The notes beneath the pieces are model-generated. The model saw nothing but the letters and a program-made list of their open reading frames with translations, had not been told where the DNA came from and ran no database searches. The translations under genes and the position numbers were made by a program. Below are positions 1 through 64,000 of a stretch of 64,000 bases of DNA, piece by piece. Within the stretch, counting starts at the first letter, position 1; each line of letters opens with the position of its first letter. Source of the stretch: Halodesulfurarchaeum sp. HSR-GB (lineage in GTDB: Archaea; Halobacteriota; Halobacteria; Halobacteriales; Halobacteriaceae); NCBI RefSeq assembly GCF_031432215.1, contig NZ_JAVKGN010000001.1:806001-870000 (forward strand), written 5' to 3'.

Positions 1-1
1 C

Positions 2-421
2 CCCGAGGACGTCCGCTTTGGCACCCACGTCTGCTCGGGCAACTATGCGAACCTGGCCGACGAGATGGCCGAGTTTCCCGTCGACGAACTCGATCTGGAG
101 TTTGCCAGTCCCGACGCCGACGATCCCGCCGAGGTCTTCGAGGGCCGGGACTTCGAGATGGACATCGGTTTCGGCGTGATCGACACCCAGTCCCGCGAGG
201 CCGAATCCGTCGCGGAGATCGAGGCGCGGATCGAGGAAGGGCTCCAGTACCTTTCGCCCGAGCAATTGACCGTCTCCCCGGACTGTGGGCTAAAGCCCCT
301 CGAACGTGAACCGGCGACGACGAAGCTCGAACACATGGTCACCGCCGCCGCGAACGTCGAGGCCGCACTCGATGCCGGTGACATCGAGGCCGCTGGGACG
401 GACCGGTCCGAAAACGGTTAA
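2..421 (+). CDS. metE: Methionine synthase, MetE-type C-terminal part (5' end outside window)
   Basis: Only the last 139 codons are present; the reading frame is open to the left edge. It would transfer a methyl group to homocysteine to make methionine in the cytoplasm. The fragment keeps the zinc-site signatures of the cobalamin-independent family: H-x-C in THVCSGNY at the start and the late cysteine in VSPDCGLK near base 284. Archaeal MetE proteins usually consist of just this catalytic domain of about 340 residues, so roughly 200 residues lie upstream of the window. It ends with TAA, 23 bases before atpD. The methyl donor in archaea is not certain and the fragment does not settle it. Confidence 0.88.
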
Positions 422-433
422 CCCTTCGCGCAA

Positions 434-437
434 GGAG
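434..437 (+). promoter_or_regulatory. Shine-Dalgarno GGAG before atpD
   Basis: GGAG lies seven bases before the ATG at 445. It fixes this start and suggests translation from a leadered or polycistronic message, in contrast to the many leaderless starts elsewhere in the window. Confidence 0.5.
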
Positions 438-444
438 CACACGT

Positions 445-1113
445 ATGGCCACAGACGTCACTCCCACACGGAAGAACTTGATGCGGATCGAGGACCGCAT
501 CGACCTCTCCGAGCGGGGCCACGACACGCTCGAACAGAAGCGTGACGGCCTCATCATGGAGTTCATGGACATCCTCGACCAGGCCCAGGACGTGCGGGCG
601 GACATGGAGACCGAGTACCAGGACGCCCAGGGGAAAATCGACATGGCCCGGGCGATGGAGGGCGACGTCGCGGTCCGCGGGGCCGCGGCGGCGATCCGGG
701 AACACCCCGAGATCACGGTGGAGTCGAAGAACATCATGGGCGTGGTCGTCCCACAGATCGAGTCCACGAAGGTCCGCAAGGACCTGAACGAGCGGGGCTA
801 CGGCCTGCTGGGCACGAGCGGCCGGATCGACGAGACCGCCGAGGCCTTCGAGGACCTCCTGGAGCAGGTCGTCCTGGCCGCGGAGGTCGAGACCGCGATG
901 AAGAAGATGCTCACGGAAATCGAGACCACCAAGCGTCGGGTCAACGCCCTGGAGTTCACTCTGCTCCCGGACCTCTACGAGTCCAAAGATTACATCGAGT
1001 CGAAACTCGAGGAGCAGGAACGCGAGGAGATCTTCCGGATGAAGAAGATCAAGGCGAACAAGGAGGCCGCCGAGAAGGAAGCAGAGGAGGCGGCGGCCGA
1101 AGCCGAGTCCTGA
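445..1113 (+). CDS. atpD: A-type ATP synthase subunit D
   Basis: Central stalk subunit of the archaeal A1Ao ATP synthase; it transmits rotation between the catalytic head and the membrane rotor. The 222-residue protein starts [19 protein letters not shown], a typical family opening, followed by long amphipathic helices (coiled coil) at about residues 10-75 and 120-190 with the conserved [14 protein letters not shown] segment between them. The C-terminus is an acidic, alanine-rich haloarchaeal tail. It follows metE closely; other atp genes are not in the window and would be expected to the left. A GGAG ribosome-binding site supports the ATG at 445. Confidence 0.97.
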
Positions 1114-1150
1114 ACAACGGGGTTTTCCCGGGCGGCGGTCTCCCTTCGAT

Positions 1151-1540
1151 ATGTCCTGTCCGAACTGTGGCGGCCCGACGGTCGCGTACCCCATCCCGGA
1201 TCGCGCCCGTACACACTGTCCCGACGACCGCGCCGGGGCCGAGATCTGTGCCGACTGTTTGACGGTCTCCCCACTGGCGGAGCCGCCGACCGACCCACCC
1301 GATTTCGACGCGGTCCTCACCGATTTCCCCGCCGGGGAGGCCGGCGCGATCGCGGCGTCGCTGTTGGGACTGCTCGATTCCCTCGCGCTCTACCGCGGCG
1401 AGATCGAAGCACTCGCCAGGCTGGCCGAACAGGCAGGTGTCGACGTGTTCCTGTTGCTCGATCGGCTCGACGCGAGCGGCCGGATCCAGCCCCACTTCGA
1501 CATCGACCGACGACGCCACCAGCTCGATCAACTGCTATAG
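1151..1540 (+). CDS. DUF6276-like small zinc-ribbon protein
   Basis: A 129-residue protein of unknown function. The N-terminus has two CxxC-type pairs (CPNCGG at residues 3-8, then CPDDRAGAEICADC around 24-37), so it probably binds a zinc ion in a ribbon. The rest is an acidic helical region without signal or membrane segments. This pattern matches a haloarchaeal conserved family (DUF6276 by recollection). It sits alone between atpD and a histidine kinase gene, 37 bases after the former. No function is proposed. Confidence 0.7.
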   Translation: MSCPNCGGPTVAYPIPDRARTHCPDDRAGAEICADCLTVSPLAEPPTDPPDFDAVLTDFPAGEAGAIAASLLGLLDSLALYRGEIEALARLAEQAGVDVFLLLDRLDASGRIQPHFDIDRRRHQLDQLL

Positions 1541-1592
1541 GTGGGGCATCCGAAGCTGTCGAAAGCGGTCCCGTGGACCGCTCCCAGTCGAA

Positions 1593-1601
1593 TTATATAA
1601 C
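1593..1601 (+). promoter_or_regulatory. TATA box of the histidine kinase gene
   Basis: TTATATAAC is centred about 24 bases before the ATG at 1621, the spacing expected for a leaderless or nearly leaderless haloarchaeal transcript. Confidence 0.65.
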
Positions 1602-1620
1602 TGGCCGCTGAACTGCTAGC

Positions 1621-4308
1621 ATGGCCGAGCCGAGTCCGGAAATCGTCGTGCTTCACGTCGACGACGATCCGAATTTCGGCTCACTGCTTCGCGAGGCGCT
1701 GGAAGCCGCGGACGATCGGTTCAGGATCGAAACCGCTGTCGACGGGGCTGAAGCTCTCGCTATGCTCGAGGACGCGCAGTTCGATTGTGTCGTGAGCGAC
1801 TACAAACTGTCAGGGATGGACGGGCTCGAACTCCTGGCGGCCGTCCGCGAGTTGGATCCGGATCTCCCATTCCTTCTCTTTACGGGGAAAGGTTCGGAAG
1901 TCGTCGCCAGCGAAGCGATCCGGGCCGGCGTCACCGACTACCTGAAAAAACGGCCCGGCGAGAAGCGGTTCTCGCTTTTGGCCAATCGCATCCGAAACGC
2001 AGTCGAGCAGGTCCGGGCCGAACGCCAGGCGGCCGCGGCCCGGCGGATCAACGTCGTCGTCCGGGAGGTAAACGAGGCACTCGTCCGCGCCGAAACCCGG
2101 TCGGAGATCGACGAACAGGTCTGTTCGATCCTCAGCGAGGCGGATCCGTACCGGTTTGCCTGGATCGGCGACCTCGATGCGACGACCGACACCATCGAGC
2201 CACGCTCGACGGCCGGGAGCCAGTCGGAGTATCTCTCGTCGATCGAGATCGCGGCCGAGGAGGGCGACCTCGTGCAGGGGCCGACGGCTCGCGCCCTGCG
2301 TGCGGGTGAACTGACCGTCGTCCAGGACATCCGCGAGGACCCGAACTACGAGCCCTGGCGGGAGGCGGCCCTCGAACAGGGTTTCCGGTCGAGCGCGGCG
2401 ATCCCGCTGACCTACGAGACGAGTCAGTACGGTGTGCTGAACGTGTATGCCGACCGGCCGAACGCCTTCGACGGCCGGGAGCTCGCGCTGCTCTCCGACC
2501 TCGGGGAGTCGATTGCCCATGCGTACCACCGGGTGTCGATGCAGGAACGCAACGCCGCCCAGATCGACCAGCTTGAGCGCCTCACGGACCTGTTCGACCA
2601 GGCCCAGTCGATCGCCGATCTGGGAGCCTGGGAGACTGATGTCGTGGCCGAGACGGGCTGGTGGACCGAGCAGGTCAACCGGATTTACGGCCTGCCCCTC
2701 GATTACGAACCCGATCCCGGGGAGGGGATCGAGTACTTCCACCCTGAGGACCGGGAGACGATCAGGGAGGCCTACGAGCGGGCCATCGACCAGGGCGAAC
2801 CGTACGACCTCGAACTCCGGGTCGTTGACGAACAGGGCGAACACAAGTGGGTCCGGGCGCGGGGCGAACCGCAGCTCGAAGATGGAACAGTCACCCGCGT
2901 TCGTGGAACCCTCCAGGACATCACTGACACCAAAGCCCGGGAGGAAGATCTCAAACGGACGAACGCGGTCCTCTCGAAGCTGGTCGAGACCCTCCCCCAG
3001 GGGATCCTCGTCGAGGACGAGTCCCGGTCGGTTCTGGTGACAAACCAGCGACTCTTCTCGCTGCTCGATATGCCGGGCTCACCGACCGAGGTCGAGGGAG
3101 CGGATTGCGAGGCGCTGATCGAGGAAGTCAAGGGACAGTTCGACACCCCCGAGACGTTTGCCGACCGGATCACCGAACTGGTCGGGAACCGAACGCCGGT
3201 CGATCACGAGGAACTCACGCTGGCCGACGGCCGAACGCTCGAACGGAGCTACCGCCCGCTCGAACTCCCGGAGGGTCGGGGCCATCTCTGGGTCTACCGG
3301 GAGATCACCGACCGGCGCGAGCGCCAGCGGGAACTCGAAACGGTGCTCGAGCGGATGAACGACGCGGTGTTCGTTCACGCCACGGACGGACCGTTCCTCT
3401 TTGTCAACCAGGCGGCCTGTGAACGCTATGGCTACACCGAGGCCGACCTCGCCGAGATGACGCCGGCAGATCTGGACGTGCCGGCGGAAGCCGAACACGT
3501 CGAGGAGCGAATCGAGACGGTCACGACCCAGGGGGAGTACGTCTTCGAGACCGAACACCGGACTGCCACTGGGGAGACGTTTCCGGTCGAGGTCAGTGCC
3601 AGCCGGATCACGTTCCGTGGCGAGCCGGCCGTCCTCTCGATCGTGCGGGACGTGACCGAGCGCAAAGCCCAGGCAGACCGGCTTCGCCGACAGAACGCCC
3701 GTCTGGAGGAGTTCGCCAGCGTGGTCTCGCATGACCTTCGCAACCCGCTGAACGTGGCCCAGGGCCGGATCGAACTCGCCCGGGAGACCGGCTCGACCGA
3801 CCACCTCACCGCCGCGAAAGACGGCGTCGACCGCAGTCTGGAACTCATCGAGGACATGCTGGCACTCGCCCGGGCCGGTGAGGGAGCGAGCGAGGCGGAA
3901 CCCGTCGCCCTCTCCGAGTTCGCTGCGACCTGCTGGACGCAGGTGGACACGGACCCCGCAGCGCTCACCGTCGAGGCGACTGGAACCATCCTGGCCGATC
4001 GGAGCCGGTTTCGGCAACTGCTCGAGAACCTCTTCCGGAACGCCGTCGAACACGGCGGCGAGGCGGTCACCGTGACCGTCGGGGATCTCGAGGACGGCTT
4101 TTACGTCGCGGACGACGGGGCTGGAATTCCCGAAGCGGAGCAAAACGCGGTGTTCGAGACCGGCCACACGGAATCGGCGAGTGGAAACGGCCTGGGGCTC
4201 TCGATCGTCACCCAGATCGCGGACGCCCACGGCTGGGAGCTTGCGGTAACCGAGAGCGAGGCTGGTGGGGCCCGGTTCGAATTTCGGGGCGTCTCCCGTC
4301 CGGACTGA
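1621..4308 (+). CDS. Hybrid sensor histidine kinase: REC-GAF-PAS-PAS-PAS-HisKA-HATPase
   Basis: An 895-residue cytoplasmic signalling protein without membrane segments. Order of domains: response-regulator receiver (residues 5-125, with acidic pocket DDD at 14-16 and phospho-acceptor D60), GAF (about 140-305), three PAS domains (about 325-440, 445-560 and 570-685), then a kinase core. The core has the H-box histidine H704 in VVSHDLRNPL, the N-box ENLFRNAVEHG, the G1 box DDGAGIP and the G2 box GNGLGLSIV. The receiver at the N-terminus is common in haloarchaea and may take phosphate from another kinase. No cognate output regulator is adjacent. The signal is unknown; GAF and PAS domains may bind a small ligand or heme. 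Confidence 0.93.
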   Translation: MAEPSPEIVVLHVDDDPNFGSLLREALEAADDRFRIETAVDGAEALAMLEDAQFDCVVSDYKLSGMDGLELLAAVRELDPDLPFLLFTGKGSEVVASEAIRAGVTDYLKKRPGEKRFSLLANRIRNAVEQVRAERQAAAARRINVVVREVNEALVRAETRSEIDEQVCSILSEADPYRFAWIGDLDATTDTIEPRSTAGSQSEYLSSIEIAAEEGDLVQGPTARALRAGELTVVQDIREDPNYEPWREAALEQGFRSSAAIPLTYETSQYGVLNVYADRPNAFDGRELALLSDLGESIAHAYHRVSMQERNAAQIDQLERLTDLFDQAQSIADLGAWETDVVAETGWWTEQVNRIYGLPLDYEPDPGEGIEYFHPEDRETIREAYERAIDQGEPYDLELRVVDEQGEHKWVRARGEPQLEDGTVTRVRGTLQDITDTKAREEDLKRTNAVLSKLVETLPQGILVEDESRSVLVTNQRLFSLLDMPGSPTEVEGADCEALIEEVKGQFDTPETFADRITELVGNRTPVDHEELTLADGRTLERSYRPLELPEGRGHLWVYREITDRRERQRELETVLERMNDAVFVHATDGPFLFVNQAACERYGYTEADLAEMTPADLDVPAEAEHVEERIETVTTQGEYVFETEHRTATGETFPVEVSASRITFRGEPAVLSIVRDVTERKAQADRLRRQNARLEEFASVVSHDLRNPLNVAQGRIELARETGSTDHLTAAKDGVDRSLELIEDMLALARAGEGASEAEPVALSEFAATCWTQVDTDPAALTVEATGTILADRSRFRQLLENLFRNAVEHGGEAVTVTVGDLEDGFYVADDGAGIPEAEQNAVFETGHTESASGNGLGLSIVTQIADAHGWELAVTESEAGGARFEFRGVSRPD

Positions 4309-4320
4309 AAGCGATCCCGA

Positions 4321-5574
4321 TCAGACGCCGGTCCGGTAGCGCAGAATACCGCCGATCCCGCCGAAGGCCGTGAGCAACTGCTCGCCCTTCTCGAAGTCCG
4401 TCGAGATGAAGTGGGTCTCGGTGCCACGCTGTTCCGCGATGGCCATCAGGTGCTCGATGGCGTCCTCCCGGTCGACGGATTCGGGCGGTTCGCCACACTC
4501 CGTACAGGTGTGCTCGGGCGTTTCGTGACGCGGGTCGATCAGTTCGCGATCGGTGTGCCCGTTCGGACACGTATAGGCGACGACCTCCTTGCGTAGGTCC
4601 TCCGAGAGGAGCAACGTTTCGACCGAGCCCATCACGAGGTTCTCCCGGGTCGGGCCGAAGCCGTAGGTCGCCAGATTGCCACCGTGGAGTTCCTTGAAGA
4701 ACTCCTCCATGTCGTTTTTGTCCTGGGTGAGTTCGGCGTCGGCCAGGGCCTCCTGGCCCTTGTCGACCAGGTCGTAGAGCCCGGACTCGTCGGTGTAGGC
4801 CACGTCGAACTTCCCGAGGACCTTCTCCTGGAGTTCGTGGTGGAGATAGTCGCCGTCGAGGAACTCGTCTTTGGTCGGCGAGGGGCCGCCCACGAGGATG
4901 CCGTCCAGTTCGTGGCGCTTGGGGACAAAGAGCTCGTCGGCCATCTCGGCGATCTCCTGGTAGAAGTTGTCGATGGCCTCCAGGCGCAGGCGGGCGAACC
5001 GCTGGGCGGACTGACCCCCTTTGCGCTGCTTGCCCGGGACCAGCGAGGAGGCGGACTTGACCGGCTCGACGCGCTTGCCCTTGAGCCAGCCGACGTTTGC
5101 CTCGCGGCGGTCGAGGACGATGAGTCCGTAGAGGCCCTTGTCCGCGAGCATGTGCTCTAAGGGCTCGGTGAGAAACGCCGAGTCACAGTGATAGCGGAAG
5201 GACTCGATCGGGTCCGGCGGGTTCTCCAGCACTTCGGTGACCATGTCCGTCTGGCCCCCGCCCTCGTCGACGGCCCCGGAGAACAGGACCATGCCGCGGT
5301 CGGGTGGCGTGTCGTAGTACTTCAGTCGGGCCTTGATCGAGGAGAGGGCGTCCTGGACGTTCGTTCGGGTCTGCTTCGACTTGATGTTCGAGGCCTCGCT
5401 GTACTCCTGGGTGACGTGGGCGACCACGTCGGAGATCTGCATATCCGGCGGGACGTAGATACTCACGAGTTGCGTGCCACTGCCGGTGTGGTCATCCAGG
5501 TCCTCGATGACCTTTCGGAACTCGTATTTCCGGCGGTCGGAGTGTTCCTCGCCCCCGGTGGAGTCATCGCTCAT
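4321..5574 (-). CDS. prf1: Peptide chain release factor aRF1
   Basis: Recognises all three stop codons and releases the finished protein from the ribosome. The NIKS motif (SNIKSKQTRT), which reads the stop codon, and the GGQ motif (KQRKGGQSAQ), which enters the peptidyl transferase centre, are both intact. A zinc-ribbon-like CPNGH...CTECG segment follows in domain 3. I choose the ATG at 5574 rather than the GTG at 5598, because a TATA-like CTTTATTTG near 5612 would start transcription around 5586, between the two. The product is then 417 residues, the usual size. It runs toward the kinase gene, with 12 bases between the stops. Confidence 0.97.
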   Translation of the reverse strand: MSDDSTGGEEHSDRRKYEFRKVIEDLDDHTGSGTQLVSIYVPPDMQISDVVAHVTQEYSEASNIKSKQTRTNVQDALSSIKARLKYYDTPPDRGMVLFSGAVDEGGGQTDMVTEVLENPPDPIESFRYHCDSAFLTEPLEHMLADKGLYGLIVLDRREANVGWLKGKRVEPVKSASSLVPGKQRKGGQSAQRFARLRLEAIDNFYQEIAEMADELFVPKRHELDGILVGGPSPTKDEFLDGDYLHHELQEKVLGKFDVAYTDESGLYDLVDKGQEALADAELTQDKNDMEEFFKELHGGNLATYGFGPTRENLVMGSVETLLLSEDLRKEVVAYTCPNGHTDRELIDPRHETPEHTCTECGEPPESVDREDAIEHLMAIAEQRGTETHFISTDFEKGEQLLTAFGGIGGILRYRTGV

Positions 5575-5607
5575 GTGATCTGTTGCTTGAATCTCCACGA
5601 CGAAGAC

Positions 5608-5616
5608 AAATAAAGG
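5608..5616 (-). promoter_or_regulatory. TATA box of prf1
   Basis: CTTTATTTG on the minus strand lies about 38 bases before the ATG at 5574. It implies a leader of about 12 bases and rules against the GTG at 5598. Confidence 0.5.
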
Positions 5617-5692
5617 GCCGGAATGGTAGAGCGACCAGTCACCAACGGAATTCGTGTACCTTCATTACGGGGTAGCGTGAGACTGTACACAG

Positions 5693-6853
5693 ATGCCTGG
5701 AGCGCTGCTACCGGGCGCAGTTCGTGCTCTCTCCGATTCGGTGTTGCGGTTCGTCGAGGCGAACCCACCGGTGGCTGCCGGCCTCGCGGTCCTCACGCTC
5801 GTCGTTTTCGGTGTGTTCCTGTTTTTCTTCGTCCGGCATCGCCGAGCGGCGGGGCTCAAATTGAAACGGGTGCTCTCAGGCCGCGACCGGGTCGCCGTGC
5901 TCATGCACCCGAACCCCGACCCGGATGCGATGGCCGCCGCGATGGGTGTCGAACTTCTCGCCGCGGACGTGGGAGTCGAAACCGAGCTCCGGTACCCCGG
6001 GGAGATCCGCCACCAGGAGAACCGAGCCTTTCGCACCGTCCTCGAAATGCAGGTCGATCCGATCGAGGCGGCCGCCGACCTCCCCGAGGACGTGGTCCTC
6101 GTCGATCATAACACGGCCCGGGGGTTCGACGGCGCAAGCGACATCGACCCGATCGCCGTGATCGATCACCACCCTGGAGACGGCACCGGACGCCGATTCA
6201 CGGACGTCCGCCCGGACTATGGGGCCGCCGCGACGATTCTCGTCGAATACCTCCAGGCGGCGGGGTTCGAGCCGGCGACCGAGGACGCCGAGAAGCCACT
6301 TCCCACCGAGGTGGCGACGGGGCTGCTCTACGGTGTCCTCTCGGACACTGACCACCTCACACGGGGGTGTTCGGAGGCCGAATTCGACGCGAGCGCGTTT
6401 CTCTATCCCGCGATCGACGAGGATATCCTCGACCGCGTCGCCCACCCCGAGGTCGACGCCGAGGTCCTCGACGTGAAGGCTCGGGCGATCGAGGACCGCG
6501 AGGTCCGGGGCCCGTTCGCGGTGAGCGACGTCGGCGAACTCTCGAACGTGGACGCCATTCCCCAGGCCGCAGACGAACTGCTTCATCTGGAGGGCGTGAC
6601 CGCCGTCGTCGTCATGGGCCAGAAGAACGGCCGGTTGCACCTCTCTGGCCGCTCGCGGGACGACCGTGTCCACATGGGACGGGCCCTCCAGGAGGCCGTC
6701 GCGGACATTCCGATGGCGGGTGCCGGGGGTCACTCCCGGATGGGTGGGGGGCAACTCTCCATCGAGCACATGAACGGGCTCGGCCCCTCGGATGGAGTCT
6801 CTCCGGAGGAGTTCGGCGACCGACTCTTTGCAGTACTCGCCGGCGAGCAGTGA
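5693..6853 (+). CDS. Membrane-anchored DHH/DHHA1 phosphoesterase
   Basis: A 386-residue protein with one N-terminal membrane helix (about residues 25-48) followed by positive residues, so the enzyme domain probably faces the cytoplasm. The DHH domain has HPNPDPDAMAAAMG (from residue 72), LVDHN (137-141) and the DHH signature in AVIDHHPGD (158-160). The DHHA1 domain ends with GAGGHSRMGGG (about 343). These residues bind two metal ions in phosphodiesterases such as RecJ, NrnA and GdpP. A nanoRNase or cyclic-di-AMP phosphodiesterase role is possible; the membrane anchor is reminiscent of GdpP, but GdpP's GGDEF domain is absent. The exact substrate is inferred, not shown. Confidence 0.85.
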   Translation: MPGALLPGAVRALSDSVLRFVEANPPVAAGLAVLTLVVFGVFLFFFVRHRRAAGLKLKRVLSGRDRVAVLMHPNPDPDAMAAAMGVELLAADVGVETELRYPGEIRHQENRAFRTVLEMQVDPIEAAADLPEDVVLVDHNTARGFDGASDIDPIAVIDHHPGDGTGRRFTDVRPDYGAAATILVEYLQAAGFEPATEDAEKPLPTEVATGLLYGVLSDTDHLTRGCSEAEFDASAFLYPAIDEDILDRVAHPEVDAEVLDVKARAIEDREVRGPFAVSDVGELSNVDAIPQAADELLHLEGVTAVVVMGQKNGRLHLSGRSRDDRVHMGRALQEAVADIPMAGAGGHSRMGGGQLSIEHMNGLGPSDGVSPEEFGDRLFAVLAGEQ

Positions 6854-6918
6854 CTCGGCGATAGTACATACCGACAAGTCAGCGGTGCTGTGGCCTGTTC
6901 AGGGGCCGATCGGCCCCA

Positions 6919-6927
6919 TCCTTTATA
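6919..6927 (+). promoter_or_regulatory. TATA box of the minD-like gene
   Basis: The CTTTATACG stretch precedes the ATG at 6953 by about 28 bases. It selects that ATG over an in-frame start further upstream at 6890 and points to a leaderless message. Confidence 0.65.
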
Positions 6928-6952
6928 CGTCGAAGACGTGGACTATTCCCCG

Positions 6953-7894
6953 ATGACCGATGGCGACGTGTACGCCGTGGCGAGTGGCAAGGGCGGGGTC
7001 GGCAAGACCACGACCGCGATCAACCTCGGGGCGGCGTTCGTCGAGGCCGGTCGGTCGGTCGTGGTGGTCGACGTCGACCTGGGGATGGCGAATCTGGCCG
7101 ACCTGCTCGATGTCGCGGCCTCGGAGCCCACGCTCCACGACGTGCTGGCCGGCGAGGCCGAAATCGAGGCCACAATCACGGACGCGGGCGAGTTCGACGT
7201 CGTCCTCGGCAGCCGTGACCTCGCGGCCTTCGGCCGGGCCGACCCCGCCGGACTCGGCGAGGCGATCGCGGCGTTACGAAGCCAGTACGACGTGGTCGTG
7301 CTCGACGGAGGTGGGGGCCTGAGCCACGACGTGACCGTCCCGCTCGGGCTGGCCGACGGCGTCGTCCTGGTGAGCACCCCCACCGAGGCGGCGATCACGA
7401 ACGCGGTCAAGACCCGCGATCTGGTCGACCGGCTGGGCGAGATCGAAGGGGTCCTCGTGACCCGCACTGGTGGGGCGGGCGAACAGTCCCCGGCAGAGGT
7501 CGCGGAGCGAATCGGCGCCCCACTGCTCGGTTCGGTGCCGGAGGACGGGGCCGTCCAGATGAGCGAGCGGGAGGGCACCCCGCTCGTGACGATCGACCGG
7601 GAGAGTCCCGCAGCCCAGGCCTACCGGGAGGTCGCTTACGGACTGCTCGACGAGCCGTTGCCACGCACCTGGGGCGAGTCGTCCCCGGACCAGCCAGCCG
7701 GTTCGGAGATCGACCAGCCGGGTAAGCCGGCCGAACACCCACAGAGCGGCATCGCCGCAACGATCGAGTCAGTCGAGGCGTCAAACGGCACTGCGTCGAA
7801 CGGCGGCGCGATCACATCCCAATCGGAAACTCCGGACGACGAGGACGACGATCAATCTATTCTCTCGCGGTTGACTGGCGGCTTGCTGGGCTGA
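6953..7894 (+). CDS. MinD/ParA-family P-loop ATPase
   Basis: A 313-residue ATPase of the deviant Walker A type: SGKGGVGKTT at residues 11-20, Walker B-like VVDVDLGMANL and the VVLDGGGG stretch. These proteins dimerise on ATP and position complexes at the membrane or on DNA. Haloarchaea carry several MinD paralogues, some of which act in chemotaxis-array or archaellum placement rather than division. After about residue 235 the sequence becomes a low-complexity acidic, serine-rich tail, ending ILSRLTGGLLG, a short amphipathic end that could serve as a membrane-targeting helix. It converges with argS. The specific partner is unknown. Confidence 0.9.
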   Translation: MTDGDVYAVASGKGGVGKTTTAINLGAAFVEAGRSVVVVDVDLGMANLADLLDVAASEPTLHDVLAGEAEIEATITDAGEFDVVLGSRDLAAFGRADPAGLGEAIAALRSQYDVVVLDGGGGLSHDVTVPLGLADGVVLVSTPTEAAITNAVKTRDLVDRLGEIEGVLVTRTGGAGEQSPAEVAERIGAPLLGSVPEDGAVQMSEREGTPLVTIDRESPAAQAYREVAYGLLDEPLPRTWGESSPDQPAGSEIDQPGKPAEHPQSGIAATIESVEASNGTASNGGAITSQSETPDDEDDDQSILSRLTGGLLG

Positions 7895-9649
7895 TTACAT
7901 CGACTCCGGGGCGGCAATTCCCAGCGCAGAGAGCGCGTTCGCGAGCGTGTTGCGGGCCGCGACGACCAGGGCCAACCGGGCCGCTGACCGGTCCGGGTCG
8001 ACGCCCTCTCCCAGCACCGGACACTCCCGGTAGAAGACGTTGACCGCGTCCGCCAACTCGCGGGCATACGTCGCGATCGTGTGGGGCTCTAGATCCTGGG
8101 CGCTCTCCTCGATCCGGGCCGGGAATGCGGCGATCCGTTTCAGGAGGTCTCGCTCTGCCGCCGTCTGCAGCAACGAGGCGTTCGGGGTCGGCTCCACCGT
8201 GCCGGCCGCCTCGTCGACGATTCCGCAGGTCCGGGCGTGGGCGTACTGCACGTAGGGTGCACTCTGGCCCTCGAAGTCCAGGGCGTCGTCCCACTTGAAC
8301 GTGATCGGCTTGCTGGGCTGTTTCGAGACGATGTCATACCGGACCGCGCCGATGCCGACCTGCTCGGCGATTCTCGCCACGTCCGATTCGGTCAACTCGT
8401 CGTCCCGGATGCGATCGCCCAGACGCGATTCGACGGCCTCCCGGGCTCGATCGACGGCCTCGTCGAGCAGATCGTCCAGGTCCACGCCCGTTCCGGCCCG
8501 CGTGCTCATCTTCCCCGTGGGGAGGTTCACGTAGGAGTAGATCACGTCGGTGAGCTGGGTGGGGTCGTTGCCCAGCACGTCCAGGGCGGCCTGGAGCTGT
8601 CTGGCCTGGAGTTTGTGATCCTCCCCGAGGACGGTCACCGCCCGATCGTAGTTTTCGAATTTCCACTCGTGGTGGGCCAGATCCCGGGTCGTGTACAGAC
8701 TCGTCCCATCGGATCGCATGAAGACCAGGTCCTTCTCGAACCCGCGATCGGACAGATCCAGGTGCCAGGCCCCCTCGTCCTCGTAGGCCAGCCCGCTCTC
8801 CTGCAGGCGGGTGGCGACGGACTCGGTGCTCCCGTCCTTGATGAATCGGGTCTCCTTGACGAACTCCTCGAAGGTCGCGGGGAGGCGTTCGAGACAGCGC
8901 TGCATCCCGGCGAGGACCGTGTCGACGACCTCGCCCACCCGCTCGTAGGCCGTCTTCTCGCCACGTTCCAGCCCCTGCATGATCGCCTGGATCTCCGCCT
9001 CGGCGGCCTCGACCTCGTCCTCGGGGCCCTCCTCCAGGAACGTGTTCCCCCGGCGGTAGTATCGCACCATCTCGTATTCGGGGCTGTCACGCTCCGGTTC
9101 GGGCAACTCGGACTCCTCGAAGGTCTCGTAGGCCCAGGTGAAGACGGCGATCTGCCGACCGGCGTCGTTCACGTAGTAGTGGGTGTCGACGTCGTAGCCC
9201 GCCAGATCCATGATCCGGGCGATGGCGTCCCCGAGAATCGGATTTCGGGCCCGACCGACGTGGACCGGCCCCGTCGGGTTTGCGCTGGTGTGCTCGACCA
9301 CGACTGACTCACCTTTCTCGGGCCGGTGCCCGTAGCTCGCCGACTGGGCCGCGTCCAGGGTCTCCTCGTAGTAGGCCTCGGCGGGGTGGAAGTTCACGTA
9401 CGGGCCCTGGGTGTCGACCGACCCGACGTAGGTCAGATCCGTGGCATCGATGGCTGCGGCGATGTCCTCGGCGACGGCGGGGGGCGGCTGCTCGGCGATG
9501 CCGGCGAGTCGGAAGGCGACACTCGAAGCCAGAATCGCGGAGACGTCCTCGGGCGGGGTCTCGATGCCGAGGTCCTCGCCCGGCAGGTCGAGGGAATCGA
9601 GCGCGCCGGCGAGTGCGGACTCGACCTCCTCGCGGAAGTCAATCAACAT
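7895..9649 (-). CDS. argS: Arginyl-tRNA synthetase
   Basis: Charges tRNA-Arg with arginine. A class I synthetase of 584 residues, the usual size. The N-terminal additional domain (residues 1-110) precedes the HIGH-type motif HVGRARN at residue 130, inside [10 protein letters not shown]. The second signature is GKMSTRAG near residue 378. The C-terminal anticodon-binding helices end with [14 protein letters not shown]. The frame stays open upstream, but MLIDFREE at 9649 is the family-typical start. It converges on the minD-like gene, the two stop codons being adjacent. A tRNA-Arg(GCG) gene lies far away in the same window at 44.3 kb. Confidence 0.97.
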
Positions 9650-9738
9650 ACGCGTTGGGTGTCGGGCACGGCCTATAGGGGTTCTGCATGTCGGTCGGGG
9701 GCAGTACGTTTTTGCCCGCTCACGGCCAAACAGGCTCG

Positions 9739-10659
9739 ATGACCCAGCAGGTATCCGGGCCGAACTACCACGCGGTCGACCATACGGCGGTCCAGACCTG
9801 TGGCTGGACGAAAAACGCCCTCCGCGGCGAGGGCACCTGCTACAAACACCGCTTTTACGGCATCCGTTCACACCGGTGTGTCCAGATGACCCCCATCGTC
9901 CGGTGTAACGAACGCTGTGTGTTCTGCTGGCGGGACCACGCCGGCCATACCTACGAACTGGACGGTGTCGACTGGCAGTCCCCCGAAGACGTCGTCGAGG
10001 CATCGATCGACCTCCAGCGGGAACTCCTCTCGGGCTTTGGTGGCAACGACGACGTGCCCGATGAACGGCTCGAAGAAGCGCTCGATCCCCAGCACGTCGC
10101 CATCAGCCTTGACGGCGAACCGACCCTCTACCCCCACCTTCCGGAACTCATCGAGGCCTATCACGACCGGGGGTTCACCACCTTCCTGGTGAGCAACGGG
10201 ACCCGACCGACCGTGCTCGAAGCGGCCGAACCGACCCAGCTATACGTGAGCGTCGACGCCCCGAACCGGGAGACCTACGAGTCCGTCGTTCGGCCACGCG
10301 AGGAGGCCGCCTGGGACGCCCTCGACGAATCCCTGGACGTGCTCGCGGGCCACGACTCCCGAACGACGATTCGGACCACGCTGGTCGCCGGCGAGAACAT
10401 GCATGATCCGGCGGCCTACGCCGACCTGTACCGCCGGGCGGCCCCGGATTTCATCGAGATCAAGGGGTACATGCACGTCGGCACCTCCAGGGACCGGCTC
10501 GACCGCTCGGCGATGCCCGACCACGAGGAGGTTGTGGACTTCGCCCGCTCGGTCCAGGACCACCTCCCGGCCTACGACGTGCTCCGCGAAGCCCCGCCCT
10601 CGAACGTGGCCATGCTTTCGACCGACCCCGAGACGGTCGTTCCGGCACTGGCCGAGTAG
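9739..10659 (+). CDS. taw1: tRNA 4-demethylwyosine synthase Taw1
   Basis: Radical-SAM enzyme that builds the tricyclic wyosine base at position 37 of archaeal tRNA-Phe, adding a two-carbon unit from pyruvate. The radical SAM motif is C56-x3-C60-x2-C63 in CNERCVFC. Three further cysteines at 21, 34 and 47 are evenly spaced by 13, as in the second iron-sulfur cluster of archaeal Taw1. DGEPTLYP and [11 protein letters not shown] are family-typical. The product is 306 residues from the ATG at 9739; an in-frame ATG at 9688 would add 17 residues with no family support. It stands alone between argS (divergent) and ribK. Confidence 0.95.
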
Positions 10660-10690
10660 CGTTCCATTTTTGGAATTCATTCCAGTTCCG

Positions 10691-10700
10691 GTATTCTTAT
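10691..10700 (+). promoter_or_regulatory. Promoter element of ribK-ribB
   Basis: An AT-rich GTATTCTTAT lies about 27-35 bases before the ATG at 10726. It supports that start, rather than the ATG at 10699 inside the promoter, and a leaderless ribK-ribB message. Confidence 0.5.
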
Positions 10701-10725
10701 GCGCCCGAGGGCCCAATTCCGGGGT

Positions 10726-11433
10726 ATGTCAGTCGACGCCGGCACGCTTGCCGTCGGCTTTGACGAGCTAGCCGTGCTGAAACGCCTGGCCCTCGATGGG
10801 GCCCATCGCGGGGAGGTGAAAGTCTCGTGTCGGTCCCTCGGGGAGGACCTCGAGGTTTCCACACAGACTGCCTCCCGGCGGCTTCAGGCCCTCGAGGACG
10901 CCGAGTGCATCAGCCGGGAGAAGGTCGGGGACGGCCAGTTCGTCGAACTCACCGAGACGGGGATCGGGCTGCTCAAACGCGAGTACGAGGACTACCGGGC
11001 TATCTTCGAGCAGAAGGGGAGCCTGAGCCTGGCGGGGACGATCACCACCGGGATGGGCGAGGGACGGCACTACGTCACGCTCCCGGGGTACAAGGTCCAG
11101 TTCGAGGAGAAACTGGGCTACGATCCCTACCCGGGCACGCTCAACGTCACTCTCTCGGCCGCGAGCAAGCGCGAGCGCTCCGGGATGGCCTCCCTGGAGG
11201 GCGTGGATATCACCGCCTGGGAGGACGAGGAACGGACCTACGGCGGGGCCACCTGCTATCCGGCGGTCATCGAGTCCACGGACGGGCACACCTTCGAGCG
11301 CGCCCACGTCATCGAGCCTGATCGGACCCACCACGACACGGCGGAGCTAGAGATCATCGCGCCCGAGCGGGTCCGGGACGAACTGGGGCTGTTAGACGGT
11401 GACGAGGTGAGTGTCTATGTCGAGTCAGCATAA
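10726..11433 (+). CDS. ribK: CTP-dependent riboflavin kinase with N-terminal HTH
   Basis: Archaeal enzyme that phosphorylates riboflavin to FMN with CTP. The 235-residue protein has a winged-helix domain at residues 5-90 (LGEDLEVSTQTASRRLQALE is the recognition region) and the RibK (DUF120) barrel at about 95-235, with GMGEGRHYVTLPGYK, the conserved YPGTLNVTL and the late TYGGATCYPAVI. Archaeal RibK proteins fused to an HTH are known, and such a protein (RbkR) controls riboflavin genes, so this one may also bind its own promoter. It overlaps ribB by 17 bases, so the two are translated together. Confidence 0.93.
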   Translation: MSVDAGTLAVGFDELAVLKRLALDGAHRGEVKVSCRSLGEDLEVSTQTASRRLQALEDAECISREKVGDGQFVELTETGIGLLKREYEDYRAIFEQKGSLSLAGTITTGMGEGRHYVTLPGYKVQFEEKLGYDPYPGTLNVTLSAASKRERSGMASLEGVDITAWEDEERTYGGATCYPAVIESTDGHTFERAHVIEPDRTHHDTAELEIIAPERVRDELGLLDGDEVSVYVESA

Positions 11434-12088
11434 GCCAACCTCGACCGGAACGGTCGCGGCCGCCGTCGAGGCGTTTGCCGCCGGCCAGCCGGTGTTGATC
11501 CACGACTTCGACGACCGCGAGGGCGAGGTCGACATGGTCTACCCGGCGGCGGACGTTGACCCGGAGGCGGTCTCGCGGCTACGCAACGACGCGGGTGGCC
11601 TGATCTGTGTCGCGCTTGGCCCGGAGGTGGCAGACGCCTTCGAGTTGCCGTTCCTGGCCGACGAGATCGATCATCCCGTCGCGGAGAGCGATCACCTGGG
11701 CTATGACGAGCGCTCCTCGTTCTCGCTCACGGTCAACCACCGGGACACCTACACCGGGATCACGGACGCGGATCGGGCCCTGACGATTAGTCGCCTGGGC
11801 GAGGCCGCGGCCGATCCGCAGTCAGTTGACTTCCCCAGAGAGTTCCGCGCACCGGGCCACGTCCATCTGCTCCGGGCCTCACGCTATGGCCTCTCCGACC
11901 GGAAGGGACACACCGAGATGGGCGTCGCGCTGGCGCACGAGGCCGGGCGCCCGCCGGCCGCGGTCGTCTGTGAGATGCTCGACGACGAGACTGGCGAGGC
12001 CCTCCAGACCGAGGACGCCCGGGCCTACGCCGAGAAGCACGGCATTCCCTACGTGGACGGCAAAGATTTGATCGCCGCCTTCACCTGA
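11417..12088 (+). CDS. ribB: 3,4-dihydroxy-2-butanone-4-phosphate synthase
   Basis: Converts ribulose 5-phosphate to the four-carbon precursor of riboflavin, releasing formate. The 223-residue protein shows the acidic active-site region DFDDREGEVDMVYPA near residue 30, DAGGLICVAL, the TGITDADRALTI segment and GHTEMGVALAHEAG near 180. I use the ATG at 11417; a GTG at 11411 would add two residues. It overlaps the end of ribK in another frame, forming a two-gene riboflavin/FMN operon. The gene converges with an alcohol dehydrogenase gene that ends directly after it. Confidence 0.94.
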   Translation: MSSQHKPTSTGTVAAAVEAFAAGQPVLIHDFDDREGEVDMVYPAADVDPEAVSRLRNDAGGLICVALGPEVADAFELPFLADEIDHPVAESDHLGYDERSSFSLTVNHRDTYTGITDADRALTISRLGEAAADPQSVDFPREFRAPGHVHLLRASRYGLSDRKGHTEMGVALAHEAGRPPAAVVCEMLDDETGEALQTEDARAYAEKHGIPYVDGKDLIAAFT

Positions 12089-13135
12089 TCACTCCCAGGG
12101 TTTGACGAGTACTTTGATCGCCTCGCGGTCGTCCATGGCTCGATAGCCCTCCGGCACACCGTCCAGATCGACGGTTTTCGTGAAGATCGGCGACGGGTCG
12201 AGGGTCCCGCCCACGATGTCGGCCATGAGTTCTTCGGCGTAGTCTCGAACCGGCGCAACCCCGCCCTGGAGGGTCAGATTGCCACGGAAGAGCCCGTGAA
12301 CGTTCAGGCCCGCTTCTTCGACACCGTGGGGCACACCGACGTACCCGATCGTGCCCCCGTCACGAGCCACGTCGATGGCGGTGTCCATGGCCGATCCGGC
12401 CCCCACACACTCCATGACGTGGTTAGCCCCGCCGTAGGTTAGCTCCCTGGCTCGCTCGACGGCGGCGTCCCCGCGGGCGGTGATCGTCTCGGTCGCGCCG
12501 AAGTCCTCGGCGAGGGCCAGTCGATCCTCGTGGTGGCCCATGGCGATGATGCGCTCGGCACCCAGTCGCTGGGCGGCGAGCACCCCGCTCAACCCCACTG
12601 CGCCGTCGCCGATGACCACGACCGTATCGCCCGCGTCGACGCCGGCGCTCACCGCTGCGTGGTGGCCGGTGCCCAGCACGTCGGTCAGCGGGAGGAGCGA
12701 GCGCAGGGTGTCCTCGTCGTCGGCGTGGCGGTCTGGAACACGAACCAGATGCCCGTCGGCGAACGGTGTCTTGACGTACTCACCCTGTCCGCCGCCGTTT
12801 GCCTCGCCCCAGGACTCCTCCTGCTCACAGGAGGTGTACAGCCCCTTCCGACAGAACTCACACTCGCCACAGCTGATCGCGAAGGGGGCGATGACCCGGT
12901 CGCCAGGTTCGACCGACGTGACTGCCTCGCCCACCTCCTCGACGATGCCCATCGGTTCGTGGCCCACCCGCGAGCCGACCTCACGATCGCTCAGGCCGCG
13001 GTAGAACCAGAGGTCAGAACCGCAGATCGCGGTGTGGGTGACTCGGATGACGGCGTCGGTCGGGGACTCGACCTGGGGCCGTGGGACTTCTTCGATCTCG
13101 ATCTCGCCCGGCCCACGGTAGACGGCAGCGCGCAT
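12089..13135 (-). CDS. Zinc-dependent alcohol dehydrogenase (MDR family)
   Basis: A 348-residue medium-chain dehydrogenase. Catalytic zinc residues are visible as CGSD near residue 38 and GHEPMG near 59; the structural zinc lobe is CGECEFCRKGLYTSC (about 89-103). The Rossmann region has VIGDGAVGLSGVLAAQ, followed by RIIAMGHHEDR. The substrate cannot be read from sequence; the overall look (GQGEYV, DVLGTGHHAAV) is that of haloarchaeal glutathione-independent formaldehyde/alcohol dehydrogenase-like proteins. It is a single gene, with no clear pathway partners nearby. Confidence 0.92.
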   Translation of the reverse strand: MRAAVYRGPGEIEIEEVPRPQVESPTDAVIRVTHTAICGSDLWFYRGLSDREVGSRVGHEPMGIVEEVGEAVTSVEPGDRVIAPFAISCGECEFCRKGLYTSCEQEESWGEANGGGQGEYVKTPFADGHLVRVPDRHADDEDTLRSLLPLTDVLGTGHHAAVSAGVDAGDTVVVIGDGAVGLSGVLAAQRLGAERIIAMGHHEDRLALAEDFGATETITARGDAAVERARELTYGGANHVMECVGAGSAMDTAIDVARDGGTIGYVGVPHGVEEAGLNVHGLFRGNLTLQGGVAPVRDYAEELMADIVGGTLDPSPIFTKTVDLDGVPEGYRAMDDREAIKVLVKPWE

Positions 13136-13206
13136 GCCTTCCCATCACGGGGCGAGGAGAAAAGTGCGGGGGAAGGCTCTTTTCGGTGGGTCGATCACGA
13201 CTGGAC

Positions 13207-13470
13207 ATGGACGCCCCAGTCGATCCTGAATCGGTCGCCGAATCGGTCCTGTTGACCCGCCCCGGCACACCCGGTGATACGATCCGGAAAGTCGCCAGAC
13301 TCCGTGAGGCGGACTCGATCGTGCTCCTGGAGGGGACTGTTAGTCGGGCGAGGACCATCGGCGGCGAGGAGGTCCTCATCGAGGATTACGATCAGGCCGT
13401 CGAACTCTGCCAGACCGAAGACCTGGACTCGCTCGTGACGGGCCTCGAGGATCTGGCGGACCGCCTGTAG
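13207..13470 (+). CDS. Small conserved-looking protein, unknown function
   Basis: An 87-residue acidic protein without cysteine, signal or membrane segments. It has a predicted helix-strand-helix arrangement (RKVARLREADSIVLLEGTV, then a short loop with GGEEVLIEDYDQ). Codon use is like that of its neighbours. The start at 13207 follows a CTCTTTTCGG stretch near 13176 that could be a leaderless promoter. I do not recognise the family. It lies just before the nitrate operon but is separated from it by about 190 bases. Confidence 0.65.
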   Translation: MDAPVDPESVAESVLLTRPGTPGDTIRKVARLREADSIVLLEGTVSRARTIGGEEVLIEDYDQAVELCQTEDLDSLVTGLEDLADRL

Positions 13471-13545
13471 GGGCACTCTGGGGCGTTAAAAACCCCGGTA
13501 ATATCCGGCCCAGGCGGTACCCGCTGATTTCGCCTATCGTTCTGT

Positions 13546-13656
13546 ATGGGCACCGCCAGACAGCGACCAGTCACACGGTCGTATTACGCGCCAGTCGATT
13601 CGATCGGACAGGATACATCGCCCGCGAGCCAGCCTCCCGGTCGCGGTGAGCGTTGA
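13546..13656 (+). CDS. Possible 36-residue ORF ahead of the nitrate operon
   Basis: An ATG at 13546 opens a frame of 36 codons ending with TGA at 13654-13656, only 3 bases before the ATG of the first nar membrane gene. The AT-rich GGTAATATCC near 13496-13505 could be a promoter giving a leader of about 20 bases. The peptide is basic and proline-rich, unlike the acidic proteins around it, and matches nothing I know. It may be a leader peptide or simply chance; the region would otherwise be the 5' leader of the operon. Confidence 0.25.
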   Translation: MGTARQRPVTRSYYAPVDSIGQDTSPASQPPGRGER

Positions 13657-13659
13657 TCC

Positions 13660-14214
13660 ATGCGCCGGCGGACTCTCGCGATCCTGGTACTCGTGGCCGT
13701 GGTGCTGGCCCCGACCTGGTTCGCCGCCATCCAGGCCCCCGGCGAGCACGCGGGCGCAGTCGGCATCGACACGAGCCAGACCGACATGCGGCCGCTCCAG
13801 CCGATCCTGGAGACGCCCGCGGCGTTCACGCCCGCGCAAGTGGGAGTCATCATCTTCCTCGTCCTCGGGGTGTTGATGGCGATACTCGCCGCCCTCCACC
13901 GGGCCATGCACGGCACGGGGGGCACGGCGGATCCCGAGGACCCCGCACCGTGGTTCCAGACGGAGCATCGATGGCTCGCCTCGTACGGGGCCGCCCCAGA
14001 GAGCGCCGATGGTCTCGCTGTCATTCTCGGCCTCATGCTTGGGACGGTGGCACTCTCCGGGTTGACGGTCATGGAGTTTGTGACCCTGGCCCGGACGCAA
14101 TACGTCGGCCTGTACGTCGGTGGCATTTTCTTGACGCTCGCTGGCGCAACGGCCGCCTACTCGGCCTGGTTCCTGCCGGAAGTGACAGTCGCGGAGGAGC
14201 GATATCATGGGTGA
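13660..14214 (+). CDS. Membrane protein at the head of the nar operon (narA-like position)
   Basis: A 184-residue protein with about four membrane helices: residues 5-25, 61-82, 121-143 and 151-172. A polar loop (about 88-118) lies in the middle. No heme or metal motif is obvious. It directly precedes a Rieske protein and cytochrome b, with an 8-base overlap with the Rieske gene. In haloarchaeal denitrifiers the genes before narG encode exactly such a membrane protein/Rieske/cytochrome b module that passes electrons from menaquinol to nitrate reductase, so a role as a small subunit of that complex is inferred. Confidence 0.72.
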   Translation: MRRRTLAILVLVAVVLAPTWFAAIQAPGEHAGAVGIDTSQTDMRPLQPILETPAAFTPAQVGVIIFLVLGVLMAILAALHRAMHGTGGTADPEDPAPWFQTEHRWLASYGAAPESADGLAVILGLMLGTVALSGLTVMEFVTLARTQYVGLYVGGIFLTLAGATAAYSAWFLPEVTVAEERYHG

Positions 14215-14788
14215 AAAGAGAGACGATTCGACGGACGGATGGCAACGGCGCGAAGTCGCGAAAGCTGCACTCGGGGTCGGGGGCGTTTCGGCCGCGCTGG
14301 CCCTCGCGGCCCCTGCGACCGGACTGACTAAAGTACTCTCCCGGGCGTTCACCGGTGAGGTCTACACGGAGGGCACCTACCTCGTCGACGAGAACGGGGA
14401 GCGCATCAGGCCGACGGCGCTCGAATTCGGCGAGCAGATAACCGTCTTCCCGGAGACCCACCCGGGGGTAGAGGACGCCCCGACACTCCTGGTGCGCTAC
14501 GAGGAATCGGCCTACGGGTCCCCGACGGAACTCGCGTTCACCGTGAACGGCTATGCCGCCTACTCGAAGGTCTGTACCCACGCCGGGTGTATGGTCTCGG
14601 AGACGGAGGACGATGGCACCTTCGTCTGTCCCTGTCACTTCGCGAAGTTCGACCCGACGAAGGGAGCGGAAGTGACCGGTGGTCCCGCGCCACGGGCGCT
14701 GCCACAGCTCCCGATCACGCTGTCGAGTGACGGGTTCCTGATGGCGACAGAGAACTTCGAGGGACCGATCGGTCCCGGGGGTGAGTGA
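14207..14788 (+). CDS. narB: Rieske iron-sulfur protein of the nitrate respiratory complex
   Basis: Electron carrier with a [2Fe-2S] cluster. Both cluster boxes are complete: C123-T-H125-A-G-C128 and C141-P-C143-H144 in [10 protein letters not shown] twin-arginine motif (RR at residues 14-15 in WQRREVAKA) and a hydrophobic helix at about 20-42 indicate Tat export with a retained membrane anchor, placing the cluster outside the cell. It overlaps both neighbours (8 bases upstream, GTGA downstream), so it is translated together with the cytochrome b. Its partner is the cytochrome b of the same operon, and together they probably carry electrons from quinol toward NarGH. Confidence 0.92.
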
Positions 14789-16098
14789 GCGTGGGCGCAC
14801 TGTCCTGGCTCAGCGATCGGTTGCACCTCGATGAGAACCAGGGACTGCTGGGCAAGGCCTTCCCCGCCGAGGACTCGTTCCTGCTGGGCGAGGTGGCGCT
14901 TTTCTCCTTCGTCATCATCGTCCTGAGCGGGATCTTTCTGGGGGCCTTCTACGAGCCCAGCACGGTCGACGTGGCCTACAACGGCGTCGTCGACCAGTTC
15001 CAGGGCGAGGAGCTGCCGGCCGCCTTCGTGAGCGTGTTGCACATCACCTACGGGGTGCCATTCGGGATGTTCATTCGGCGGCTCCATCACTGGGCGGCCC
15101 ACCTCTTCGTCGCCTCGATCGCCCTGCACATGTTCCGGGTGTACTTCAACGGGGCCTACCGCAACCCGCGGGAGATCAACTGGGTAATCGGTTCGCTGCT
15201 CGCGGTGCTCGCGATGGCTGCGAGTTACACCGGATACGCCCTGCCATTCGACGAGTTCGCCTCGACGGCCACGGGAATCGGGTATAATATCGCCGCCTCG
15301 GTCCCGATCTTCGGGGACTTTTTGGCCCAACTGGTCTTCGCCGGGGAGTTCCCCTCGGCTGGTGCGATCCCCCGACTCTACTTCCTCCATGTCCTGCTCA
15401 TTCCGGCGCTCATCGTGGGGTTGCTGGTGGTCCACATGCTCGTACTCGTCAAACAGAAACACACCGAGGGCGAGCGCAGCAGTTCCGAGGCCGCCGCTGC
15501 GGACGTCGATCAGGACGACGAGTCGGTCGTGCTCGGGCTACCGGCCTACCCGAACCAGGCCGCGGTTGGGGCCGTGGTCTTCTTCCTCACTGCCGGGGTG
15601 CTCTCCCTGCTCGCGGGCTTTCTGCCCGTGCACAACATCGTCGCGTACGGGCCCAACGACCCGGCGAGTACGCCCGGGCTGGTGATGCCGGACTGGTTCC
15701 TGATGTGGCTGTACGGCTTCCTCAAGGTACTGCCCGGCTGGATGGCCTTCAGCGTCGCCGGCGTCGAGTTTTCGGCGGAGTTCCTGGGGGCGCTCGTGCT
15801 CCCGACACTCGTGATCGGTGTCGTCGTGCTCTGGCCGTTCATCGAGTCGGACCCGGGGCCGAAACACTTCACCGCCGACCCGCTTGCCGCCCCCAAGCGG
15901 ACCGCGATCGGAATCGCGGGGATCGCCCTGGTCCTCGTGGCCTCGCTGGCAGGCATGAACAACCTGTTCGGCGGCGCGCTGGGCATCTCGACGGACGTGT
16001 TGAATCCCATCCTCGCCGTGGCGATCCTGGTCGTCCCGATCGCGGCGGGCGTGGTGACATATGTGATCGTGGATACGGGGACCGGAGGGAACGGATGA
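14785..16098 (+). CDS. narC: Cytochrome b of the nitrate respiratory complex
   Basis: A 437-residue integral membrane protein that combines the cytochrome b6-like half and a subunit IV-like half. About eight to ten helices are visible. Heme-ligand candidates are H101/H102, H106 and H115 in the first helix pair ([11 protein letters not shown] and ALHMF), with matching histidines in the [18 protein letters not shown] helix. The [10 protein letters not shown] loop is conserved in the family. The start is GTG at 14785, overlapping the Rieske stop as GTGA. It probably oxidises menaquinol and passes electrons via the Rieske protein to NarH on the outer face. Confidence 0.92.
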
Positions 16099-16274
16099 GT
16101 ACCGTCTCAACCCGCCAGTATCGGTGGCTCGATCGCCTCACGAAACTCGGGGGTGTCGCCCTGTTGGCCGGGGCCCTCGAGACGGGAATCGCCACGGCAC
16201 CCGGGTTGGCGCTGGCACTCGCCGGCGTCCTGCTTGGGGGCTGTACCGCCATCTGTACGGAGGCTACTTCATGA
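16095..16274 (+). CDS. 59-residue membrane protein between narC and narG
   Basis: The ATG at 16095 overlaps the narC stop as ATGA and its own TGA (16272-16274) overlaps the narG ATG as ATGA. The peptide has a basic start and one or two hydrophobic stretches (about residues 18-30 and 34-48), ending with [12 protein letters not shown], which contains two cysteines. A small ORF in this position is also found in haloarchaeal nar operons. It may be a small membrane subunit or assembly factor. The strict coupling on both sides supports that it is translated. Confidence 0.7.
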
Positions 16275-19108
16275 AAGACGAACACACCGACGACAGCACG
16301 ACCGGACGACGCGACTTCCTGAAAGGTATCGGCGCGGCCGCCGCCATCGGGGCGACCGGCGTCGGCACGGCACAATCACTCTCGGAGCTAGACGGGTTAC
16401 AGGTCGCCGAGGACCCGATCGGTAACTACCCCTATCGCGAGTGGGAGGACCTCTATCGCGATGAATGGGACTGGGACTCGATCGGTCGTAGCACCCACAG
16501 CATCAACTGCACCGGCAGTTGCTCCTGGGACGTCTACGTGAAGGACGGCCAGGTCTTCCGCGAGGAACAGGCCGGGGACTATCCGCGGATCAGCCAGGAC
16601 GTCCCGGACTCCAACCCCCGGGGCTGTAACAAGGGGGCCTGTTACAAGAACTACGTCCACGGGGCCCAGCGGGTCAAATACCCGCTGAAGCGGACCGGCG
16701 AGCGCGGCGAGGGCAAGTGGAAGCGGATCGACTGGGATACCGCCATCGACGAGATTTCCGAGAAGGTACTCGAGGAGGTCACGACCGGGCACTACGACGG
16801 TATCAGCGGGTTCACACCGATCCCGGCGATGTCCCCGGTCTCGTTTGCTAGTGGCAGCCGACTGCTCAACCTCCTCGGTGGGGTCAGTCACTCCTTCTAT
16901 GACTGGTATGCCGACCTGCCGCCGGGCGAACCAATCACCTGGGGCCACCAGACCGACAACGCCGAGAGCGCTGACTGGTACCACTCGGATTACATCATCG
17001 CCTGGGGCTCGAACATCGACATCACCCGCATCCCCGACGCGAAGTACTACCTGGAGGCCCGCTACGACGGCGCGAAGACCGTGGGAATCTTCACGGACTA
17101 CTCCCAGACGGCGATCCACTCCGACGAGTGGCTCTCCCCGGATGCGGGCACTGACGCCGCGCTGGCCCTGGGGATGGCCCGGACCATCGTCGAAGAGGGA
17201 CTCTACGACGCCGAGCACCTCAAAGAGCAGTCAGACATGCCCCTGCTGGTCCGGGAGGACACCGGGAAGTTCCTCCGGGCTGCGGAGGTCGACGGCGTCT
17301 CGGGCAATGAGAAGGTCATGGTCATGGTCGACGAAACCGGGTCGCTCCGGAAGGCCCCCGCGTCGCTGGGGGACCGGGCGGGGAAGTACGACGCCGACGC
17401 GTCGATCGAACTCGACTTCGATCCACAACTCTCGGTGGACCGGACAGTCAGTACGACCGACGGGACTGTCGAGGTCCGGTCCGTGTGGGAACGACTCCGG
17501 GAAAAACTCGCGGAGTATACGCCTGGGGAGGTTTACGAGACGACCGGCGTTGGCGAGGAGACGGTCCAGCGAGTCGCCAGAGAGTTCGCCGAGGCCGACC
17601 GCGGGAAGATCATCCACGGGAAGGGGGTCAACGACTGGTATCACAACGACCTGGGCAACCGGGCGATTCAGCTTCTGACCACCCTGACCGGGCACATCGG
17701 TCGTCGCGGGACCGGTTTCGACCACTACGTCGGCCAGGAGAAGATCTGGACGTTCAACGGCTGGAAGAACCTCTCGTTCCCGACCGGGAACGTTCGGGGG
17801 ATGCCCACGACGCTGTGGACTTACTACCACGCCGATATCACCGAGGAACAGCCGGAGTTGGCCGAACGCATCGAGGAGTCGGTTTCGAAGGACTGGATGC
17901 CGCTGTATCCCGAAGAGCGGTCCGATGGGACCCGCCCCGACCCAAGCATCTTCTTCGTCTGGCGGGCGAATTACTACAACCAGGCCAAAGGCGGCATGGC
18001 GGTCCGGGAGAACCTCTGGCCGAAACTCGATCTGGTCGTGGACATCAACTACCGGATGGACACGACGGCGATGTTCTCGGATTACGTCTTGCCCTCTTCC
18101 TCGAACTACGAGAAGGACGACCTCTCGATGACGGACATGCACACGTACGTGCATCCGTTCACCAAGGCGATCGAACCACTCGGGGAGTCCAAATCCGACT
18201 GGGAGATCTTTCGCCTGCTCGCCGAGCGCATCCAACAGAAGGCCCGGGAACGCGATCTGGGCCCCATCGATGACCGCTCGTTCGACCGGCAGATCGACCT
18301 CCAGTCGGTTCACGAGGACTACGTTCGGGACTGGTTTACCGGCGAGGAGGGGGCCCTGGAGACTGCCCGGGACGGTGCGGAATTCGTCTTGGAGAACTCC
18401 ACGGAGTCCAATCCGGACGACGGTGGGGAGATTACCTTCGAGGACACGGTCGAGCAGCCCCAGCGCTTCGAGGCGGCTGGTGACCACTGGACCTCGCCCC
18501 TCGAGGAGGATAAGACCTACACGCCCTGGATGGACTTCGTCCAGGACAAGGAGCCCTGGCCGACCTTCACGGGTCGCCAGCAGTACTACATCGACCACGA
18601 CTGGTTCCTTGAACTCGGCGAGGAACTCCCGACTCACAAGGGTGCAGTCGACGAGCAGGACCCGGAGAAATACCCGCTTCGGTTCAACACTCACCACCCC
18701 CGGTGGGGCATCCACTCGACCTGGCGGGACGACAAGTACATGCTTCGGCTCAACCGGGGCGAACCGGTGCTCTACATCCACCCGGACGACGCCGAGCGAC
18801 GGGGGATCGAGGACGGCGACCGGATCACGGCCCGGAACGAGGCCGACGAGATCTCGGCGATCGCGAAGATCTACCCCAGCGCGCAGGAGGGGACGGTCAA
18901 GATGACCCACGGCTGGGAGGACTACCAGTTCGCCGAGGGTGGGAACTTCAACACGGTGGTCACGATGATGCTCAAACCAACCCAACTCGTGCAGTACCCG
19001 GCCGATTCGGGCGAACACCTCCATTTCTTCCCCAACTTCTGGGGCCCGACCGGGGTGAACAGCGACGCGCGTGTCGAGGTCGAGAAACAGGGGGGTGACG
19101 GGCAATGA
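16271..19108 (+). CDS. narG: Respiratory nitrate reductase alpha subunit, outward-facing (pNar type)
   Basis: Molybdenum bis-MGD enzyme that reduces nitrate to nitrite. The 945-residue protein starts with a Tat signal (TGRRDFLKG, RR at 13-14, hydrophobic core to about 35), so it is exported folded. The iron-sulfur ligand set has the NarG form: H76-x3-C80-x3-C84-x34-C119. D229 in HQTDNAESADWY corresponds to the Asp that binds molybdenum in NarG. HSFYDWYADLPPGEP and YHNDLGNRAIQLL agree closely with haloarchaeal NarG as I remember it. This argues against a DMSO or thiosulfate reductase. The start is the ATG at 16271, coupled to the preceding small ORF; a longer frame upstream is chance. Confidence 0.95.
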   Translation: MKDEHTDDSTTGRRDFLKGIGAAAAIGATGVGTAQSLSELDGLQVAEDPIGNYPYREWEDLYRDEWDWDSIGRSTHSINCTGSCSWDVYVKDGQVFREEQAGDYPRISQDVPDSNPRGCNKGACYKNYVHGAQRVKYPLKRTGERGEGKWKRIDWDTAIDEISEKVLEEVTTGHYDGISGFTPIPAMSPVSFASGSRLLNLLGGVSHSFYDWYADLPPGEPITWGHQTDNAESADWYHSDYIIAWGSNIDITRIPDAKYYLEARYDGAKTVGIFTDYSQTAIHSDEWLSPDAGTDAALALGMARTIVEEGLYDAEHLKEQSDMPLLVREDTGKFLRAAEVDGVSGNEKVMVMVDETGSLRKAPASLGDRAGKYDADASIELDFDPQLSVDRTVSTTDGTVEVRSVWERLREKLAEYTPGEVYETTGVGEETVQRVAREFAEADRGKIIHGKGVNDWYHNDLGNRAIQLLTTLTGHIGRRGTGFDHYVGQEKIWTFNGWKNLSFPTGNVRGMPTTLWTYYHADITEEQPELAERIEESVSKDWMPLYPEERSDGTRPDPSIFFVWRANYYNQAKGGMAVRENLWPKLDLVVDINYRMDTTAMFSDYVLPSSSNYEKDDLSMTDMHTYVHPFTKAIEPLGESKSDWEIFRLLAERIQQKARERDLGPIDDRSFDRQIDLQSVHEDYVRDWFTGEEGALETARDGAEFVLENSTESNPDDGGEITFEDTVEQPQRFEAAGDHWTSPLEEDKTYTPWMDFVQDKEPWPTFTGRQQYYIDHDWFLELGEELPTHKGAVDEQDPEKYPLRFNTHHPRWGIHSTWRDDKYMLRLNRGEPVLYIHPDDAERRGIEDGDRITARNEADEISAIAKIYPSAQEGTVKMTHGWEDYQFAEGGNFNTVVTMMLKPTQLVQYPADSGEHLHFFPNFWGPTGVNSDARVEVEKQGGDGQ

Positions 19109-20160
19109 CTGCCCAGGACCTCAGCGTCGACCTCGCGGATGGAATCAACCACCAGGTCGCGATGGTGATGGACCTCAACAAGTGCATCGGCTGTCAGACC
19201 TGCACGATCGGCTGCAAGACGACCTGGACGGAGGGTGACGGCCAGGAGTACATGTACTGGAACAACGTGGAGACCAAACCCGGTCGGGGCTATCCCAGAG
19301 ACTGGGAGCAGCAGGGCGGCGGCTGGGAGTCCCCAGAACGTTCCGCCGTCGAGGACGGGGAGATGCCCAGCAAATCCGATTACGGGGAGGCCTGGGAGTT
19401 CAACTACGAGGAGGCCCTTCACTCCCCGAGCACAGAACAACTCGCCCCGAAAGGTGGTGCGCCCGACTGGGGCCCGAACTGGGACGAGGACCAGGGCTCG
19501 GGCAAGCACCCCAACTCGCAGTACTTCTACATGCCGCGGATCTGCAATCACTGTACGCACCCGACCTGCGTGGAGGCCTGCCCTCGCCAGGCGATCTACA
19601 AGCGTGCCGAGGACGGGATCGTCCTGGTGGACCAGGAGCGGTGTCGGGGTTACCGGTACTGCGTGGAGGGCTGTCCCTACAAGAAGGTCTACTACAACGC
19701 CGCGAAGAAGGCCTCCGAGAAGTGCATCTTCTGCTACCCCCGCCTGGAGGGTGAGGGTCCCGACGGGGAGGTGCACGGCCCGGTGTGTGCCGAGGAGTGC
19801 CCGACCCAGCTCCGGCTGGTCGGCTACCTCGACGACCGACAGGGCCCGATCTACAAGCTGGTCGAACAGTACGAGGTTGCGATCCCGCTCCATCCGGAGT
19901 ATCAGACCTCGCCGAACGTCTTCTACATCCCACCCTTCGACGCCCCGCCACAGATTGACGAGGAAGGTGAGACGACGGACATCGACCGCATCCCGACCGA
20001 ATACCTGGAGGATCTCTTCGGCGACCAGGTCCACGACGCCCTGGAGACACTCAAGCGGGAACGGGCCAAGGTGAACCGTGGCGGGAGCAGCGAGGTGATG
20101 GAGATTCTGACGAGCAACAATCCGGCGCAGAAATACCGTCTGGAGGTGTTCGACGAATGA
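19105..20160 (+). CDS. narH: Nitrate reductase beta subunit, iron-sulfur
   Basis: Carries four iron-sulfur clusters that bring electrons to NarG. The 351-residue protein has four cysteine groups: C27-x2-C30-x2-C33-x3-C37, CNHCTHPTCVEACP, CRGYRYCVEGCP and CIFCYP...CAEECP. The third group has Y where bacterial NarH has W in CRGWRxC, a group that forms the [3Fe-4S] site in that enzyme. There is no signal peptide, so it is probably co-exported with NarG through the Tat system. The ATG overlaps narG (ATGA). The last residues LEVFDE and the stop are copied again at 20312-20330 by the repeat that follows. Confidence 0.95.
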   Translation: MTAQDLSVDLADGINHQVAMVMDLNKCIGCQTCTIGCKTTWTEGDGQEYMYWNNVETKPGRGYPRDWEQQGGGWESPERSAVEDGEMPSKSDYGEAWEFNYEEALHSPSTEQLAPKGGAPDWGPNWDEDQGSGKHPNSQYFYMPRICNHCTHPTCVEACPRQAIYKRAEDGIVLVDQERCRGYRYCVEGCPYKKVYYNAAKKASEKCIFCYPRLEGEGPDGEVHGPVCAEECPTQLRLVGYLDDRQGPIYKLVEQYEVAIPLHPEYQTSPNVFYIPPFDAPPQIDEEGETTDIDRIPTEYLEDLFGDQVHDALETLKRERAKVNRGGSSEVMEILTSNNPAQKYRLEVFDE

Positions 20161-20326
20161 CGACTGGAATTCGTCGAGCTCGCCAGGGCGGTTACCTGGA
20201 GATTGTTCGACGAATGACGACTGGAATTCGTCGAGCTCGCCAGGGCGGTTACCTGGAGATTGTTCGACGAATGACGACTGGAATTCGTCGAGCTCGCCAG
20301 GGCGGTTACCTGGAGGTGTTCGACGA
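20157..20326 (+). repeat. 57-bp direct tandem repeat, three copies (57, 57 and 56 bp)
   Basis: Units begin at 20157, 20214 and 20271. The first two are identical; the third differs only near its end, GAGGTGTTCG in place of GAGATTGTTCG. Each unit holds an inverted repeat, ATTCGTCGA (20169-20177 in unit 1) against TCGACGAAT (20207-20215), with an inner CCAGG/CCTGG pair (20183-20187 and 20195-20199). Each unit could therefore fold into a hairpin in RNA or a cruciform in DNA. Near-identity suggests recent duplication. Confidence 0.95.
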
Positions 20327-20330
20327 ATGA
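20157..20330 (+). CDS. 57-residue ORF made of three 19-residue tandem repeats
   Basis: The ATG at 20157 overlaps the narH stop (ATGA). Its reading frame crosses three tandem units and stops at 20328-20330, overlapping the next gene's ATG at 20327 (ATGA again). Units 1 and 2 each encode MTTGIRRARQGGYLEIVRR; unit 3 is one base shorter near its end and finishes with GGYLEVFDE, the same six final residues as NarH. The peptide is basic (many Arg), unlike most haloarchaeal proteins. It may be a real microprotein, or a repeat expansion kept in frame because it must maintain translational coupling. I know no homologue. Confidence 0.5.
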   Translation: MTTGIRRARQGGYLEIVRRMTTGIRRARQGGYLEIVRRMTTGIRRARQGGYLEVFDE

Positions 20331-21148
20331 CGGCCGCTCGACAGTCGACTCTGGTGGTCGCAATCGCGACGCTGGTCGTCGCCTCGGCGCTCTTCGTTCC
20401 GGCCATCGCAGCCGGCGTGCCGGCCAATCAGGTCCCGGTCAGCTCACAACCCGATGCCGGTGACTCGCTGTCCCAGCCGACCGGCGACGCGTGGGCTGAC
20501 GTGGAGTCGGCCCAGGTCCCCCTGACAAGTGCGCCGTCCGGCCTGCCGGACGCATCGATCGTCCAGACCGACTCGGTGACGGTCCAATCGGCCCACACCG
20601 ACGACCGGATCTACGTCCGGCTCCAGTGGGACGACCAGACGGAAAACGCCTCCGAGGCGGCGCTTGATGCCTACGCCGACGGGGCCGCCGTCCAGTTACC
20701 GGCCAACGTCTCGACCACCCCGAGTGTCGAACTCGGGAGCCAGGACCAGCCGGTCAACCTCTGGTACTGGACGGCGGCTGACGGCGCCGAAGAGGCCCTG
20801 GCCGGCGGCTACAACCCCGGCAGCATCACGGCGCTGGAGGAGACGACCGTCCAGACCCACGCGACACACGACGGGGACACCTGGACGGTGGTGTTCGAGC
20901 GCTCGCTCGAAACTGACGCCCCCGCACGGGCCGACTTCGACCTGGAAACCGACGTCGACATCGCCTTTGCCGTCTGGGACGGCGCGAACGACGAGCGCTC
21001 CGGGCACCACGCCTACAGCGAGTGGTACACCCTCCCGCTCGGGCCCGGGGATACCGGCCCCGCTGCACAGTACCTGCTCTGGGCTGTCGCGGGTATCGGC
21101 ATCGTGATCGCGCTGCTTATCGCCGCCCGGGCACGGGGCGGGGACTGA
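20327..21148 (+). CDS. Heme-b type subunit, ethylbenzene-dehydrogenase gamma-like
   Basis: A 273-residue exported protein: signal peptide at residues 8-30 (ALFVPAIAAG), a beta-rich domain (about 45-235) of the EB_dh family that binds a b-type heme in ethylbenzene dehydrogenase, selenate reductase and similar molybdoenzymes, and a C-terminal membrane helix (about 247-268) followed by basic residues. VRLQWDDQTEN and the late DIAFAVWDGANDERSGHHAY segment are typical of the fold. Haloarchaeal nar operons have a comparable gene after narH, so it probably relays electrons between cytochrome b or Rieske protein and NarH on the outer face. Its start codon overlaps the repeat ORF's stop. Confidence 0.82.
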   Translation: MTAARQSTLVVAIATLVVASALFVPAIAAGVPANQVPVSSQPDAGDSLSQPTGDAWADVESAQVPLTSAPSGLPDASIVQTDSVTVQSAHTDDRIYVRLQWDDQTENASEAALDAYADGAAVQLPANVSTTPSVELGSQDQPVNLWYWTAADGAEEALAGGYNPGSITALEETTVQTHATHDGDTWTVVFERSLETDAPARADFDLETDVDIAFAVWDGANDERSGHHAYSEWYTLPLGPGDTGPAAQYLLWAVAGIGIVIALLIAARARGGD

Positions 21149-21151
21149 TCA

Positions 21152-21787
21152 ATGACTACGACCCAGCAATCGACGCCATCCGTGACCGACGCCGCCGAAG
21201 CTGCCCGAGGGACCGTCTATGGAACCCTCGCGAGGCTGTACGAGGAACCTGACGAAAAACTGTACGAGGTGCTCGCGGACGGGACCCTCTTCGAAGAGCT
21301 CGGGCGACTTATCGAGGAGTCGGCGCTTGCCGTCTCGGTGCCGACGGTCCGGACCGACGAGGACTACGAACTGCTCTGTGCCCGGTTCAACGACGTGTTT
21401 GTCGTGGGCTATCCCGATCCGCCGGTGCCACGCTACGAGTCGGAATACGTCGATCGGGGGTGGAACGACACGAACCTCGATCTCGCCCGCGCCTACGAGT
21501 ACTTTGATTTGGAAGTCGACGAACGCACGCGGGACCACCACGATTATCTCCCCTACGAACTGGAGTTCGTCGGCTATCTGGCTCGACTCGCGGCCACCGG
21601 CGAGGACGGGGCCACGCGTGCCCGGGCCGATTTCCTGGACCGCCACCTCGAACCGTTCGTCGCTGGTCTGGAGGCCGCGATCGACGAGGAGGTCGGGACC
21701 GGGATCTACGACCCGATCGTCTCGTTCACCGCGGCGTTTGTTCGCGCCGATCTGGCGGCCCTCGACGACGAGGTGACCGTGGAATGA
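21152..21787 (+). CDS. narJ: NarJ/TorD-family molybdoenzyme chaperone
   Basis: A 211-residue cytoplasmic, all-helical protein of the TorD/DmsD/NarJ superfamily. Such chaperones hold the apo-alpha subunit and its Tat signal until the molybdenum cofactor is in place. Typical features are the start AAEAARGTVYGTLARLYEEP, the middle ELLCARFNDVFV...PPVPRYES region, and DYLPYELEFVGYLARL followed by a C-terminal FLDRHLEPFVAGL helix. It lies 3 bases after the heme-b gene, and its end overlaps the next gene (ATGA). The substrate is very probably NarG of the same operon. Confidence 0.9.
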   Translation: MTTTQQSTPSVTDAAEAARGTVYGTLARLYEEPDEKLYEVLADGTLFEELGRLIEESALAVSVPTVRTDEDYELLCARFNDVFVVGYPDPPVPRYESEYVDRGWNDTNLDLARAYEYFDLEVDERTRDHHDYLPYELEFVGYLARLAATGEDGATRARADFLDRHLEPFVAGLEAAIDEEVGTGIYDPIVSFTAAFVRADLAALDDEVTVE

Positions 21788-22623
21788 CGAGCACGGCGAC
21801 GGGGACGGCTTCGCGCTGGCCCTCCGGCTCAACCGACCCCGAGACGACTCGCCTGGCGGCTGGGATCCTCGCGCTCGTCCCCGCTGTTGCGCTGTTGCTC
21901 GTCACGATCGTCGACAGCGGGCCGGTCGGTACCCGGTTCCCCTCCGGAATCCACGAGCCGATCGCCCTGCTCGCGATTTTGGGCCCCGCGAGTGCGGCGC
22001 TCGTCCTGGGACTGAACACCGCTGACGTGTCTGTTCGCGTGGCGATGCTCTTCGTGGGGGTGTTCGGGCTGCTCTCGGCCGTCTCCGAGACGGCCATGGC
22101 CCCGGCCGCCATCGCCCTCGCCGGAGCGACGGTCCTCCTCGCTGCAACCGCCGTTAAAACCGCCGACAGTCCGGGCCAGGTCGTGGTCACTGTCGCGTTC
22201 ACTGTCGGCGTGCTCGCCTCGATGGCCGGTGCGTTCGGCTTCGAGCCGGCTTTTACCCGGAGCCTGGGATCCGTGGCCGTCGCTGGTGCGATCGTTGGAC
22301 TTCCCGCATTTGTCGGCTGGTCCCGGCGGTCGGTTTTCGTCGGCCTCCTGGCGGGTGCGGTTGTGGCCGGCGTCGGGATCGCGGTGCCCGCGCTGGTCGC
22401 TGCCGTCGGCCTGCTCGGAATGGGAATCGTGGGGCTCCCGCTCGCAGTGCTCGTGGTTGGGGCAGTTGGTGGGGGAACTGCGGTCACGCGGGCCGTCGAA
22501 ACGGGACGGCTCCCGATGGCTCTCGCTGGCCTCCTCGTGCTGGTCGCCGGCGTTCCGGCGACGATCCCGCGGGCACTCGCCCTGATAGTGGGAGTGGCTC
22601 TGCTCCTGGAGGGCTCACGATGA
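21784..22623 (+). CDS. Polytopic membrane protein of the nar operon, unknown function
   Basis: A 279-residue, very hydrophobic protein with about eight predicted membrane helices after a short polar N-terminus (residues 1-20). There are no cysteines, few histidines and no known transporter motif. Ala/Val/Gly-rich helices fill the sequence to its end. The start overlaps narJ and its end overlaps the HEAT gene, both as ATGA, so it belongs to the operon. It is not a recognisable NarK nitrate/nitrite transporter, which would be longer (about 400 residues, 12 helices). A role in quinone interaction, assembly or export is possible but unsupported. Confidence 0.7.
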   Translation: MTSTATGTASRWPSGSTDPETTRLAAGILALVPAVALLLVTIVDSGPVGTRFPSGIHEPIALLAILGPASAALVLGLNTADVSVRVAMLFVGVFGLLSAVSETAMAPAAIALAGATVLLAATAVKTADSPGQVVVTVAFTVGVLASMAGAFGFEPAFTRSLGSVAVAGAIVGLPAFVGWSRRSVFVGLLAGAVVAGVGIAVPALVAAVGLLGMGIVGLPLAVLVVGAVGGGTAVTRAVETGRLPMALAGLLVLVAGVPATIPRALALIVGVALLLEGSR

Positions 22624-23387
22624 CGGAGGAGCACCGCGATGCAGTGGGCGCTGACGGGGTGCGGTCAGTTCGTGGCGTCCGGCTCGGGACGGCCGAGCCG
22701 GCCGACTATTCGGCGGCGGATACCACTCCGGTCGAGGACGCGTCCATCGAGGAACTCGCGGCGATGCTCGAAGATTCGGCGGCCCCAACCCGCCGTCGGG
22801 CGGTCCTGGCCCTTGCTCGACGGAACCCTGAGCCGGCCGTGATTCGAACGCTGGCGGAACTCGCACGGTCTGACCCGGACGACCAGGTCCGGCAGTTCGC
22901 TGTCGAGGCGACCGGGAAACTCGACGGTGACCCACAGGTAGCACTCGATCTGCTCGAAGCCGACGCGGATCCCTGGGTCCGTGCGGAGGCAGCGGTCGCA
23001 CTCGACCGACTGGCTCGGGACGCTCACGAGACGACCTTCGAGACGCTACTCGAAGACGAGGCCGTCGGCGTCCGGCGAAACGCGCTGATCTCCCTCGTTC
23101 GGATCAGAGGCGATGGGGCGCGTGATCTCTTGCTTGAAGCCCTGGACGACCCGAGCGATCGAGTCAGGGAGTGGGCCGTGAAACTTCTCGGCGGGTTCGA
23201 CGACGATGAGACGGTGCGCACGGCGCTGAAACGGGTCCTCGACGATGAGACCGAAATAGAGGTCGTGCGCGAGACGGCCGCCCGCTCGCTCGGGGCCCGC
23301 GGCCAGGATGTCGAAGATCTCCTTGAAGATGGGACCGGGACTGCCTCGGCCGACGATCACATGCTCAACCACGTTCCCGATCGGTAG
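22620..23387 (+). CDS. HEAT-repeat protein at the end of the nar operon
   Basis: A 255-residue soluble protein. After a disordered acidic start (1-40) come about five to six HEAT repeats of about 31 residues, with the recurring pattern D-x-VRxxAVxALxxL (for example DDQVRQFAVEATGKL, DPWVRAEAAVALDRL, DRVREWAVKLLGGF). Such helical solenoids act as protein-binding scaffolds. The ATG overlaps the membrane gene before it. HEAT-like proteins recur near respiratory molybdoenzyme genes in archaea, but no function can be assigned. It is the last gene of the operon; a possible hairpin follows at 23409-23433. Confidence 0.85.
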   Translation: MTEEHRDAVGADGVRSVRGVRLGTAEPADYSAADTTPVEDASIEELAAMLEDSAAPTRRRAVLALARRNPEPAVIRTLAELARSDPDDQVRQFAVEATGKLDGDPQVALDLLEADADPWVRAEAAVALDRLARDAHETTFETLLEDEAVGVRRNALISLVRIRGDGARDLLLEALDDPSDRVREWAVKLLGGFDDDETVRTALKRVLDDETEIEVVRETAARSLGARGQDVEDLLEDGTGTASADDHMLNHVPDR

Positions 23388-23408
23388 CCCGACACCGATT
23401 TCAGACAC

Positions 23409-23433
23409 GAATGTGCCGTTCGGCGACACATTC
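23409..23433. promoter_or_regulatory. Inverted repeat between nar operon and PilJ-BAT regulator
   Basis: GAATGTG (23409-23415) and CACATTC (23427-23433) form perfect 7-base arms around an 11-base centre that itself contains CCG/CGG. It may be a regulator-binding site of the downstream gene, whose ATG is 40 bases further, or a terminator-like hairpin for the nar operon. An AT-rich CAGTTTAAAG (23451-23460) lies between it and the ATG. Confidence 0.45.
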
Positions 23434-23473
23434 ATTTCACCGCCAACTGTCAGTTTAAAGAGATCGACGAGGA

Positions 23474-26044
23474 ATGCTGGAATCGCTATCCCACCTGAAT
23501 ACCCGCCTGAAGCTCTTCGAGAAGGTTTCTCTGTTGCTGGTGATCATGGTGCTGCTCGCGGGGAGCAACATCGCGGTCATCTACGTCTACCACCAGCAAG
23601 CCGAACAGGTGGGCAACTCGGTCAACGTCGCCGGACAGGAGCGAATGTTGACCCAGCGGATGGCCCATCTCGCAAACGAGGTGGACCGGGGGGAGGATCC
23701 GGAATACGCCCGTGAACGGCTTCGGATCGCCCGCGATCGCTTCGAGCGCAACCTCGACGTACTCATAGACGGTGGAACTGTCCCCGACCAGAATCTCAAT
23801 CCGGCCGTCGGGAGTGACAGCACCCGCACGCAGGTCACACTGAGTGGCGAGTCCGTCGCCGCGGCGCCACCCGCGGTCGAACCCGAACTCGAAGAACTGG
23901 AGACGGCCTGGACGGAGTACCGGGCGCACGTCGACGTCGTTCGGACGGCCGACCCGGAGTCGCCGGCCTTCCAGGAGTCGATGACCTACATCAACCGGCA
24001 CAGCGATCGGCTGCTCGCCATCAGCGACTCGGTCACCGCCGAGTTCGCGGTGGTCCTTCGCGAGAGCCGGGCGCTCCTCGGGCAGCTCCTGGTCGTTCTG
24101 CTCGCTGTCGACATCGTCGTCGCGAGCCTGGGGGGACTCGCAGCGAGACGGCTTATCGGACTTCCGATGGCCGACATGGCCCGTGCTGGCCGGCGACTGG
24201 CCCGTGGCGAGGAGGCGGCCATCTCCGAAACGGACCTGCCGATCGACCATTCCCTGCCCGAAGCGGCCAAACGCTCTGAGCTCGCCCAACTCTCCCAGTC
24301 CTTCCGGGCCGTCCAGGCCTATCACCGCACGGCCTCGAAGCAGGCTCAGGCCCTGGCCCGGCGGGACTTCGACGATCCAGTTCTGGACGAGCAGGTACCG
24401 GGGGAACTCGGTCGCTCGCTCTCCAAGGTGCGGGTGGATCTGCCGGATTACATCGAGGAGCTCCGTGCGACGACGGAGAAACTCGACGCGCTCGTCGAGG
24501 CGGCCCCGGTTGGTATCTGCATCGTGGGGCCAAACGGGACGGTAAAGCGCTGGAACCCGGCTGCCGAACAGATCTTCGGCTGGGCGGCTGAAACCGTCGA
24601 GGGCACCGTGAATCCGGCATTACCACCGGAGCGGACCGACGCCTTCAGGCAGTTGCTCTCCTCGGCCATCGTCGACGGCCCCGTGACCGGAATCGAGACG
24701 GCCTGGCGGACCAAAGGCGGGGAGCGTGTCGATGTGAGCCTCTCCCTGTCGCCGGTTCCCGGCCCAGAGGAGACCCTGGAAGGGGTCATGGTCGTCATCG
24801 AGGACATCAGCGATCGGAAGGAACGGGAGCGAACCCTGCGCCAGCACCGGGACGAACTGGAGATGCTTACCCGGGTTTCCGATCTGGTGCTCGCGATCAC
24901 CCAGGAACTCCTCGAGTCCTCCAACCAGGACCGCATCGAACGCACGGTCTGTACGTCCCTGTCAGATTCACCGCTGTATGAACAGGCCTGGATCGGCACG
25001 GAACAGGCGAACGAGCCGAGACTTGCGGTTCGGGCCGCCTCGACGGAATCGATGGTGGGTGAATCGATTCCACTCGATGCCGGGACCGCCACCGCCGAGG
25101 CGGTCGGTGACGCGTTCGAGGACGGGACGATCCAGGTCCGGAAACTGGGCCCGGAGACCGTCGACGATCACCCGTCCCATGAAGTGCCAGTTCCGGGAAC
25201 CATCGCGGCCGTTCCACTGGTCCACCATGGGGCTGTCTTCGGCGTGCTCGTGGTGACGACCGACCGGGAGCACGCCTTCGAGGAGCGTGAGCGGACCGGG
25301 CTGCGGACGCTGGGCCGGACCGTCGGATTCGCCATCGACGCGATCACCGACAAGAAACTCCTCTTTGCCGAGACGGTGATCGAGTTGGCCTTCGACGTCT
25401 CCGAGACGGACCTCCCGCTGGTCGCGACGACACGGTCTCTGGACTGTCAGGCCGGTCTCGTCGGGGTGGTTGCCGGGGCCCGCCACGACACGCTCGACGC
25501 CTATCTAGAGTTCGAGGGCGCGGAGTTGGACGCGATTCTCGATCAGGTGGCCGAGGAACCTGGAATCACAGCGGTCCGTGCGGTCGCGACCGACGCCGAG
25601 CCCTACCGGGTCAAGCTCACGTTCGGTGCGGACTCCCCGGTGACCGAGCTCTTCGACCGCGACGCCCGATTGCGGGCCGTGGACCTCCAGGGCGGCAGTG
25701 GAACCTATACAGTTGCCGTCCCAACAGATGCGGACATCGAGTCGACGGTCGATCTCGTCCAGTCGGTCGCGCCCGCTGCGACCTTCGTGGCGAAGACCGA
25801 ACAGGAACGCCAGGCGGTCCTCGGGAGTGACACGGCGGACACTATCCGGGAAGTCCTGACCGACCGTCAGTACGAGGTCTTCACCTCGGCGTACTTCGGC
25901 GGGTACTTCGAGTGGCCCCGAAACCAGACCATCGAAGATCTCGCTGCGGATCTGGGGATCGCGGGCTCGACGTTCAACAACCACCTGCGTCACGCTCAGC
26001 GAAAGATCGCGGACGTGTTGTTCGGGCCCGGCGAGGAGGACTGA
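23474..26044 (+). CDS. Transmembrane one-component regulator: PilJ-type sensor, HAMP, PAS, GAF, BAT domain, HTH-10
   Basis: An 856-residue protein with two membrane helices (about 18-41 and 200-222) flanking an outside domain. That domain has NVAGQERMLTQRMAHLANEV, the signature of PilJ/NarX-type four-helix sensors, whose equivalent in NarX binds nitrate. Inside follow a HAMP-like linker (about 222-305), a PAS domain (330-450), a GAF domain (465-640), the bacterio-opsin-activator domain (640-790) and a C-terminal HTH-10 (about 800-856, LTDRQYEVFTSAYFGGYFEWPR). No kinase or receiver is present, so sensing and DNA binding lie in one chain. Position just after the nar operon suggests nitrate or nitrite control of it; this is inference. 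Confidence 0.85.
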   Translation: MLESLSHLNTRLKLFEKVSLLLVIMVLLAGSNIAVIYVYHQQAEQVGNSVNVAGQERMLTQRMAHLANEVDRGEDPEYARERLRIARDRFERNLDVLIDGGTVPDQNLNPAVGSDSTRTQVTLSGESVAAAPPAVEPELEELETAWTEYRAHVDVVRTADPESPAFQESMTYINRHSDRLLAISDSVTAEFAVVLRESRALLGQLLVVLLAVDIVVASLGGLAARRLIGLPMADMARAGRRLARGEEAAISETDLPIDHSLPEAAKRSELAQLSQSFRAVQAYHRTASKQAQALARRDFDDPVLDEQVPGELGRSLSKVRVDLPDYIEELRATTEKLDALVEAAPVGICIVGPNGTVKRWNPAAEQIFGWAAETVEGTVNPALPPERTDAFRQLLSSAIVDGPVTGIETAWRTKGGERVDVSLSLSPVPGPEETLEGVMVVIEDISDRKERERTLRQHRDELEMLTRVSDLVLAITQELLESSNQDRIERTVCTSLSDSPLYEQAWIGTEQANEPRLAVRAASTESMVGESIPLDAGTATAEAVGDAFEDGTIQVRKLGPETVDDHPSHEVPVPGTIAAVPLVHHGAVFGVLVVTTDREHAFEERERTGLRTLGRTVGFAIDAITDKKLLFAETVIELAFDVSETDLPLVATTRSLDCQAGLVGVVAGARHDTLDAYLEFEGAELDAILDQVAEEPGITAVRAVATDAEPYRVKLTFGADSPVTELFDRDARLRAVDLQGGSGTYTVAVPTDADIESTVDLVQSVAPAATFVAKTEQERQAVLGSDTADTIREVLTDRQYEVFTSAYFGGYFEWPRNQTIEDLAADLGIAGSTFNNHLRHAQRKIADVLFGPGEED

Positions 26045-26164
26045 GTTTTCGAATTGGGATCGAACGCAGTTTGACGCCCCTTAACGACGGTTTTGAGCAT
26101 TTCTTGGATGTGCTTCAGCCCGGGGACACTATCTATCTAGGGCCGCCTCTACCCCCCGAATAAA

Positions 26165-26186
26165 GATAACTTGCCAACAGGTTATC
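26165..26186. promoter_or_regulatory. Inverted repeat GATAAC-N10-GTTATC upstream of the NarO-like gene
   Basis: Perfect 6-base arms (26165-26170 and 26181-26186), extended inward by an extra TG/CA pair, overlap the AT-rich CGAATAAAG (26158-26165), the only plausible TATA element before the ATG at 26250. The rest of the 205-base gap between the two regulators shows nothing else notable. It may be an operator, perhaps for autoregulation. Confidence 0.45.
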
Positions 26187-26249
26187 GGGGGTTCCGGTTG
26201 AACCCAGATTCATCACGGGGCAATCTGACCATCGAGCTCCCACCTATCC

Positions 26250-26909
26250 ATGGCAATCCAACAACGTCACCCACCGATCGACGGTCCGGCACCGGACGAG
26301 AGCGTCCGACCGACGGACGCCTCCCTGTGGGTCGAACTGGAGATCGACCGACACGAGGACGCCCGGTGCCCAGTTGCGGGACACACGGCACAGCCAATCA
26401 ACGGCCGGATCCAGATCGCCGGCGAGATGTGCCACGCCACGATCAGCGACGAGCGCGACGGGGACCGCGCGACCGTCTACACGACACGGATCGACGAGGC
26501 CTGCCCGTGTACGATGATCTGTCGCGCCGGCGTTTCCCCGACGGCACTTTCAGTCGAGGACGGCTCCCTAGTGGTGACTGCCTACCTCGACTCGCGGGAG
26601 CGCCTCCTGGAAGTCACGAGCACCCTCGAAACCGGGGCGGACGAGTGGGTCCTGCGTCGACTCGTTCCCGCCGAAGACGGTCCCGATCCGGAGACTGGGG
26701 GACCGGGCCATTCGATAGACGGGGTCGCCGTGACCGAGAAACAACGCGAGGCCGTTCGGACGGCCATCGACATGGGCTATTACGAGGAGCCACGCGAGGC
26801 TTCGCTCTCGGATCTGGCGGCCGAACTCGATCTCTCCACGTCGGCGCTCTCTCAACGGCTGAACGCCGTCGAGACGAAACTGATCGAAGGACTCGCCGCC
26901 GATCTGTGA
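26250..26909 (+). CDS. NarO-like cysteine-rich BAT-family regulator
   Basis: A 219-residue cytoplasmic DNA-binding protein. Its N-terminal half has five cysteines, C40, C61, C85, C87 and C91 (EACPCTMICRAG), which could hold an iron-sulfur cluster or react with oxygen or NO. The C-terminal part (about 158-216) is an HTH-10 domain: VTEKQREAVRTAIDMGYYEEPR, then LSDLAAELDLSTSALSQRL. Haloferax NarO, needed for denitrification, is a regulator with conserved N-terminal cysteines and the same kind of HTH, and lies near nar. This gene is therefore probably the NarO counterpart here, although its exact cysteine spacing should be compared. It is 206 bases after the PilJ-BAT gene. Confidence 0.8.
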   Translation: MAIQQRHPPIDGPAPDESVRPTDASLWVELEIDRHEDARCPVAGHTAQPINGRIQIAGEMCHATISDERDGDRATVYTTRIDEACPCTMICRAGVSPTALSVEDGSLVVTAYLDSRERLLEVTSTLETGADEWVLRRLVPAEDGPDPETGGPGHSIDGVAVTEKQREAVRTAIDMGYYEEPREASLSDLAAELDLSTSALSQRLNAVETKLIEGLAADL

Positions 26910-27478
26910 CGGGGAGCGACACGCCAATCAGCACCGAGATGGACCCGTTTCTCGACGCGATCGCCTCACGAGAGGTGGCGCCGGCGGGCGGTTCCGGGGC
27001 CGCGGCCGTCGGCGCGATCGGTGCGGCACTCGCGGAGATGGCTGCCGTCCACACGGCCGCGGCCGGGCAACAGGGAGATCAGGTCGAGGGAATCGGCGAA
27101 CGACTGGCCGCCGATCGGCGACTTCTACTCGAACTTGCCGACGCGGACGCCAGAATCGTCGAATCCGCATTTGGCGGCACGCCGGACCTCGATCGCCGAA
27201 CCCACGAACAGCTCGTCGCGGTCCCACTCGCCATCGCCGAGACGTGTCTGAACGTGCTTTCGGGGGCCAGGGAGCTCTCGGAACTTTCCATCGACAGTGT
27301 GGGACAGGACCTGCAGACGGGCCGCATGCTCGTAACGGGGGCGCTCCGGGCGGCGCTGGCCACGGCGTCGGGGAACCTCGACTTTCTGGAGGGGCCGGCC
27401 CGCGAGCGACTGGCGGACCGGGTGACGGCGGCCGAGAACGCGGCCGCATCACTTTCGGACGCCGATCGACGCGAGTGA
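26906..27478 (+). CDS. Formiminotransferase-cyclodeaminase family protein
   Basis: An all-helical protein of the cyclodeaminase/methenyl-THF cyclohydrolase family, which closes or opens the folate one-carbon ring. The GTG at 26906 overlaps the previous stop (GTGA) and gives 190 residues; an in-frame ATG at 26939 would give 179. I prefer the GTG, because it provides the usual dozen residues before FLDAIASREVAPAGGSGAAAVGA, the family's glycine-rich first motif. The middle and end (LVAVPLAIAETCLNVL, VGQDLQTGRMLVTGALRAAL) match helices of the family. Its link with the regulator before it is unclear. Confidence 0.8.
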   Translation: MTGSDTPISTEMDPFLDAIASREVAPAGGSGAAAVGAIGAALAEMAAVHTAAAGQQGDQVEGIGERLAADRRLLLELADADARIVESAFGGTPDLDRRTHEQLVAVPLAIAETCLNVLSGARELSELSIDSVGQDLQTGRMLVTGALRAALATASGNLDFLEGPARERLADRVTAAENAAASLSDADRRE

Positions 27479-29932
27479 TCAGGCGGTTCGGATGGTGGCC
27501 TGTTCGTCCGCGGGGGGTTCCGCGGTGGGCCCCTTCCGGCGGGCCCAGAACAGGAGAACGACCGGCAGCACCACCACCGACGTGAGAAACGAGTAGGCGA
27601 CGCTGATCGAGATGAGGAGGCCGAACTGGATCAAAATCGGCGTGATCGAGAGCACGAAGAGCGCTAGCCCGGCGCTCATGGTGGTCACGGTGGTCCCAAA
27701 CAGCGCCCCACCAGTCCCCCGAAGCGTAATTCTGGCCGCCGTGAGGGGGTCTGTGTGCTCGATCTCCTCGACGAACCGGTGGACGACGTGAATCGAGTAG
27801 TCGATTCCGACCCCAACAGTCACCGAGAGGATCGTCGCCGTCAGCGTGTTAAACGGGATCCCCAGCAGTCGCATCGTCGCGACGAGATACGCCACCGTGA
27901 GGACGATGGGACTCAGGGTGACGAGGCCGAGTTCCGGGTGTCCCTTCAGCAGGAAGTATACGAGGACGAGAAAACCGGCGGCCAGGGCCAGTGCGATCGC
28001 GAGACTCGACACGGCCGAGGCAAAGACGCTGTCGGCGACCCGCTGGAAGACTACCGTGGTCCCGGTTTCGACCGCATCGAAGCGCATTCGCTCGGCGACC
28101 CGTCTCGCGTCCGCGGTCACCGTCGCGTCGCTCGCCGAACTCTCGACCGCGTAGACGACTCGGGTGCTGCGGTAGTCGGAGCTGAGATACTGCTCGGCTC
28201 GATCGCCGGCTGGGGACGCCAAAAGCGTCTCGTAGATCGTCTCGAGGTTCTGGTCGGGGATCCCGTCATCGTTCAGGTCGTTCCGGTCGACGAGCGCTCG
28301 AAACGTGTCCGATTCGGCCGCGTGCTCCTGGATCACCGTGTTGATACTGGTCGATTGGGCCTGCCGTCCATCGCGGACGAACGAATCGGGCGGATCACGG
28401 CCGGCCCGTGAGAGTGCGGTTAGTGACGTATCTGCCGTGAACTGTCCCTCGGCGTAGACCGTCACCGTGTCGTGGTCGGTGGTCTCGAACCGGTCCTCGA
28501 GGAAGTGGGTGTTCGCCGTCGTCGTGTACTCGCCAGGGGCCATCGGGCCGGGGAGCGAGTCGAGGTAGTCCGGCAAGTCCTCGGGCGGGAGCATGTCCTC
28601 GTCCTCGAAGGAACTTCCCACGTCCTGCCCGTAATACCCTGCAGCGCCCGCCGTCAGGAGCAACGTGAGCAGGAACAGGGTGGGGATCTTGCTGGTGAGT
28701 TCGAGCGGAACCGGCAACAGTCGACCGAGCGCGGAGTCCTCGGCCCCCAGCGGCGTGGGCGACCGTCGCGGGATCGAGGACTGAACGCGCAACCGCTCCA
28801 GGGCGACCTTTCCGGCGGGCAGGAAGAGCCCGAAGACGAGCGCGACGGCGCTGATCCCGAGCGCCGCGACGAGGCCGAACTCCGCGATCGGCGAGAGCCC
28901 ACTGGCCATGTTCGCGGAGAACCCGATGGCGGACGTCAGGGTCACCATGACGAACGCACCCAGAAGCGGGGCGAGCGTTCGACGCATGGGCTCACCGATC
29001 CCTCCGGATTCCTCCTCGCGATACCGATTGATGATGTGGATGCCAAAATCGACGCCGATAGCGAGCAAGAGCGGCGGGATCGCGACCTGGAGTTGCGAGA
29101 ACGGGATTCCCAAAAGTCCCTGCAGTCCGAAGGTCCAGACGAGGGCCATCCCGAGAGCGAGAACGCCCAGGAACACGTCGAATGGGTCTCTGAAGGCGAC
29201 CGCGAGGAACAGCACGAGCAGGACGACCACGGCCGGGATCGAGGCCGACAGTGAATCCTTGAGGACTTGCTGGTTCTCGTAGTCCGTGATTCCCGAGCCG
29301 AACACGCGCATGTCCCCCGTCGCCGTCGCCGCGATCTGCCGGGTCTCCAGTTGCACCGATTGCAGCGAATCCTCGTCCACGTCGTGGGTCACGACCCCGA
29401 TGGTCGCCCCGGCACTCCCCTGTTTTTGGTTTCGCTTTTCGCCGAGGAGCGACTGACCGGCCGGATCGTCCATAACTGCTCGCACCGCAGCCTGTCGCTC
29501 GCTGTCGGTGGCCCGCTCGATAGCCCTGATCTGATCCGCGTGGGTGCGTGCGGTCGGATCGAGTTCGCGAGCGACCAGCGAGGCGACACTCCGGGTCTCG
29601 GTCACGTGGAGGTCGGGGCGATCGGCGACTCGCTTCTGGATGGTCAACATCTCGATGAGCCCCGACTGAGAGAGCACGTCTTGCTGGCTGTAGAGCAACA
29701 GTGTGGCCTTGGAATCCGGCTCGAACGGTTGCTCGAAGGTCTCTTCGACCAGTTCCTGGGTCGCGTACGCATCGACGTCCTCGGAGAAGTCGTCCGTGCC
29801 CGCACTCATCGTGATGTCGTCGAGCCCAGTGGCGAACCCGGCGGTGAGGAGCAGGAACACGAAAATGACCGCGAGCGGCCGCTCGACGACCGCCGTCGTG
29901 AGTCCCGTAGCGAGTCCGGAGCCGCGGCCCAT
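27479..29932 (-). CDS. RND-superfamily (MmpL/HpnN-like) transporter
   Basis: An 817-residue exporter with two halves, each with one helix, a large outside domain and a bundle of five helices (twelve in all; about residues 13-33, 210-370, 415-440 and 655-800). The GVDFGIHIINRY and GVGIDYSIHVVHRF helices carry the acidic residues used for proton coupling in RND proteins. It could move lipids or other hydrophobic compounds. The TAATG overlap with the upstream gene (its stop TAA shares a base with this ATG) fixes the start at 29932 and shows a two-gene operon with a COG1361 surface protein. Confidence 0.88.
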   Translation of the reverse strand: MGRGSGLATGLTTAVVERPLAVIFVFLLLTAGFATGLDDITMSAGTDDFSEDVDAYATQELVEETFEQPFEPDSKATLLLYSQQDVLSQSGLIEMLTIQKRVADRPDLHVTETRSVASLVARELDPTARTHADQIRAIERATDSERQAAVRAVMDDPAGQSLLGEKRNQKQGSAGATIGVVTHDVDEDSLQSVQLETRQIAATATGDMRVFGSGITDYENQQVLKDSLSASIPAVVVLLVLFLAVAFRDPFDVFLGVLALGMALVWTFGLQGLLGIPFSQLQVAIPPLLLAIGVDFGIHIINRYREEESGGIGEPMRRTLAPLLGAFVMVTLTSAIGFSANMASGLSPIAEFGLVAALGISAVALVFGLFLPAGKVALERLRVQSSIPRRSPTPLGAEDSALGRLLPVPLELTSKIPTLFLLTLLLTAGAAGYYGQDVGSSFEDEDMLPPEDLPDYLDSLPGPMAPGEYTTTANTHFLEDRFETTDHDTVTVYAEGQFTADTSLTALSRAGRDPPDSFVRDGRQAQSTSINTVIQEHAAESDTFRALVDRNDLNDDGIPDQNLETIYETLLASPAGDRAEQYLSSDYRSTRVVYAVESSASDATVTADARRVAERMRFDAVETGTTVVFQRVADSVFASAVSSLAIALALAAGFLVLVYFLLKGHPELGLVTLSPIVLTVAYLVATMRLLGIPFNTLTATILSVTVGVGIDYSIHVVHRFVEEIEHTDPLTAARITLRGTGGALFGTTVTTMSAGLALFVLSITPILIQFGLLISISVAYSFLTSVVVLPVVLLFWARRKGPTAEPPADEQATIRTA

Positions 29933-31551
29933 TATCGGAACTGGGCCGCGAGCCAGTTTCGTTGCCAGACCGCCCCGACCAGGATGACCCCCAGCCCAGC
30001 CAGGCCGCCCAGGAGCCAATCTGGCAGGTTTCCGTCCGGTGCCGCGGTGACGGTCACGCCCACCACGTGTGTGCGTGAGAGTTCCGTGTCGCCGTCCTGA
30101 GTCAGGTACTGGAAGTCAGTCGCGAGCCCGAAGGTCTTCGCGGGGGCCGAATCGGCGGCACTCACCGCGTAGCTGATCGTCTCGGACTCGCCCGGCTCCA
30201 GGTGCGGAATCATCGCCTCGTCGTCCGTCGAGTCGAGTGGCGGGTCGAGGTACGCTTTGGCCTCGATCTCGGAGACTGGACGGTCGCCGGCGTTGTGCAC
30301 GGTCACCTCGACCGTCTCGGTGCTGCCCGCCTCGACGGTTGCGTTTTGCACCGTCACCTCGAACTGGTCGCGCTCGGCCGCGATCGTTGCCGTGGCGGGC
30401 ATGGGGTCACTCCCCTGTCGATCGCCCCGGACATCGGTGTAGGCCACGTTGAGGGTGACTCCCTGGTGGCTCTCGGAAACGCTGTCGCTTACGTCCACGG
30501 CGTAGCTGACTGTCGCCGTCTCCCCTGGCTTGAGGGCCTCGACGGCTTGCTGTGGGGAATCCAGATACACGTTCGGGTTCTCGAAGTCGAGTTTCACCAC
30601 CGGTTCACGAACCGTCCGTGGGCCGTCGTTTCGGATTTCGACCACGTATGATCGCTCGTCGCCGGCCTGGAGGTCCCCGGTGGCGTTCACGACCGAGAAG
30701 GACTGCTCGGGGACCGGGCTGAACCCGGCTGATAGGTCGGGATCCGCCCGGACGAGGCCGTCCGAATCGGTGTAGCGGACGGTTCCGTCGACCGCGTACT
30801 CGCGGACGGTCGTCTCCGGGTTCACGGTGAGGTCGTAGGTGACGGTTTTGGACGCCCCTGGGTCGAGTGTGCCGACGTAGGTTTCCGCGCCCGTACCGGA
30901 CACGAAGGAGGCCCCTGGGCTCGTCGATTCGAGGGCGAGACGGGTGTCTGTGGCCTGCTCGGAGCCGACGTTCGTGAGTGTTCCGGTGAGGGTGCCATCG
31001 GCCCCGACCTGGGCGTCTGTCGTGACGTTCGTCAGTTCGAAGCGGGCCGTCTCCTCGACAGTCACTTCGATGGTCTCCTCGACGGTGTGGCTGTGATCCT
31101 GGGAATACTGGGTCGTGTTACTGGACCAGTACTGGGCGACGTGGGAGTAGTCGAGTTCGACCTCGAGGTCATAGGCTCCGGGTTCGGCGTCCTCGGGAAC
31201 GGTCACCGCAACCTGGACTTCTCGTGGCCGTTCCTCGGAGACCGATCCCAGGGCGAAAACCTCACTCTCGATATCGAAGGGGGCATCGTCCGCGGTCGCC
31301 TCGACGGTGACGTCACGAGCGGTGAGGACGGCCGCCCGCTGATCCGGGCCACCCCACTGGAGGTCCCCGTCGTTCCGGACCTGGAGTGTCAGTTCAGTCG
31401 CCTGTCCCGGGGCGAGTGTCGGGGCCGGAGCCGAAACCGAGAGATCGGGTTCACCGCGGATGCTTCCAGTGTCGGCCCCGAGCGCGAGTCCGGGACCGAC
31501 GGCGATACTGAGAACGACCGTGAGCGCGAGCAGAGCGGCCAGCCGTGACAT
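29932..31551 (-). CDS. Exported COG1361-type surface protein with NEW3/CARDB repeats
   Basis: A 539-residue protein: signal peptide at residues 1-25 (MSRLAALLALTVVLSIAVGP), an ectodomain of about four Ig-like repeats (residues 35-500; pattern VRNDG/IRNDG/VHNAG and LxPGxSxTVxY), and a C-terminal membrane helix (LPDWLLGGLAGLGVILVGAVW) with a basic end. Such proteins commonly accompany RND transporters in archaea and may act as the outside adaptor. The start ATG at 31551 is chosen because the signal peptide begins there. Its promoter shares the 31552-31658 gap with a divergent BAT regulator. Confidence 0.85.
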   Translation of the reverse strand: MSRLAALLALTVVLSIAVGPGLALGADTGSIRGEPDLSVSAPAPTLAPGQATELTLQVRNDGDLQWGGPDQRAAVLTARDVTVEATADDAPFDIESEVFALGSVSEERPREVQVAVTVPEDAEPGAYDLEVELDYSHVAQYWSSNTTQYSQDHSHTVEETIEVTVEETARFELTNVTTDAQVGADGTLTGTLTNVGSEQATDTRLALESTSPGASFVSGTGAETYVGTLDPGASKTVTYDLTVNPETTVREYAVDGTVRYTDSDGLVRADPDLSAGFSPVPEQSFSVVNATGDLQAGDERSYVVEIRNDGPRTVREPVVKLDFENPNVYLDSPQQAVEALKPGETATVSYAVDVSDSVSESHQGVTLNVAYTDVRGDRQGSDPMPATATIAAERDQFEVTVQNATVEAGSTETVEVTVHNAGDRPVSEIEAKAYLDPPLDSTDDEAMIPHLEPGESETISYAVSAADSAPAKTFGLATDFQYLTQDGDTELSRTHVVGVTVTAAPDGNLPDWLLGGLAGLGVILVGAVWQRNWLAAQFR

Positions 31552-31575
31552 GGGCCCGGATTGGCGGTGTCTGGG

Positions 31576-31619
31576 GGAACGTGTTGTCGGGAACATGTGG
31601 GCCGACCCGAACATGTCCG
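31576..31619. promoter_or_regulatory. Cluster of three CGAACATGTTCG-like sites in a divergent promoter
   Basis: Three relatives of the same palindrome lie between two divergent genes: GGAACGTGTTGT (31576-31587), GGAACATGTGGG (31590-31601) and CGAACATGTCCG (31608-31619, one mismatch). The last ends 6 bases before the TATA box TTTATA (31626-31631) of the regulator gene that starts at 31659. This is the usual place for an archaeal activator site. Confidence 0.7.
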
Positions 31620-31625
31620 TGACCG

Positions 31626-31631
31626 TTTATA
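31626..31631 (+). promoter_or_regulatory. TATA box of the BAT regulator at 31659
   Basis: TTTATA sits 28-33 bases before the ATG, implying a leaderless message and fixing the start at 31659. Confidence 0.65.
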
Positions 31632-31658
31632 CCCGTGTTCGCCGATAAGGGAGAGTCG

Positions 31659-32348
31659 ATGCCAGTTGTCGAACTGACGATCACGATGCCGCCGGACTCG
31701 TGGGTCGCCGAAGTCACGGGAAACGCTCCCGAGACCACCCTTCGAGTGCTCACGGTGCTGATCGATGATGGCGTCGGTCACGCCGTCCTCGAAGCCGAAA
31801 CGACCGATCCAGGTTCGATCCTGGCGTGTTTGCAGGCCCAGGACTCGCTCACGGCGGTCGATCTGCTCTCCGTCGACGAACGCCGTGGCGTCTTCCAGAT
31901 CGAGACCGCGGAGACCGCCATCCTCGAACCGTTTCTCGCGGCGGGCGTGCCACTCGAAACCCCGATCCATATCCAGGATGGCGTCGCAACCTGGCAGTTC
32001 ACGACCTCCCAGGGTCGACTCTCGGCACTCAGCACCCACCTCCAGGAGTCGGGGCTTTCCTACCGCGTCGATCGAATCGGCGACGCCGAACCGACGGATC
32101 TGGCGAGCGGGCCGGGGTTGACCGACCGACAGCGGACGGTCTTTGCGGCCGCCTATGGAGCCGGGTACTTCGAGATCCCCCGCGAGGCGACGATCGGAGC
32201 GGTGGCCGAACAGACGGACGTGAGCAAGTCCACGGCGAGTGAGATTCTCCGCCGGGCAGTCAGGAACATCGTCGAGTGGTACGCACCCGACAGTTCCGCT
32301 GACGGACGGCCCGCAAGTGGATCGAACGGAACCTTCGCCGGACTGTAA
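31659..32348 (+). CDS. BAT-type HTH-10 regulator, paralogue A
   Basis: A 229-residue transcription factor. The N-terminal part (1-155) is a BAT-type ligand or interaction domain, starting MPVVELTITMPPDSWV, and the C-terminal HTH-10 (about 156-210) reads LTDRQRTVFAAAYGAGYFEIPR, then VAEQTDVSKSTASEILRRA. It is clearly related to the regulator at 35468-36115: both share the (F/L)QDG(V/A)ATW(Q/E)(F/I)TTSQ(G/E)RLS segment. It has no cysteine cluster except one Cys in ILACLQ. The three palindromes in its promoter suggest autoregulation or control by NarO/DmsR-like proteins. Its targets are unknown. Confidence 0.85.
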   Translation: MPVVELTITMPPDSWVAEVTGNAPETTLRVLTVLIDDGVGHAVLEAETTDPGSILACLQAQDSLTAVDLLSVDERRGVFQIETAETAILEPFLAAGVPLETPIHIQDGVATWQFTTSQGRLSALSTHLQESGLSYRVDRIGDAEPTDLASGPGLTDRQRTVFAAAYGAGYFEIPREATIGAVAEQTDVSKSTASEILRRAVRNIVEWYAPDSSADGRPASGSNGTFAGL

Positions 32349-32377
32349 CCGAACTGGACTCATATTGAATCCAACAC

Positions 32378-33631
32378 ATGGCAGAACTCATCGATAACGT
32401 CGAGCAGTCGGATCGAGTCGAGGCCCTCTACGAATTCGTGACACGCGTCCAGGAGGGGGCGGACGCGGCGTCGATCGCTACGGAGTACACGGACGCGATC
32501 GAGGCCGTCAGGCCGTATGACGTGCTGGTGATCGAACACACGCTGCTTGCGGAAGGTGCTTCGATTCCCGCGGTCAAAGAAGAGATCGAACCGATTCTGG
32601 CGGAGTTTCGGCCCGCACTCGAGGCACACGACTGGGACCAGCCGGCAGCCGGGCATCCCATCGACAACTTTCGCCGGGAGAACCGGGCGATCGAGTCACA
32701 CCTCGCGGAGATCACCAGCCTCGCGGCGGAGATCGAGGGGGCGACGGAGCCGCCACTCCAGGCCGTCGGGAACCTGCAGTCCCACATCGAGGCGCTTTCG
32801 GGGATCGATCGGCACTTCGTCCGGAAGGAAAACGAACTTTTCTCCCATCTTGAAGACCACTGGAAACACGACCGGCCGCTCGGGGTCATGTGGTCGATTC
32901 ACGACGATATCCGCTCGCTGCGCTCCACCCTCGAATCGATGGCCTCGAATCCGGAGACGAATCCGGCGACCCTCTCGACGCTCTGCACCCGGCTTTCGAA
33001 CCTCCTGCAGGGCCTGATCTTCAAGGAGGAACAGGTCATCTTCCCCGTGGCACGCGAGACGCTGACCGACGCGGAGTGGGAGCCGATTCAACGGGAGAGC
33101 GCCGAGATCGGGTACTTCGAGATCGAACCGACGTTCACCTATCTGGATTCGGCTGATCCCGCGGCCGACACGGACGATTTCGTTGGATCGGGGGACACTG
33201 GCTCGCTTCCCGCTGGGGCCGTCGAGTTCGGGCTCGAAACCGGCTCGCTCACGCTGTCGGAGGTCCAGATGCTCTTCGACACCCTCCCGATCGACGTGAC
33301 CTACGTGGACGAGGACGACCGGGTCCGTTATTTCAACAACCCCGAGGATCGGATCTTCCCCAGATCCGGCTCGATCATCGGTCGGACGGTCCAGAACTGT
33401 CACCCGCCGGAGAGCGTCGACCGGGTGGAACAGATCCTCTCGGCGTTCCGGGCCGGCGAGCAGGACCGGGCCCGGTTCTGGATTCAGAACGACGAGGCGT
33501 TCGTCGTGATCGAGTATTACGCCCTTCGAGACGAGCGTGGGAACTACCGGGGAACACTGGAGGTCACCCAGGAGGCGAGTGACGTTCGCAGCCTGGAGGG
33601 GGAAAAACGACTGGTCGACTGGGGCGAGTGA
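32378..33631 (+). CDS. DUF438-hemerythrin-PAS protein
   Basis: A 417-residue soluble protein with three parts: a DUF438 region (about 5-90), a hemerythrin-like four-helix bundle (about 95-250), with candidate di-iron ligands in FRRENRAIESHL, IDRHFVRKENELFSHLE, WSIHDDI and FKEEQVIFPVA, and a PAS domain (about 285-400; VTYVDEDDRVRYFNNPEDRIF). Proteins of this type are suspected of handling or sensing O2 or NO through the di-iron centre. The adjacency to hcp, only 145 bases downstream, supports a role in nitrosative stress. It follows the BAT regulator by 29 bases with its own AT-rich stretch (TCATATTGAA), so it may be co-transcribed or have its own promoter. Confidence 0.85.
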   Translation: MAELIDNVEQSDRVEALYEFVTRVQEGADAASIATEYTDAIEAVRPYDVLVIEHTLLAEGASIPAVKEEIEPILAEFRPALEAHDWDQPAAGHPIDNFRRENRAIESHLAEITSLAAEIEGATEPPLQAVGNLQSHIEALSGIDRHFVRKENELFSHLEDHWKHDRPLGVMWSIHDDIRSLRSTLESMASNPETNPATLSTLCTRLSNLLQGLIFKEEQVIFPVARETLTDAEWEPIQRESAEIGYFEIEPTFTYLDSADPAADTDDFVGSGDTGSLPAGAVEFGLETGSLTLSEVQMLFDTLPIDVTYVDEDDRVRYFNNPEDRIFPRSGSIIGRTVQNCHPPESVDRVEQILSAFRAGEQDRARFWIQNDEAFVVIEYYALRDERGNYRGTLEVTQEASDVRSLEGEKRLVDWGE

Positions 33632-33647
33632 GCGGTCGCCCGGCCGG

Positions 33648-33661
33648 ACGAACATGTTCGT
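33648..33661. promoter_or_regulatory. Perfect 14-bp palindrome upstream of hcp
   Basis: ACGAACATGTTCGT is a perfect inverted repeat and the best copy of the motif seen in this region. It lies 17 bases after the stop of the hemerythrin gene and about 116 bases before the hcp start. A TATA candidate, GAATATTC (33688-33695), follows about 26 bases later. Confidence 0.75.
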
Positions 33662-33776
33662 CAGAATCCCTTCGCCGGCCCATGGCGAATATTCAGGTGC
33701 GAATGCATCTAGTTACGTCACGAGCGAGCCCAGTCGGGTCGTGTCGAACAATCTGTGACTCTCGACGGTGGTCGGC

Positions 33777-35471
33777 ATGAGCATGTTCTGCTATCAGTGC
33801 CAGGAGACCGCGGCCAACGAGGCCTGTACCGACGTGGGCGTCTGTGGGAAGGACGCCGAGACGAGCAACCTCCAGGACCTCCTGGTCTGGGAACTCAAGG
33901 GCCTGTCCGCCATCGCCGAGCGGGCACGGGCGGAAGGAATCTCTGACGAAGCCCTCGACGTCTTCGTCGCCGAGAGTCTCTTCTCGACGATCACGAACGT
34001 CAACTTCGACCCCGAGTGGTTCGAGGACCGGATCGAAGAGACCCAGCGCCGACGCGCGGCGTTGCGGGAGACCTACGAGCGCGAGGTCGGCGAGCTAGAC
34101 GACTCTTCGTTGCCCGAGGCAGCGACCTGGACCGGCGAGGGCCCCGCAGACTTCCACGAGAAGGCCGACCCATCCACGGTCGGCGCGTTGCGCACCGAAG
34201 ACGAGGACCTGCGCTCGCTCAGGGAACTGCTCACCTACGGGCTGAAGGGAATCGCCTCGTATGCCGATCACGCCTCCGCCCTGGGCGAAACGAAAGACGA
34301 GGTCTTTGCCTTCGTCACCCGTGGGCTGGCCGCAACGGTGGACGATCGCTACGACGCGGAGGAGCTGACGAACCTCGTCCTGGAGGCGGGGGAGGTCGGC
34401 GTCGAGGTCATGGAGACCCTCGATACGGCCCACACCGAGTCGTTCGGCCACCCCGAGCCGACCGAGGTCGACATCGGCGTGGGCGACCGGCCGGGGATCC
34501 TGATCAGCGGGCACGACATGAAGGACATGGAGGAGCTCCTCGAACAGACCGAAGGCGAGGGTGTGGACGTGTACACTCACGGCGAGATGCTGCCGGCGAA
34601 CGCCTACCCGGCGTTCAAGGAGTACGACCACTTCGTGGGCAACTACGGCAACGCCTGGTGGGAACAGCACCGGGAGTTCGAGGCGTTCAACGGGCCGGTC
34701 CTCCTGACGACGAACTGCCTGGTCCCGCCGTCGGACTCCTATGCCGACCGCGTGTACACCACGGGCGTCGTCGGGTTCCCCGGGGTTTCTCACATCGACG
34801 GTCGCGAGGACGGCGAACCCAAGGACTTCTCGCCACTCATCGAGGCCGCGACGGGCACGGAGTCGCCCGAACAGATCGAATCCGGCACGATTCCCAACGG
34901 CTTCGCGCACAAGTCGGTTCTCGACCGGGCCGACGAGATCATCGCGGGCATCCAGGCCGGCGACATCCGTGGCTTCGTGGTCATGGGCGGCTGTGACGGT
35001 CGGCACACCGAGCGGAACTACTACACCGAGATGGCAAAGGAACTCCCGGAGGACGTGATCATTCTCACGGCCGGGTGTGCCAAGTACCGGTACAACAAGC
35101 TGGATCTGGGGGATATCAACGGCATCCCGCGGGTGCTGGACGCCGGCCAGTGTAACGACTCCTACTCGCTCATCCGGATCGCGACGGCGCTCCAGGACGC
35201 CCTCGACGTCGAGGACATCAACGACCTCCCGATCGCCTTCGACATCGCCTGGTACGAGCAGAAGGCCGTCACCGTGCTTCTGGCCCTCCTGAGCCAGGGT
35301 GTCGAGGACATCCGGCTGGGTCCCACACTGCCCGGCTTCCTCTCTGCGGGCGTGACCGACCTGCTCGTCGAGGAGTTCGGAATCAAACCGATCGATACCG
35401 TCGAATCCGACATCCAGGAGATCCTCGCCACGATCGACGGAGAGCCGACCCAGCCCGCGATGTCAGACTAG
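33777..35471 (+). CDS. hcp: Hybrid cluster protein (hydroxylamine/NO reductase)
   Basis: Iron-sulfur-oxygen enzyme that reduces NO (and hydroxylamine in vitro), usually to protect nitrate-respiring cells. The 564-residue protein has the N-terminal cluster motif CYQCQETAANEACTDVGVCG (C-x2-C-x11-C-x6-C). Hybrid-cluster ligands later in the sequence include the cysteines in LLTTNCLVPP, GGCDG, LTAGCAKYRYNKLDLGD and DAGQCNDSYS. I use the ATG at 33777 (MSMFCYQC); ATG 33783 is equally close to the family start. No hcr reductase partner is adjacent. Control through the palindrome at 33648 is likely. Confidence 0.96.
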   Translation: MSMFCYQCQETAANEACTDVGVCGKDAETSNLQDLLVWELKGLSAIAERARAEGISDEALDVFVAESLFSTITNVNFDPEWFEDRIEETQRRRAALRETYEREVGELDDSSLPEAATWTGEGPADFHEKADPSTVGALRTEDEDLRSLRELLTYGLKGIASYADHASALGETKDEVFAFVTRGLAATVDDRYDAEELTNLVLEAGEVGVEVMETLDTAHTESFGHPEPTEVDIGVGDRPGILISGHDMKDMEELLEQTEGEGVDVYTHGEMLPANAYPAFKEYDHFVGNYGNAWWEQHREFEAFNGPVLLTTNCLVPPSDSYADRVYTTGVVGFPGVSHIDGREDGEPKDFSPLIEAATGTESPEQIESGTIPNGFAHKSVLDRADEIIAGIQAGDIRGFVVMGGCDGRHTERNYYTEMAKELPEDVIILTAGCAKYRYNKLDLGDINGIPRVLDAGQCNDSYSLIRIATALQDALDVEDINDLPIAFDIAWYEQKAVTVLLALLSQGVEDIRLGPTLPGFLSAGVTDLLVEEFGIKPIDTVESDIQEILATIDGEPTQPAMSD

Positions 35472-36115
35472 GAGAAATCCGCGTCCGCGCTTTGCTCGGC
35501 GAGGTATTCGCCGATGATCCGGCCTTCGGCGCGTTTGAGCGTCTCGCTGCAGGTCGATTTTGCGATGTCGGCCGCCGCCGCAACGTCAGTCAGGGTCGCG
35601 TTCCGAGGCGAATCGTAGTACCCCATCTCGTGGGCGGTCTCGACGAGCGCTCGCTGTCGGTCGGTCAGAAGGGAGCCCGTTTTCAGCCGTTCGCGGACCT
35701 CCTCGACGGTGTAGGTAATCTGGAACGCCGAGAGCTCTTCGCCCAATTGGGAGAGCCGCTCCTGTGAGGTCGTGATCTCCCAGGTCGCCGCCCCGTCTTG
35801 CAACTCGAAGGGCATCTCCAGGGGGATGCCCGACCCGACGATCGGAAAGAGCAGCGTCGGCTCGGTCGTCTCGAACTGCACCAGCGCGGTGTCCCCCGCC
35901 TGGCCCAGTACCGTCAGGTCCTGGGTCTCCTCGACGGTTTCGATCTCCGCGACCATCGCATCGAGGGCCGAACAGGTGATCTCGACGAGTCCGACGCCAG
36001 TGTCCGCGCCCGCGACCGCCGAGAGGACTCTGATCTTTGCCTCCGGGTACGCCCGCGAGATCGCGCCGATCCAGAGGCGGTCCGGGATCTCGATCGAGAG
36101 GATTGCATGGACCAT
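35468..36115 (-). CDS. BAT-type HTH-10 regulator, paralogue B
   Basis: A 215-residue transcription factor homologous to the one at 31659. The N-terminal domain (MVHAILSIEIPDRLW..., 1-155) shares FELQDGAATWEITTSQERLSQL with paralogue A; the HTH-10 reads LTDRQRALVETAHEMGYYDSPR, then VAAAADIAKSTCSETLKRAE. One cysteine lies in the N-domain (ITCSAL) and one in the HTH (KSTCSE). The frame is open further upstream, but the ATG at 36115 matches the start of paralogue A. It runs convergently with hcp, their ends overlapping by 4 bases. Two palindromes lie between it and the divergent SRPBCC gene. Confidence 0.85.
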   Translation of the reverse strand: MVHAILSIEIPDRLWIGAISRAYPEAKIRVLSAVAGADTGVGLVEITCSALDAMVAEIETVEETQDLTVLGQAGDTALVQFETTEPTLLFPIVGSGIPLEMPFELQDGAATWEITTSQERLSQLGEELSAFQITYTVEEVRERLKTGSLLTDRQRALVETAHEMGYYDSPRNATLTDVAAAADIAKSTCSETLKRAEGRIIGEYLAEQSADADFS

Positions 36116-36146
36116 TCCCGTTCGGGTGGACTTGCCGTTCACGGCT

Positions 36147-36158
36147 CGAATATGTTCG
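36147..36158. promoter_or_regulatory. Palindrome CGAATATGTTCG before paralogue B
   Basis: A near-perfect copy of the shared motif (one unpaired position), 32-43 bases before the start of the minus-strand BAT regulator. Nothing TATA-like is visible between it and the start, so it could act as a repressor site there or serve the divergent gene. Confidence 0.65.
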
Positions 36159-36178
36159 GATTCCCGCGGGGGCAGCCC

Positions 36179-36190
36179 CGAACGTGTTCG
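36179..36190. promoter_or_regulatory. Palindrome CGAACGTGTTCG before the SRPBCC gene
   Basis: It lies 7 bases upstream of a TATA-like CTTTTGAAAC (36198-36207), which itself is about 26 bases before the ATG at 36228. The order palindrome, TATA, leaderless start repeats what is seen at 31608-31659. Confidence 0.7.
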
Positions 36191-36227
36191 CCGGAACCTT
36201 TTGAAACTCGCCCGGCGAGGACGATGT

Positions 36228-36638
36228 ATGGCCACGGTGACCGCCACGCGAACCATCGCGGCGTCCCCGGACGCGGTCCGCTCGCTGATCCGCACTGACG
36301 TGCCCGCGTTCATCCGGGCCTCCGGCTTCGACGCCGTGACCGTCGAGGGCGAGACCTACACCGTCTCCCGGACCATCGGCGTGGCGACCTTCGAGTTGAC
36401 ACTCACGCGAATCGAGAGCGAACACGTCCTCGAATTCGAGCAGACCGAGGGCATCTTCGAGGACATGTGGACGCGCTATCGCGTTCAAAGCGCCCCCGAG
36501 GGTGCCGAACTCGTCGCGACGACGGAGTTCACGCTGGGCGGTGTGCTCGGACCGGTGCTTGACAACTCGTTGATCAAGACCCAGCGAACGGGGGAGTTCA
36601 CCGATCAGTTCGATTACGTCGAGCGCGAACTGACCTGA
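36228..36638 (+). CDS. SRPBCC (START/polyketide-cyclase fold) family protein
   Basis: A 136-residue protein with the beta-alpha-beta layout of the SRPBCC fold: an opening strand and helix (TRTIAASPDAVRSLIRTDVPAF), a sheet of six strands, and a long C-terminal helix. Such proteins bind hydrophobic ligands in a cavity. No catalytic residues are recognisable. The palindrome in its promoter places it in the same regulatory group as hcp and ywiC-like. The ATG at 36228 is favoured over an out-of-frame ATG at 36224 by frame and by homologues' usual start (basic/polar, then AASPDAV). Confidence 0.75.
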   Translation: MATVTATRTIAASPDAVRSLIRTDVPAFIRASGFDAVTVEGETYTVSRTIGVATFELTLTRIESEHVLEFEQTEGIFEDMWTRYRVQSAPEGAELVATTEFTLGGVLGPVLDNSLIKTQRTGEFTDQFDYVERELT

Positions 36639-36651
36639 CGGATTCGGGGCC

Positions 36652-37443
36652 TCAGGGCAGTAGCCATGGCCCACCGAGTACGAACAGGGTCGAGAGCAGC
36701 GCTTCGGTCTGGCCCAGTCGTTTCATGGGCGGGGAGTCACTGGTTATCGCCAGGTGTACGGTTCTGGCTGTCGAGAGCCCGAAGAGCACTGGCCCTGCCG
36801 GGCCGATCAAGCCTATCGACCAGCCGCCGAGCACCGCCACTACCGCCCCAACGGGGACGAGCAGCCATCGACCGGTCGAAATTTCCGACTCGGCTCGCGT
36901 TCGAGTCACGACCAGTCGAACCCGATAGGTGGCGAGCAGGTGATAGCCGGCGAAGAGGGCATAAAGCACCCCCAGAAGCCCGGGATTGGTGATCCCAAGG
37001 AGGTGAGCGCCTGCGGGAGCGATCACCGAGAGCCCCAGCACGCCAGCGGCCACGCCCCGCAGCCGACCGGCACCGCCCTGACCCCGGTAGCGGAGTTCCA
37101 CGAGGACGGCGGGAACGGCGAGCACCCCGAGTGCCCAGATCGGGCCCTGCAAGACCACGAGCCCGCCGATGGCCAGGCTGACGAGCAGGGCCTCGACCGC
37201 CCCGATCACAGCGTACCGCCGCTTCTCGTGCCCCGCGGCGGCCCCGTGCCGGCGAACGGCCTCCCGGAAGAGCATGGCGCCGACGGTCAAAAGCCAAAAG
37301 AGGAGCACCGACACGAGCACCGTGCTCGTCCACGATACGCCCGCTCCGAGGCCGACGCTCACGGGGGTCAGCAGGCCGACGATCAGCAGTGACCGCGCTC
37401 CGTGTTCGGGTGGCAGCGGTGGTCGCAACTTGCGAAGGCGCAT
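36652..37443 (-). CDS. YwiC-like integral membrane protein
   Basis: A 263-residue protein with about eight membrane helices; the opening PPLPPEHGARSLL is the YwiC-family signature. In Bacillus subtilis ywiC lies in the narK-fnr/narGHJI region, and here a relative sits near a nar operon and hcp in an archaeon. The biochemical role is unknown in both. The start at 37443 is chosen for the family N-terminus; the open frame further upstream would run through the palindrome at 37483-37494. It converges with the SRPBCC gene (13 bases apart). Confidence 0.82.
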   Translation of the reverse strand: MRLRKLRPPLPPEHGARSLLIVGLLTPVSVGLGAGVSWTSTVLVSVLLFWLLTVGAMLFREAVRRHGAAAGHEKRRYAVIGAVEALLVSLAIGGLVVLQGPIWALGVLAVPAVLVELRYRGQGGAGRLRGVAAGVLGLSVIAPAGAHLLGITNPGLLGVLYALFAGYHLLATYRVRLVVTRTRAESEISTGRWLLVPVGAVVAVLGGWSIGLIGPAGPVLFGLSTARTVHLAITSDSPPMKRLGQTEALLSTLFVLGGPWLLP

Positions 37444-37482
37444 TGCCGTGGCGTTCTCCGTCTGCGGTTGTACACCCTTGCC

Positions 37483-37494
37483 CGAACATATTCG
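37483..37494. promoter_or_regulatory. Palindrome CGAACATATTCG upstream of the YwiC-like gene
   Basis: A copy of the shared motif (CGAA-N4-TTCG with perfect arms) 40 bases before the start on the minus strand. A GTGTACAA stretch between it and the start may be a weak TATA element. Confidence 0.68.
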
Positions 37495-37630
37495 TGCCCC
37501 TTCGCTGGCGGGTTCTGTCGATTTCGGATCGAAGAACTGGCTCCTGTGGGAGGCCACTCACTCGAGACGCGGTAGCCACCGGCGCGTATGGCATCCACCG
37601 GCGGGCCGGAAAATCACGATTTGGCGGGGA

Positions 37631-38128
37631 CTAGGGCCGATCCGTGTCCTGCAGGCTTCCGCCGATGATCAGTGCCGCCCCGATTATCACGAAGTTCTTG
37701 ACGATGTACTGTCCCTCCAGGGTGAGACCGTAGGGGAATGCCGTGAACACGGCTTCCGGCACGAGGACGACCGGCAGGAACGTCCCGGGCATCTGGAGGG
37801 CCAGGAGCACCAGCCCGATCCGGGTCCAGGGCCGGTAGAGAAATCCCAGTCCGATCAGCATCTCCCAGATTCCCAGAACCGGGACGAAGATCCCGGCCGG
37901 CAGGAACCACACGGCTTCGGCCACCAGCGGGGCCGCCGGGCTCACGCCGATGACTTTCAGAGCGCCGAACCAGACGAAGACGATCCCGAGAGCCAGCCGT
38001 GCGGCCTGGAGCCCGTTGTCCGCCATCCAGCCGGTCACTCGCTGGTCAAGGGTCCTGAGTTCCGCTGCGATCGACCCGGTCTGCTCACTCGGCTCGACGG
38101 CCGAGGAATCACTTGGTTGTGTACTCAT
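37631..38128 (-). CDS. DoxX-family membrane protein
   Basis: A 165-residue protein with a polar acidic N-terminus (1-40) and four membrane helices (about 43-60, 65-90, 95-113 and 135-158). The pattern RLALGIVFVWFGALKV, then PVLGIWEMLIGLGFLY and QMPGTF, matches DoxX/DUF417-like proteins, which are related to the small subunit of thiosulfate:quinone oxidoreductase and to stress membrane proteins. No partner DoxD/DoxA gene is adjacent, so the function is open. The ATG at 38128 lies inside the left arm of a striking inverted repeat (38123-38159). Confidence 0.8.
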   Translation of the reverse strand: MSTQPSDSSAVEPSEQTGSIAAELRTLDQRVTGWMADNGLQAARLALGIVFVWFGALKVIGVSPAAPLVAEAVWFLPAGIFVPVLGIWEMLIGLGFLYRPWTRIGLVLLALQMPGTFLPVVLVPEAVFTAFPYGLTLEGQYIVKNFVIIGAALIIGGSLQDTDRP

Positions 38129-38159
38129 ACTATATGGTAGGGGTTTACCGAGTATGAGT
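38123..38159. promoter_or_regulatory. Long inverted repeat covering the doxX start
   Basis: ACTCATAC (38123-38130) and GTATGAGT (38152-38159) are perfect 8-base arms. Inside them lies a second pair, GGTA (38136-38139) and TACC (38146-38149). The left arm contains the doxX start codon. On the transcript this could form a hairpin hiding the start; on DNA it could be an operator blocking the promoter. The following 38160-38280 holds no gene that I can support. Confidence 0.6.
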
Positions 38160-38280
38160 TGGCGCCCCACGTGATTGGTAGCACTCCGCGAATCGTATCA
38201 TAGTGCCCGTTGGACCCCAATCGGGCGCTCCACGATCAAACACGGTGTGTGCGTTGGACTCGGTTTCCTGGGTTCGAATC

Positions 38281-38634
38281 CTCCGTCCATTTCATCTCGC
38301 TTTGCTCGAAGAAATGGGCCCTAGCGGATTTGAACCAGCGGAAACCTCACTCCGTTCGGTTTCCTGGGTTGCAAATCCGCTGGCCCTCTCCGCGTTGTCA
38401 CGTCTCGTGACACCTTCGGGTCACTCGACGGTGACGGTCCCGAGAAATGGGCCCTAGCGGATTTGAACCTCGGTCACTTCGCTTCGCTCGTTCCCTGATT
38501 CAAATCCGTCGCCCATTTCATCTCGCTCCGCTCGAAGAAATGGGCCCTAGCGGATTTGAACCTCGGTCACTTCGCTTCGCTCGTTCCCTGATTCAAATCC
38601 GCTGGCCATTTCATCTCGCTTTGTTCGAAGAAAT
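38281..38634. repeat. Array of tRNA-3'-end-derived repeats next to tRNA(CAU)
   Basis: The string GGGCCCTAGCGGATTTGAACC, the minus-strand 3' end of the neighbouring tRNA gene, recurs at 38316, 38449 and 38542, in addition to the tRNA itself at 38635. Two full 93-bp units (38449-38541 and 38542-38634) differ at only a few positions. Each unit also contains a 10-base inverted repeat, CGGATTTGAA against TTCAAATCCG. The left member (38316) is diverged and has GGAAACC/GGTTTCC arms. No integrase gene is near. The stretch has no protein gene; the in-frame peptides seen here only reflect the repeats. Confidence 0.85.
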
Positions 38635-38708
38635 GGGCCCTAGCGGATTTGAACCACTGACGACGCGGTTATGAGCCGCGCGCTCTAACCAGACTGAGCT
38701 AAGGGCCC
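38634..38708 (-). tRNA. tRNA with CAU anticodon (Ile2 or Met)
   Basis: A full cloverleaf on the minus strand: acceptor GGGCCCT/AGGGCCC with A73, D-arm GCTCAGTCTGGTTAGAGC, anticodon stem CGCGG/CCGCG with loop CTCATAA (anticodon CAU), T-arm AGTGG-TTCAAAT-CCGCT. There is no encoded CCA. The acceptor stem and A73 resemble tRNA-Ile2 (whose C34 is changed to agmatidine) more than an elongator Met; the initiator is excluded by the acceptor. Its 3' end is the source of the repeat array beside it. It probably shares a transcript with tRNA-Asn 47 bases upstream. Confidence 0.9.
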
Positions 38709-38755
38709 TGCCCGAGCGTACCCGTGGCTCTGCCTTGAGCGTTACCTTACAGAAG

Positions 38756-38828
38756 CGCCGCCGCCAGGGCTCGAACCTGGGACAACTCCGTTAACAGCGG
38801 AGTGCTCTACCAGCTGAGCTACGGCGGC
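38756..38828 (-). tRNA. tRNA-Asn (GUU)
   Basis: Minus-strand cloverleaf: acceptor GCCGCCG/CGGCGGC with G73, D-arm GCTCAGCTGGTAGAGC, anticodon stem CTCCG/CGGAG with loop CTGTTAA (anticodon GUU), T-arm CCAGG-TTCGAGC-CCTGG. No intron, no encoded CCA. A TATA-like CTATCAAAA (38851-38859 on the minus strand) lies about 25-30 bases upstream. Confidence 0.95.
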
Positions 38829-38932
38829 TTGGGTTACCGTACTTGGCTACTTTTGATAGGGCTTTCGTTTCGGCTGGGGGTCCCGCCCCGCCGCCTCGCC
38901 CACCGTGGAACGAACTGGTCCACCCCATACGC

Positions 38933-38953
38933 ATTAGGAAAGACTAATTTAGG
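38933..38953. promoter_or_regulatory. AT-rich overlapping inverted repeats upstream of the ZIP gene
   Basis: ATTAG-N6-CTAAT (38933-38948) overlaps CTAA-T-TTAG (38944-38952). The arrangement resembles operators of metal-responsive DtxR/SirR-family repressors (TTAG...CTAA arms). It lies 60-80 bases before the ATG at 39013 in an unusually AT-rich stretch, with a TATA-like AAATTTTAA (38975-38985) after it. Confidence 0.5.
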
Positions 38954-39012
38954 TTTCACAAACTTTTCTTCCGAAATTTTAACTCCCGGAAGCCCGTCGG
39001 TCCATACGACGG

Positions 39013-39810
39013 ATGAGCCTGCTCGCCAACCTGCTCCTGGTCTTCTTCGCCGGCCTCGTGACAGCGATCGCGACCGGCGTCGGAGCCCTCCCTTTCTTCC
39101 TGGTCGATGACATTCCCAGACGGTGGAACGTGCTGCTCTGGGGGCTCGCGTCGGGAATCATGGTCGCGGCCTCGGTTTTCGGGCTCCTCAAGGAGGGGCT
39201 CGCCGCCGGGACCGTCCAGGAACTTCTCCCCGGGGTGCTTGTGGGGGTCCTGCTGGTGGTCGTGAGCCATCGCGTGATCACCCACGCGAACGTCGACCCG
39301 CGGGAGTACACCGAGGCCGACTTCAAGAAACTCGTCCTGATCCTGGGCATCCTCACCGTCCACAGCTTCCCCGAGGGCGTGGCAGTCGGGGTCTCCTTCG
39401 CGGATCTGAACCTCGGGACCGGCCCCATGTTCCTCGGGTTCACCGTCCCGGTGCTCGCGATCTTCATGACCGTCGCCATCTCGATTCACAACGTCCCGGA
39501 GGGGACTGCGATCTCGATCCCGCTGCGGGCGATGGGCGTCTCCAAGTGGCGGATGGTCTGGTGGTCGATCTTCTCCAGCTTGCCCCAGCCGATCGGCGCG
39601 GTGCTGGCCTTTGCCTTTGTCCGGTACGCCCGGGAATTCCTCCCCTTCGGCTTTGGCTTTGCCGCCGGCGCGATGGTGTACCTGGTTGTGACCGAGTTCA
39701 TTCCCGAGGCCCTCGATCAGGGGGCGGACCTTGACAACCGCGGGTGGCCGGAGCTACTCGCTGGTATTCTCGTTGGCGTGGCGGTGATGGTCCCGCTCGC
39801 GATGATCTGA
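39013..39810 (+). CDS. ZIP-family metal transporter
   Basis: A 265-residue transporter with about eight membrane helices, moving Zn2+ or Fe2+ into the cytoplasm. The metal-binding helices contain HSFPEGVAVG and HNVPEGTAIS, the two family signatures. A short loop after the second helix pair has HRVITHANVDPREY, which could bind metal. It is a single gene after two tRNAs, with a candidate metal-repressor site upstream. ZupT-like subfamily is likely from the paired H-x-x-PEG motifs; the metal cannot be told from sequence. Confidence 0.9.
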   Translation: MSLLANLLLVFFAGLVTAIATGVGALPFFLVDDIPRRWNVLLWGLASGIMVAASVFGLLKEGLAAGTVQELLPGVLVGVLLVVVSHRVITHANVDPREYTEADFKKLVLILGILTVHSFPEGVAVGVSFADLNLGTGPMFLGFTVPVLAIFMTVAISIHNVPEGTAISIPLRAMGVSKWRMVWWSIFSSLPQPIGAVLAFAFVRYAREFLPFGFGFAAGAMVYLVVTEFIPEALDQGADLDNRGWPELLAGILVGVAVMVPLAMI

Positions 39811-39852
39811 GCGATCGACATGCTTTCGGGGTGGCCCCGGTAATCAGAGGGC

Positions 39853-41208
39853 ATGACGACTTCTCGTGACCCCGAGGCGGTGATCGAGACCGTTCGCGAG
39901 CGGGTCGATCCCGATCCGGGTGAACGAGCCGCCCTCGATGCCGCCGTCGACTCCCTGGTAGATCGGACCGAGGCGGCCCTGGCGGATCTCGATGTCGAGG
40001 CGAGTGTCCTCCAGGTCGGGTCGACGGCCCGGGGGACCTGGGTGAGCGGTGACCGGGACATCGACGTCTTCGTGCAGTTCGATCCCGAGCTACCGCGGAC
40101 GGACTTGGAACGCCTCGGGCTGCAGGTCGGCCGGGACGTGCTCCCGGATGGGCACACCGAATTCGCCGAGCATCCCTACGTCACCGGGGAGTTCCGCGGG
40201 TTCGCGGTCGATCTGGTTCCCTGCTATGCCGTTCCGGACGCCACCCAGATCCAGTCCGCGGTCGATCGCACTCCCTTTCACAACGCCTACCTGAAAGCGC
40301 GCCTCGACGACGAACTGGCGGGGGCGGTTCGGCTCTTCAAGCAGTTCCTCAAGGGAATCGGCTCTTATGGCAGTGACCTGCGAACCGAGGGCTACTCGGG
40401 GTACATCGCCGAACTCCTCGTCCTCGAATACGGCGGCTTTCGGGAGACCCTTCAGGCGGCGAGCGAGTGGCACCCGCCGGTCCATCTCGACCCGGCCGAG
40501 CATGGCACCCGGTCCTTCGACGATCCGCTGGTCGTCGTCGACCCCACCGATCCGGAGCGAAACGTCGCCGCCGTCGTCTCACACGCACATGTCGCCCGGC
40601 TCACCCACTATGCCCGGCAGTTTCTGGCCGATCCTGGCGTCGACTTTTTCTTCCCGCCGGCGACGTCGCCGATGGACGAAGACGCGGTTCGGGCAGCGAT
40701 CCAAAAGCGGGACACGACGCCGCTGGCCGTCGTTTTCGACCCCCCGGATCTCGTGGCGGATCAGCTCTACCCCCAGCTCCGTCGCTCGCTCGCGGGACTG
40801 GTGCGCGGGCTGGAAAACGCGGGTTTCGACGTGCTTCGGGGCGAGACGTGGGCGCGTGATCGGGCGGTCCTGTTCGTCGAACTCTCGGTGGCCGACCTGC
40901 CCGCGATCGAGCGTCACGAGGGGCCGCCAGTCCACGCCCAGCCCCACGCCGAGCGCTTTTACGAGACCTACGTCGACAGCGAGGCGATCGGCCCGTTCAT
41001 CGACGGCGACCGGTACGTCGTCGAGCGACCCCGGGAAATTACGAGTGCCGAGCAGTTCGTCGCCGAACGGCTCACGACGGTGGCCCTCGGCGCGCAGATC
41101 GAACCCGTGCTCGAAGACGAGTTCGTGCTGGAGGTAGGGACTGACGTGGCCGTCTTAGCCGAGGCCTTTGGCTCGGAACTCGCGGCGTACTTCCACCCGT
41201 CGCCGTGA
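39853..41208 (+). CDS. cca: CCA tRNA nucleotidyltransferase, archaeal class I
   Basis: Adds or repairs the CCA end of tRNAs, which is required here because none of the tRNA genes in the window encodes CCA. The 451-residue protein has the class I nucleotidyltransferase motif GSTARGTWVSGDRDIDVFV (about residues 56-74) with the catalytic D-x-D, a third acidic residue in GFAVDLVPCYA, then the central, body and tail domains (KQFLKGIGSYGSDLRTEGYSGY). It lies between the ZIP gene and the histone gene (convergent). Confidence 0.95.
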   Translation: MTTSRDPEAVIETVRERVDPDPGERAALDAAVDSLVDRTEAALADLDVEASVLQVGSTARGTWVSGDRDIDVFVQFDPELPRTDLERLGLQVGRDVLPDGHTEFAEHPYVTGEFRGFAVDLVPCYAVPDATQIQSAVDRTPFHNAYLKARLDDELAGAVRLFKQFLKGIGSYGSDLRTEGYSGYIAELLVLEYGGFRETLQAASEWHPPVHLDPAEHGTRSFDDPLVVVDPTDPERNVAAVVSHAHVARLTHYARQFLADPGVDFFFPPATSPMDEDAVRAAIQKRDTTPLAVVFDPPDLVADQLYPQLRRSLAGLVRGLENAGFDVLRGETWARDRAVLFVELSVADLPAIERHEGPPVHAQPHAERFYETYVDSEAIGPFIDGDRYVVERPREITSAEQFVAERLTTVALGAQIEPVLEDEFVLEVGTDVAVLAEAFGSELAAYFHPSP

Positions 41209-41209
41209 G

Positions 41210-41641
41210 TCAGTCACAGAGCGAGACGAACAACTCGATGTCCTCGGCCTGAATCGTCCGCCGACCCGCGTGCTCGGCGAGTTTTCTCGCGCCGCTTGCG
41301 ATCCGCTTGGCCCGCGATTCGAGCAGCCCCGCGAGTGCGAGTCTGGCGTCCTCGGCCACGCGGAACTGGTCGTCGATCTCCAGGCGCGCGATTCGATCGA
41401 CGGGCGCGACGGGCAAGGTCACCGCGTCTCGTCCGGGGACCGAGATGTCCCCGAAATCCGAGACCATGATCGTCTTGCGGTCAGCGGCGGCGGTTTGCTG
41501 GGCCGCCTCGGCAGCGATTGCCGCCCCGATCTGTTGGATCTCTCGGGCGAGTGCCTCGGCGGCACCGGCGCTGACACGGAGGTCTCCCGCCTGGGTCCTG
41601 ATCAGCGAATCGACGGGGGAGAAGGGAAGCTCGACACTCAT
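41210..41641 (-). CDS. Archaeal histone, haloarchaeal doublet form
   Basis: A DNA-packaging protein in which two histone folds are joined in one 143-residue chain. First fold: LPFSPVDSLIRTQAGDLRVS to MVSDFG (about 4-65); second fold: LPVAPVDRIARLEIDDQFRVA to RTIQAEDIELFVSL (about 75-141). Both start with the LP(F/V)xPVD motif of archaeal histones. The doublet is the normal haloarchaeal arrangement and would form one half of a tetramer-like wrap. It is co-directional with the RPA gene 38 bases upstream, a neighbourhood I recall from Haloferax. Confidence 0.92.
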   Translation of the reverse strand: MSVELPFSPVDSLIRTQAGDLRVSAGAAEALAREIQQIGAAIAAEAAQQTAAADRKTIMVSDFGDISVPGRDAVTLPVAPVDRIARLEIDDQFRVAEDARLALAGLLESRAKRIASGARKLAEHAGRRTIQAEDIELFVSLCD

Positions 41642-41679
41642 ACCCGAAATCCCGGGCGGTCACTGGCTTAACTGTTTCC

Positions 41680-43092
41680 TCACTCGACGGCGTCGGGATC
41701 GAGTGTTCCGTCCGCGAGTTCCCCACGAACGGTCAGTTCCTCGCCGAGTTCGGCGTCAACCTCGGTTCGCAGCGTCACGGTGCGTTCCCCGTCGTCCAGA
41801 ATGACCGGGTCCCGGGCCTGCACGACGACACCCGTGAACTCGACTTCCTCCCCATCCTGAGACTCGCTTTCGGTGGTCGACTCGGTACTCGTGGCTGGTG
41901 AGGAGCCGTCGGCAAAGGCCGAGAGGCCGGTGTCGGTTTCGCCCGTTGGCTCGCTCTCGGCGGCCCCGTCACTGGACTCGACCCCGTCTTCCAGTAACAC
42001 GATGGTGGACTGCCAGTTCGCGGAGGCCTCCAGGTCGTCCTGCCAGCCGTCCTGGATCGCCACGTCCACGAACAGCACCTCGTCGCCCGGGCCGAGGTCG
42101 ACGTCCGCCTTCTCGCCCCAGAGTGCGACCCGGATGTCGTCCGTCTCGTCTTGCACGCGGACGTTCCGGACCTGGCCCTCGGAGCCGTCGTCCCGGTCGA
42201 AGGTTCGTTTCGGGTCCGCGGAGCGCACGACCCCCGCGATGTCGACGGTCTCGTCGAGTTCGACGGCCTCGATATCCGTCGTGTCAGGCACGTAGGACAC
42301 CTCGGCGTCGGTCCGGTTGATAGCCCCCCGGTCGCCCACGTGCAGCTCCAGCCGTCCGTCCCGCTCTCGGATGTAGCCGTCGATGACCTCGACGACCTCG
42401 TGGGGCTCGAAGGCCTCGGCCTGGTCGGCCTGGTCGTCCCAGAGCGTGACCCGTACCCGACCCGTCTCGTCGCCGACCAGCACGTTCGAGACTTTCCCCT
42501 CCGAGCCGTCGTCCCGGTCGAAGGTCCGAACGGGTTCGGTCGCCAGGACCTCGCCCAGCAGGGTGACATCCGACGCGCCGAGCGTGAGATCCGAGACGCG
42601 GTACTCCTCGGTGAGCGTGACCTCGATCTCCGTGTCGGGTGCCGGTTCGACCTGGTCGACGGTGACCTCCACGCCGTCGTAGCCATCCTTCGGCCGGCCG
42701 TTGATGTTGAGTACTTGCCCTGCTTCGAGGTCCGATTCGGCCGCACTCGCCATCTCGTCCCAGAACGAGACCCGGAGTCGGCCCGTCTCGTCGGCCACGT
42801 CGGCGTTGATCACCTGGCCCTCGGGCTGGTCGGGATCGTCCCGCTCGAAGGTCCGCAACTCGCCGACGTTGATGACCTTCGCGGTGACCGAGACCTCGTC
42901 CATCCCGGGTTCGACGTCCGCGAGCCCCGATACTTGCCCGTCTTCGAGTTCGTGGGCGATGAGCATCGCGGCCGTCTCCTCGTCCGCGAGCCCGCCCATC
43001 TGCTCGACCTTGGATTCGACGGCCGCGCGGAACTCCTCGAGGGAGACCTCCTCCGTGTCGAGATCCTCGTAGATCGTCTCGATATCGCCCAT
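41680..43092 (-). CDS. Replication protein A-like single-stranded DNA-binding protein
   Basis: Coats single-stranded DNA during replication and repair. The 470-residue protein has an N-terminal helical region (1-60) and three OB folds in series (about 65-160, 170-265 and 275-370), each with the repeated signature RTF(E/D)RDD and (G/D)ETGRLRV(S/T)(F/L)W or a variant. An acidic serine-rich linker (about 380-420) follows, then a short fourth OB-like end (EVEFTGVVVQARDPVIL). No zinc finger is present. Gene order with the histone supports the Haloferax RPA2-type protein. Confidence 0.92.
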   Translation of the reverse strand: MGDIETIYEDLDTEEVSLEEFRAAVESKVEQMGGLADEETAAMLIAHELEDGQVSGLADVEPGMDEVSVTAKVINVGELRTFERDDPDQPEGQVINADVADETGRLRVSFWDEMASAAESDLEAGQVLNINGRPKDGYDGVEVTVDQVEPAPDTEIEVTLTEEYRVSDLTLGASDVTLLGEVLATEPVRTFDRDDGSEGKVSNVLVGDETGRVRVTLWDDQADQAEAFEPHEVVEVIDGYIRERDGRLELHVGDRGAINRTDAEVSYVPDTTDIEAVELDETVDIAGVVRSADPKRTFDRDDGSEGQVRNVRVQDETDDIRVALWGEKADVDLGPGDEVLFVDVAIQDGWQDDLEASANWQSTIVLLEDGVESSDGAAESEPTGETDTGLSAFADGSSPATSTESTTESESQDGEEVEFTGVVVQARDPVILDDGERTVTLRTEVDAELGEELTVRGELADGTLDPDAVE

Positions 43093-43140
43093 TACGTGAA
43101 ACTAGGCCGCGTTCTCGCTCTTGAACCTTGCCGTTGGTGA

Positions 43141-43542
43141 CTAGAAGAGCGAGTCCGCGGCGGCCGCCCCCACGATGGAGAACATGGAGCCGATGCTGAT
43201 CGCCGTGAGCGTCCCCATGGGACTCGCCCCGAAGGTTCGTGGCGCGGCGAGCAGGAAGCTCATGACCGTGACCGCCCCGAAAGCGACGGTGAGCAGGGAG
43301 ACAAACCGCAGCGGGATCCCCAGGAACTTGGCCTCGACCTCGAGGTCTCGATCCTTGTCCGCCTTGTAGAGCGCGCTGTAGCCCACGACGACGACCCCGC
43401 CGATCAGGAGGGCCGTCTGCAGGGACGACATCGACTCGGCGAGGACCCAGACCTCCTCGGTGACCACGAAGGGACCCGCCAGCAGCAGTCCGCCCACGAT
43501 CTGCTGGGCGACGTCAGCGGGCCGGAAACGTGGCCGTCTCAT
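43141..43542 (-). CDS. DUF2391-type integral membrane protein
   Basis: A 133-residue protein with four membrane helices (about 13-32, 40-58, 78-99 and 108-130) and a basic start (MRRPRFRPAD). The pattern GGLLLAGPFVVTEEVW at the start and GTLTAISIGSMFSIVGAAAADSL at the end fits the small DUF2391 membrane family. The function is unknown. It lies 48 bases before the RPA gene on the same strand and may be cotranscribed with it. Confidence 0.7.
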   Translation of the reverse strand: MRRPRFRPADVAQQIVGGLLLAGPFVVTEEVWVLAESMSSLQTALLIGGVVVVGYSALYKADKDRDLEVEAKFLGIPLRFVSLLTVAFGAVTVMSFLLAAPRTFGASPMGTLTAISIGSMFSIVGAAAADSLF

Positions 43543-43582
43543 ACTCTATTTCTGCGCGGGTGTGCTCCTAATACGTTCCCCC

Positions 43583-44176
43583 TCAGTCCTGGGCTCGCCA
43601 CAGGTACAGCGACCCGATCGATCGATACGGGGCCCACGTGGTGGCCCGCTCGGCCATCGAATCTCTCGTCTCGTCGCCGTACAGGTCGGTCATGGCCCGT
43701 CGAACGCCCAGGTCCTCGACCGGGAACACGTCCGGTCGGCCCAGTCCGAACAGGAGAAACATTTTCGCGGTCCAGGCCCCGATGCCCCGAATTTCGGTCA
43801 GCGAGTCCATCACGGCTCGATCGTCCAGCCCCTCGAACCGGGACCTGGACCAGCCCCGATCCTGGAAGGCCCGGGCCACGTTCCGGACGTACTCGCTTTT
43901 CGCTTCGGAGAGGCCGACGGCCTGGAGGGCTGCTGGCTCGGTTGCCAGCATCGCCGCCGGGGTCACCTCGAACTCCGTGGTCAGTCGCTCCCAGGTTGCC
44001 TCGGCCGCGGCCATCGAGACCTGCTGGCGGACGATGGACTTGAGCAGTCGTGTGAAGGGGTCTGCTGCGGGTTCGACGCCGAGATAGCCGTGCTGGGTGA
44101 CCAGTTCGGCCATCGTTGGATCGGTCTGCAGGTGTTCGTGGGCCGCGGTCGGTTGGGCCAGTTCCTCGACGGGCAT
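43583..44176 (-). CDS. AlkA-like DNA-3-methyladenine glycosylase (HhH-GPD)
   Basis: Removes alkylated bases from DNA. A 197-residue enzyme with the helix-hairpin-helix motif LTEIRGIGAWTAKMFLLFGL (about 134-153) and the catalytic Asp a few residues later in PDVFPVEDLGVRRA. The helical region at 42-110 (LLKSIVRQQVSMAAAEATWERL) matches the family's N-part; there is no iron-sulfur cysteine set as in Nth/MutY. The family usually has an N-terminal beta domain as well; this shorter form is common in archaea. It is divergent from tRNA-Arg. Confidence 0.9.
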   Translation of the reverse strand: MPVEELAQPTAAHEHLQTDPTMAELVTQHGYLGVEPAADPFTRLLKSIVRQQVSMAAAEATWERLTTEFEVTPAAMLATEPAALQAVGLSEAKSEYVRNVARAFQDRGWSRSRFEGLDDRAVMDSLTEIRGIGAWTAKMFLLFGLGRPDVFPVEDLGVRRAMTDLYGDETRDSMAERATTWAPYRSIGSLYLWRAQD

Positions 44177-44247
44177 GGGTGTTGGAGTCTCTTGGGGGCC
44201 GACCCACTCCAGGGTTGTCCTCGCGGTGGCCGCCCAGGTCCGTAACG

Positions 44248-44256
44248 GATATACCA
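44248..44256 (+). promoter_or_regulatory. TATA box of tRNA-Arg
   Basis: GGATATACC lies 23-31 bases before the 5' end of the tRNA, the standard archaeal distance. Confidence 0.7.
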
Positions 44257-44278
44257 GCGTGGCCCAAAGCGAGAGTGA

Positions 44279-44351
44279 GTCCTGGTAGGGTAGTGGACCA
44301 TCCTCCTGGCTTGCGGAGCCAGGGACCGGAGTTCAAATCTCCGTCAGGACG
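44279..44351 (+). tRNA. tRNA-Arg (GCG)
   Basis: Cloverleaf with acceptor GTCCTGG/TCAGGAC (one G-U pair), discriminator G73, D-arm around GGGTAGTGGACCATCC, anticodon stem CTGGC/GCCAG with loop TTGCGGA (anticodon GCG, reads CGC/CGU) and T-arm CGGAG-TTCAAAT-CTCCG. No encoded CCA. Its last 13 bases are repeated at 44423-44435, and a low-GC island follows, so the gene looks like an integration site. Confidence 0.93.
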
Positions 44352-44435
44352 CTCACTTCACTCACTGCGTTCGTTTCGTTCGCGACCTGACTTGCCCCAC
44401 GCTCGCGTCCGCTCGCGTGGGACTCCGTCAGGACG
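44339..44435. repeat. Direct repeat of the tRNA-Arg 3' end, att-like
   Basis: CTCCGTCAGGACG occurs at the end of the tRNA (44339-44351) and again at 44423-44435. Between them lies a perfect 7-base inverted repeat, CCCACGC and GCGTGGG, and GTTCG/GTTTCGTTCG simple repeats. This is what a tRNA integration event leaves behind. From 44436 to 44687 the DNA is AT-richer and contains no gene I can support; it includes the probable promoter of the pentapeptide-channel gene. Confidence 0.65.
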
Positions 44436-44687
44436 ATACTGTTCTCCCGCTATGGGGGGTGTTCTTCGTCTCCGATAAGGGCGACGCTCGATGACGAAGG
44501 CCCAGAAAACAGGTGGTGGTGATTAAATAGCTGTATTGTCCGAGACTTACTGTTTATCGAGTTACCTCGTATCGATGGCGTGGTCGACCTGACTGAGAGG
44601 ACAACTGTATTCAACACAACACCTACCATCCATGTCAATGGCAGCTCGACACCCAGTTTCAAGAAGACACCCGTGCTTGGGCGGGGT

Positions 44688-46604
44688 ATGTCAGACGGTG
44701 ACGGAACCTGCGAGTACGTCCTTGACCCGGAAGACCCCGAAACGTGGGGCGGGTTGCATAGGGAGGAGTGCGACGTTGGCGAGGAAATTCTGAACGAAGA
44801 TGGTGTTTGGACTTGTCCACACGAAGCTGAACCGGGCAAAAACCGCTGTCTTTTTCATCAACCTCTCGTTGAGAAAGATGATGAAAATGTCGTTGATGCG
44901 TTCCTGGATGTAGTCGGCGAAGCTAACGCCAGTGACTGTGCTGAAAGGCGACAGCTGGAGTTTGTCGGTGCGAAGTTCGGTGCGTTTGACCTGAGTGAGA
45001 ACCCCGTGGATCTCACAGCTGGAGACGGCTGGCTTGTGATGGACTACGCCACTGTTGCAGGTGTATTTGACTGGTCTGAGACGATACTTGAGCTGCAGAA
45101 AATAACTTTCAACGGAATAAATTTTGGTGCCGATACCCGTTTCCAAGGCACGGAGTTCGGGGGAGTGGCCAGTTTCAAGGGCGCAGAGTTCAGGGGTGTG
45201 GCCAACTTCAGCGGTGCAGAGTTCGAACGAATCGCCGAGTTCGAGGCAGTGGAGTTCAGGGAAGAGGCAGACCTCAGGACAACAGAGTTCAAGGGACAGG
45301 CCGCCTTCGGGGGTGCGGAGTTCGGGGGGCGAGCCATCTTCAAGGCAGTAACGTTCGAGGGACTGGCTGACTTCCGGAAAACAACGTTCGAGGGATTGGC
45401 CAATTTCAACGCAGTACAGGCAGGAGATTGGGCATTCATGGGGGCAGAGTTCGAAAGACAGGCCAAGTTCGGGAATGCAGAGTTTGGCGGACGGACCAAC
45501 TTCATGTTAGCAGAGTTCGGAAAACGTGCCAATTTCATGTTAGCAGAGTTCGGGGAACTGGCCGACTTCGAGAGTGCAGAGTTTGGGGGAGCGGCTGACT
45601 TCAATGAGGCAGAGTTTGGAGGCGGGGCCGATTTTGAAGGAGTAGAGTTCGAGGAAGAAGTCGGATTCAAGGGGGCAGAGTTCTGGGGCGAAGCTGACTT
45701 CAGGGGCTCATCGTTCGAGGGCAATGCTCCTGTGTTTAGAGGCGTAGCGTTTGAGGAGGGCTCTATTTTCGCAGACCTAACTCTCGACGGGACTCAATTC
45801 AATGGCGGGGACCTGACGGATGCGACTTTTACTGGCACAAGTCTTCGCAATACGAATTTCGAGTCAGCCCTGCTAAGCCGAGCAACATTCTTTGATGCAG
45901 ACCTCCGAGGAGCAAAACTCAGTGGGGCAGTCCTTGGTGATGTTCGCATCGACGACAGGACGCGATTCCTCGGATCTCCCTCTGAAGACGTCGACACCTC
46001 ACCACATACCTTCGCGGCTATCCGCTCACGACCAGCCTGTGTCTATGACCCTTCCTACGAGGGTGATGGTGAACAGGAAGACGCGGACAAAGCAAAAAGC
46101 GTCTATCGAGCGCTGGAGGAACTCGGCGGAAAACACGCCCGCCCTCGCTTACAGAGTCGCTCGTTCGTTCGACGTCAGGACCTCCAGAAGAAGAACTACT
46201 GGGATGATGCGACAGCTAACGAGGCCTCACTCGAAGAACGACTTATAGCGGGCGCTCGGTGGAGTCGAGCGAAGGTGGCACGAGCGACTCTCCTCTACGG
46301 TGAGAGCCCGTGGCGAGTTATCGGATACAGTCTCAGTTTCATTCTCGGATTTGCGATGCTGTTCCCACTCGGTGGATGGATGAAACCCGAAGGCGGGGAC
46401 CCCATTACCTACGCGCAGATCATGTCCAACCCCGCCGAAATCCTCAACTCTGTCTACTACTCCACCCTGACGTTCACGGCGCTCGGATTCGGCGATTTCA
46501 AACCCGTTGGATTCGGACGAGCCTTGACCACTATCGAGACGGGACTTGGAGCCGTGTTGCTTGCCCTTTTCGTATTCATTCTCGGTCGAAGGGCGGCTCG
46601 ATAA
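44688..46604 (+). CDS. Pentapeptide-repeat protein fused to a two-helix potassium-channel pore
   Basis: A 638-residue protein in a lower-GC setting. Residues 1-65 form a Cys/His-rich region (C8, then EECDVG, WTCPHEAEPGKNRCLFH) that may bind zinc. Residues about 140-390 are a beta-helix of pentapeptide type with a regular 11-residue period (for example NFSGAEFERIA, DFESAEFGGAA, DFRGSSFEGNA), about 17 turns. A basic, helical linker (about 430-530) leads to two membrane helices (about 542-563 and 608-632) flanking the pore loop with TALGFGDF (about 597-604), a K+-filter-like sequence. I choose the ATG at 44688 (MSDGDGTCEY); the frame opens upstream at 44580. Function unknown. Confidence 0.82.
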   Translation: MSDGDGTCEYVLDPEDPETWGGLHREECDVGEEILNEDGVWTCPHEAEPGKNRCLFHQPLVEKDDENVVDAFLDVVGEANASDCAERRQLEFVGAKFGAFDLSENPVDLTAGDGWLVMDYATVAGVFDWSETILELQKITFNGINFGADTRFQGTEFGGVASFKGAEFRGVANFSGAEFERIAEFEAVEFREEADLRTTEFKGQAAFGGAEFGGRAIFKAVTFEGLADFRKTTFEGLANFNAVQAGDWAFMGAEFERQAKFGNAEFGGRTNFMLAEFGKRANFMLAEFGELADFESAEFGGAADFNEAEFGGGADFEGVEFEEEVGFKGAEFWGEADFRGSSFEGNAPVFRGVAFEEGSIFADLTLDGTQFNGGDLTDATFTGTSLRNTNFESALLSRATFFDADLRGAKLSGAVLGDVRIDDRTRFLGSPSEDVDTSPHTFAAIRSRPACVYDPSYEGDGEQEDADKAKSVYRALEELGGKHARPRLQSRSFVRRQDLQKKNYWDDATANEASLEERLIAGARWSRAKVARATLLYGESPWRVIGYSLSFILGFAMLFPLGGWMKPEGGDPITYAQIMSNPAEILNSVYYSTLTFTALGFGDFKPVGFGRALTTIETGLGAVLLALFVFILGRRAAR

Positions 46605-46770
46605 TCACTCGGGTTGACTCTACTACACTGTGCCATTGCGCTGTCTTCTACCCCGCTATACAATCTTAGGACAGTCGGCTGAGTCCCGGGTTGGTTTCGG
46701 GATACGAGTTGGCACTTGAAGAATTCTCTCGTAGTCTATCGAGCGCATATGCCTTGCCGGACAGTGCTGC

Positions 46771-47514
46771 TTATAGCACCAGTCCGACCGACACCACGCC
46801 GACGGCGAGCAGGTAGAGGCCCAGATCTCGACGGGTGTGATCGACCGTCGTGATCGACGTTCGGGGCCCTGGCTCGTCGAAGCCGCGTGCTGTGAGGGCC
46901 GTCGAGAGGTCATAGCCATAGCGGATGACCGCCGCCAGGAATGGGACGAGCATCGGCAGTCGGGCCCGCGTCCTGGCGATCGGGCCGCCCGAGAGGTCGA
47001 GCCCGCGGGTGCGCTGGGACTCCTCGATCGTCCGAAAGCGCTTGCGCATCTCCGGAACCAGCCCGATCGTGAGCGAGAGCAGGAACGCAAACGACCAGGG
47101 GAGCCCGAGTTCGACGAGCGCCGCCTCGAAGCGCTCGGGTGCGGTCCCCAGCGCGAACCACGCCGCCGCGCCAGCGACTAGCACCAGCCGAGCAGCGATC
47201 AGCCCGGCTGTCTGGGCTCCGCCGGGTGTCACCGCCAATTCGACCGGCCCGATCTGGACCGCGTACCAGGCCGGCCCCGAGGCGTAGAATGGGGTGTTGA
47301 GGACCAGCAAAAGGACCACCAGCACGGCGAGGGGTTTGAGCGCCCCCAGCCAGTCACGGATCGACACCTCGCCCAGGACCAGCACGACCACTCCCAGCAG
47401 GGCGAAAAACAGCAGTTGCCCACGGATCGTCCCCGTCAGGAACCCGGCCAGGACGAACGCGAGGGCGACCGCGAGTTTTGACCGCGGGTCGAACCGTTGC
47501 TCGGCCCCGGTCAT
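46771..47514 (-). CDS. ECF transporter transmembrane subunit EcfT/CbiQ
   Basis: Energy-coupling-factor membrane subunit of 247 residues with about five to six helices. The two cytoplasmic coupling motifs with A-R-G character are visible as ESQRTRGLDLSGG (about 160-172) and TALTARGFDEPGP (about 210-222). It connects two ATPases to a substrate-binding S component. It is the last gene of a four-gene set; its start overlaps the end of the preceding ATPase (ATGA). Upstream genes on the strand are 47511-49520. The 46605-46770 gap before the island gene has no gene. Confidence 0.9.
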   Translation of the reverse strand: MTGAEQRFDPRSKLAVALAFVLAGFLTGTIRGQLLFFALLGVVVLVLGEVSIRDWLGALKPLAVLVVLLLVLNTPFYASGPAWYAVQIGPVELAVTPGGAQTAGLIAARLVLVAGAAAWFALGTAPERFEAALVELGLPWSFAFLLSLTIGLVPEMRKRFRTIEESQRTRGLDLSGGPIARTRARLPMLVPFLAAVIRYGYDLSTALTARGFDEPGPRTSITTVDHTRRDLGLYLLAVGVVSVGLVL

Positions 47515-48272
47515 GGCTCCTCGCCCTCGATCAACTCGACGGCCGCCGCGACTGTCCGCGGTGGCTCCTCGATCCCGCGTTCGCGGGCCCAGACGACCGG
47601 TTCGGGTGTGGTCAACCCCACGCCTGCCAGGTCGTAGGTGGAGTCCGCGAGGATCTCCCGGATCGGCCCCTCTCGATCCACGCCGGAGTCAGTCAGCACG
47701 ACCGCTGAGTCGGCATACCGCCACGCGAAATCGGTGTCGTGGGTCACCAGCACGACGGTCCGGTCGAGGGCCGCGAGTCGTTCCCCGAGCCGTCGCCAGC
47801 CCGACTCATCCAGCCCGCTCGTCGGTTCGTCGAGGCCGATCACGTCCGGATCGCCCGAAAGCACCGAGGCGATGGTCACCAGCCGCTTTTCGCCCTCCGA
47901 GAGTGCCTGTGGGATTCGGTCGGCGAGGTGAGTTATGCCCAGGGCTTCGAGGGCCTGGTCCACTTGCTCCTGGACGGCCAACCCACGGTTCTCCGGGAAG
48001 AAGGCGACCTCCTCGCTGACCGTCGCGGCGAAGAGCCCGTCGGCGGGGATTTCGGGGGTCAGTCCAACGGTCGGGTCCTGGTCCCCATCGATCCGAATCT
48101 CGCCGTTCGTGGGTGTCAACAACCCCGCGAGTAACCGGAGAAACGTCGTCTTGCCCGTGCCGTTTGCCCCCAGCACGGCGACGGTCTCGCCCTCCGGGAT
48201 CGTGAGGGAAAGGTCCTCGAAGACCCGCGGACCGTCGTCGTACTCGAAGGACAGGTCGGTGACGTCGATCAC
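47511..48272 (-). CDS. ECF transporter ATPase subunit (EcfA-type), second
   Basis: A 253-residue ABC ATPase: Walker A GANGTGKTTF (about 34-43), Q-loop near VGLTPEIPADGLFA, signature LSEGEKRLVTIA and Walker B VIGLDEPTSGLDE. It powers the transporter as a dimer with the neighbouring ATPase. The start is a GTG at 48272 (reading MIDVTDLSFEYDDG), 4 bases after the stop of the previous gene; the frame further upstream has no family match. Confidence 0.9.
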   Translation of the reverse strand: MIDVTDLSFEYDDGPRVFEDLSLTIPEGETVAVLGANGTGKTTFLRLLAGLLTPTNGEIRIDGDQDPTVGLTPEIPADGLFAATVSEEVAFFPENRGLAVQEQVDQALEALGITHLADRIPQALSEGEKRLVTIASVLSGDPDVIGLDEPTSGLDESGWRRLGERLAALDRTVVLVTHDTDFAWRYADSAVVLTDSGVDREGPIREILADSTYDLAGVGLTTPEPVVWARERGIEEPPRTVAAAVELIEGEEP

Positions 48273-48276
48273 GGTC

Positions 48277-49020
48277 TCACCCCGATAGCGGGACCCGGTC
48301 GACGGGTATCCCACGTTCCAGGGCCACTTCGGTTCCGAAGGGGAGGGTCACCCCCGCCTCCCGAAGCGATTCGAGGACGGCTCGTGGCTCGCCACTCGCG
48401 GCAATCCGCCCCGATTCCAGGACGAGCGCGCGGTCGGCCCGCTGCAGAAACGGCCCCGCGTCGTGTTCAGTTACGAGGAGGCCAGTGTCTCCCTGGAGTT
48501 CCTCGATGGCCCCGAGCACGAGGTCGCGATTGGTCGCATCGAGGGCCGTGAGCGGTTCGTCGAGGACGATCAACTCCGGTTCGGTCACCAGCGTCCCCAG
48601 GAGCGCCACCAGGGTCGTCTCGCCGCGGGAGAGCGCGTCGATCGAGCGGTCGAGCAGGTGAGTCGCGTCGAGTCGCTCGGCCCAGGACTCGATGCGTTCG
48701 TGGATGGTCGCTGGCGGGATCCCACGATTCTCCAGCCCGAAGGCCACGTCAGAGCGCACGCCTGCTCTGACCAGCTGGGTGCTGGGGTTCTGCAGGAGCA
48801 CGCCAACCGACCCGGACCTATCGACGGTCCCCGACACCGTGAGTCCGGACCGATTCTTGAGCAACCCGCCCAGGGTCATCCCGAGCAGGGACTTTCCGCT
48901 GCCGGAGGGCCCCGCCAACAGGACTGTTTCCCCGGCGTCGATCGACAGCGAGAGATCGTCGAGGAGCCGGGCCCCCTCGCGATCCTCGACACGAAGGTCC
49001 TGGGCGGTGACGACGCTCAT
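48277..49020 (-). CDS. ECF transporter ATPase subunit (EcfA-type), first
   Basis: A 247-residue ABC ATPase: Walker A GPSGSGKSLLG (about 34-44), Q-loop region VGVLLQNPSTQL, signature LSRGETTLVALLG and Walker B LIVLDEPLTALD. The Q-loop and signature agree with cobalt/vitamin ECF ATPases. It overlaps the S-component gene (ATGA) upstream. Together with the second ATPase it forms the asymmetric motor of the transporter. Confidence 0.9.
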   Translation of the reverse strand: MSVVTAQDLRVEDREGARLLDDLSLSIDAGETVLLAGPSGSGKSLLGMTLGGLLKNRSGLTVSGTVDRSGSVGVLLQNPSTQLVRAGVRSDVAFGLENRGIPPATIHERIESWAERLDATHLLDRSIDALSRGETTLVALLGTLVTEPELIVLDEPLTALDATNRDLVLGAIEELQGDTGLLVTEHDAGPFLQRADRALVLESGRIAASGEPRAVLESLREAGVTLPFGTEVALERGIPVDRVPLSG

Positions 49021-49520
49021 CGCAGCTCCGGAATCCGGTCCTCCAGGACCTTCGTGAGCGGGACGGCGATGGCGAACCCGACGACGGCCTGGAGGATGTC
49101 GACCGGGAGTTCCTTTGCGAGCGCCAACGGTACTCCTTCCAGATAGGCAACGGCGAGGACGTATGCCACGATCATGAATGGCGCGCCCACGGCGACGGCG
49201 ATGGCTTTGCTCTTGAGACTATCGCCCGCGAGCCGACCAACGACGTAGCCTTCGGTGCCTTTAGCGATGAGGGTTACTGGCGCAAAGAAGACATACCCCG
49301 AGACGACATCAGCAGCGGCCGCGCCGATCCCGCCCGAAAGGCCCCCGACTGTTCCGCCGAAGAGAAAGGCACCGGTGTAGATAATCACTTCTCCGAAGTT
49401 GAGATATCCAATACCGACTGGAATTCGGGTAAATAGCGTGGCGACTGCGACGGCGGCTCCGACGACCGCACTGAATGCGACGGCCGTCGCGTCGAGATCA
49501 AAGCGGCTGTCTGCTTCCAT
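49017..49520 (-). CDS. ECF transporter substrate-binding S component
   Basis: A 167-residue membrane protein with about five to six helices. The NFGEVIIYTGAFLFGG stretch and GGLSGGIGAAAADVVSGY are typical of the PF07155-like S components, in which helix 1-3 surface residues dock on EcfT. The substrate is not determined by sequence: vitamins, queuine-like bases or metals are all used by relatives. A cobalamin operon lies 10 kb away, but this S component does not look like CbiM. It is the first gene of the set; no riboswitch is apparent in the 126-base gap before pitA. Confidence 0.8.
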   Translation of the reverse strand: MEADSRFDLDATAVAFSAVVGAAVAVATLFTRIPVGIGYLNFGEVIIYTGAFLFGGTVGGLSGGIGAAAADVVSGYVFFAPVTLIAKGTEGYVVGRLAGDSLKSKAIAVAVGAPFMIVAYVLAVAYLEGVPLALAKELPVDILQAVVGFAIAVPLTKVLEDRIPELR

Positions 49521-49646
49521 TGAGAGATTATCACGCAGTTGGGAAGTAGGCCCTTTCGATTCGGGTCAGTGTTACAGGCATCGCCGAAACCCGTGAGCCG
49601 TGCCGGTCCGCGAAGACACTTACTGGCCCACGCCAATTCACCGTCG

Positions 49647-51029
49647 ATGGCCAATCCGCCCCCGACAGACGAAGGCTGGTTCGTGCTCCACGATTTTCGC
49701 ACCGTCGACTGGGCCGCCTGGCAGGACACACCGACCCACCGCCGCGAGCGGGCGATCGAGAGCGCTGTCGACGTGTTGGCAGACGCCCCCGCGACCGGCG
49801 ACGGTGACACCGCGATCTTCACGATCGCCGGGCACGAGGCCGACCTGCTCGTCCTCCACCTCCGTCCCACACTCGACGAAATCGAGCAGGCCGAGCGACA
49901 GTTCGATCGAACCGCCTTCGGCCGGTTCACCGAGCAGTCCCGATCCTTCGTCTCGGTGACCGAGATCGGTGGCTACACTTCCCGAGACTACTTCGAGGAC
50001 CCCGAGAGCGTCGACCCCGGGCTCAAGCGATACATGAACTCGAAGCTCTACCCGTCGATCCCCGAGGACGCCTACGTCTCCTTCTACCCGATGGCCAAAC
50101 GGCGGGATCCGGAGTACAACTGGTATGACACCCCGATGGACGAGCGGGCCGAGATGATGGCCGAACACGGCGAGACCGGGAAGGGGTATGCCGGCACCGT
50201 GACCCAGTATGTCACCGCCGCTTTCGGCTTTGATGACTGGGAGTGGGGCGTGACCCTCTTCAGCACCGAGGCGACCGCGCTCAAGGAGATCGTCTACGAG
50301 ATGCGCTTCGACGAGGCCACTGCCAAGTACGGCGAGTTCGGTTCCTTTTTCGTGGGGCGGCGGTTCCCCGTCGGCGATCTGGCCGCCTATATGGCCGGCG
50401 AGGCGGTGCCCACCGACGAAGCGGCCACCGCCGAGGACGAGGGCGAGTCGATCCGCGACTCGCTGGCCGAGGCGGACGTGTACGCCGGCCAGCCCCACGG
50501 CGAGGACGTGTTTGCCGTGGCGCTTTACTCCGCGGCCGATTCGGAGGCCCTGGCCGCGGAAATCGACGGGATGCGGGAGAACTTCGAGCATTATGACACG
50601 CACGTCTCCACGGACGTCTATCGCTCACGTGGCGAGGGCCCAAACGCGATCGTCAGCATCTGGGACACCCAGTCGGCCGCCGAGACCGCGAGTGGCTTCC
50701 TGCGTGACCTGCCGGAGATCGAGGGTCAGCCAGGTGACGCCCCCGATGGCTGGGGCACGATGGGGATGTTCTACACGGTCGAGCCCGACCACCGCGAGGA
50801 GTTCCTCGATACCTTCGACGGCGTCGCGGACACGCTCGCTGACGTTTCGGGCCACCGGGAGTCGGATCTCCTGGTGAACGTCGCCGAGGAGAACGACATG
50901 TTCATCGCGAGTCAGTGGGATTCACGGGGCGACGCGATGGACTTCTTCGAATCCGAGGCCTTCCACGAGACGGTCGCGACGGGGCGGGAAATCCTGGCCG
51001 ATCGACCGCGACACGTCTTTCTGGCCTGA
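49647..51029 (+). CDS. pitA: HemQ/chlorite-dismutase-like domain fused to an ABM-type domain (PitA)
   Basis: A 460-residue fusion. Residues 1-240 form a heme-binding chlorite-dismutase/HemQ-like domain: FYPMAKRRDPEYNWYDTPMDERAEMMAEHGETGKGYAGTV is conserved, including the tyrosine near the coproheme and the H in EHG that would be the proximal heme ligand, then FGFDDWEWGVTLF. After a linker (245-275) a ferredoxin-like ABM domain (about 280-458) follows. The same fusion is known as PitA in Haloferax volcanii. It could decarboxylate coproheme in heme synthesis or degrade heme. It starts at 49647, where the family begins (GWFVLHDFR). Confidence 0.88.
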   Translation: MANPPPTDEGWFVLHDFRTVDWAAWQDTPTHRRERAIESAVDVLADAPATGDGDTAIFTIAGHEADLLVLHLRPTLDEIEQAERQFDRTAFGRFTEQSRSFVSVTEIGGYTSRDYFEDPESVDPGLKRYMNSKLYPSIPEDAYVSFYPMAKRRDPEYNWYDTPMDERAEMMAEHGETGKGYAGTVTQYVTAAFGFDDWEWGVTLFSTEATALKEIVYEMRFDEATAKYGEFGSFFVGRRFPVGDLAAYMAGEAVPTDEAATAEDEGESIRDSLAEADVYAGQPHGEDVFAVALYSAADSEALAAEIDGMRENFEHYDTHVSTDVYRSRGEGPNAIVSIWDTQSAAETASGFLRDLPEIEGQPGDAPDGWGTMGMFYTVEPDHREEFLDTFDGVADTLADVSGHRESDLLVNVAEENDMFIASQWDSRGDAMDFFESEAFHETVATGREILADRPRHVFLA

Positions 51030-51030
51030 G

Positions 51031-51795
51031 TCAGTCAGTTTTCGGCTCGCCGTCGAAGGTGTACTCCGCGGAGTTGTCCTGGGGGTCATACTCCAGGATC
51101 TCTCGGGCGCGCTCGATGGAGTAGTACTTGCGATCGTTGTCCGAGATGCCATAGACGATCTCGTAGTCGTACTCGGCCTCGATGGCCCGATCGAAGAGGT
51201 GGGCACAGTCCCGGTGGGAGAGCCACATCGCCTGCCCGCGCTCGTAGTTGCGCGGGGGGTGTTCCTTCGTGAGGTTGCCGATCCGGACGTTCAACACCGA
51301 GATGCCGTACTCGTCGTGGTAGTACCGACCCAAAATCTCGCCGGTGGCCTTGCTCACGCCGTAGAGGTTGCTCGGTCGGGGAAGTTCGGTTCCATCCAGG
51401 CGGAACTCCTCCTCGGTGCGATAGATGTCGGGTTTCCGGTCGGTTTCGTAGTGACCGACCGCGTGGTTCGAGGAGGCAAAGACCACCTTTTGCACGTCCT
51501 GTTCGACGGCCACCTCGAAGACGGTCTGGGTGCCGTCGATGTTGTTCCGGAGGACACTCTCCCAGGGAGCGTCAGTCCGGGGGTCGCCGGCCAGGTGGAT
51601 GACGACGGCCACGTCTTCCATGGCGTCTTCGAGGAGTTCCCGGTCGGTGATGTCCCCGACGTAGAGTTCGTGGTCGACGGGGCCGGTGGGCGGTTCGCGA
51701 TCGAGCAGGCGGAACTCGTGAGCCTCGCCGATGCCCTCCCGGATCGCGGTGCCCACCCGCCCGGCAGCTCCCGTCAACAGGACCGGTTCGTCCAT
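51031..51795 (-). CDS. azf: NAD-dependent glucose-6-phosphate dehydrogenase, Azf type
   Basis: A 254-residue extended short-chain dehydrogenase. TGAAGRVGTAI (about 8-18) is the nucleotide-binding motif; the acidic residue after strand 2 fits NAD. The catalytic pair is Y-x3-K in YGVSKATGE, with SSNHAVGHYE before it. This set fits haloarchaeal Azf, which oxidises glucose 6-phosphate to feed the oxidative pentose phosphate pathway. The match is from memory of the family; a sugar-epimerase role is the alternative. It converges with pitA. Confidence 0.78.
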   Translation of the reverse strand: MDEPVLLTGAAGRVGTAIREGIGEAHEFRLLDREPPTGPVDHELYVGDITDRELLEDAMEDVAVVIHLAGDPRTDAPWESVLRNNIDGTQTVFEVAVEQDVQKVVFASSNHAVGHYETDRKPDIYRTEEEFRLDGTELPRPSNLYGVSKATGEILGRYYHDEYGISVLNVRIGNLTKEHPPRNYERGQAMWLSHRDCAHLFDRAIEAEYDYEIVYGISDNDRKYYSIERAREILEYDPQDNSAEYTFDGEPKTD

Positions 51796-51879
51796 TCAGG
51801 TGGGTAGTAGGGAGACCCGAATAAGTAGGATGTGGTTCGAATCCAAAACGCTTTGCGCGCCTCGGACCTCCCAGCAGCC

Positions 51880-52215
51880 ATGCCAAGCGACGGGGAGCAT
51901 GCGAGTTTCGAACTCGGCATCAAGTTCGGGGCGCTCTTTCACCAGTTCGTCGGCACGCCGGTCAGCGAGGAAAGCGCGGCGAGTCTGGCGACGGCGATCG
52001 AGGAATCGATCGAGAACCAGCCATACACGGAGTCGGTCACGGTTACGGTCGATCGGGAGGCTCTCGCGGCGGACATCGGCCCTTACGGTTACACCGGCCT
52101 GGCGGGTCGTCACCTCGACGTCGAGATCGTCGTCGAGGAGGCCGGCACGCGGGCCACTGGAACGATGGAGATGGTCGACGGGTACCCGCTAATGTGTCTC
52201 GAAACCGTGGAATAG
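51880..52215 (+). CDS. mptD: Archaeal dihydroneopterin aldolase MptD
   Basis: A 111-residue protein of the COG2098/MptD family, which makes 6-hydroxymethyl-7,8-dihydropterin for folate or methanopterin-type cofactors. The start (ASFELGIKFGALFHQFVGTPVS) and the YTGLAGRHLDVEI and YPLMCLE segments match it. The ATG at 51880 is preferred to 51832, whose extra residues lack family similarity. It is divergent from azf and converges with a DICT-domain gene. Confidence 0.82.
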   Translation: MPSDGEHASFELGIKFGALFHQFVGTPVSEESAASLATAIEESIENQPYTESVTVTVDREALAADIGPYGYTGLAGRHLDVEIVVEEAGTRATGTMEMVDGYPLMCLETVE

Positions 52216-52216
52216 G

Positions 52217-52972
52217 TCACATCCGCCGCGTGACGTGGGTCGACACTGCGGCCAGTTCGGCCTCGCCGAGCGCGTAGAACCCCTCCCAGCGACGGGGGCT
52301 GATCTCGTAGGCCAAAAGCCCCAGCGCGGAGTCGGGGTTGCCGGTGGGTTCGAAGAGCACGAACCACGCCTTCTGGAAGTTCTCCCCGTTCCCACCGTGA
52401 GTCACCACGTCGTATTCGTGGGACGGGATCCAGTCGGGCTCGCCGTAGACGTGGGTGTCCACGTCGCTCTCGCCGAGTTGCTCGTAGACGGTCTTGGTGC
52501 CCTGCTCGTCTTTGATCCTGGAAAGTCGCTGGAAGGAGGCCCGAAGGGTCCCCTCGTCAGCCCGAACCGCTCGTCGCTCGATCAGCCGGGAGATCAGGAT
52601 CAACAGGAGTTTCTCGGTGTCCGATTCGGGATAGCCGGTGAGTGTGAACGGCACCCCGTCGAGCCCCTCGATTACGTCGGGCACCGCCAGGTCCTCGAGG
52701 CCGCGGGTACCCGTAACGAAGAGATCGGAGTTGACCAGAAGCACCGCGTTCTGGACGGCGGCGAGCGGGGAGGTCGCGACGACCGAGCCGTTCTTGACGA
52801 GCAGGATGGTGTCCGTCTCGTAGGTCTCGTCCTCGATCTCCTCGACGGCGACTGGCTGGTCCTCGAAGAGATCCACGAGCATCTCCCGGACCGGCGCGGG
52901 GGCCGTGCTGTTTACCAGCACGAGCGAGTGAGCGGTGTCTTCCCGGTCGGGAACGAACTGTCGCAGACTCAT
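52217..52972 (-). CDS. DICT-domain sensor-like protein
   Basis: A 251-residue soluble protein with the features of a haloarchaeal DICT sensory domain: MSLRQFVPDRE start, LVLVNSTAPAPVREMLVDLF, a middle with ILLVKNGSVVATSPL, and the end GLLAYEISPRRWEGFY. Normally DICT precedes a kinase or cyclase; here it stands alone. It may serve as an input partner for another regulator. The start ATG at 52972 follows the family; the long open frame upstream runs into the creatininase gene and is chance. Confidence 0.72.
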   Translation of the reverse strand: MSLRQFVPDREDTAHSLVLVNSTAPAPVREMLVDLFEDQPVAVEEIEDETYETDTILLVKNGSVVATSPLAAVQNAVLLVNSDLFVTGTRGLEDLAVPDVIEGLDGVPFTLTGYPESDTEKLLLILISRLIERRAVRADEGTLRASFQRLSRIKDEQGTKTVYEQLGESDVDTHVYGEPDWIPSHEYDVVTHGGNGENFQKAWFVLFEPTGNPDSALGLLAYEISPRRWEGFYALGEAELAAVSTHVTRRM

Positions 52973-52979
52973 CGGCTGG

Positions 52980-53714
52980 TCACTTGTGCGGCGGGTTCGT
53001 AAGTGGTCGGGTGCGCACGGCCGCGAGCAACTCGGCCAGGCGGTCGGTGGCCGAATCGAGGAGGTGTTCGCCCTCCGCCGCGGTGGCTTTGGTCGGGTCT
53101 CCGACCGTGCCGTTCTCCGTGAACTCGGCGGTGTCGTGGGCCAGGTTCTGGCCGCAGGTCCAGTCGCCCCAGCGTTCGGCGCCCGCCGTCGCCCCGGCTT
53201 CCAGGCGGTCCTCGCGGACGAGTTCGGGATAGGCATGCAACAGGAAGGAGGTCTCCAGTGGCCCGGCATGGCCCATGTCGAAGGTCGAGTCGGCCGCGTC
53301 GAACCACGTGAACGGGACGACGATCGCCTCCTCGGCGCGGGAGAGTCTGGCGGCGACCTCTCCGAGTGCCGCGACGTTCCCCCCGTGGCCGTTGACGAGG
53401 ACGATCCGGTTCCAGCCGTGATGGATCAGCGACTCGGCGATCTCCCGCACGTAGGACCGAAACGTGTCCGGCGAGACCCAGAGCGAGCCGGTGAACTGCC
53501 GGTGTTCCTCGGAGATCCCGACCGGCACGGGCGGGGCGACCAGCACGTCCGGCTCCACTTTTTCGGCGGTCTCGCTGGCGACGGTCTCGGCCGCGAGGAA
53601 ATCCGTGCCCATCGGATCGTGGGGCCCGTGCTGTTCGGTACTCCCCACTGGCAGCAGCGCGAGATCGGTCTCGGCTTCCTCGGCCTCGGTCCAGGTGTGC
53701 TCGTGGAGATCCAT
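52980..53714 (-). CDS. Creatininase-family amidohydrolase
   Basis: A 244-residue metal-dependent hydrolase: GSTEQHGPHDPMGTDFLAAE (about 25-44) provides metal ligands E, H and D; VNGHGGN near 108-114 and GHAGPLETSFLL near 150 complete the site. The family includes creatininase and the archaeal ArfB formamide hydrolase of riboflavin/F420 synthesis. An ArfB-like role is possible, but sequence alone does not decide. The ATG at 53714 is chosen because the family starts with a short acidic N-terminus. It is 7 bases before the DICT gene on the same strand. Confidence 0.82.
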   Translation of the reverse strand: MDLHEHTWTEAEEAETDLALLPVGSTEQHGPHDPMGTDFLAAETVASETAEKVEPDVLVAPPVPVGISEEHRQFTGSLWVSPDTFRSYVREIAESLIHHGWNRIVLVNGHGGNVAALGEVAARLSRAEEAIVVPFTWFDAADSTFDMGHAGPLETSFLLHAYPELVREDRLEAGATAGAERWGDWTCGQNLAHDTAEFTENGTVGDPTKATAAEGEHLLDSATDRLAELLAAVRTRPLTNPPHK

Positions 53715-53756
53715 ATCTGTGATCCGGCGGTCGAGCCCCAAAACACTCCCGTTCGG

Positions 53757-55682
53757 TCAGTCTTCGGCGGGCACGTCAGCGAGTCGCTCCCGGGCCCGCT
53801 CGACGAAGGCCTCGGGCAGGTCCTCGATCTCCCCGGCCTGGACGCCCCAGAGGTTGGCGTAGAGTCCGCCCTCGGCAAGCAGGTCCTCGTGGGTCCCCTG
53901 CTCGACGACCCGTCCCTCGTCGAGCACCACGATCGTCTCGGCGTCCTTGACCGTCGAGAGCCGGTGGGCGATCGCGAAGGTGGTCCGATCCGCGGTGAGC
54001 GCCTGGAGGCTCCGCTGGATGAGCATCTCCGTTTCGGTGTCCACATCGGAGGTCGCCTCATCGAGGATCAGGATCTCGGGGTCGGCCAGGATCGCGCGGG
54101 CGATGGCGATCCGCTGGCGCTGCCCGCCGGAGAGTTTGACCCCGCGCTCCCCCACCTTGGTGTCATAGCCCTCGGGCAGTTCCGTGATGAACTCGTGGGC
54201 GTGGGCCGCCTTCGCGGCCTCGATGACGGCGTCCTCTGTCGGGTCGGGGTCCCCATAGCCGATGTTCTCCGCGACCGTCCCGAAGAAGAGGAAGGTGTCC
54301 TGACTGACATAGCCGATCTGCTCGCGCAGGCTGGCGATGGTGACGTCCCGGATGTCCTGGCCGTCGATGCGGATCGCTCCCTCGTCCACGTCGTACATCC
54401 GGAGCAGGAGTTTGAGCGCCGTGGACTTCCCCGCGCCCGTGGGCCCGACCAGGGCCAGCGTGTCGCCGCTCTCGGCCCGGAAGGTGAGGTCCTCGACGAT
54501 CGGCTCCTCGTCGTAGCCGAAGGTGACCGAGTCGAAGACGACCTCGCCCTCGGTCACCGCCAACTCCCGGGCGTCCGGGTCGTCGGCGATGCGGTTTGGC
54601 TCGTCCATGAGCCCGAAGATCCGCTCGGCCGAGGCCCGGGCGCGCTGGTACATGTTGATGATCTGGCCGAACTGGGCCATCGGCCAGATGAACTGCTGGG
54701 TCAGCAGGATGAAGGTGACGAACGCGCCGGTCTCCAGCGTGCCAGTGAACGGCCCCGGGGCCGTCCCCCGGAAGACCCACAGGCCGCCGACCGTGAAGGT
54801 CGTCACGAACCCGATGCCGGCGAGCACGCGGAGCGCGGGGAAGAAGGTGATCCGGGTGCGGATGGCATCCCAGTTGGCGTCGAAATAGGAAAAGGAGACG
54901 TCCTCGACCCGTTCGGACTCGTAGGGTTCGGTGTTCGCGCTCTTGATCACCGAGATTCCGCCGAGGTTGTTCTCCAGCCTGGAGTTGAGCGTCCCGACCG
55001 AGGACCGGACGGCAGCGTACTTGGGCTGGATGATGCCCACGAAGAGGTAGGTGAACCCGGCGATCAGGGGGACCGGCAGCAGCGCGACCAGCGCCAACTG
55101 CCAGTTCAGCGAGAACAGCACCCCGCCGATCGCCAGCACCATCACGCCCATCCGGAGGGCGCTGTTCATCCCCTCGTTGAGGAAGCGTTCGAGCTGATTC
55201 ACGTCATTCGAGAGGATCGACATGAGCTCCCCGGTCTGCTTGTCGGCGAAAAAGCCCATGTCCAGGCGCTGCATCTCGTCGTAGGTGTCCGTGCGGACGT
55301 CGTGCTGGATCTTCTGGGCGAAGGCGTTCCAGCCCCAGTTGCGGGTCCAGTGAAAGCCGGCCGCGCCGAGGAAACTGAGTCCGATCACGCCCGCGGTGAG
55401 CCAGAACTTGCCAGTCTGGGTCGCCGGGACCCAGGCCTCGGGGAGCCAACTGAAGGGAATGCGGGCGTCGAAGGGCACGTCCTCCCGGAAGACGGAGTCG
55501 ATCGCGATCCCCAGGAGGACCGGCGGCAACAGGTCAAGCACCCGGGCCACCATGCTCGTCAGCACGCCGATCAGGAAGTAGGGGACGTAGGCCCGCCCGT
55601 AGCCGACGAAGAGCCGCCGCATGGGGTTCGTCGCCTGGTCGCGGACGTCCTCGAACGGGTCGTCCTCCGCGGCGGGTGCCAT
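53757..55682 (-). CDS. ABC exporter, fused membrane and ATPase domains
   Basis: A 641-residue type IV (type I exporter-like) half-transporter that works as a dimer. Six membrane helices span about residues 35-330 (RLFVGYGRAYVPYFLIGVL at the start). The ATPase domain (about 365-610) has GPTGAGKSTALKL, the Q-loop VSQDTFLFFG, the signature LSGGQRQRIAIARAI and Walker B ILDEATSDVD, with the H-loop in AIAHRLST. It probably exports lipids or drugs. The last residues are acidic. The start at 55682 is chosen for a compact N-terminus after the DUF192 gene. Confidence 0.92.
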   Translation of the reverse strand: MAPAAEDDPFEDVRDQATNPMRRLFVGYGRAYVPYFLIGVLTSMVARVLDLLPPVLLGIAIDSVFREDVPFDARIPFSWLPEAWVPATQTGKFWLTAGVIGLSFLGAAGFHWTRNWGWNAFAQKIQHDVRTDTYDEMQRLDMGFFADKQTGELMSILSNDVNQLERFLNEGMNSALRMGVMVLAIGGVLFSLNWQLALVALLPVPLIAGFTYLFVGIIQPKYAAVRSSVGTLNSRLENNLGGISVIKSANTEPYESERVEDVSFSYFDANWDAIRTRITFFPALRVLAGIGFVTTFTVGGLWVFRGTAPGPFTGTLETGAFVTFILLTQQFIWPMAQFGQIINMYQRARASAERIFGLMDEPNRIADDPDARELAVTEGEVVFDSVTFGYDEEPIVEDLTFRAESGDTLALVGPTGAGKSTALKLLLRMYDVDEGAIRIDGQDIRDVTIASLREQIGYVSQDTFLFFGTVAENIGYGDPDPTEDAVIEAAKAAHAHEFITELPEGYDTKVGERGVKLSGGQRQRIAIARAILADPEILILDEATSDVDTETEMLIQRSLQALTADRTTFAIAHRLSTVKDAETIVVLDEGRVVEQGTHEDLLAEGGLYANLWGVQAGEIEDLPEAFVERARERLADVPAED

Positions 55683-55733
55683 ATCTGTCCTGGAGTCGTC
55701 TCCGGCCAAAAGGGTTGCCGAATCGGTAGCTGA

Positions 55734-56207
55734 CTACCGCGGGAGTCCCGTTATCGAGTCGCCAACCTCGATTTCGTGGGCGTCTGTGTACCCGCGATTG
55801 ACCTCGATCACCCAGCGGGCCTCCCCGGAGAACTCCCGGTCGTCCTCGGCCGCGGCGTGGTGAATCGCCGTGATCTCCCCGTCAGCGCCGACGAAGACGA
55901 TGTCGAGCGAAAAGGACATGTTTCGCATCACGAAGGTTCGCTCGCCCGCCTCCGGGTAGACAAAGACCATCCCCGCATCGGGGCCGAGCCGGTCGGTCTC
56001 GCTCAGGCCAGTATAGCGCTCGAAGAAGCCCTCGGCGATCGTGGCGTCGACGGTGCCCAGTTCGGCCCCCGTCTCGTCGAGGAAGGTAAGGGTCGCCCGA
56101 TCCGGCGGCTCCGAGTCGGTCCCGACCTGTGGCCCGCCGCCGACGGCCGCCAGCAGGAGCAGGAGGACCGCCAGCCCCACCAGTCCGTGCCGCCACCCGA
56201 GGTTCAT
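55734..56207 (-). CDS. DUF192 exported or anchored protein
   Basis: A 157-residue protein with one N-terminal hydrophobic helix (about 7-26) and a DUF192 domain: VDATIAEGFFERYTGLSETDRLGPDAGM, then FVMRNMSFSLDIVFVGADG and the WVIEVNRGYTDAHEIEVGDSI end. The family has a beta-barrel fold and an unknown function, often outside the cell. The start at 56207 begins just before the hydrophobic helix. It is upstream of the ABC exporter on the same strand, with 51 bases between. Confidence 0.85.
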   Translation of the reverse strand: MNLGWRHGLVGLAVLLLLLAAVGGGPQVGTDSEPPDRATLTFLDETGAELGTVDATIAEGFFERYTGLSETDRLGPDAGMVFVYPEAGERTFVMRNMSFSLDIVFVGADGEITAIHHAAAEDDREFSGEARWVIEVNRGYTDAHEIEVGDSITGLPR

Positions 56208-56247
56208 CGGTCCGTCATTCGGCCTGCGAAACCAAAACTGCTGTCGG

Positions 56248-56946
56248 TCAGCGAAGCAGGGCGACTGAAGCACCGGAGACCAGCGCCACGGCGAGGACGT
56301 GACCGAGCACCGTCACCTGGAGGAGCGGATGACCCGACAGGACGGGGACGATCGGCAGTTGCAGGGACGCGAAGGCGATCGTCGTCAGGTCCAGGCGGGC
56401 AAATCGCGTCCGGGTCGCCGAGTCAAGTTCGTCCCGGTAGGTTATCGAGCGCCAGAAGCCCGTGACACAGGCCCACCATCCGACTCCGATGCGGTAGGCC
56501 ACGTCCCAGCCGATCAGGAGGAGGACGAAGCTGTAGGCAAGCGGTGGGCGCTCGCCCAGCAGGCTGGTCACGAGCGCGGGGCCGGCCTGCTGTGGGTCGT
56601 AGACGAACACGTAGACCAGAAGCAGGTTAAAGGAGACCAGGCCCAGCACGAGTTCGATCCGGGAGCCAAAGAGCAGGTCGAGGTAGCGACGCGGCTCGCG
56701 GTCGGCCCTGAACCCGCGGGAGAGATGGAGCATGAACGCACTGCCGGCGACGGCCACGAGCACCCCGACTGTCCCGGCGATCGCCGCCTGGACGAGCCCG
56801 TGATACCACCCCAGGAGCAGCACCGCCGCCTCGAAGCCGACGAACTGGACGGCGAGGGCGACGCCCCGGGAAGCATTCACGCCGGGCACGCTTCGGATGA
56901 TGCTCTCGTAGACCCACGCGTCCCCGGCTGGACGATGCCCGCTCAT
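56248..56946 (-). CDS. Polytopic membrane protein, unknown function
   Basis: A 232-residue protein with about five to six membrane helices (about 28-50, 53-75, 97-117, 135-155, 185-203 and 210-230). A short arginine-rich loop (SRGFRADREPRRYL) lies in the middle. I do not recognise the family. Its ATG overlaps the stop of the SDR gene (ATGA), so the two are translated together, and a shared role is likely but unknown. Confidence 0.72.
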   Translation of the reverse strand: MSGHRPAGDAWVYESIIRSVPGVNASRGVALAVQFVGFEAAVLLLGWYHGLVQAAIAGTVGVLVAVAGSAFMLHLSRGFRADREPRRYLDLLFGSRIELVLGLVSFNLLLVYVFVYDPQQAGPALVTSLLGERPPLAYSFVLLLIGWDVAYRIGVGWWACVTGFWRSITYRDELDSATRTRFARLDLTTIAFASLQLPIVPVLSGHPLLQVTVLGHVLAVALVSGASVALLR

Positions 56947-57833
56947 TCGGTTTCGATGGCGCGACGGAGGGCCTCGTCGAAGGGGGTCAACTCCATCGGG
57001 ATGAGCTCTTCGGCCCGGTCGTCGGTCACCACGACCGGATTCTTGAGCCCCTCGATCAGCGGGTGGGAGATGTGTTTCGGCGTGTCGGTCACCAGGTCGA
57101 TCCAGTAGACCGATAGCTTCGGCGTGAGGACCGGCACCGGGATGACATAGAGGCGACGACCGAGTGCCGCAGCCGTCCGCTCCATCATCTCCTGGTAGCT
57201 GAGCACCTCCGGCCCACCGATCTCCAGGGTTTCACCGGCGGTCTCGGGGATCTCGATCGCCCGCCGCAGGTACTCGATCACGTCCGCAATCGCGATGGGC
57301 TGGGAGGGGGTTCGAACCCATTTGGGCGTGATCATCACCGGGAGCCGGGAGACCATCTGGCGGACCATCTCGAAACTCGCGCTGCCGGCACCCACGATGA
57401 TCGCCGCCCGGAAGCTCGTCAGGTCGTACTCGCCCTCCCGCAACAGCGTCTCGACCTCCCGCCGGGACCGGAGATGCGGGGACAGATCCGGGCCGGTTTC
57501 GCCGAGCCCGCCGAGGTAGATCACCCGGTCGACGCCAGCCTCGCTGGCTGCCGTGGCGAAGTTCGCCGCCGCCTGGTTGTCCCGTTCCTCGAACTCGCCG
57601 CCGATCCCCAGGGAGTGAACCAGGTAGTAGGCCACGTCGATGTCCTCGAAGACCCCATCGAGAGTTTCGGGGTCGAGCACGTCGCCTTCGACGACTTCGA
57701 CGCGGTCGTCCAGCCGTTTCTCCCCTTTCGATCGGTCACGGGTGAGCGCTCGGACCTCGTATCCGTGTTCCAGGAGGTCGGGAACGAGGTTGCTCCCGAC
57801 GAAGCCAGTCGCGCCGGTGACGAGAACTTTCAT
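56943..57833 (-). CDS. NAD(P)-binding SDR-family protein
   Basis: A 296-residue atypical short-chain dehydrogenase: TGATGFVGSNLVPDLLEHG (6-24) binds the nucleotide; ALTRD suggests NADP. VAYYLVHSLG and the LGGLGETGPDLSPHLRSR segment match the complex-I NDUFA9/YbjT-like branch, which often lacks the Y-x3-K catalytic pair, and none is evident here. A membrane-protein gene is coupled to it by ATGA. The start at 57833 precedes a normal Rossmann strand (MKVLVTGA). Confidence 0.85.
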   Translation of the reverse strand: MKVLVTGATGFVGSNLVPDLLEHGYEVRALTRDRSKGEKRLDDRVEVVEGDVLDPETLDGVFEDIDVAYYLVHSLGIGGEFEERDNQAAANFATAASEAGVDRVIYLGGLGETGPDLSPHLRSRREVETLLREGEYDLTSFRAAIIVGAGSASFEMVRQMVSRLPVMITPKWVRTPSQPIAIADVIEYLRRAIEIPETAGETLEIGGPEVLSYQEMMERTAAALGRRLYVIPVPVLTPKLSVYWIDLVTDTPKHISHPLIEGLKNPVVVTDDRAEELIPMELTPFDEALRRAIETE

Positions 57834-57932
57834 AGGATAGCTTGGACTGCTGACCTGATAACAGTACGCATACTTCCAGTCGGCGAGACCGGAAGTGGTT
57901 ATTGGCTGGTGGGCTTTTGCGTGGGCAAGGGA

Positions 57933-58892
57933 ATGAAGGCCACCGCCGTCGCGCACCCGATCCAGGGCCTGTTGAAGTATCACGGGTTTCGCGATCGGGA
58001 GCGAAACGTCCCGGCTCATGACTCGATTTCGGTCTGTACGGCCCCCTCCCGGACCACGACGACCGTGGCGTTCGGCCACGAGACCGATCAGGTCACGGTC
58101 GATGGGGAGCCGATCGACGAGGAGGGGGCCGACCGGGCGCGTGAGGTGCTGGATCTGGTACGCGAGCGGGCGGGGATCGAATCCGGGGCCAGGGTGGTCT
58201 CGGAGAACACGTTCGAGTCGAACGTCGGCCTGGGGGCCTCGGCGTCGGCCTACGCGGCCCTGGCGAAAGCCGCCGTGGACGCCGCCGGGCTGGATCTCTC
58301 CCGGGACGAACTCTCCGGGCTCGCCCGCCGGGGTGCGGCCTCGGCCGCCCGGAGTGTCGTCGGTGGCTTCGCACACTTGCACACGGCGACCGCTCCGGCT
58401 GATGCCGTCGCCTCGCCGATTCCGTCGGGGTTCGACCAGGACCTGCGGATCGTGATCGCCTCGCTGCCCGAGCGGAAGTACACCTCTCGCGCGCACACCA
58501 CCACCCCCGAATCGCCGTACTTCGAGGGGCGGCTGGCCGGTGTGCCCGAGACGACTGCGGACCTGCGGACGGCGATCCGAACCGGGGACTTTCACACTAC
58601 CTTCGGGATCGCCGAGCGGGAGTCGATCGAACTCCTCGGGGTGACGATGACGGGCCCGGACGGCTGGCTGTACTGGCGGCCCGAGACGCTCACCGTGCTC
58701 GACATCGCTCGCTCACTGCGAAATGAGGGCGTCCCGGTGTACTTCTCGGCTGACACCGGCGCGACGGCCTATCTGAACACGACGGCCGAACACGTCGAGA
58801 CCGTTCGGGAAGCGATCGAAGCTGAATCCATCCCGACCCGGACCTGGCGGGTCGGCGGTGGGGTGCGGGCCGCGACGACCCACCTCTTCTAG
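57933..58892 (+). CDS. mvaD: Phosphomevalonate decarboxylase
   Basis: Decarboxylates phosphomevalonate to isopentenyl phosphate in the haloarchaeal mevalonate pathway, which supplies archaeal lipids. The 319-residue GHMP-family protein begins [20 protein letters not shown], has the ATP loop [17 protein letters not shown] (about 92-108), and the Asp region VGGFAHLHT, with the late [12 protein letters not shown] motif. The S/T-rich GLGASAS loop fits the decarboxylase subfamily. The ATG at 57933 agrees with the family. It converges with cbiP (4-base overlap of ends). Confidence 0.9.
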
Positions 58893-60427
58893 TCGAAAAA
58901 CGGCGCGAGTCCCGCGACGGCTCCGAGATCGAGATGCCGCTCCAGCAGCGTGGCGGCCCGCTCGTAGGGGGAGGCGCCTTGCTCTCCACCGGCGGGGCGA
59001 TCCAGTCCGGCCCGCTCGAAGAGTACCTCGACGAACGCCTCACGCACCGATTCGTTCTCGAAGAGCCCGTGGAGGTAGGTGCCGAGCACGTCGCCCTGTT
59101 GGGCGCTGTAGGGTTCGAGTGGGTGGGAAAGCGGTTCGCGGAACGCCGTCGCCCCCATGTGGATCTCGTAGCCCGAAGCCGTGCCAGTCGCGCCGGCGAT
59201 CGGGCCCCGCCCCTCGACCTGGCAGGTCGTGCGGGTGACTTCCTTCTCGGCGGAGAAGGTCGTCACCACTGGGAGCACGCCCAGCGCGTCGATGGTGCCC
59301 TCGACGGCCGTGCTCTCGATGCCGGCTTCCTCGATCCGGTCGCCGAGCATCTGATAGCCGCCACAGATGCCCACGATCGGCCCGGAAAACGCCCGGAGTG
59401 ACTCGCCAAAACTGGCCTCCTGGAGTGCGAGCAAATCATCGACGGTGTTCTTCGAGCCGGGGAGGACGACCGCGTCGAACTCGGCCAGATTCACGTCCAG
59501 CGGGACGTACTCTACTCGAACGCCGGGCTCCATCGCGAGCGGTTCGAGGTCGGTGAAATTCGAGATGAAGGGGAAGCGTGGCACCGCGACGGTCACCGTT
59601 GCTGCCTCCGGTACGCCGTCTTCGGCGCCGAAGACGGTGTGCTCGCCCACATTCGGCAGCGAGACGCTGTCCTCCGCTGGAAGCCCCGGATCGTCGGCGG
59701 GCAGCACTCCCAGCACCGGCACGCCGGTCAGTTCCTCGAACTGTTCGATCCCGGGTTCGAGGACCGACAGCGTGCCCCGGAACTTGTTGATGACCATCCC
59801 TTCGACCTGCTCGCGGACGTCTTCGGGCATCAGTTCCAGGGTGCCATAGAGGCTGGCGAAGACCCCGCCACGCTCGATGTCCCCGACCAGGATCACGTCG
59901 GCGTCGGCAAACCTGGCGGTCTCGACGTTGGCGAGGTCCCGATCCTGGAGGTTGATCTCGGCGACGCTGCCCGCGCCTTCGGCGACGAGCACGTCGTACT
60001 CGGACGCGAGTCGCCGGTGTGAGGCGATCGCGGCCTCCCGGGCGGTCTCCCAGTGGTCGTCGTAGTAGGAGCCGGGGTCCAGGTGGTCGTGGGCTTGCCC
60101 GTGGATTACGAGTTGGCTCTCCCCGTCGCCACGTGGCTTCAGGAGGACCGGATTCATGTCCGTCGTCGGGGTCACGTTTGCCGCCCGGGCCTGGACGTAC
60201 TGGGAGACCCCGATCTCGCCGTACTCCGCGCCCGTGCCGTCTGCCTCCGGTGACACGACGACCCGGGCGTTGTTGCTCATGTTCTGTGCCTTGTATGGGG
60301 CGACGGTGACCCCGCGATTCGCGAGCAGGCGGGCCAGGCCCGCGGTCACGACGGACTTGCCGACGTGGCTCGCGGTGCCCGCCACGAGGATGGTCGCCGC
60401 GTCGTCCGGGTGTGTGTGGTCTGTCAT
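58889..60427 (-). CDS. cbiP: Cobyric acid synthase
   Basis: Amidates four carboxyl groups of adenosylcobyrinic acid diamide using glutamine. The 512-residue protein has an N-terminal P-loop-like domain ([20 protein letters not shown], residues 15-34), the [13 protein letters not shown] motif and a C-terminal glutamine amidotransferase domain with the catalytic Cys in [14 protein letters not shown]. It is the last gene of a minus-strand operon; its start overlaps cbiZ (ATGA). Confidence 0.95.
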
Positions 60428-61125
60428 GGGTCGAATGGCGCCGCGTCCTGGCTGGTGACGATCCCTGCATCGGCCGCCTCGACGGTCTCCGGAGGTGGGG
60501 ACTCGGCCATCCGCGAGGCGAGACTGTCCGTGATCGCCCGGCGAACCGCCGAGCGGGCCGCATCACCGACGGCGGTCGCGCTGCCGGCGAACGCGCTTGG
60601 GTCCCCCGCGGGGTCGGTGGCGACAGCCACCGCGTCCGACGTCGTCCCGGTGAAGCCCGTGTGGGCCTGGACCGTCGCGGTCTTGGCCTCGACCACCGCG
60701 GCCAGCAAGGTCGCCAGTGTGCCGTCCTCGAGCGCTCGATCGGTGCCGACCAGGAGGTTGATCGTCCCCGGTTCCGGAGCGGTGTCTATCAGCCCGGCTG
60801 GCTCGCTGCCGTCCGGGTGCAGCGGGAGCGACGCGGGATTCGAGAGTCCGACCGTTGCGACCGCCCGCACGCCGTTCCGTGCGGCCCCGGCAGCGTGTTG
60901 CAACTCGACGCCAGTCAGCAGCCCCGGGCCGGCCGTCTCGAAGCCGGCGGCCTGGCGACGCTCTTCGACGTAGGTATCTAGGTCCGTCCGCTCCCAGCCC
61001 TCCGGAACGGAGACGTTGTAGACGGCGTCGCTGTTGGTGTACCCCCCGCTCCAGCCCGTGAGCAGCCAGCGAGCACCAGGCGATTTCGCCTGGAGGACGC
61101 CATCTCGGATCGTCGTCTCAAACAT
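60424..61125 (-). CDS. cbiZ: Adenosylcobinamide amidohydrolase
   Basis: Salvage enzyme that removes the aminopropanol side chain of adenosylcobinamide so the corrinoid can re-enter the archaeal pathway as adenosylcobyric acid. The 233-residue protein shows the family's [31 protein letters not shown] and [14 protein letters not shown] segments. The start overlaps the end of cobD by 8 bases, and the end overlaps cbiP. It shows that this organism can take up corrinoids as well as complete their synthesis. Confidence 0.93.
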
Positions 61126-62125
61126 TCAGGAGCACCTCCTCCAGCCGCCGGTTCTCGCTGGGAAGTCGGATCGCCGCTCTAACGTGTGAATCCAGGCCGC
61201 GGAAGGTTCGGGCGTCCCGGAGAATGATCCCGCGCTCGCGGGCTTTCGCGAGGAGGTCGGACACCGAGCCATCGACCGCAAGCAGGAGGAACGGGGCGTC
61301 GGAGGGCGCGATCTCGTAGCGGTCGTCCAGGGTGGCGACGAGCTGCGATCGCTCCTGTCGCACTCGCTTGCGGGTCCGTTCGATGAACTCGGTGGCCCGC
61401 ATGGCCTGGGTCCCGACCTGCATCGCCGGGACGCCGAGGTTCCAGGTCAGTCGCGCCCGTTCGAGTCGGTCCCGAAGCGAACCCGTCGCCACGGCGAAGC
61501 CAGCCCTGAGTCCCGGCAGCCCGAAGAGCTTGGTCAACGAGCGGGCGACGATCACACCGGGAGTCCCCGAGAGCGTGGGCTGGTCGGTGAAGCCCAGGAA
61601 CGCCTCGTCCACGAGCACGGGCGTGTCCGTGGCCCGGCTTTCGGCCACGAACTCCCGGAGTCGATCTGGGTCGGCGGCCTCGCCGGTCGGGTTGTTCGGG
61701 TTGCAGACGATCGCCAGGGCGTGCCCGCTCGGATCGGCATCGAGCAACGTATCGTGGGGAACGAATTCCGGTGTGGCTCCCTGGAGTCGCACCTCGCGGG
61801 CGTACTCGCCGAAACTGGGGTACGGGACGAGCACCGAGTCCCCGGGCGAGACCGTGACCGAGAGCGCGAGCCGAATCGCGGCCAGGCCGCCCGGTGTCGG
61901 GATCACCTGGCCCGGATCCACGTCGACGTAGTCAGCGGCGGCCCGCCGGTAGGCTGGGGCGGTATCGTCCGGATAGGCCTTCGAATCCGCGAAACTGCCC
62001 TGAAACGCGGCCTCGATTCCGGGCGGCGTCTCCGGGTTCACGTTGGCGCTGAAATCGATGCCCGCTGCCTCAGGTTCGCTGCCGTGGGGCACACGCTCCA
62101 CGCTCGGGACACTATCGCGGTCCAT
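61118..62125 (-). CDS. cobD: L-threonine-O-3-phosphate decarboxylase
   Basis: PLP enzyme that makes aminopropanol phosphate for the cobalamin side chain. The 335-residue protein is of aminotransferase fold type I: FSANVNPETPPG at the start, NPNNPTGE, the VDEAFLGF region with the aspartate that holds PLP nitrogen, and SLTKLFGLPGLRAG with the PLP lysine. It could be confused with histidinol-phosphate aminotransferase, but the gene neighbourhood (cbiZ, cobY, cobS, cbiB) decides for CobD. It overlaps cobY by 14 bases. Confidence 0.9.
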   Translation of the reverse strand: MDRDSVPSVERVPHGSEPEAAGIDFSANVNPETPPGIEAAFQGSFADSKAYPDDTAPAYRRAAADYVDVDPGQVIPTPGGLAAIRLALSVTVSPGDSVLVPYPSFGEYAREVRLQGATPEFVPHDTLLDADPSGHALAIVCNPNNPTGEAADPDRLREFVAESRATDTPVLVDEAFLGFTDQPTLSGTPGVIVARSLTKLFGLPGLRAGFAVATGSLRDRLERARLTWNLGVPAMQVGTQAMRATEFIERTRKRVRQERSQLVATLDDRYEIAPSDAPFLLLAVDGSVSDLLAKARERGIILRDARTFRGLDSHVRAAIRLPSENRRLEEVLLNV

Positions 62126-62687
62126 CGTCCCTCCGGTCGTCGAGGACCGTCGCGACCCAGGCGTCTCGCAGTCGGTTCACGTTCACGGCGAATCGGGTGT
62201 CTGTCGTCATGAGTGTCTGTTCGGGTTCCGGTGGGCCAACCACGTTGACCCCGGTCGGGGCCACTTTTTGGCCCGCGGCCTCGATCGTGGCGTCGATCGA
62301 CACGCCGAGGGAGCGTTTCAACTCGACCGGGACCGCGACCATGGCCGAGCCGGCGTCGTACCCGTCGAGGACCCAGTCGATCGCGTCGCCGGCGAGCAGC
62401 GGGAGGTCCGCGCCCACGGTCAGCACTGGCGTGTCGACCCGGTCGAGGGCCCGTTCCAGGTCGGCGACGTAGCCCTCGCCAGGCCCCTCGATCACGGGGA
62501 CGTCGACGTGGGCGGCCGTCCGGGGCGTGTCCGGCGAGACCACGGCGAACACCTGCTCGATTCGGCTGGCTGCAAGCGCCTCGATGACCCGATCGATCAT
62601 GGGCACGCCCCCGATCTCGAAACACGCCTTCTCCCCGTCGAAGTCGAGCCGTGTTCCCAGGCCGCCACACATCACCAGAGCGTCCAC
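62112..62687 (-). CDS. cobY: GTP:adenosylcobinamide-phosphate guanylyltransferase
   Basis: Archaeal enzyme that replaces CobU's second activity, forming adenosylcobinamide-GDP. The 191-residue protein has the nucleotidyltransferase start CGGLGTRLDFDGEKACFEIGG (about 7-27), TVGADLPLL as metal-binding Asp region, and TGVNVVG. I choose GTG at 62687, giving MDALVMCGG, the family's typical start; it overlaps cobS by 16 bases. The next ATG (62672) would remove the first strand. Confidence 0.9.
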   Translation of the reverse strand: MDALVMCGGLGTRLDFDGEKACFEIGGVPMIDRVIEALAASRIEQVFAVVSPDTPRTAAHVDVPVIEGPGEGYVADLERALDRVDTPVLTVGADLPLLAGDAIDWVLDGYDAGSAMVAVPVELKRSLGVSIDATIEAAGQKVAPTGVNVVGPPEPEQTLMTTDTRFAVNVNRLRDAWVATVLDDRRDDGPR

Positions 62688-63409
62688 ACGATCACCCCCG
62701 CGAGCAGCGCGGCCAGCCGTCCGACTTCGTTCGTCGCGCCGAGCACGTCGCCGTTGATTCCACCTAGCCGGGACCGAGCCCACCGCTCGCCCAGGATGCC
62801 GGTCGTGCCCCCGACAATTACTGCGACTGCAGCGGCGGGGTGGCCCACTGTCAACAGGATCGCGGGCAGCGCCCCGGCCATGGCGAGGGGACCGGTCCAT
62901 CGGTCGACGTTCCCAGCGAGTGCCGAGCCGAGGCCTTCGTGTGAGGGGGTGCCACGAATCAGGACTTCGACCATGCCGAGTTTCGCGCCGACCTCGGCCG
63001 CGATCACCAGGCCAACGAGGCCGGTGCCAGCGAGGGTCTGGCCGACGGCGAACAGGCCCAGGAGTAGCAAGCCCAGCGCCAGGACGGCCCCGACGCCGAT
63101 CGCGCTGTCCTTCATCGCGGCCCTGGCCTCGGCCGGGTCGCCGTGGGTTGCCACGCCATCGGCCACGTCGAGCAGGCCGTCGGCGTGGTTGATGCCGCCG
63201 AAGACCCCGTAGCCAAGGACAAAGGCAAAGCCCACGATCGTCTCGGGCAGCGGGAGGAACAGTAGCAGCGCCACGAGCGCGCCCAGAATATAGCCCACGC
63301 CGATCATCGCGGCTGGGCGGTCGGCGAAGGCCTCCCAGTTAGCGGCGGTCTGGCCGACCGGGAGGGTCGTCAGGAAGCCGACTGCGCCCCGGAGTGCGCT
63401 CAGAACCAT
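62672..63409 (-). CDS. cobS: Adenosylcobinamide-GDP ribazoletransferase
   Basis: Membrane enzyme that joins adenosylcobinamide-GDP with alpha-ribazole to complete cobalamin. The 245-residue protein has about six to seven helices. The family signatures are AVGFLTTLPVG at the start and GYGVFGGINHADGLLDVADGVATHG (about 75-99), where acidic residues bind Mg2+, followed by KDSAIGVGAVLAL. It overlaps cbiB by 10 bases and cobY by 16 bases. Confidence 0.94.
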   Translation of the reverse strand: MVLSALRGAVGFLTTLPVGQTAANWEAFADRPAAMIGVGYILGALVALLLFLPLPETIVGFAFVLGYGVFGGINHADGLLDVADGVATHGDPAEARAAMKDSAIGVGAVLALGLLLLGLFAVGQTLAGTGLVGLVIAAEVGAKLGMVEVLIRGTPSHEGLGSALAGNVDRWTGPLAMAGALPAILLTVGHPAAAVAVIVGGTTGILGERWARSRLGGINGDVLGATNEVGRLAALLAGVIVWTLW

Positions 63410-64000
63410 GCGATCACCCCCGCCAGCGCGAAGGCGAGCAGGCCGGCCCGCCGGACGATTCGAACGCTTTGTCTGGCCCGACCGAGCGACGGCAGCTCGG
63501 CCGCGGGGTTGAGATCGTAGGTCTCGGGCTTACAGAGCCGGACGTCGAGGACGGCCGCCAGGGTCGCCATCGGCCAGCCCGAGTTCGGGGAGGGAGGATC
63601 ACGCGCCCAGGCCCTGGCTGTTTGGAGCGCTCCCGGCTGCCCGGCCGCGAGCGCGATGAGCACGGCGCTCAGTCGGGCCGGTACCCACTCGACGAGGTCG
63701 TCCAGGCGAGCGCTCGCGGTACCGACCCGTCGATCACGGTAGCCCACCATCGAGTCGAGGGTGTTCACCGCCTTGACCCAGGCGGCCGCGCCCACGGCCA
63801 CCGGCAGCGAGACGAGACTCCCCAGCGCGAAGGCCAGGAGTGGGGCAAGTAGCCCGTCAGCGAGGTTCTCCGCGAGGCTCTCGACCGCGCCGCTGCGCAA
63901 CGCCTTTGGGCCGAGCGTCTCGGTGTCCCGGCCCACGAGCCCGATGATACTCTCCCGGGCGTGGTCGAGGTCGGTCTCGGTCGCTTCGATCACGGTCGTC
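63400..64000 (-). CDS. cbiB: Adenosylcobinamide-phosphate synthase (5' end outside window)
   Basis: Attaches aminopropanol phosphate to adenosylcobyric acid. About 199 C-terminal residues are visible, the frame continuing past the right edge; the usual length is about 310. Conserved segments are IIGLVGRDTETL, SGAVESLAENLADGLLAPLLAFALG and AVNTLDSMVGYRD, all in expected order. Helices follow, ending with GLLAFALAGVIAWF. It is upstream of cobS with a 10-base overlap, so the operon extends beyond the window. Confidence 0.93.
   Translation of the reverse strand, partial: TTVIEATETDLDHARESIIGLVGRDTETLGPKALRSGAVESLAENLADGLLAPLLAFALGSLVSLPVAVGAAAWVKAVNTLDSMVGYRDRRVGTASARLDDLVEWVPARLSAVLIALAAGQPGALQTARAWARDPPSPNSGWPMATLAAVLDVRLCKPETYDLNPAAELPSLGRARQSVRIVRRAGLLAFALAGVIAWF

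Follow-up and report, generated by a model that had tools for sequence, protein, structure and literature searches.

A short open reading frame (ORF) built from three tandem repeat units lies between narH and orf7 in the window, which is the whole 64-kb stretch of DNA that was analysed and which contains a nar operon consisting of narG, narH, orf7, the gene for a narJ-like chaperone and more genes. This locus raises the question of whether the ORF encodes a protein, carries ribosomes from one gene to the next, or is a by-product of the repeat from which it is built. The best explanation, drawn from comparison of sequences, is that a palindromic array of gene-end copies is probably kept at the narH-orf7 junction as a disposable translated bridge.

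Architecture of the narH-orf7 junction

Table 1. Positions of the nar genes, the repeat array, its hairpins and related arrays, in the numbering of the window unless a locus is named
Feature	Position	Strand	Basis
narG	16124-19108		Pfam Molybdopterin/Molydop_binding
narH, beta subunit, 4Fe-4S; upstream coupled gene	19105..20160	+	Pfam Fer4_11 1.5e-28 (Fer4 dicluster)
First X copy, CTGGAGGTGTTCGACGAATGACG, equal to the narH 3' end, with narH stop and ATGA start	20140..20162	+	sequence, TRF
Bridge (relay) ORF, 57 aa and stop, sharing ATGA with narH at one end and with orf7 at the other	20157..20330	+	
Unit 1, 57 bp	20157..20213	+	sequence, TRF
Unit 2, 57 bp	20214..20270	+	sequence, TRF
Unit 3, 56 bp; 1 bp shorter, sets the stop at the orf7 start	20271..20326	+	
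Hairpin 1 (X'-inner stem-X)	20168..20216	+	covariance model match, E 1.9e-7
Hairpin 2	20225..20273	+	covariance model match, E 1.9e-7
Hairpin 3, encloses GGAGGTG (20312-20318) and the orf7 start codon	20282..20329	+	covariance model E 1.9e-11 (its own sequence was part of the model); fold
orf7, heme-b (ethylbenzene-dehydrogenase-like) subunit; downstream coupled gene	20327..21148	+	Pfam EB_dh 4.3e-34
narJ-like chaperone	21152-21787		Pfam Nitrate_red_del
Second array with this architecture, downstream of tRNA-Met, arranged as X (tRNA 3' end)-tip-X'-tip-X	38323..38653	-	
Enolase-superfamily arrays	L247, L248, L249, L270, L272, L275, L277, L278, L285, L287, L288, L254, L257		

The ATG of the bridge ORF (20157) overlaps the TGA of narH (20158-20160), and its TGA (20328-20330) overlaps the ATG of orf7 (20327), in both cases as ATGA (4 nt). 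The amino acid sequence deduced from this ORF consists of two copies of MTTGIRRARQGGYLEIVRR followed by MTTGIRRARQGGYLEVFDE and the stop. Tandem Repeats Finder (TRF) reports a repeat at 20140-20332 with a period of 57, 3.4 copies and 97% matches, and units 1 and 2 are identical to each other. The preliminary description of this locus, in which an ORF of three tandem units with ATGA overlaps at both ends was reported, is thereby confirmed in the sequence. Its further proposal that a 57-bp unit keeps the frame at any copy number is correct for the inner copies only, because the last unit is 56 bp. The shorter last unit shifts the end of the array into the C-terminal frame of narH itself (LEVFDE and stop), so that the stop of the bridge ORF falls exactly on the orf7 start.

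The final ~20 nt of narH are CTGGAGGTGTTCGACGAATGA, which is the source of arm X and of the Shine-Dalgarno-like site GGAGGTG. X comprises the narH end and the start codon, and X and X', as direct and inverted copies of the final ~12-20 nt of narH, form the outer arms of the unit. Each unit is laid out as X' (AATTCGTCGAGCTC), an inner stem CCAGG/CCTGG and then X (GTTCGACGAATG), and contains the inverted repeat AATTCGTCGAGCTC-CCAGG...CCTGG-AG-TGTTCGACGAATG, which had previously been missed. In effect, the insert is the stretch bounded by the first and the last copy of CTGGAGGTGTTCGACGAATGACG, without which narH and orf7 would be joined by an ordinary ATGA overlap, as they are in many relatives. 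The unit is unique in its own genome, in which its sequence gives nothing above chance elsewhere. A DNA match in G281 is a chance coding match inside a helicase-like gene.

Compared with dinucleotide shuffles, the array folds with z = -5.3 as RNA and z = -4.1 as DNA. Exact X-X'-X triplets with 9-nt arms are found at two places in the 64 kb, the narH array and the region downstream of tRNA-Met, and at 0-1 places in Markov controls. The T run expected of an intrinsic terminator is absent from the sequence after all three units.

Spread, folding and reading frame of the arrays in haloarchaea

The narH-orf7 junctions of haloarchaea were surveyed with one genome per species, the orf7 start being set by homology and by the X-like upstream motif. 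Arrays are present at 34 of 78 distinct junctions, and the rest show a direct overlap or a short extension. The arrays span six families (f1, f4, f5, f6, f7 and f17), and the number of units at the junction ranges from 0 to 6 or more. G003, which belongs to another genus and whose narH is 81% identical, carries three diverged, non-identical units at the same junction. Filled and empty junctions occur inside one genus (e.g. g25, g40, g49, g52 and g73), and the empty ones are seamless. These seamless junctions fit a loss by recombination between X copies, like the repeat-mediated deletion between direct repeats in Haloquadratum (Dyall-Smith et al. 2011, PMC3119063).

The hairpins of these arrays show the compensatory base changes in stems that are typical of structured RNA. 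When 20 units drawn from many genomes are aligned, 90.5% of the cells are paired, and 48 cells carry double-sided changes, as compared with 13.2 +/- 3.0 in shuffled alignments and 4-12 in slid controls. The covariation score is 0.407, as compared with 0.176 for shuffled alignments and at most 0.115 for slid controls, and RNAalifold recovers the same helix. The inner stem varies between genomes with strong compensatory change. The X' arm fits the narH end of its own species best, with a sum of 248 versus 205.8 +/- 6.5 (maximum 228) when the pairs are permuted. The alignment contains two conserved G.U wobble pairs (columns 12-43 and 14-40), which suggest either a role of the pairing at the RNA level or other causes that keep both sides constant. 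In several arrays (e.g. L144, L156 and L171), the last hairpin folds unlike the consensus.

Among the narH arrays of the 34 genomes, triloops of the GNA/TNC type are found in 14 of 25 perfect hairpins, versus a background of 15%. The triloops of narH arrays are mostly C-GNA-G on one strand, a motif typical of DNA mini-hairpins of high stability. The CGARCGNAGYGAG motif is much denser in arrays (18 in 5.8 kb) than in the sampled genome (12 in 864 kb). Very stable DNA mini-hairpins are formed by d(GCGNAGC) sequences, and this hints at an origin of the arrays at the DNA level.

A bridging ORF, defined as one that starts within 11 nt of the narH stop and either ends over the orf7 start or runs in frame into orf7, is found as a single ORF in 33 of the 34 arrays, while 14.8 are expected from a model in which the linkers are shuffled and the X copies are held fixed. 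An unbroken chain of overlapping ORFs is present in all 34 arrays (19.2 expected), and in G003, the exception, this chain is made of two ORFs instead of one. The longest bridge, that of G174, spans six units and has a shuffle probability of 0.01. When arrays sharing 9-mers are collapsed into 14 clusters, a bridge is found in 13 of them, versus 3.9 by mono shuffle (P 1.7e-9) or 5.2 by a Markov model (P 1.7e-6), these P values being approximate even by cluster because of shared ancestry and short consensus tips among the arrays. When the arrays are shifted by 1-2 nt, the bridging property is left in 7 of 28.

In the arrays with a bridge, none of the 1183 codons of the bridging frame outside the X copies is a stop codon, as compared with 22 of 1202 and 33 of 1191 in the other two frames (1.8-2.8%). 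As controls, arrays of the same class at uncoupled gene ends were used. The frequency of stops per codon is 3.0% in arrays at tRNA 3' ends and 2.7% in arrays at the ends of enolase-superfamily genes (13) and of an AspRS-like gene (1), and only 7 of these 14 gene-end arrays have any open frame. Stops are thus present in arrays at uncoupled gene ends and absent from the bridging frame, indicating that openness is special to the coupled narH-orf7 junction.

Pairs of genes coupled by termination-reinitiation have been described for Haloferax volcanii, in which coupling is strict for 13 of 14 overlapping pairs tested (Huber et al. 2019, PMC6728339) and reinitiation is lost when the gap is 22-23 nt long (Huber et al. 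2023, PMC10666635). Because gaps of ~22 nt abolish reinitiation in Haloferax, an insertion at narH-orf7 apparently must be translated across. Like the pairs treated in these two sources, narH and orf7 encode subunits of one complex with a Shine-Dalgarno-like site ahead of the downstream start, and the ATGA or other short overlaps of those pairs recur here at both ends of the bridge. The overlaps of a few nucleotides between stop and start lie at 20157-20160 and 20327-20330, and 33 of 34 arrays bridge likewise. Unlike in the H. volcanii pairs, a non-conserved, repeat-built ORF is interposed, which would relay the coupling. The notion of an expandable translational relay in the preliminary description gains support by comparison, from the bridging arrays and clusters, the stop-free frame and the free copy number.

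Related arrays at tRNA and other gene ends

The second array in the window contains direct and inverted copies of the tRNA-Met 3' end set apart by CGAGCGAAGCGA-type tips. In the sampled stretches, X-tip-X'-tip-X arrays follow tRNA-Glu, -Gly, -Ile, -Asp and -Met in G000 and tRNA-Ser, -Thr and -Lys in G194, and the remaining tRNAs have no copies or only partial ones. Similar direct-plus-inverted copies of tRNA 3' ends lie behind many tRNA genes of haloarchaea, at L184, L188, L197 and L201 (G000), at L214, L221 and L223 (G194), at L224 (G174) and at L104:10598-10786 (G003). Downstream of tRNA-Arg (window 44279-44420), a short direct 3'-end copy is accompanied by a CGAACGCAGTGAG tip and is possibly a decayed array. 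At 45139-45619 of the window lie 33-bp (11-codon) tandem repeats rich in GCAGAGTTCGG, which perhaps encode a pentapeptide-repeat protein. A scan of other coding junctions for X-X'-X, which covered 464 kb in G000 and 400 kb in each of G194 and G174, detects such arrays at tRNA 3' ends only, plus scattered chance coding matches.

The covariance model of the narH hairpin matches only the narH array in G000. In other haloarchaea, its further matches are arrays that follow an enolase-superfamily gene at its 3' end, together with one case each at an AspRS-like and an RNB-domain gene; the many matches with E above about 1e-4, some of which are plain coding sequence, are not counted among the arrays. 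The enolase-superfamily gene (Pfam MR_MLE_C), whose protein ends in ...GE(T/E)LFDEA and stop, carries these arrays, which contain as many as six GTTCGA-like copies, in many haloarchaea. At L283 (G072) and L284 (G082), the AspRS-like gene is followed at its 3' end by array-like copies (84-bp repeat) and the RNB-domain gene has a single hairpin at its end. What the arrays of the class share is an inverted gene-end copy, an inner stem that varies and, within X, a GTTC/GTTCRA motif. The open-access literature on GAGCGAAGCGAG, narH inverted repeats, haloarchaeal partial tRNAs or palindromic intergenic repeats yielded no account of such arrays, and the narH array is provisionally assigned to an undescribed haloarchaeal class of palindromic arrays at gene 3' ends.

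Several known palindromic elements resemble these arrays. Rickettsia palindromic elements (RPE) sit inside proteins and survive within coding regions because they preserve the frame; the narH array is likewise palindromic and in frame, but its place is the junction of two overlapping genes and its arms derive from the target. REP/BIME elements are palindromic units at gene ends, and tandem inversion duplications have the layout of head-to-head inverted triplications. Gene-end palindromes and the X-X'-X layout are shared with the narH array, but its recurring tips (GCGNAGC) and conserved flanks are not expected from chance inversions. Integron attC sites are imperfect palindromes in tandem that can fold as single strands, and their likeness to the narH array is a resemblance only. 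The SMR-A/B, PATE and MITE elements of Haloquadratum walsbyi (PMC3119063) are, like the units described here, short haloarchaeal palindromic elements without a transposase. Their sequence, which has terminal or near-terminal inverted repeats, is fixed whatever the target, whereas here the copies are in tandem and the arms follow the end of the particular host gene, such that tRNA arrays carry tRNA arms, and the unit has no dispersed copies in its genome.

A probable translated bridge and its alternatives

Each unit joins a direct (X) and an inverted (X') copy of the last bases of the preceding gene to a fast-changing inner stem-loop. At narH, X carries the narH stop, GGAGGTG and the overlapping orf7 start codon, and because it contains both the stop and the start signals, gain or loss of a unit leaves narH and orf7 intact. 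In the probable case of a translated bridge, an inserted sequence would uncouple orf7 from narH, so that selection would keep only those arrays that are open from the narH stop and in a frame ending at the orf7 start. Ribosomes would translate the bridge ORF and be passed onward by termination-reinitiation, and coupling would be the selected property; the peptide itself has no conserved sequence. The absence of the array from many genomes argues against its necessity and indicates that it is not needed. The arrays may have arisen from a mobile palindrome or through copying of a folded-back gene end; local fold-back copying (template switching) would explain the target-derived arms, and a common element is suggested by the tips and flanks that recur among the arrays.

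The foremost alternative, which is compatible with a translated bridge and which we regard as possible, though short of probable, is that the array acts as a regulatory RNA, in which the last hairpin hides both the Shine-Dalgarno site and the start of orf7 until a ribosome crossing the bridge melts it, and the copy number tunes the NarH:Orf7 ratio. The hairpin over the orf7 start may in this way make initiation depend on translation of the relay. The consensus hairpin encloses GGAGGTG and AUG, and the covariation of the inner stem, the conserved G.U pairs and the RNA fold (z -5.3) fit pairing in RNA. However, hairpins of the same class without a start codon occur at tRNA and enolase-like gene ends, quasi-palindrome correction in DNA could also yield the covariation, and in many genomes there is no hairpin at the junction.

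It is unlikely that the array is a neutral or selfish palindromic repeat without a role, its open frame being a by-product of GC-rich, stop-poor units. The same architecture is present at untranslated sites, namely the 3' ends of tRNA genes and the ends of other genes, and arrays appear and vanish inside genera, but the counts by cluster strain this reading, and such a repeat would hardly account for a bridging frame free of stops when the other frames and the uncoupled arrays contain 2-3%, or for an end phase that fits the orf7 start in 33 of 34 arrays. The arrays may well have a selfish origin, from which the open frame is hard to derive.

An element for processing, termination or stability of the transcript between narH and orf7 is still less likely. 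Strong hairpins do lie between the cistrons and likewise at tRNA 3' ends, but the stem is not followed by a U-run, many operons lack the array, and an open, phase-matched ORF is not predicted from such an element.

That the ORF is a genuine gene for a basic, repeat-built microprotein of 57 aa is very improbable. The overlaps at its start and stop and the conserved openness are in its favor, but the peptides of the 34 arrays (MTTGIRRARQ..., MRNEVSIRGLERR..., MSEHRERTSSSED...) are unrelated between species except for close relatives, so that the amino acid sequence conservation expected of a microprotein is not found. The only Pfam match of the ORF, to Ribosomal_S18 over 16 residues, is below the threshold (20.8 bits versus a cut-off of 21). 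What had been observed at this locus stands, its reading as a relay is well supported by comparison, and the idea of a new microprotein is not supported; the covarying hairpin with its inverted gene-end copy and the arrays at tRNA and other gene ends had escaped notice. Inflation or collapse of the repeat during assembly is the least credible alternative, because, although units 1 and 2 are identical and the copy number is read from the assembly alone, 33 other genomes have related but diverged arrays at this junction, among them G003 with its three non-identical units.

More broadly, the evidence leaves evenly balanced the proposal that an undescribed class of haloarchaeal DNA elements copies the 3' end of a host gene in direct and inverted orientation and thereby forms tandem hairpin arrays, both at tRNA genes and at certain protein genes, and that at overlapping gene pairs selection forces these arrays into translated relay ORFs, of which the sole conserved property is an open, phase-matched frame. 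The narH-orf7 junction offers a natural experiment on translational coupling, in which 34 arrays (14 clusters) at one overlapping pair are nearly all open and in phase with arbitrary peptides, and in which arrays of this class that stand at uncoupled genes and are not kept open provide a built-in contrast. The arrays point to an unexplained process in haloarchaea that duplicates and inverts gene ends, among them those of tRNA genes, narH and an enolase-superfamily gene. They also warn against reading a functional peptide into every open frame between genes that evolution has conserved, and if the proposal is true, relay ORFs would be coding sequences that serve no function as protein.
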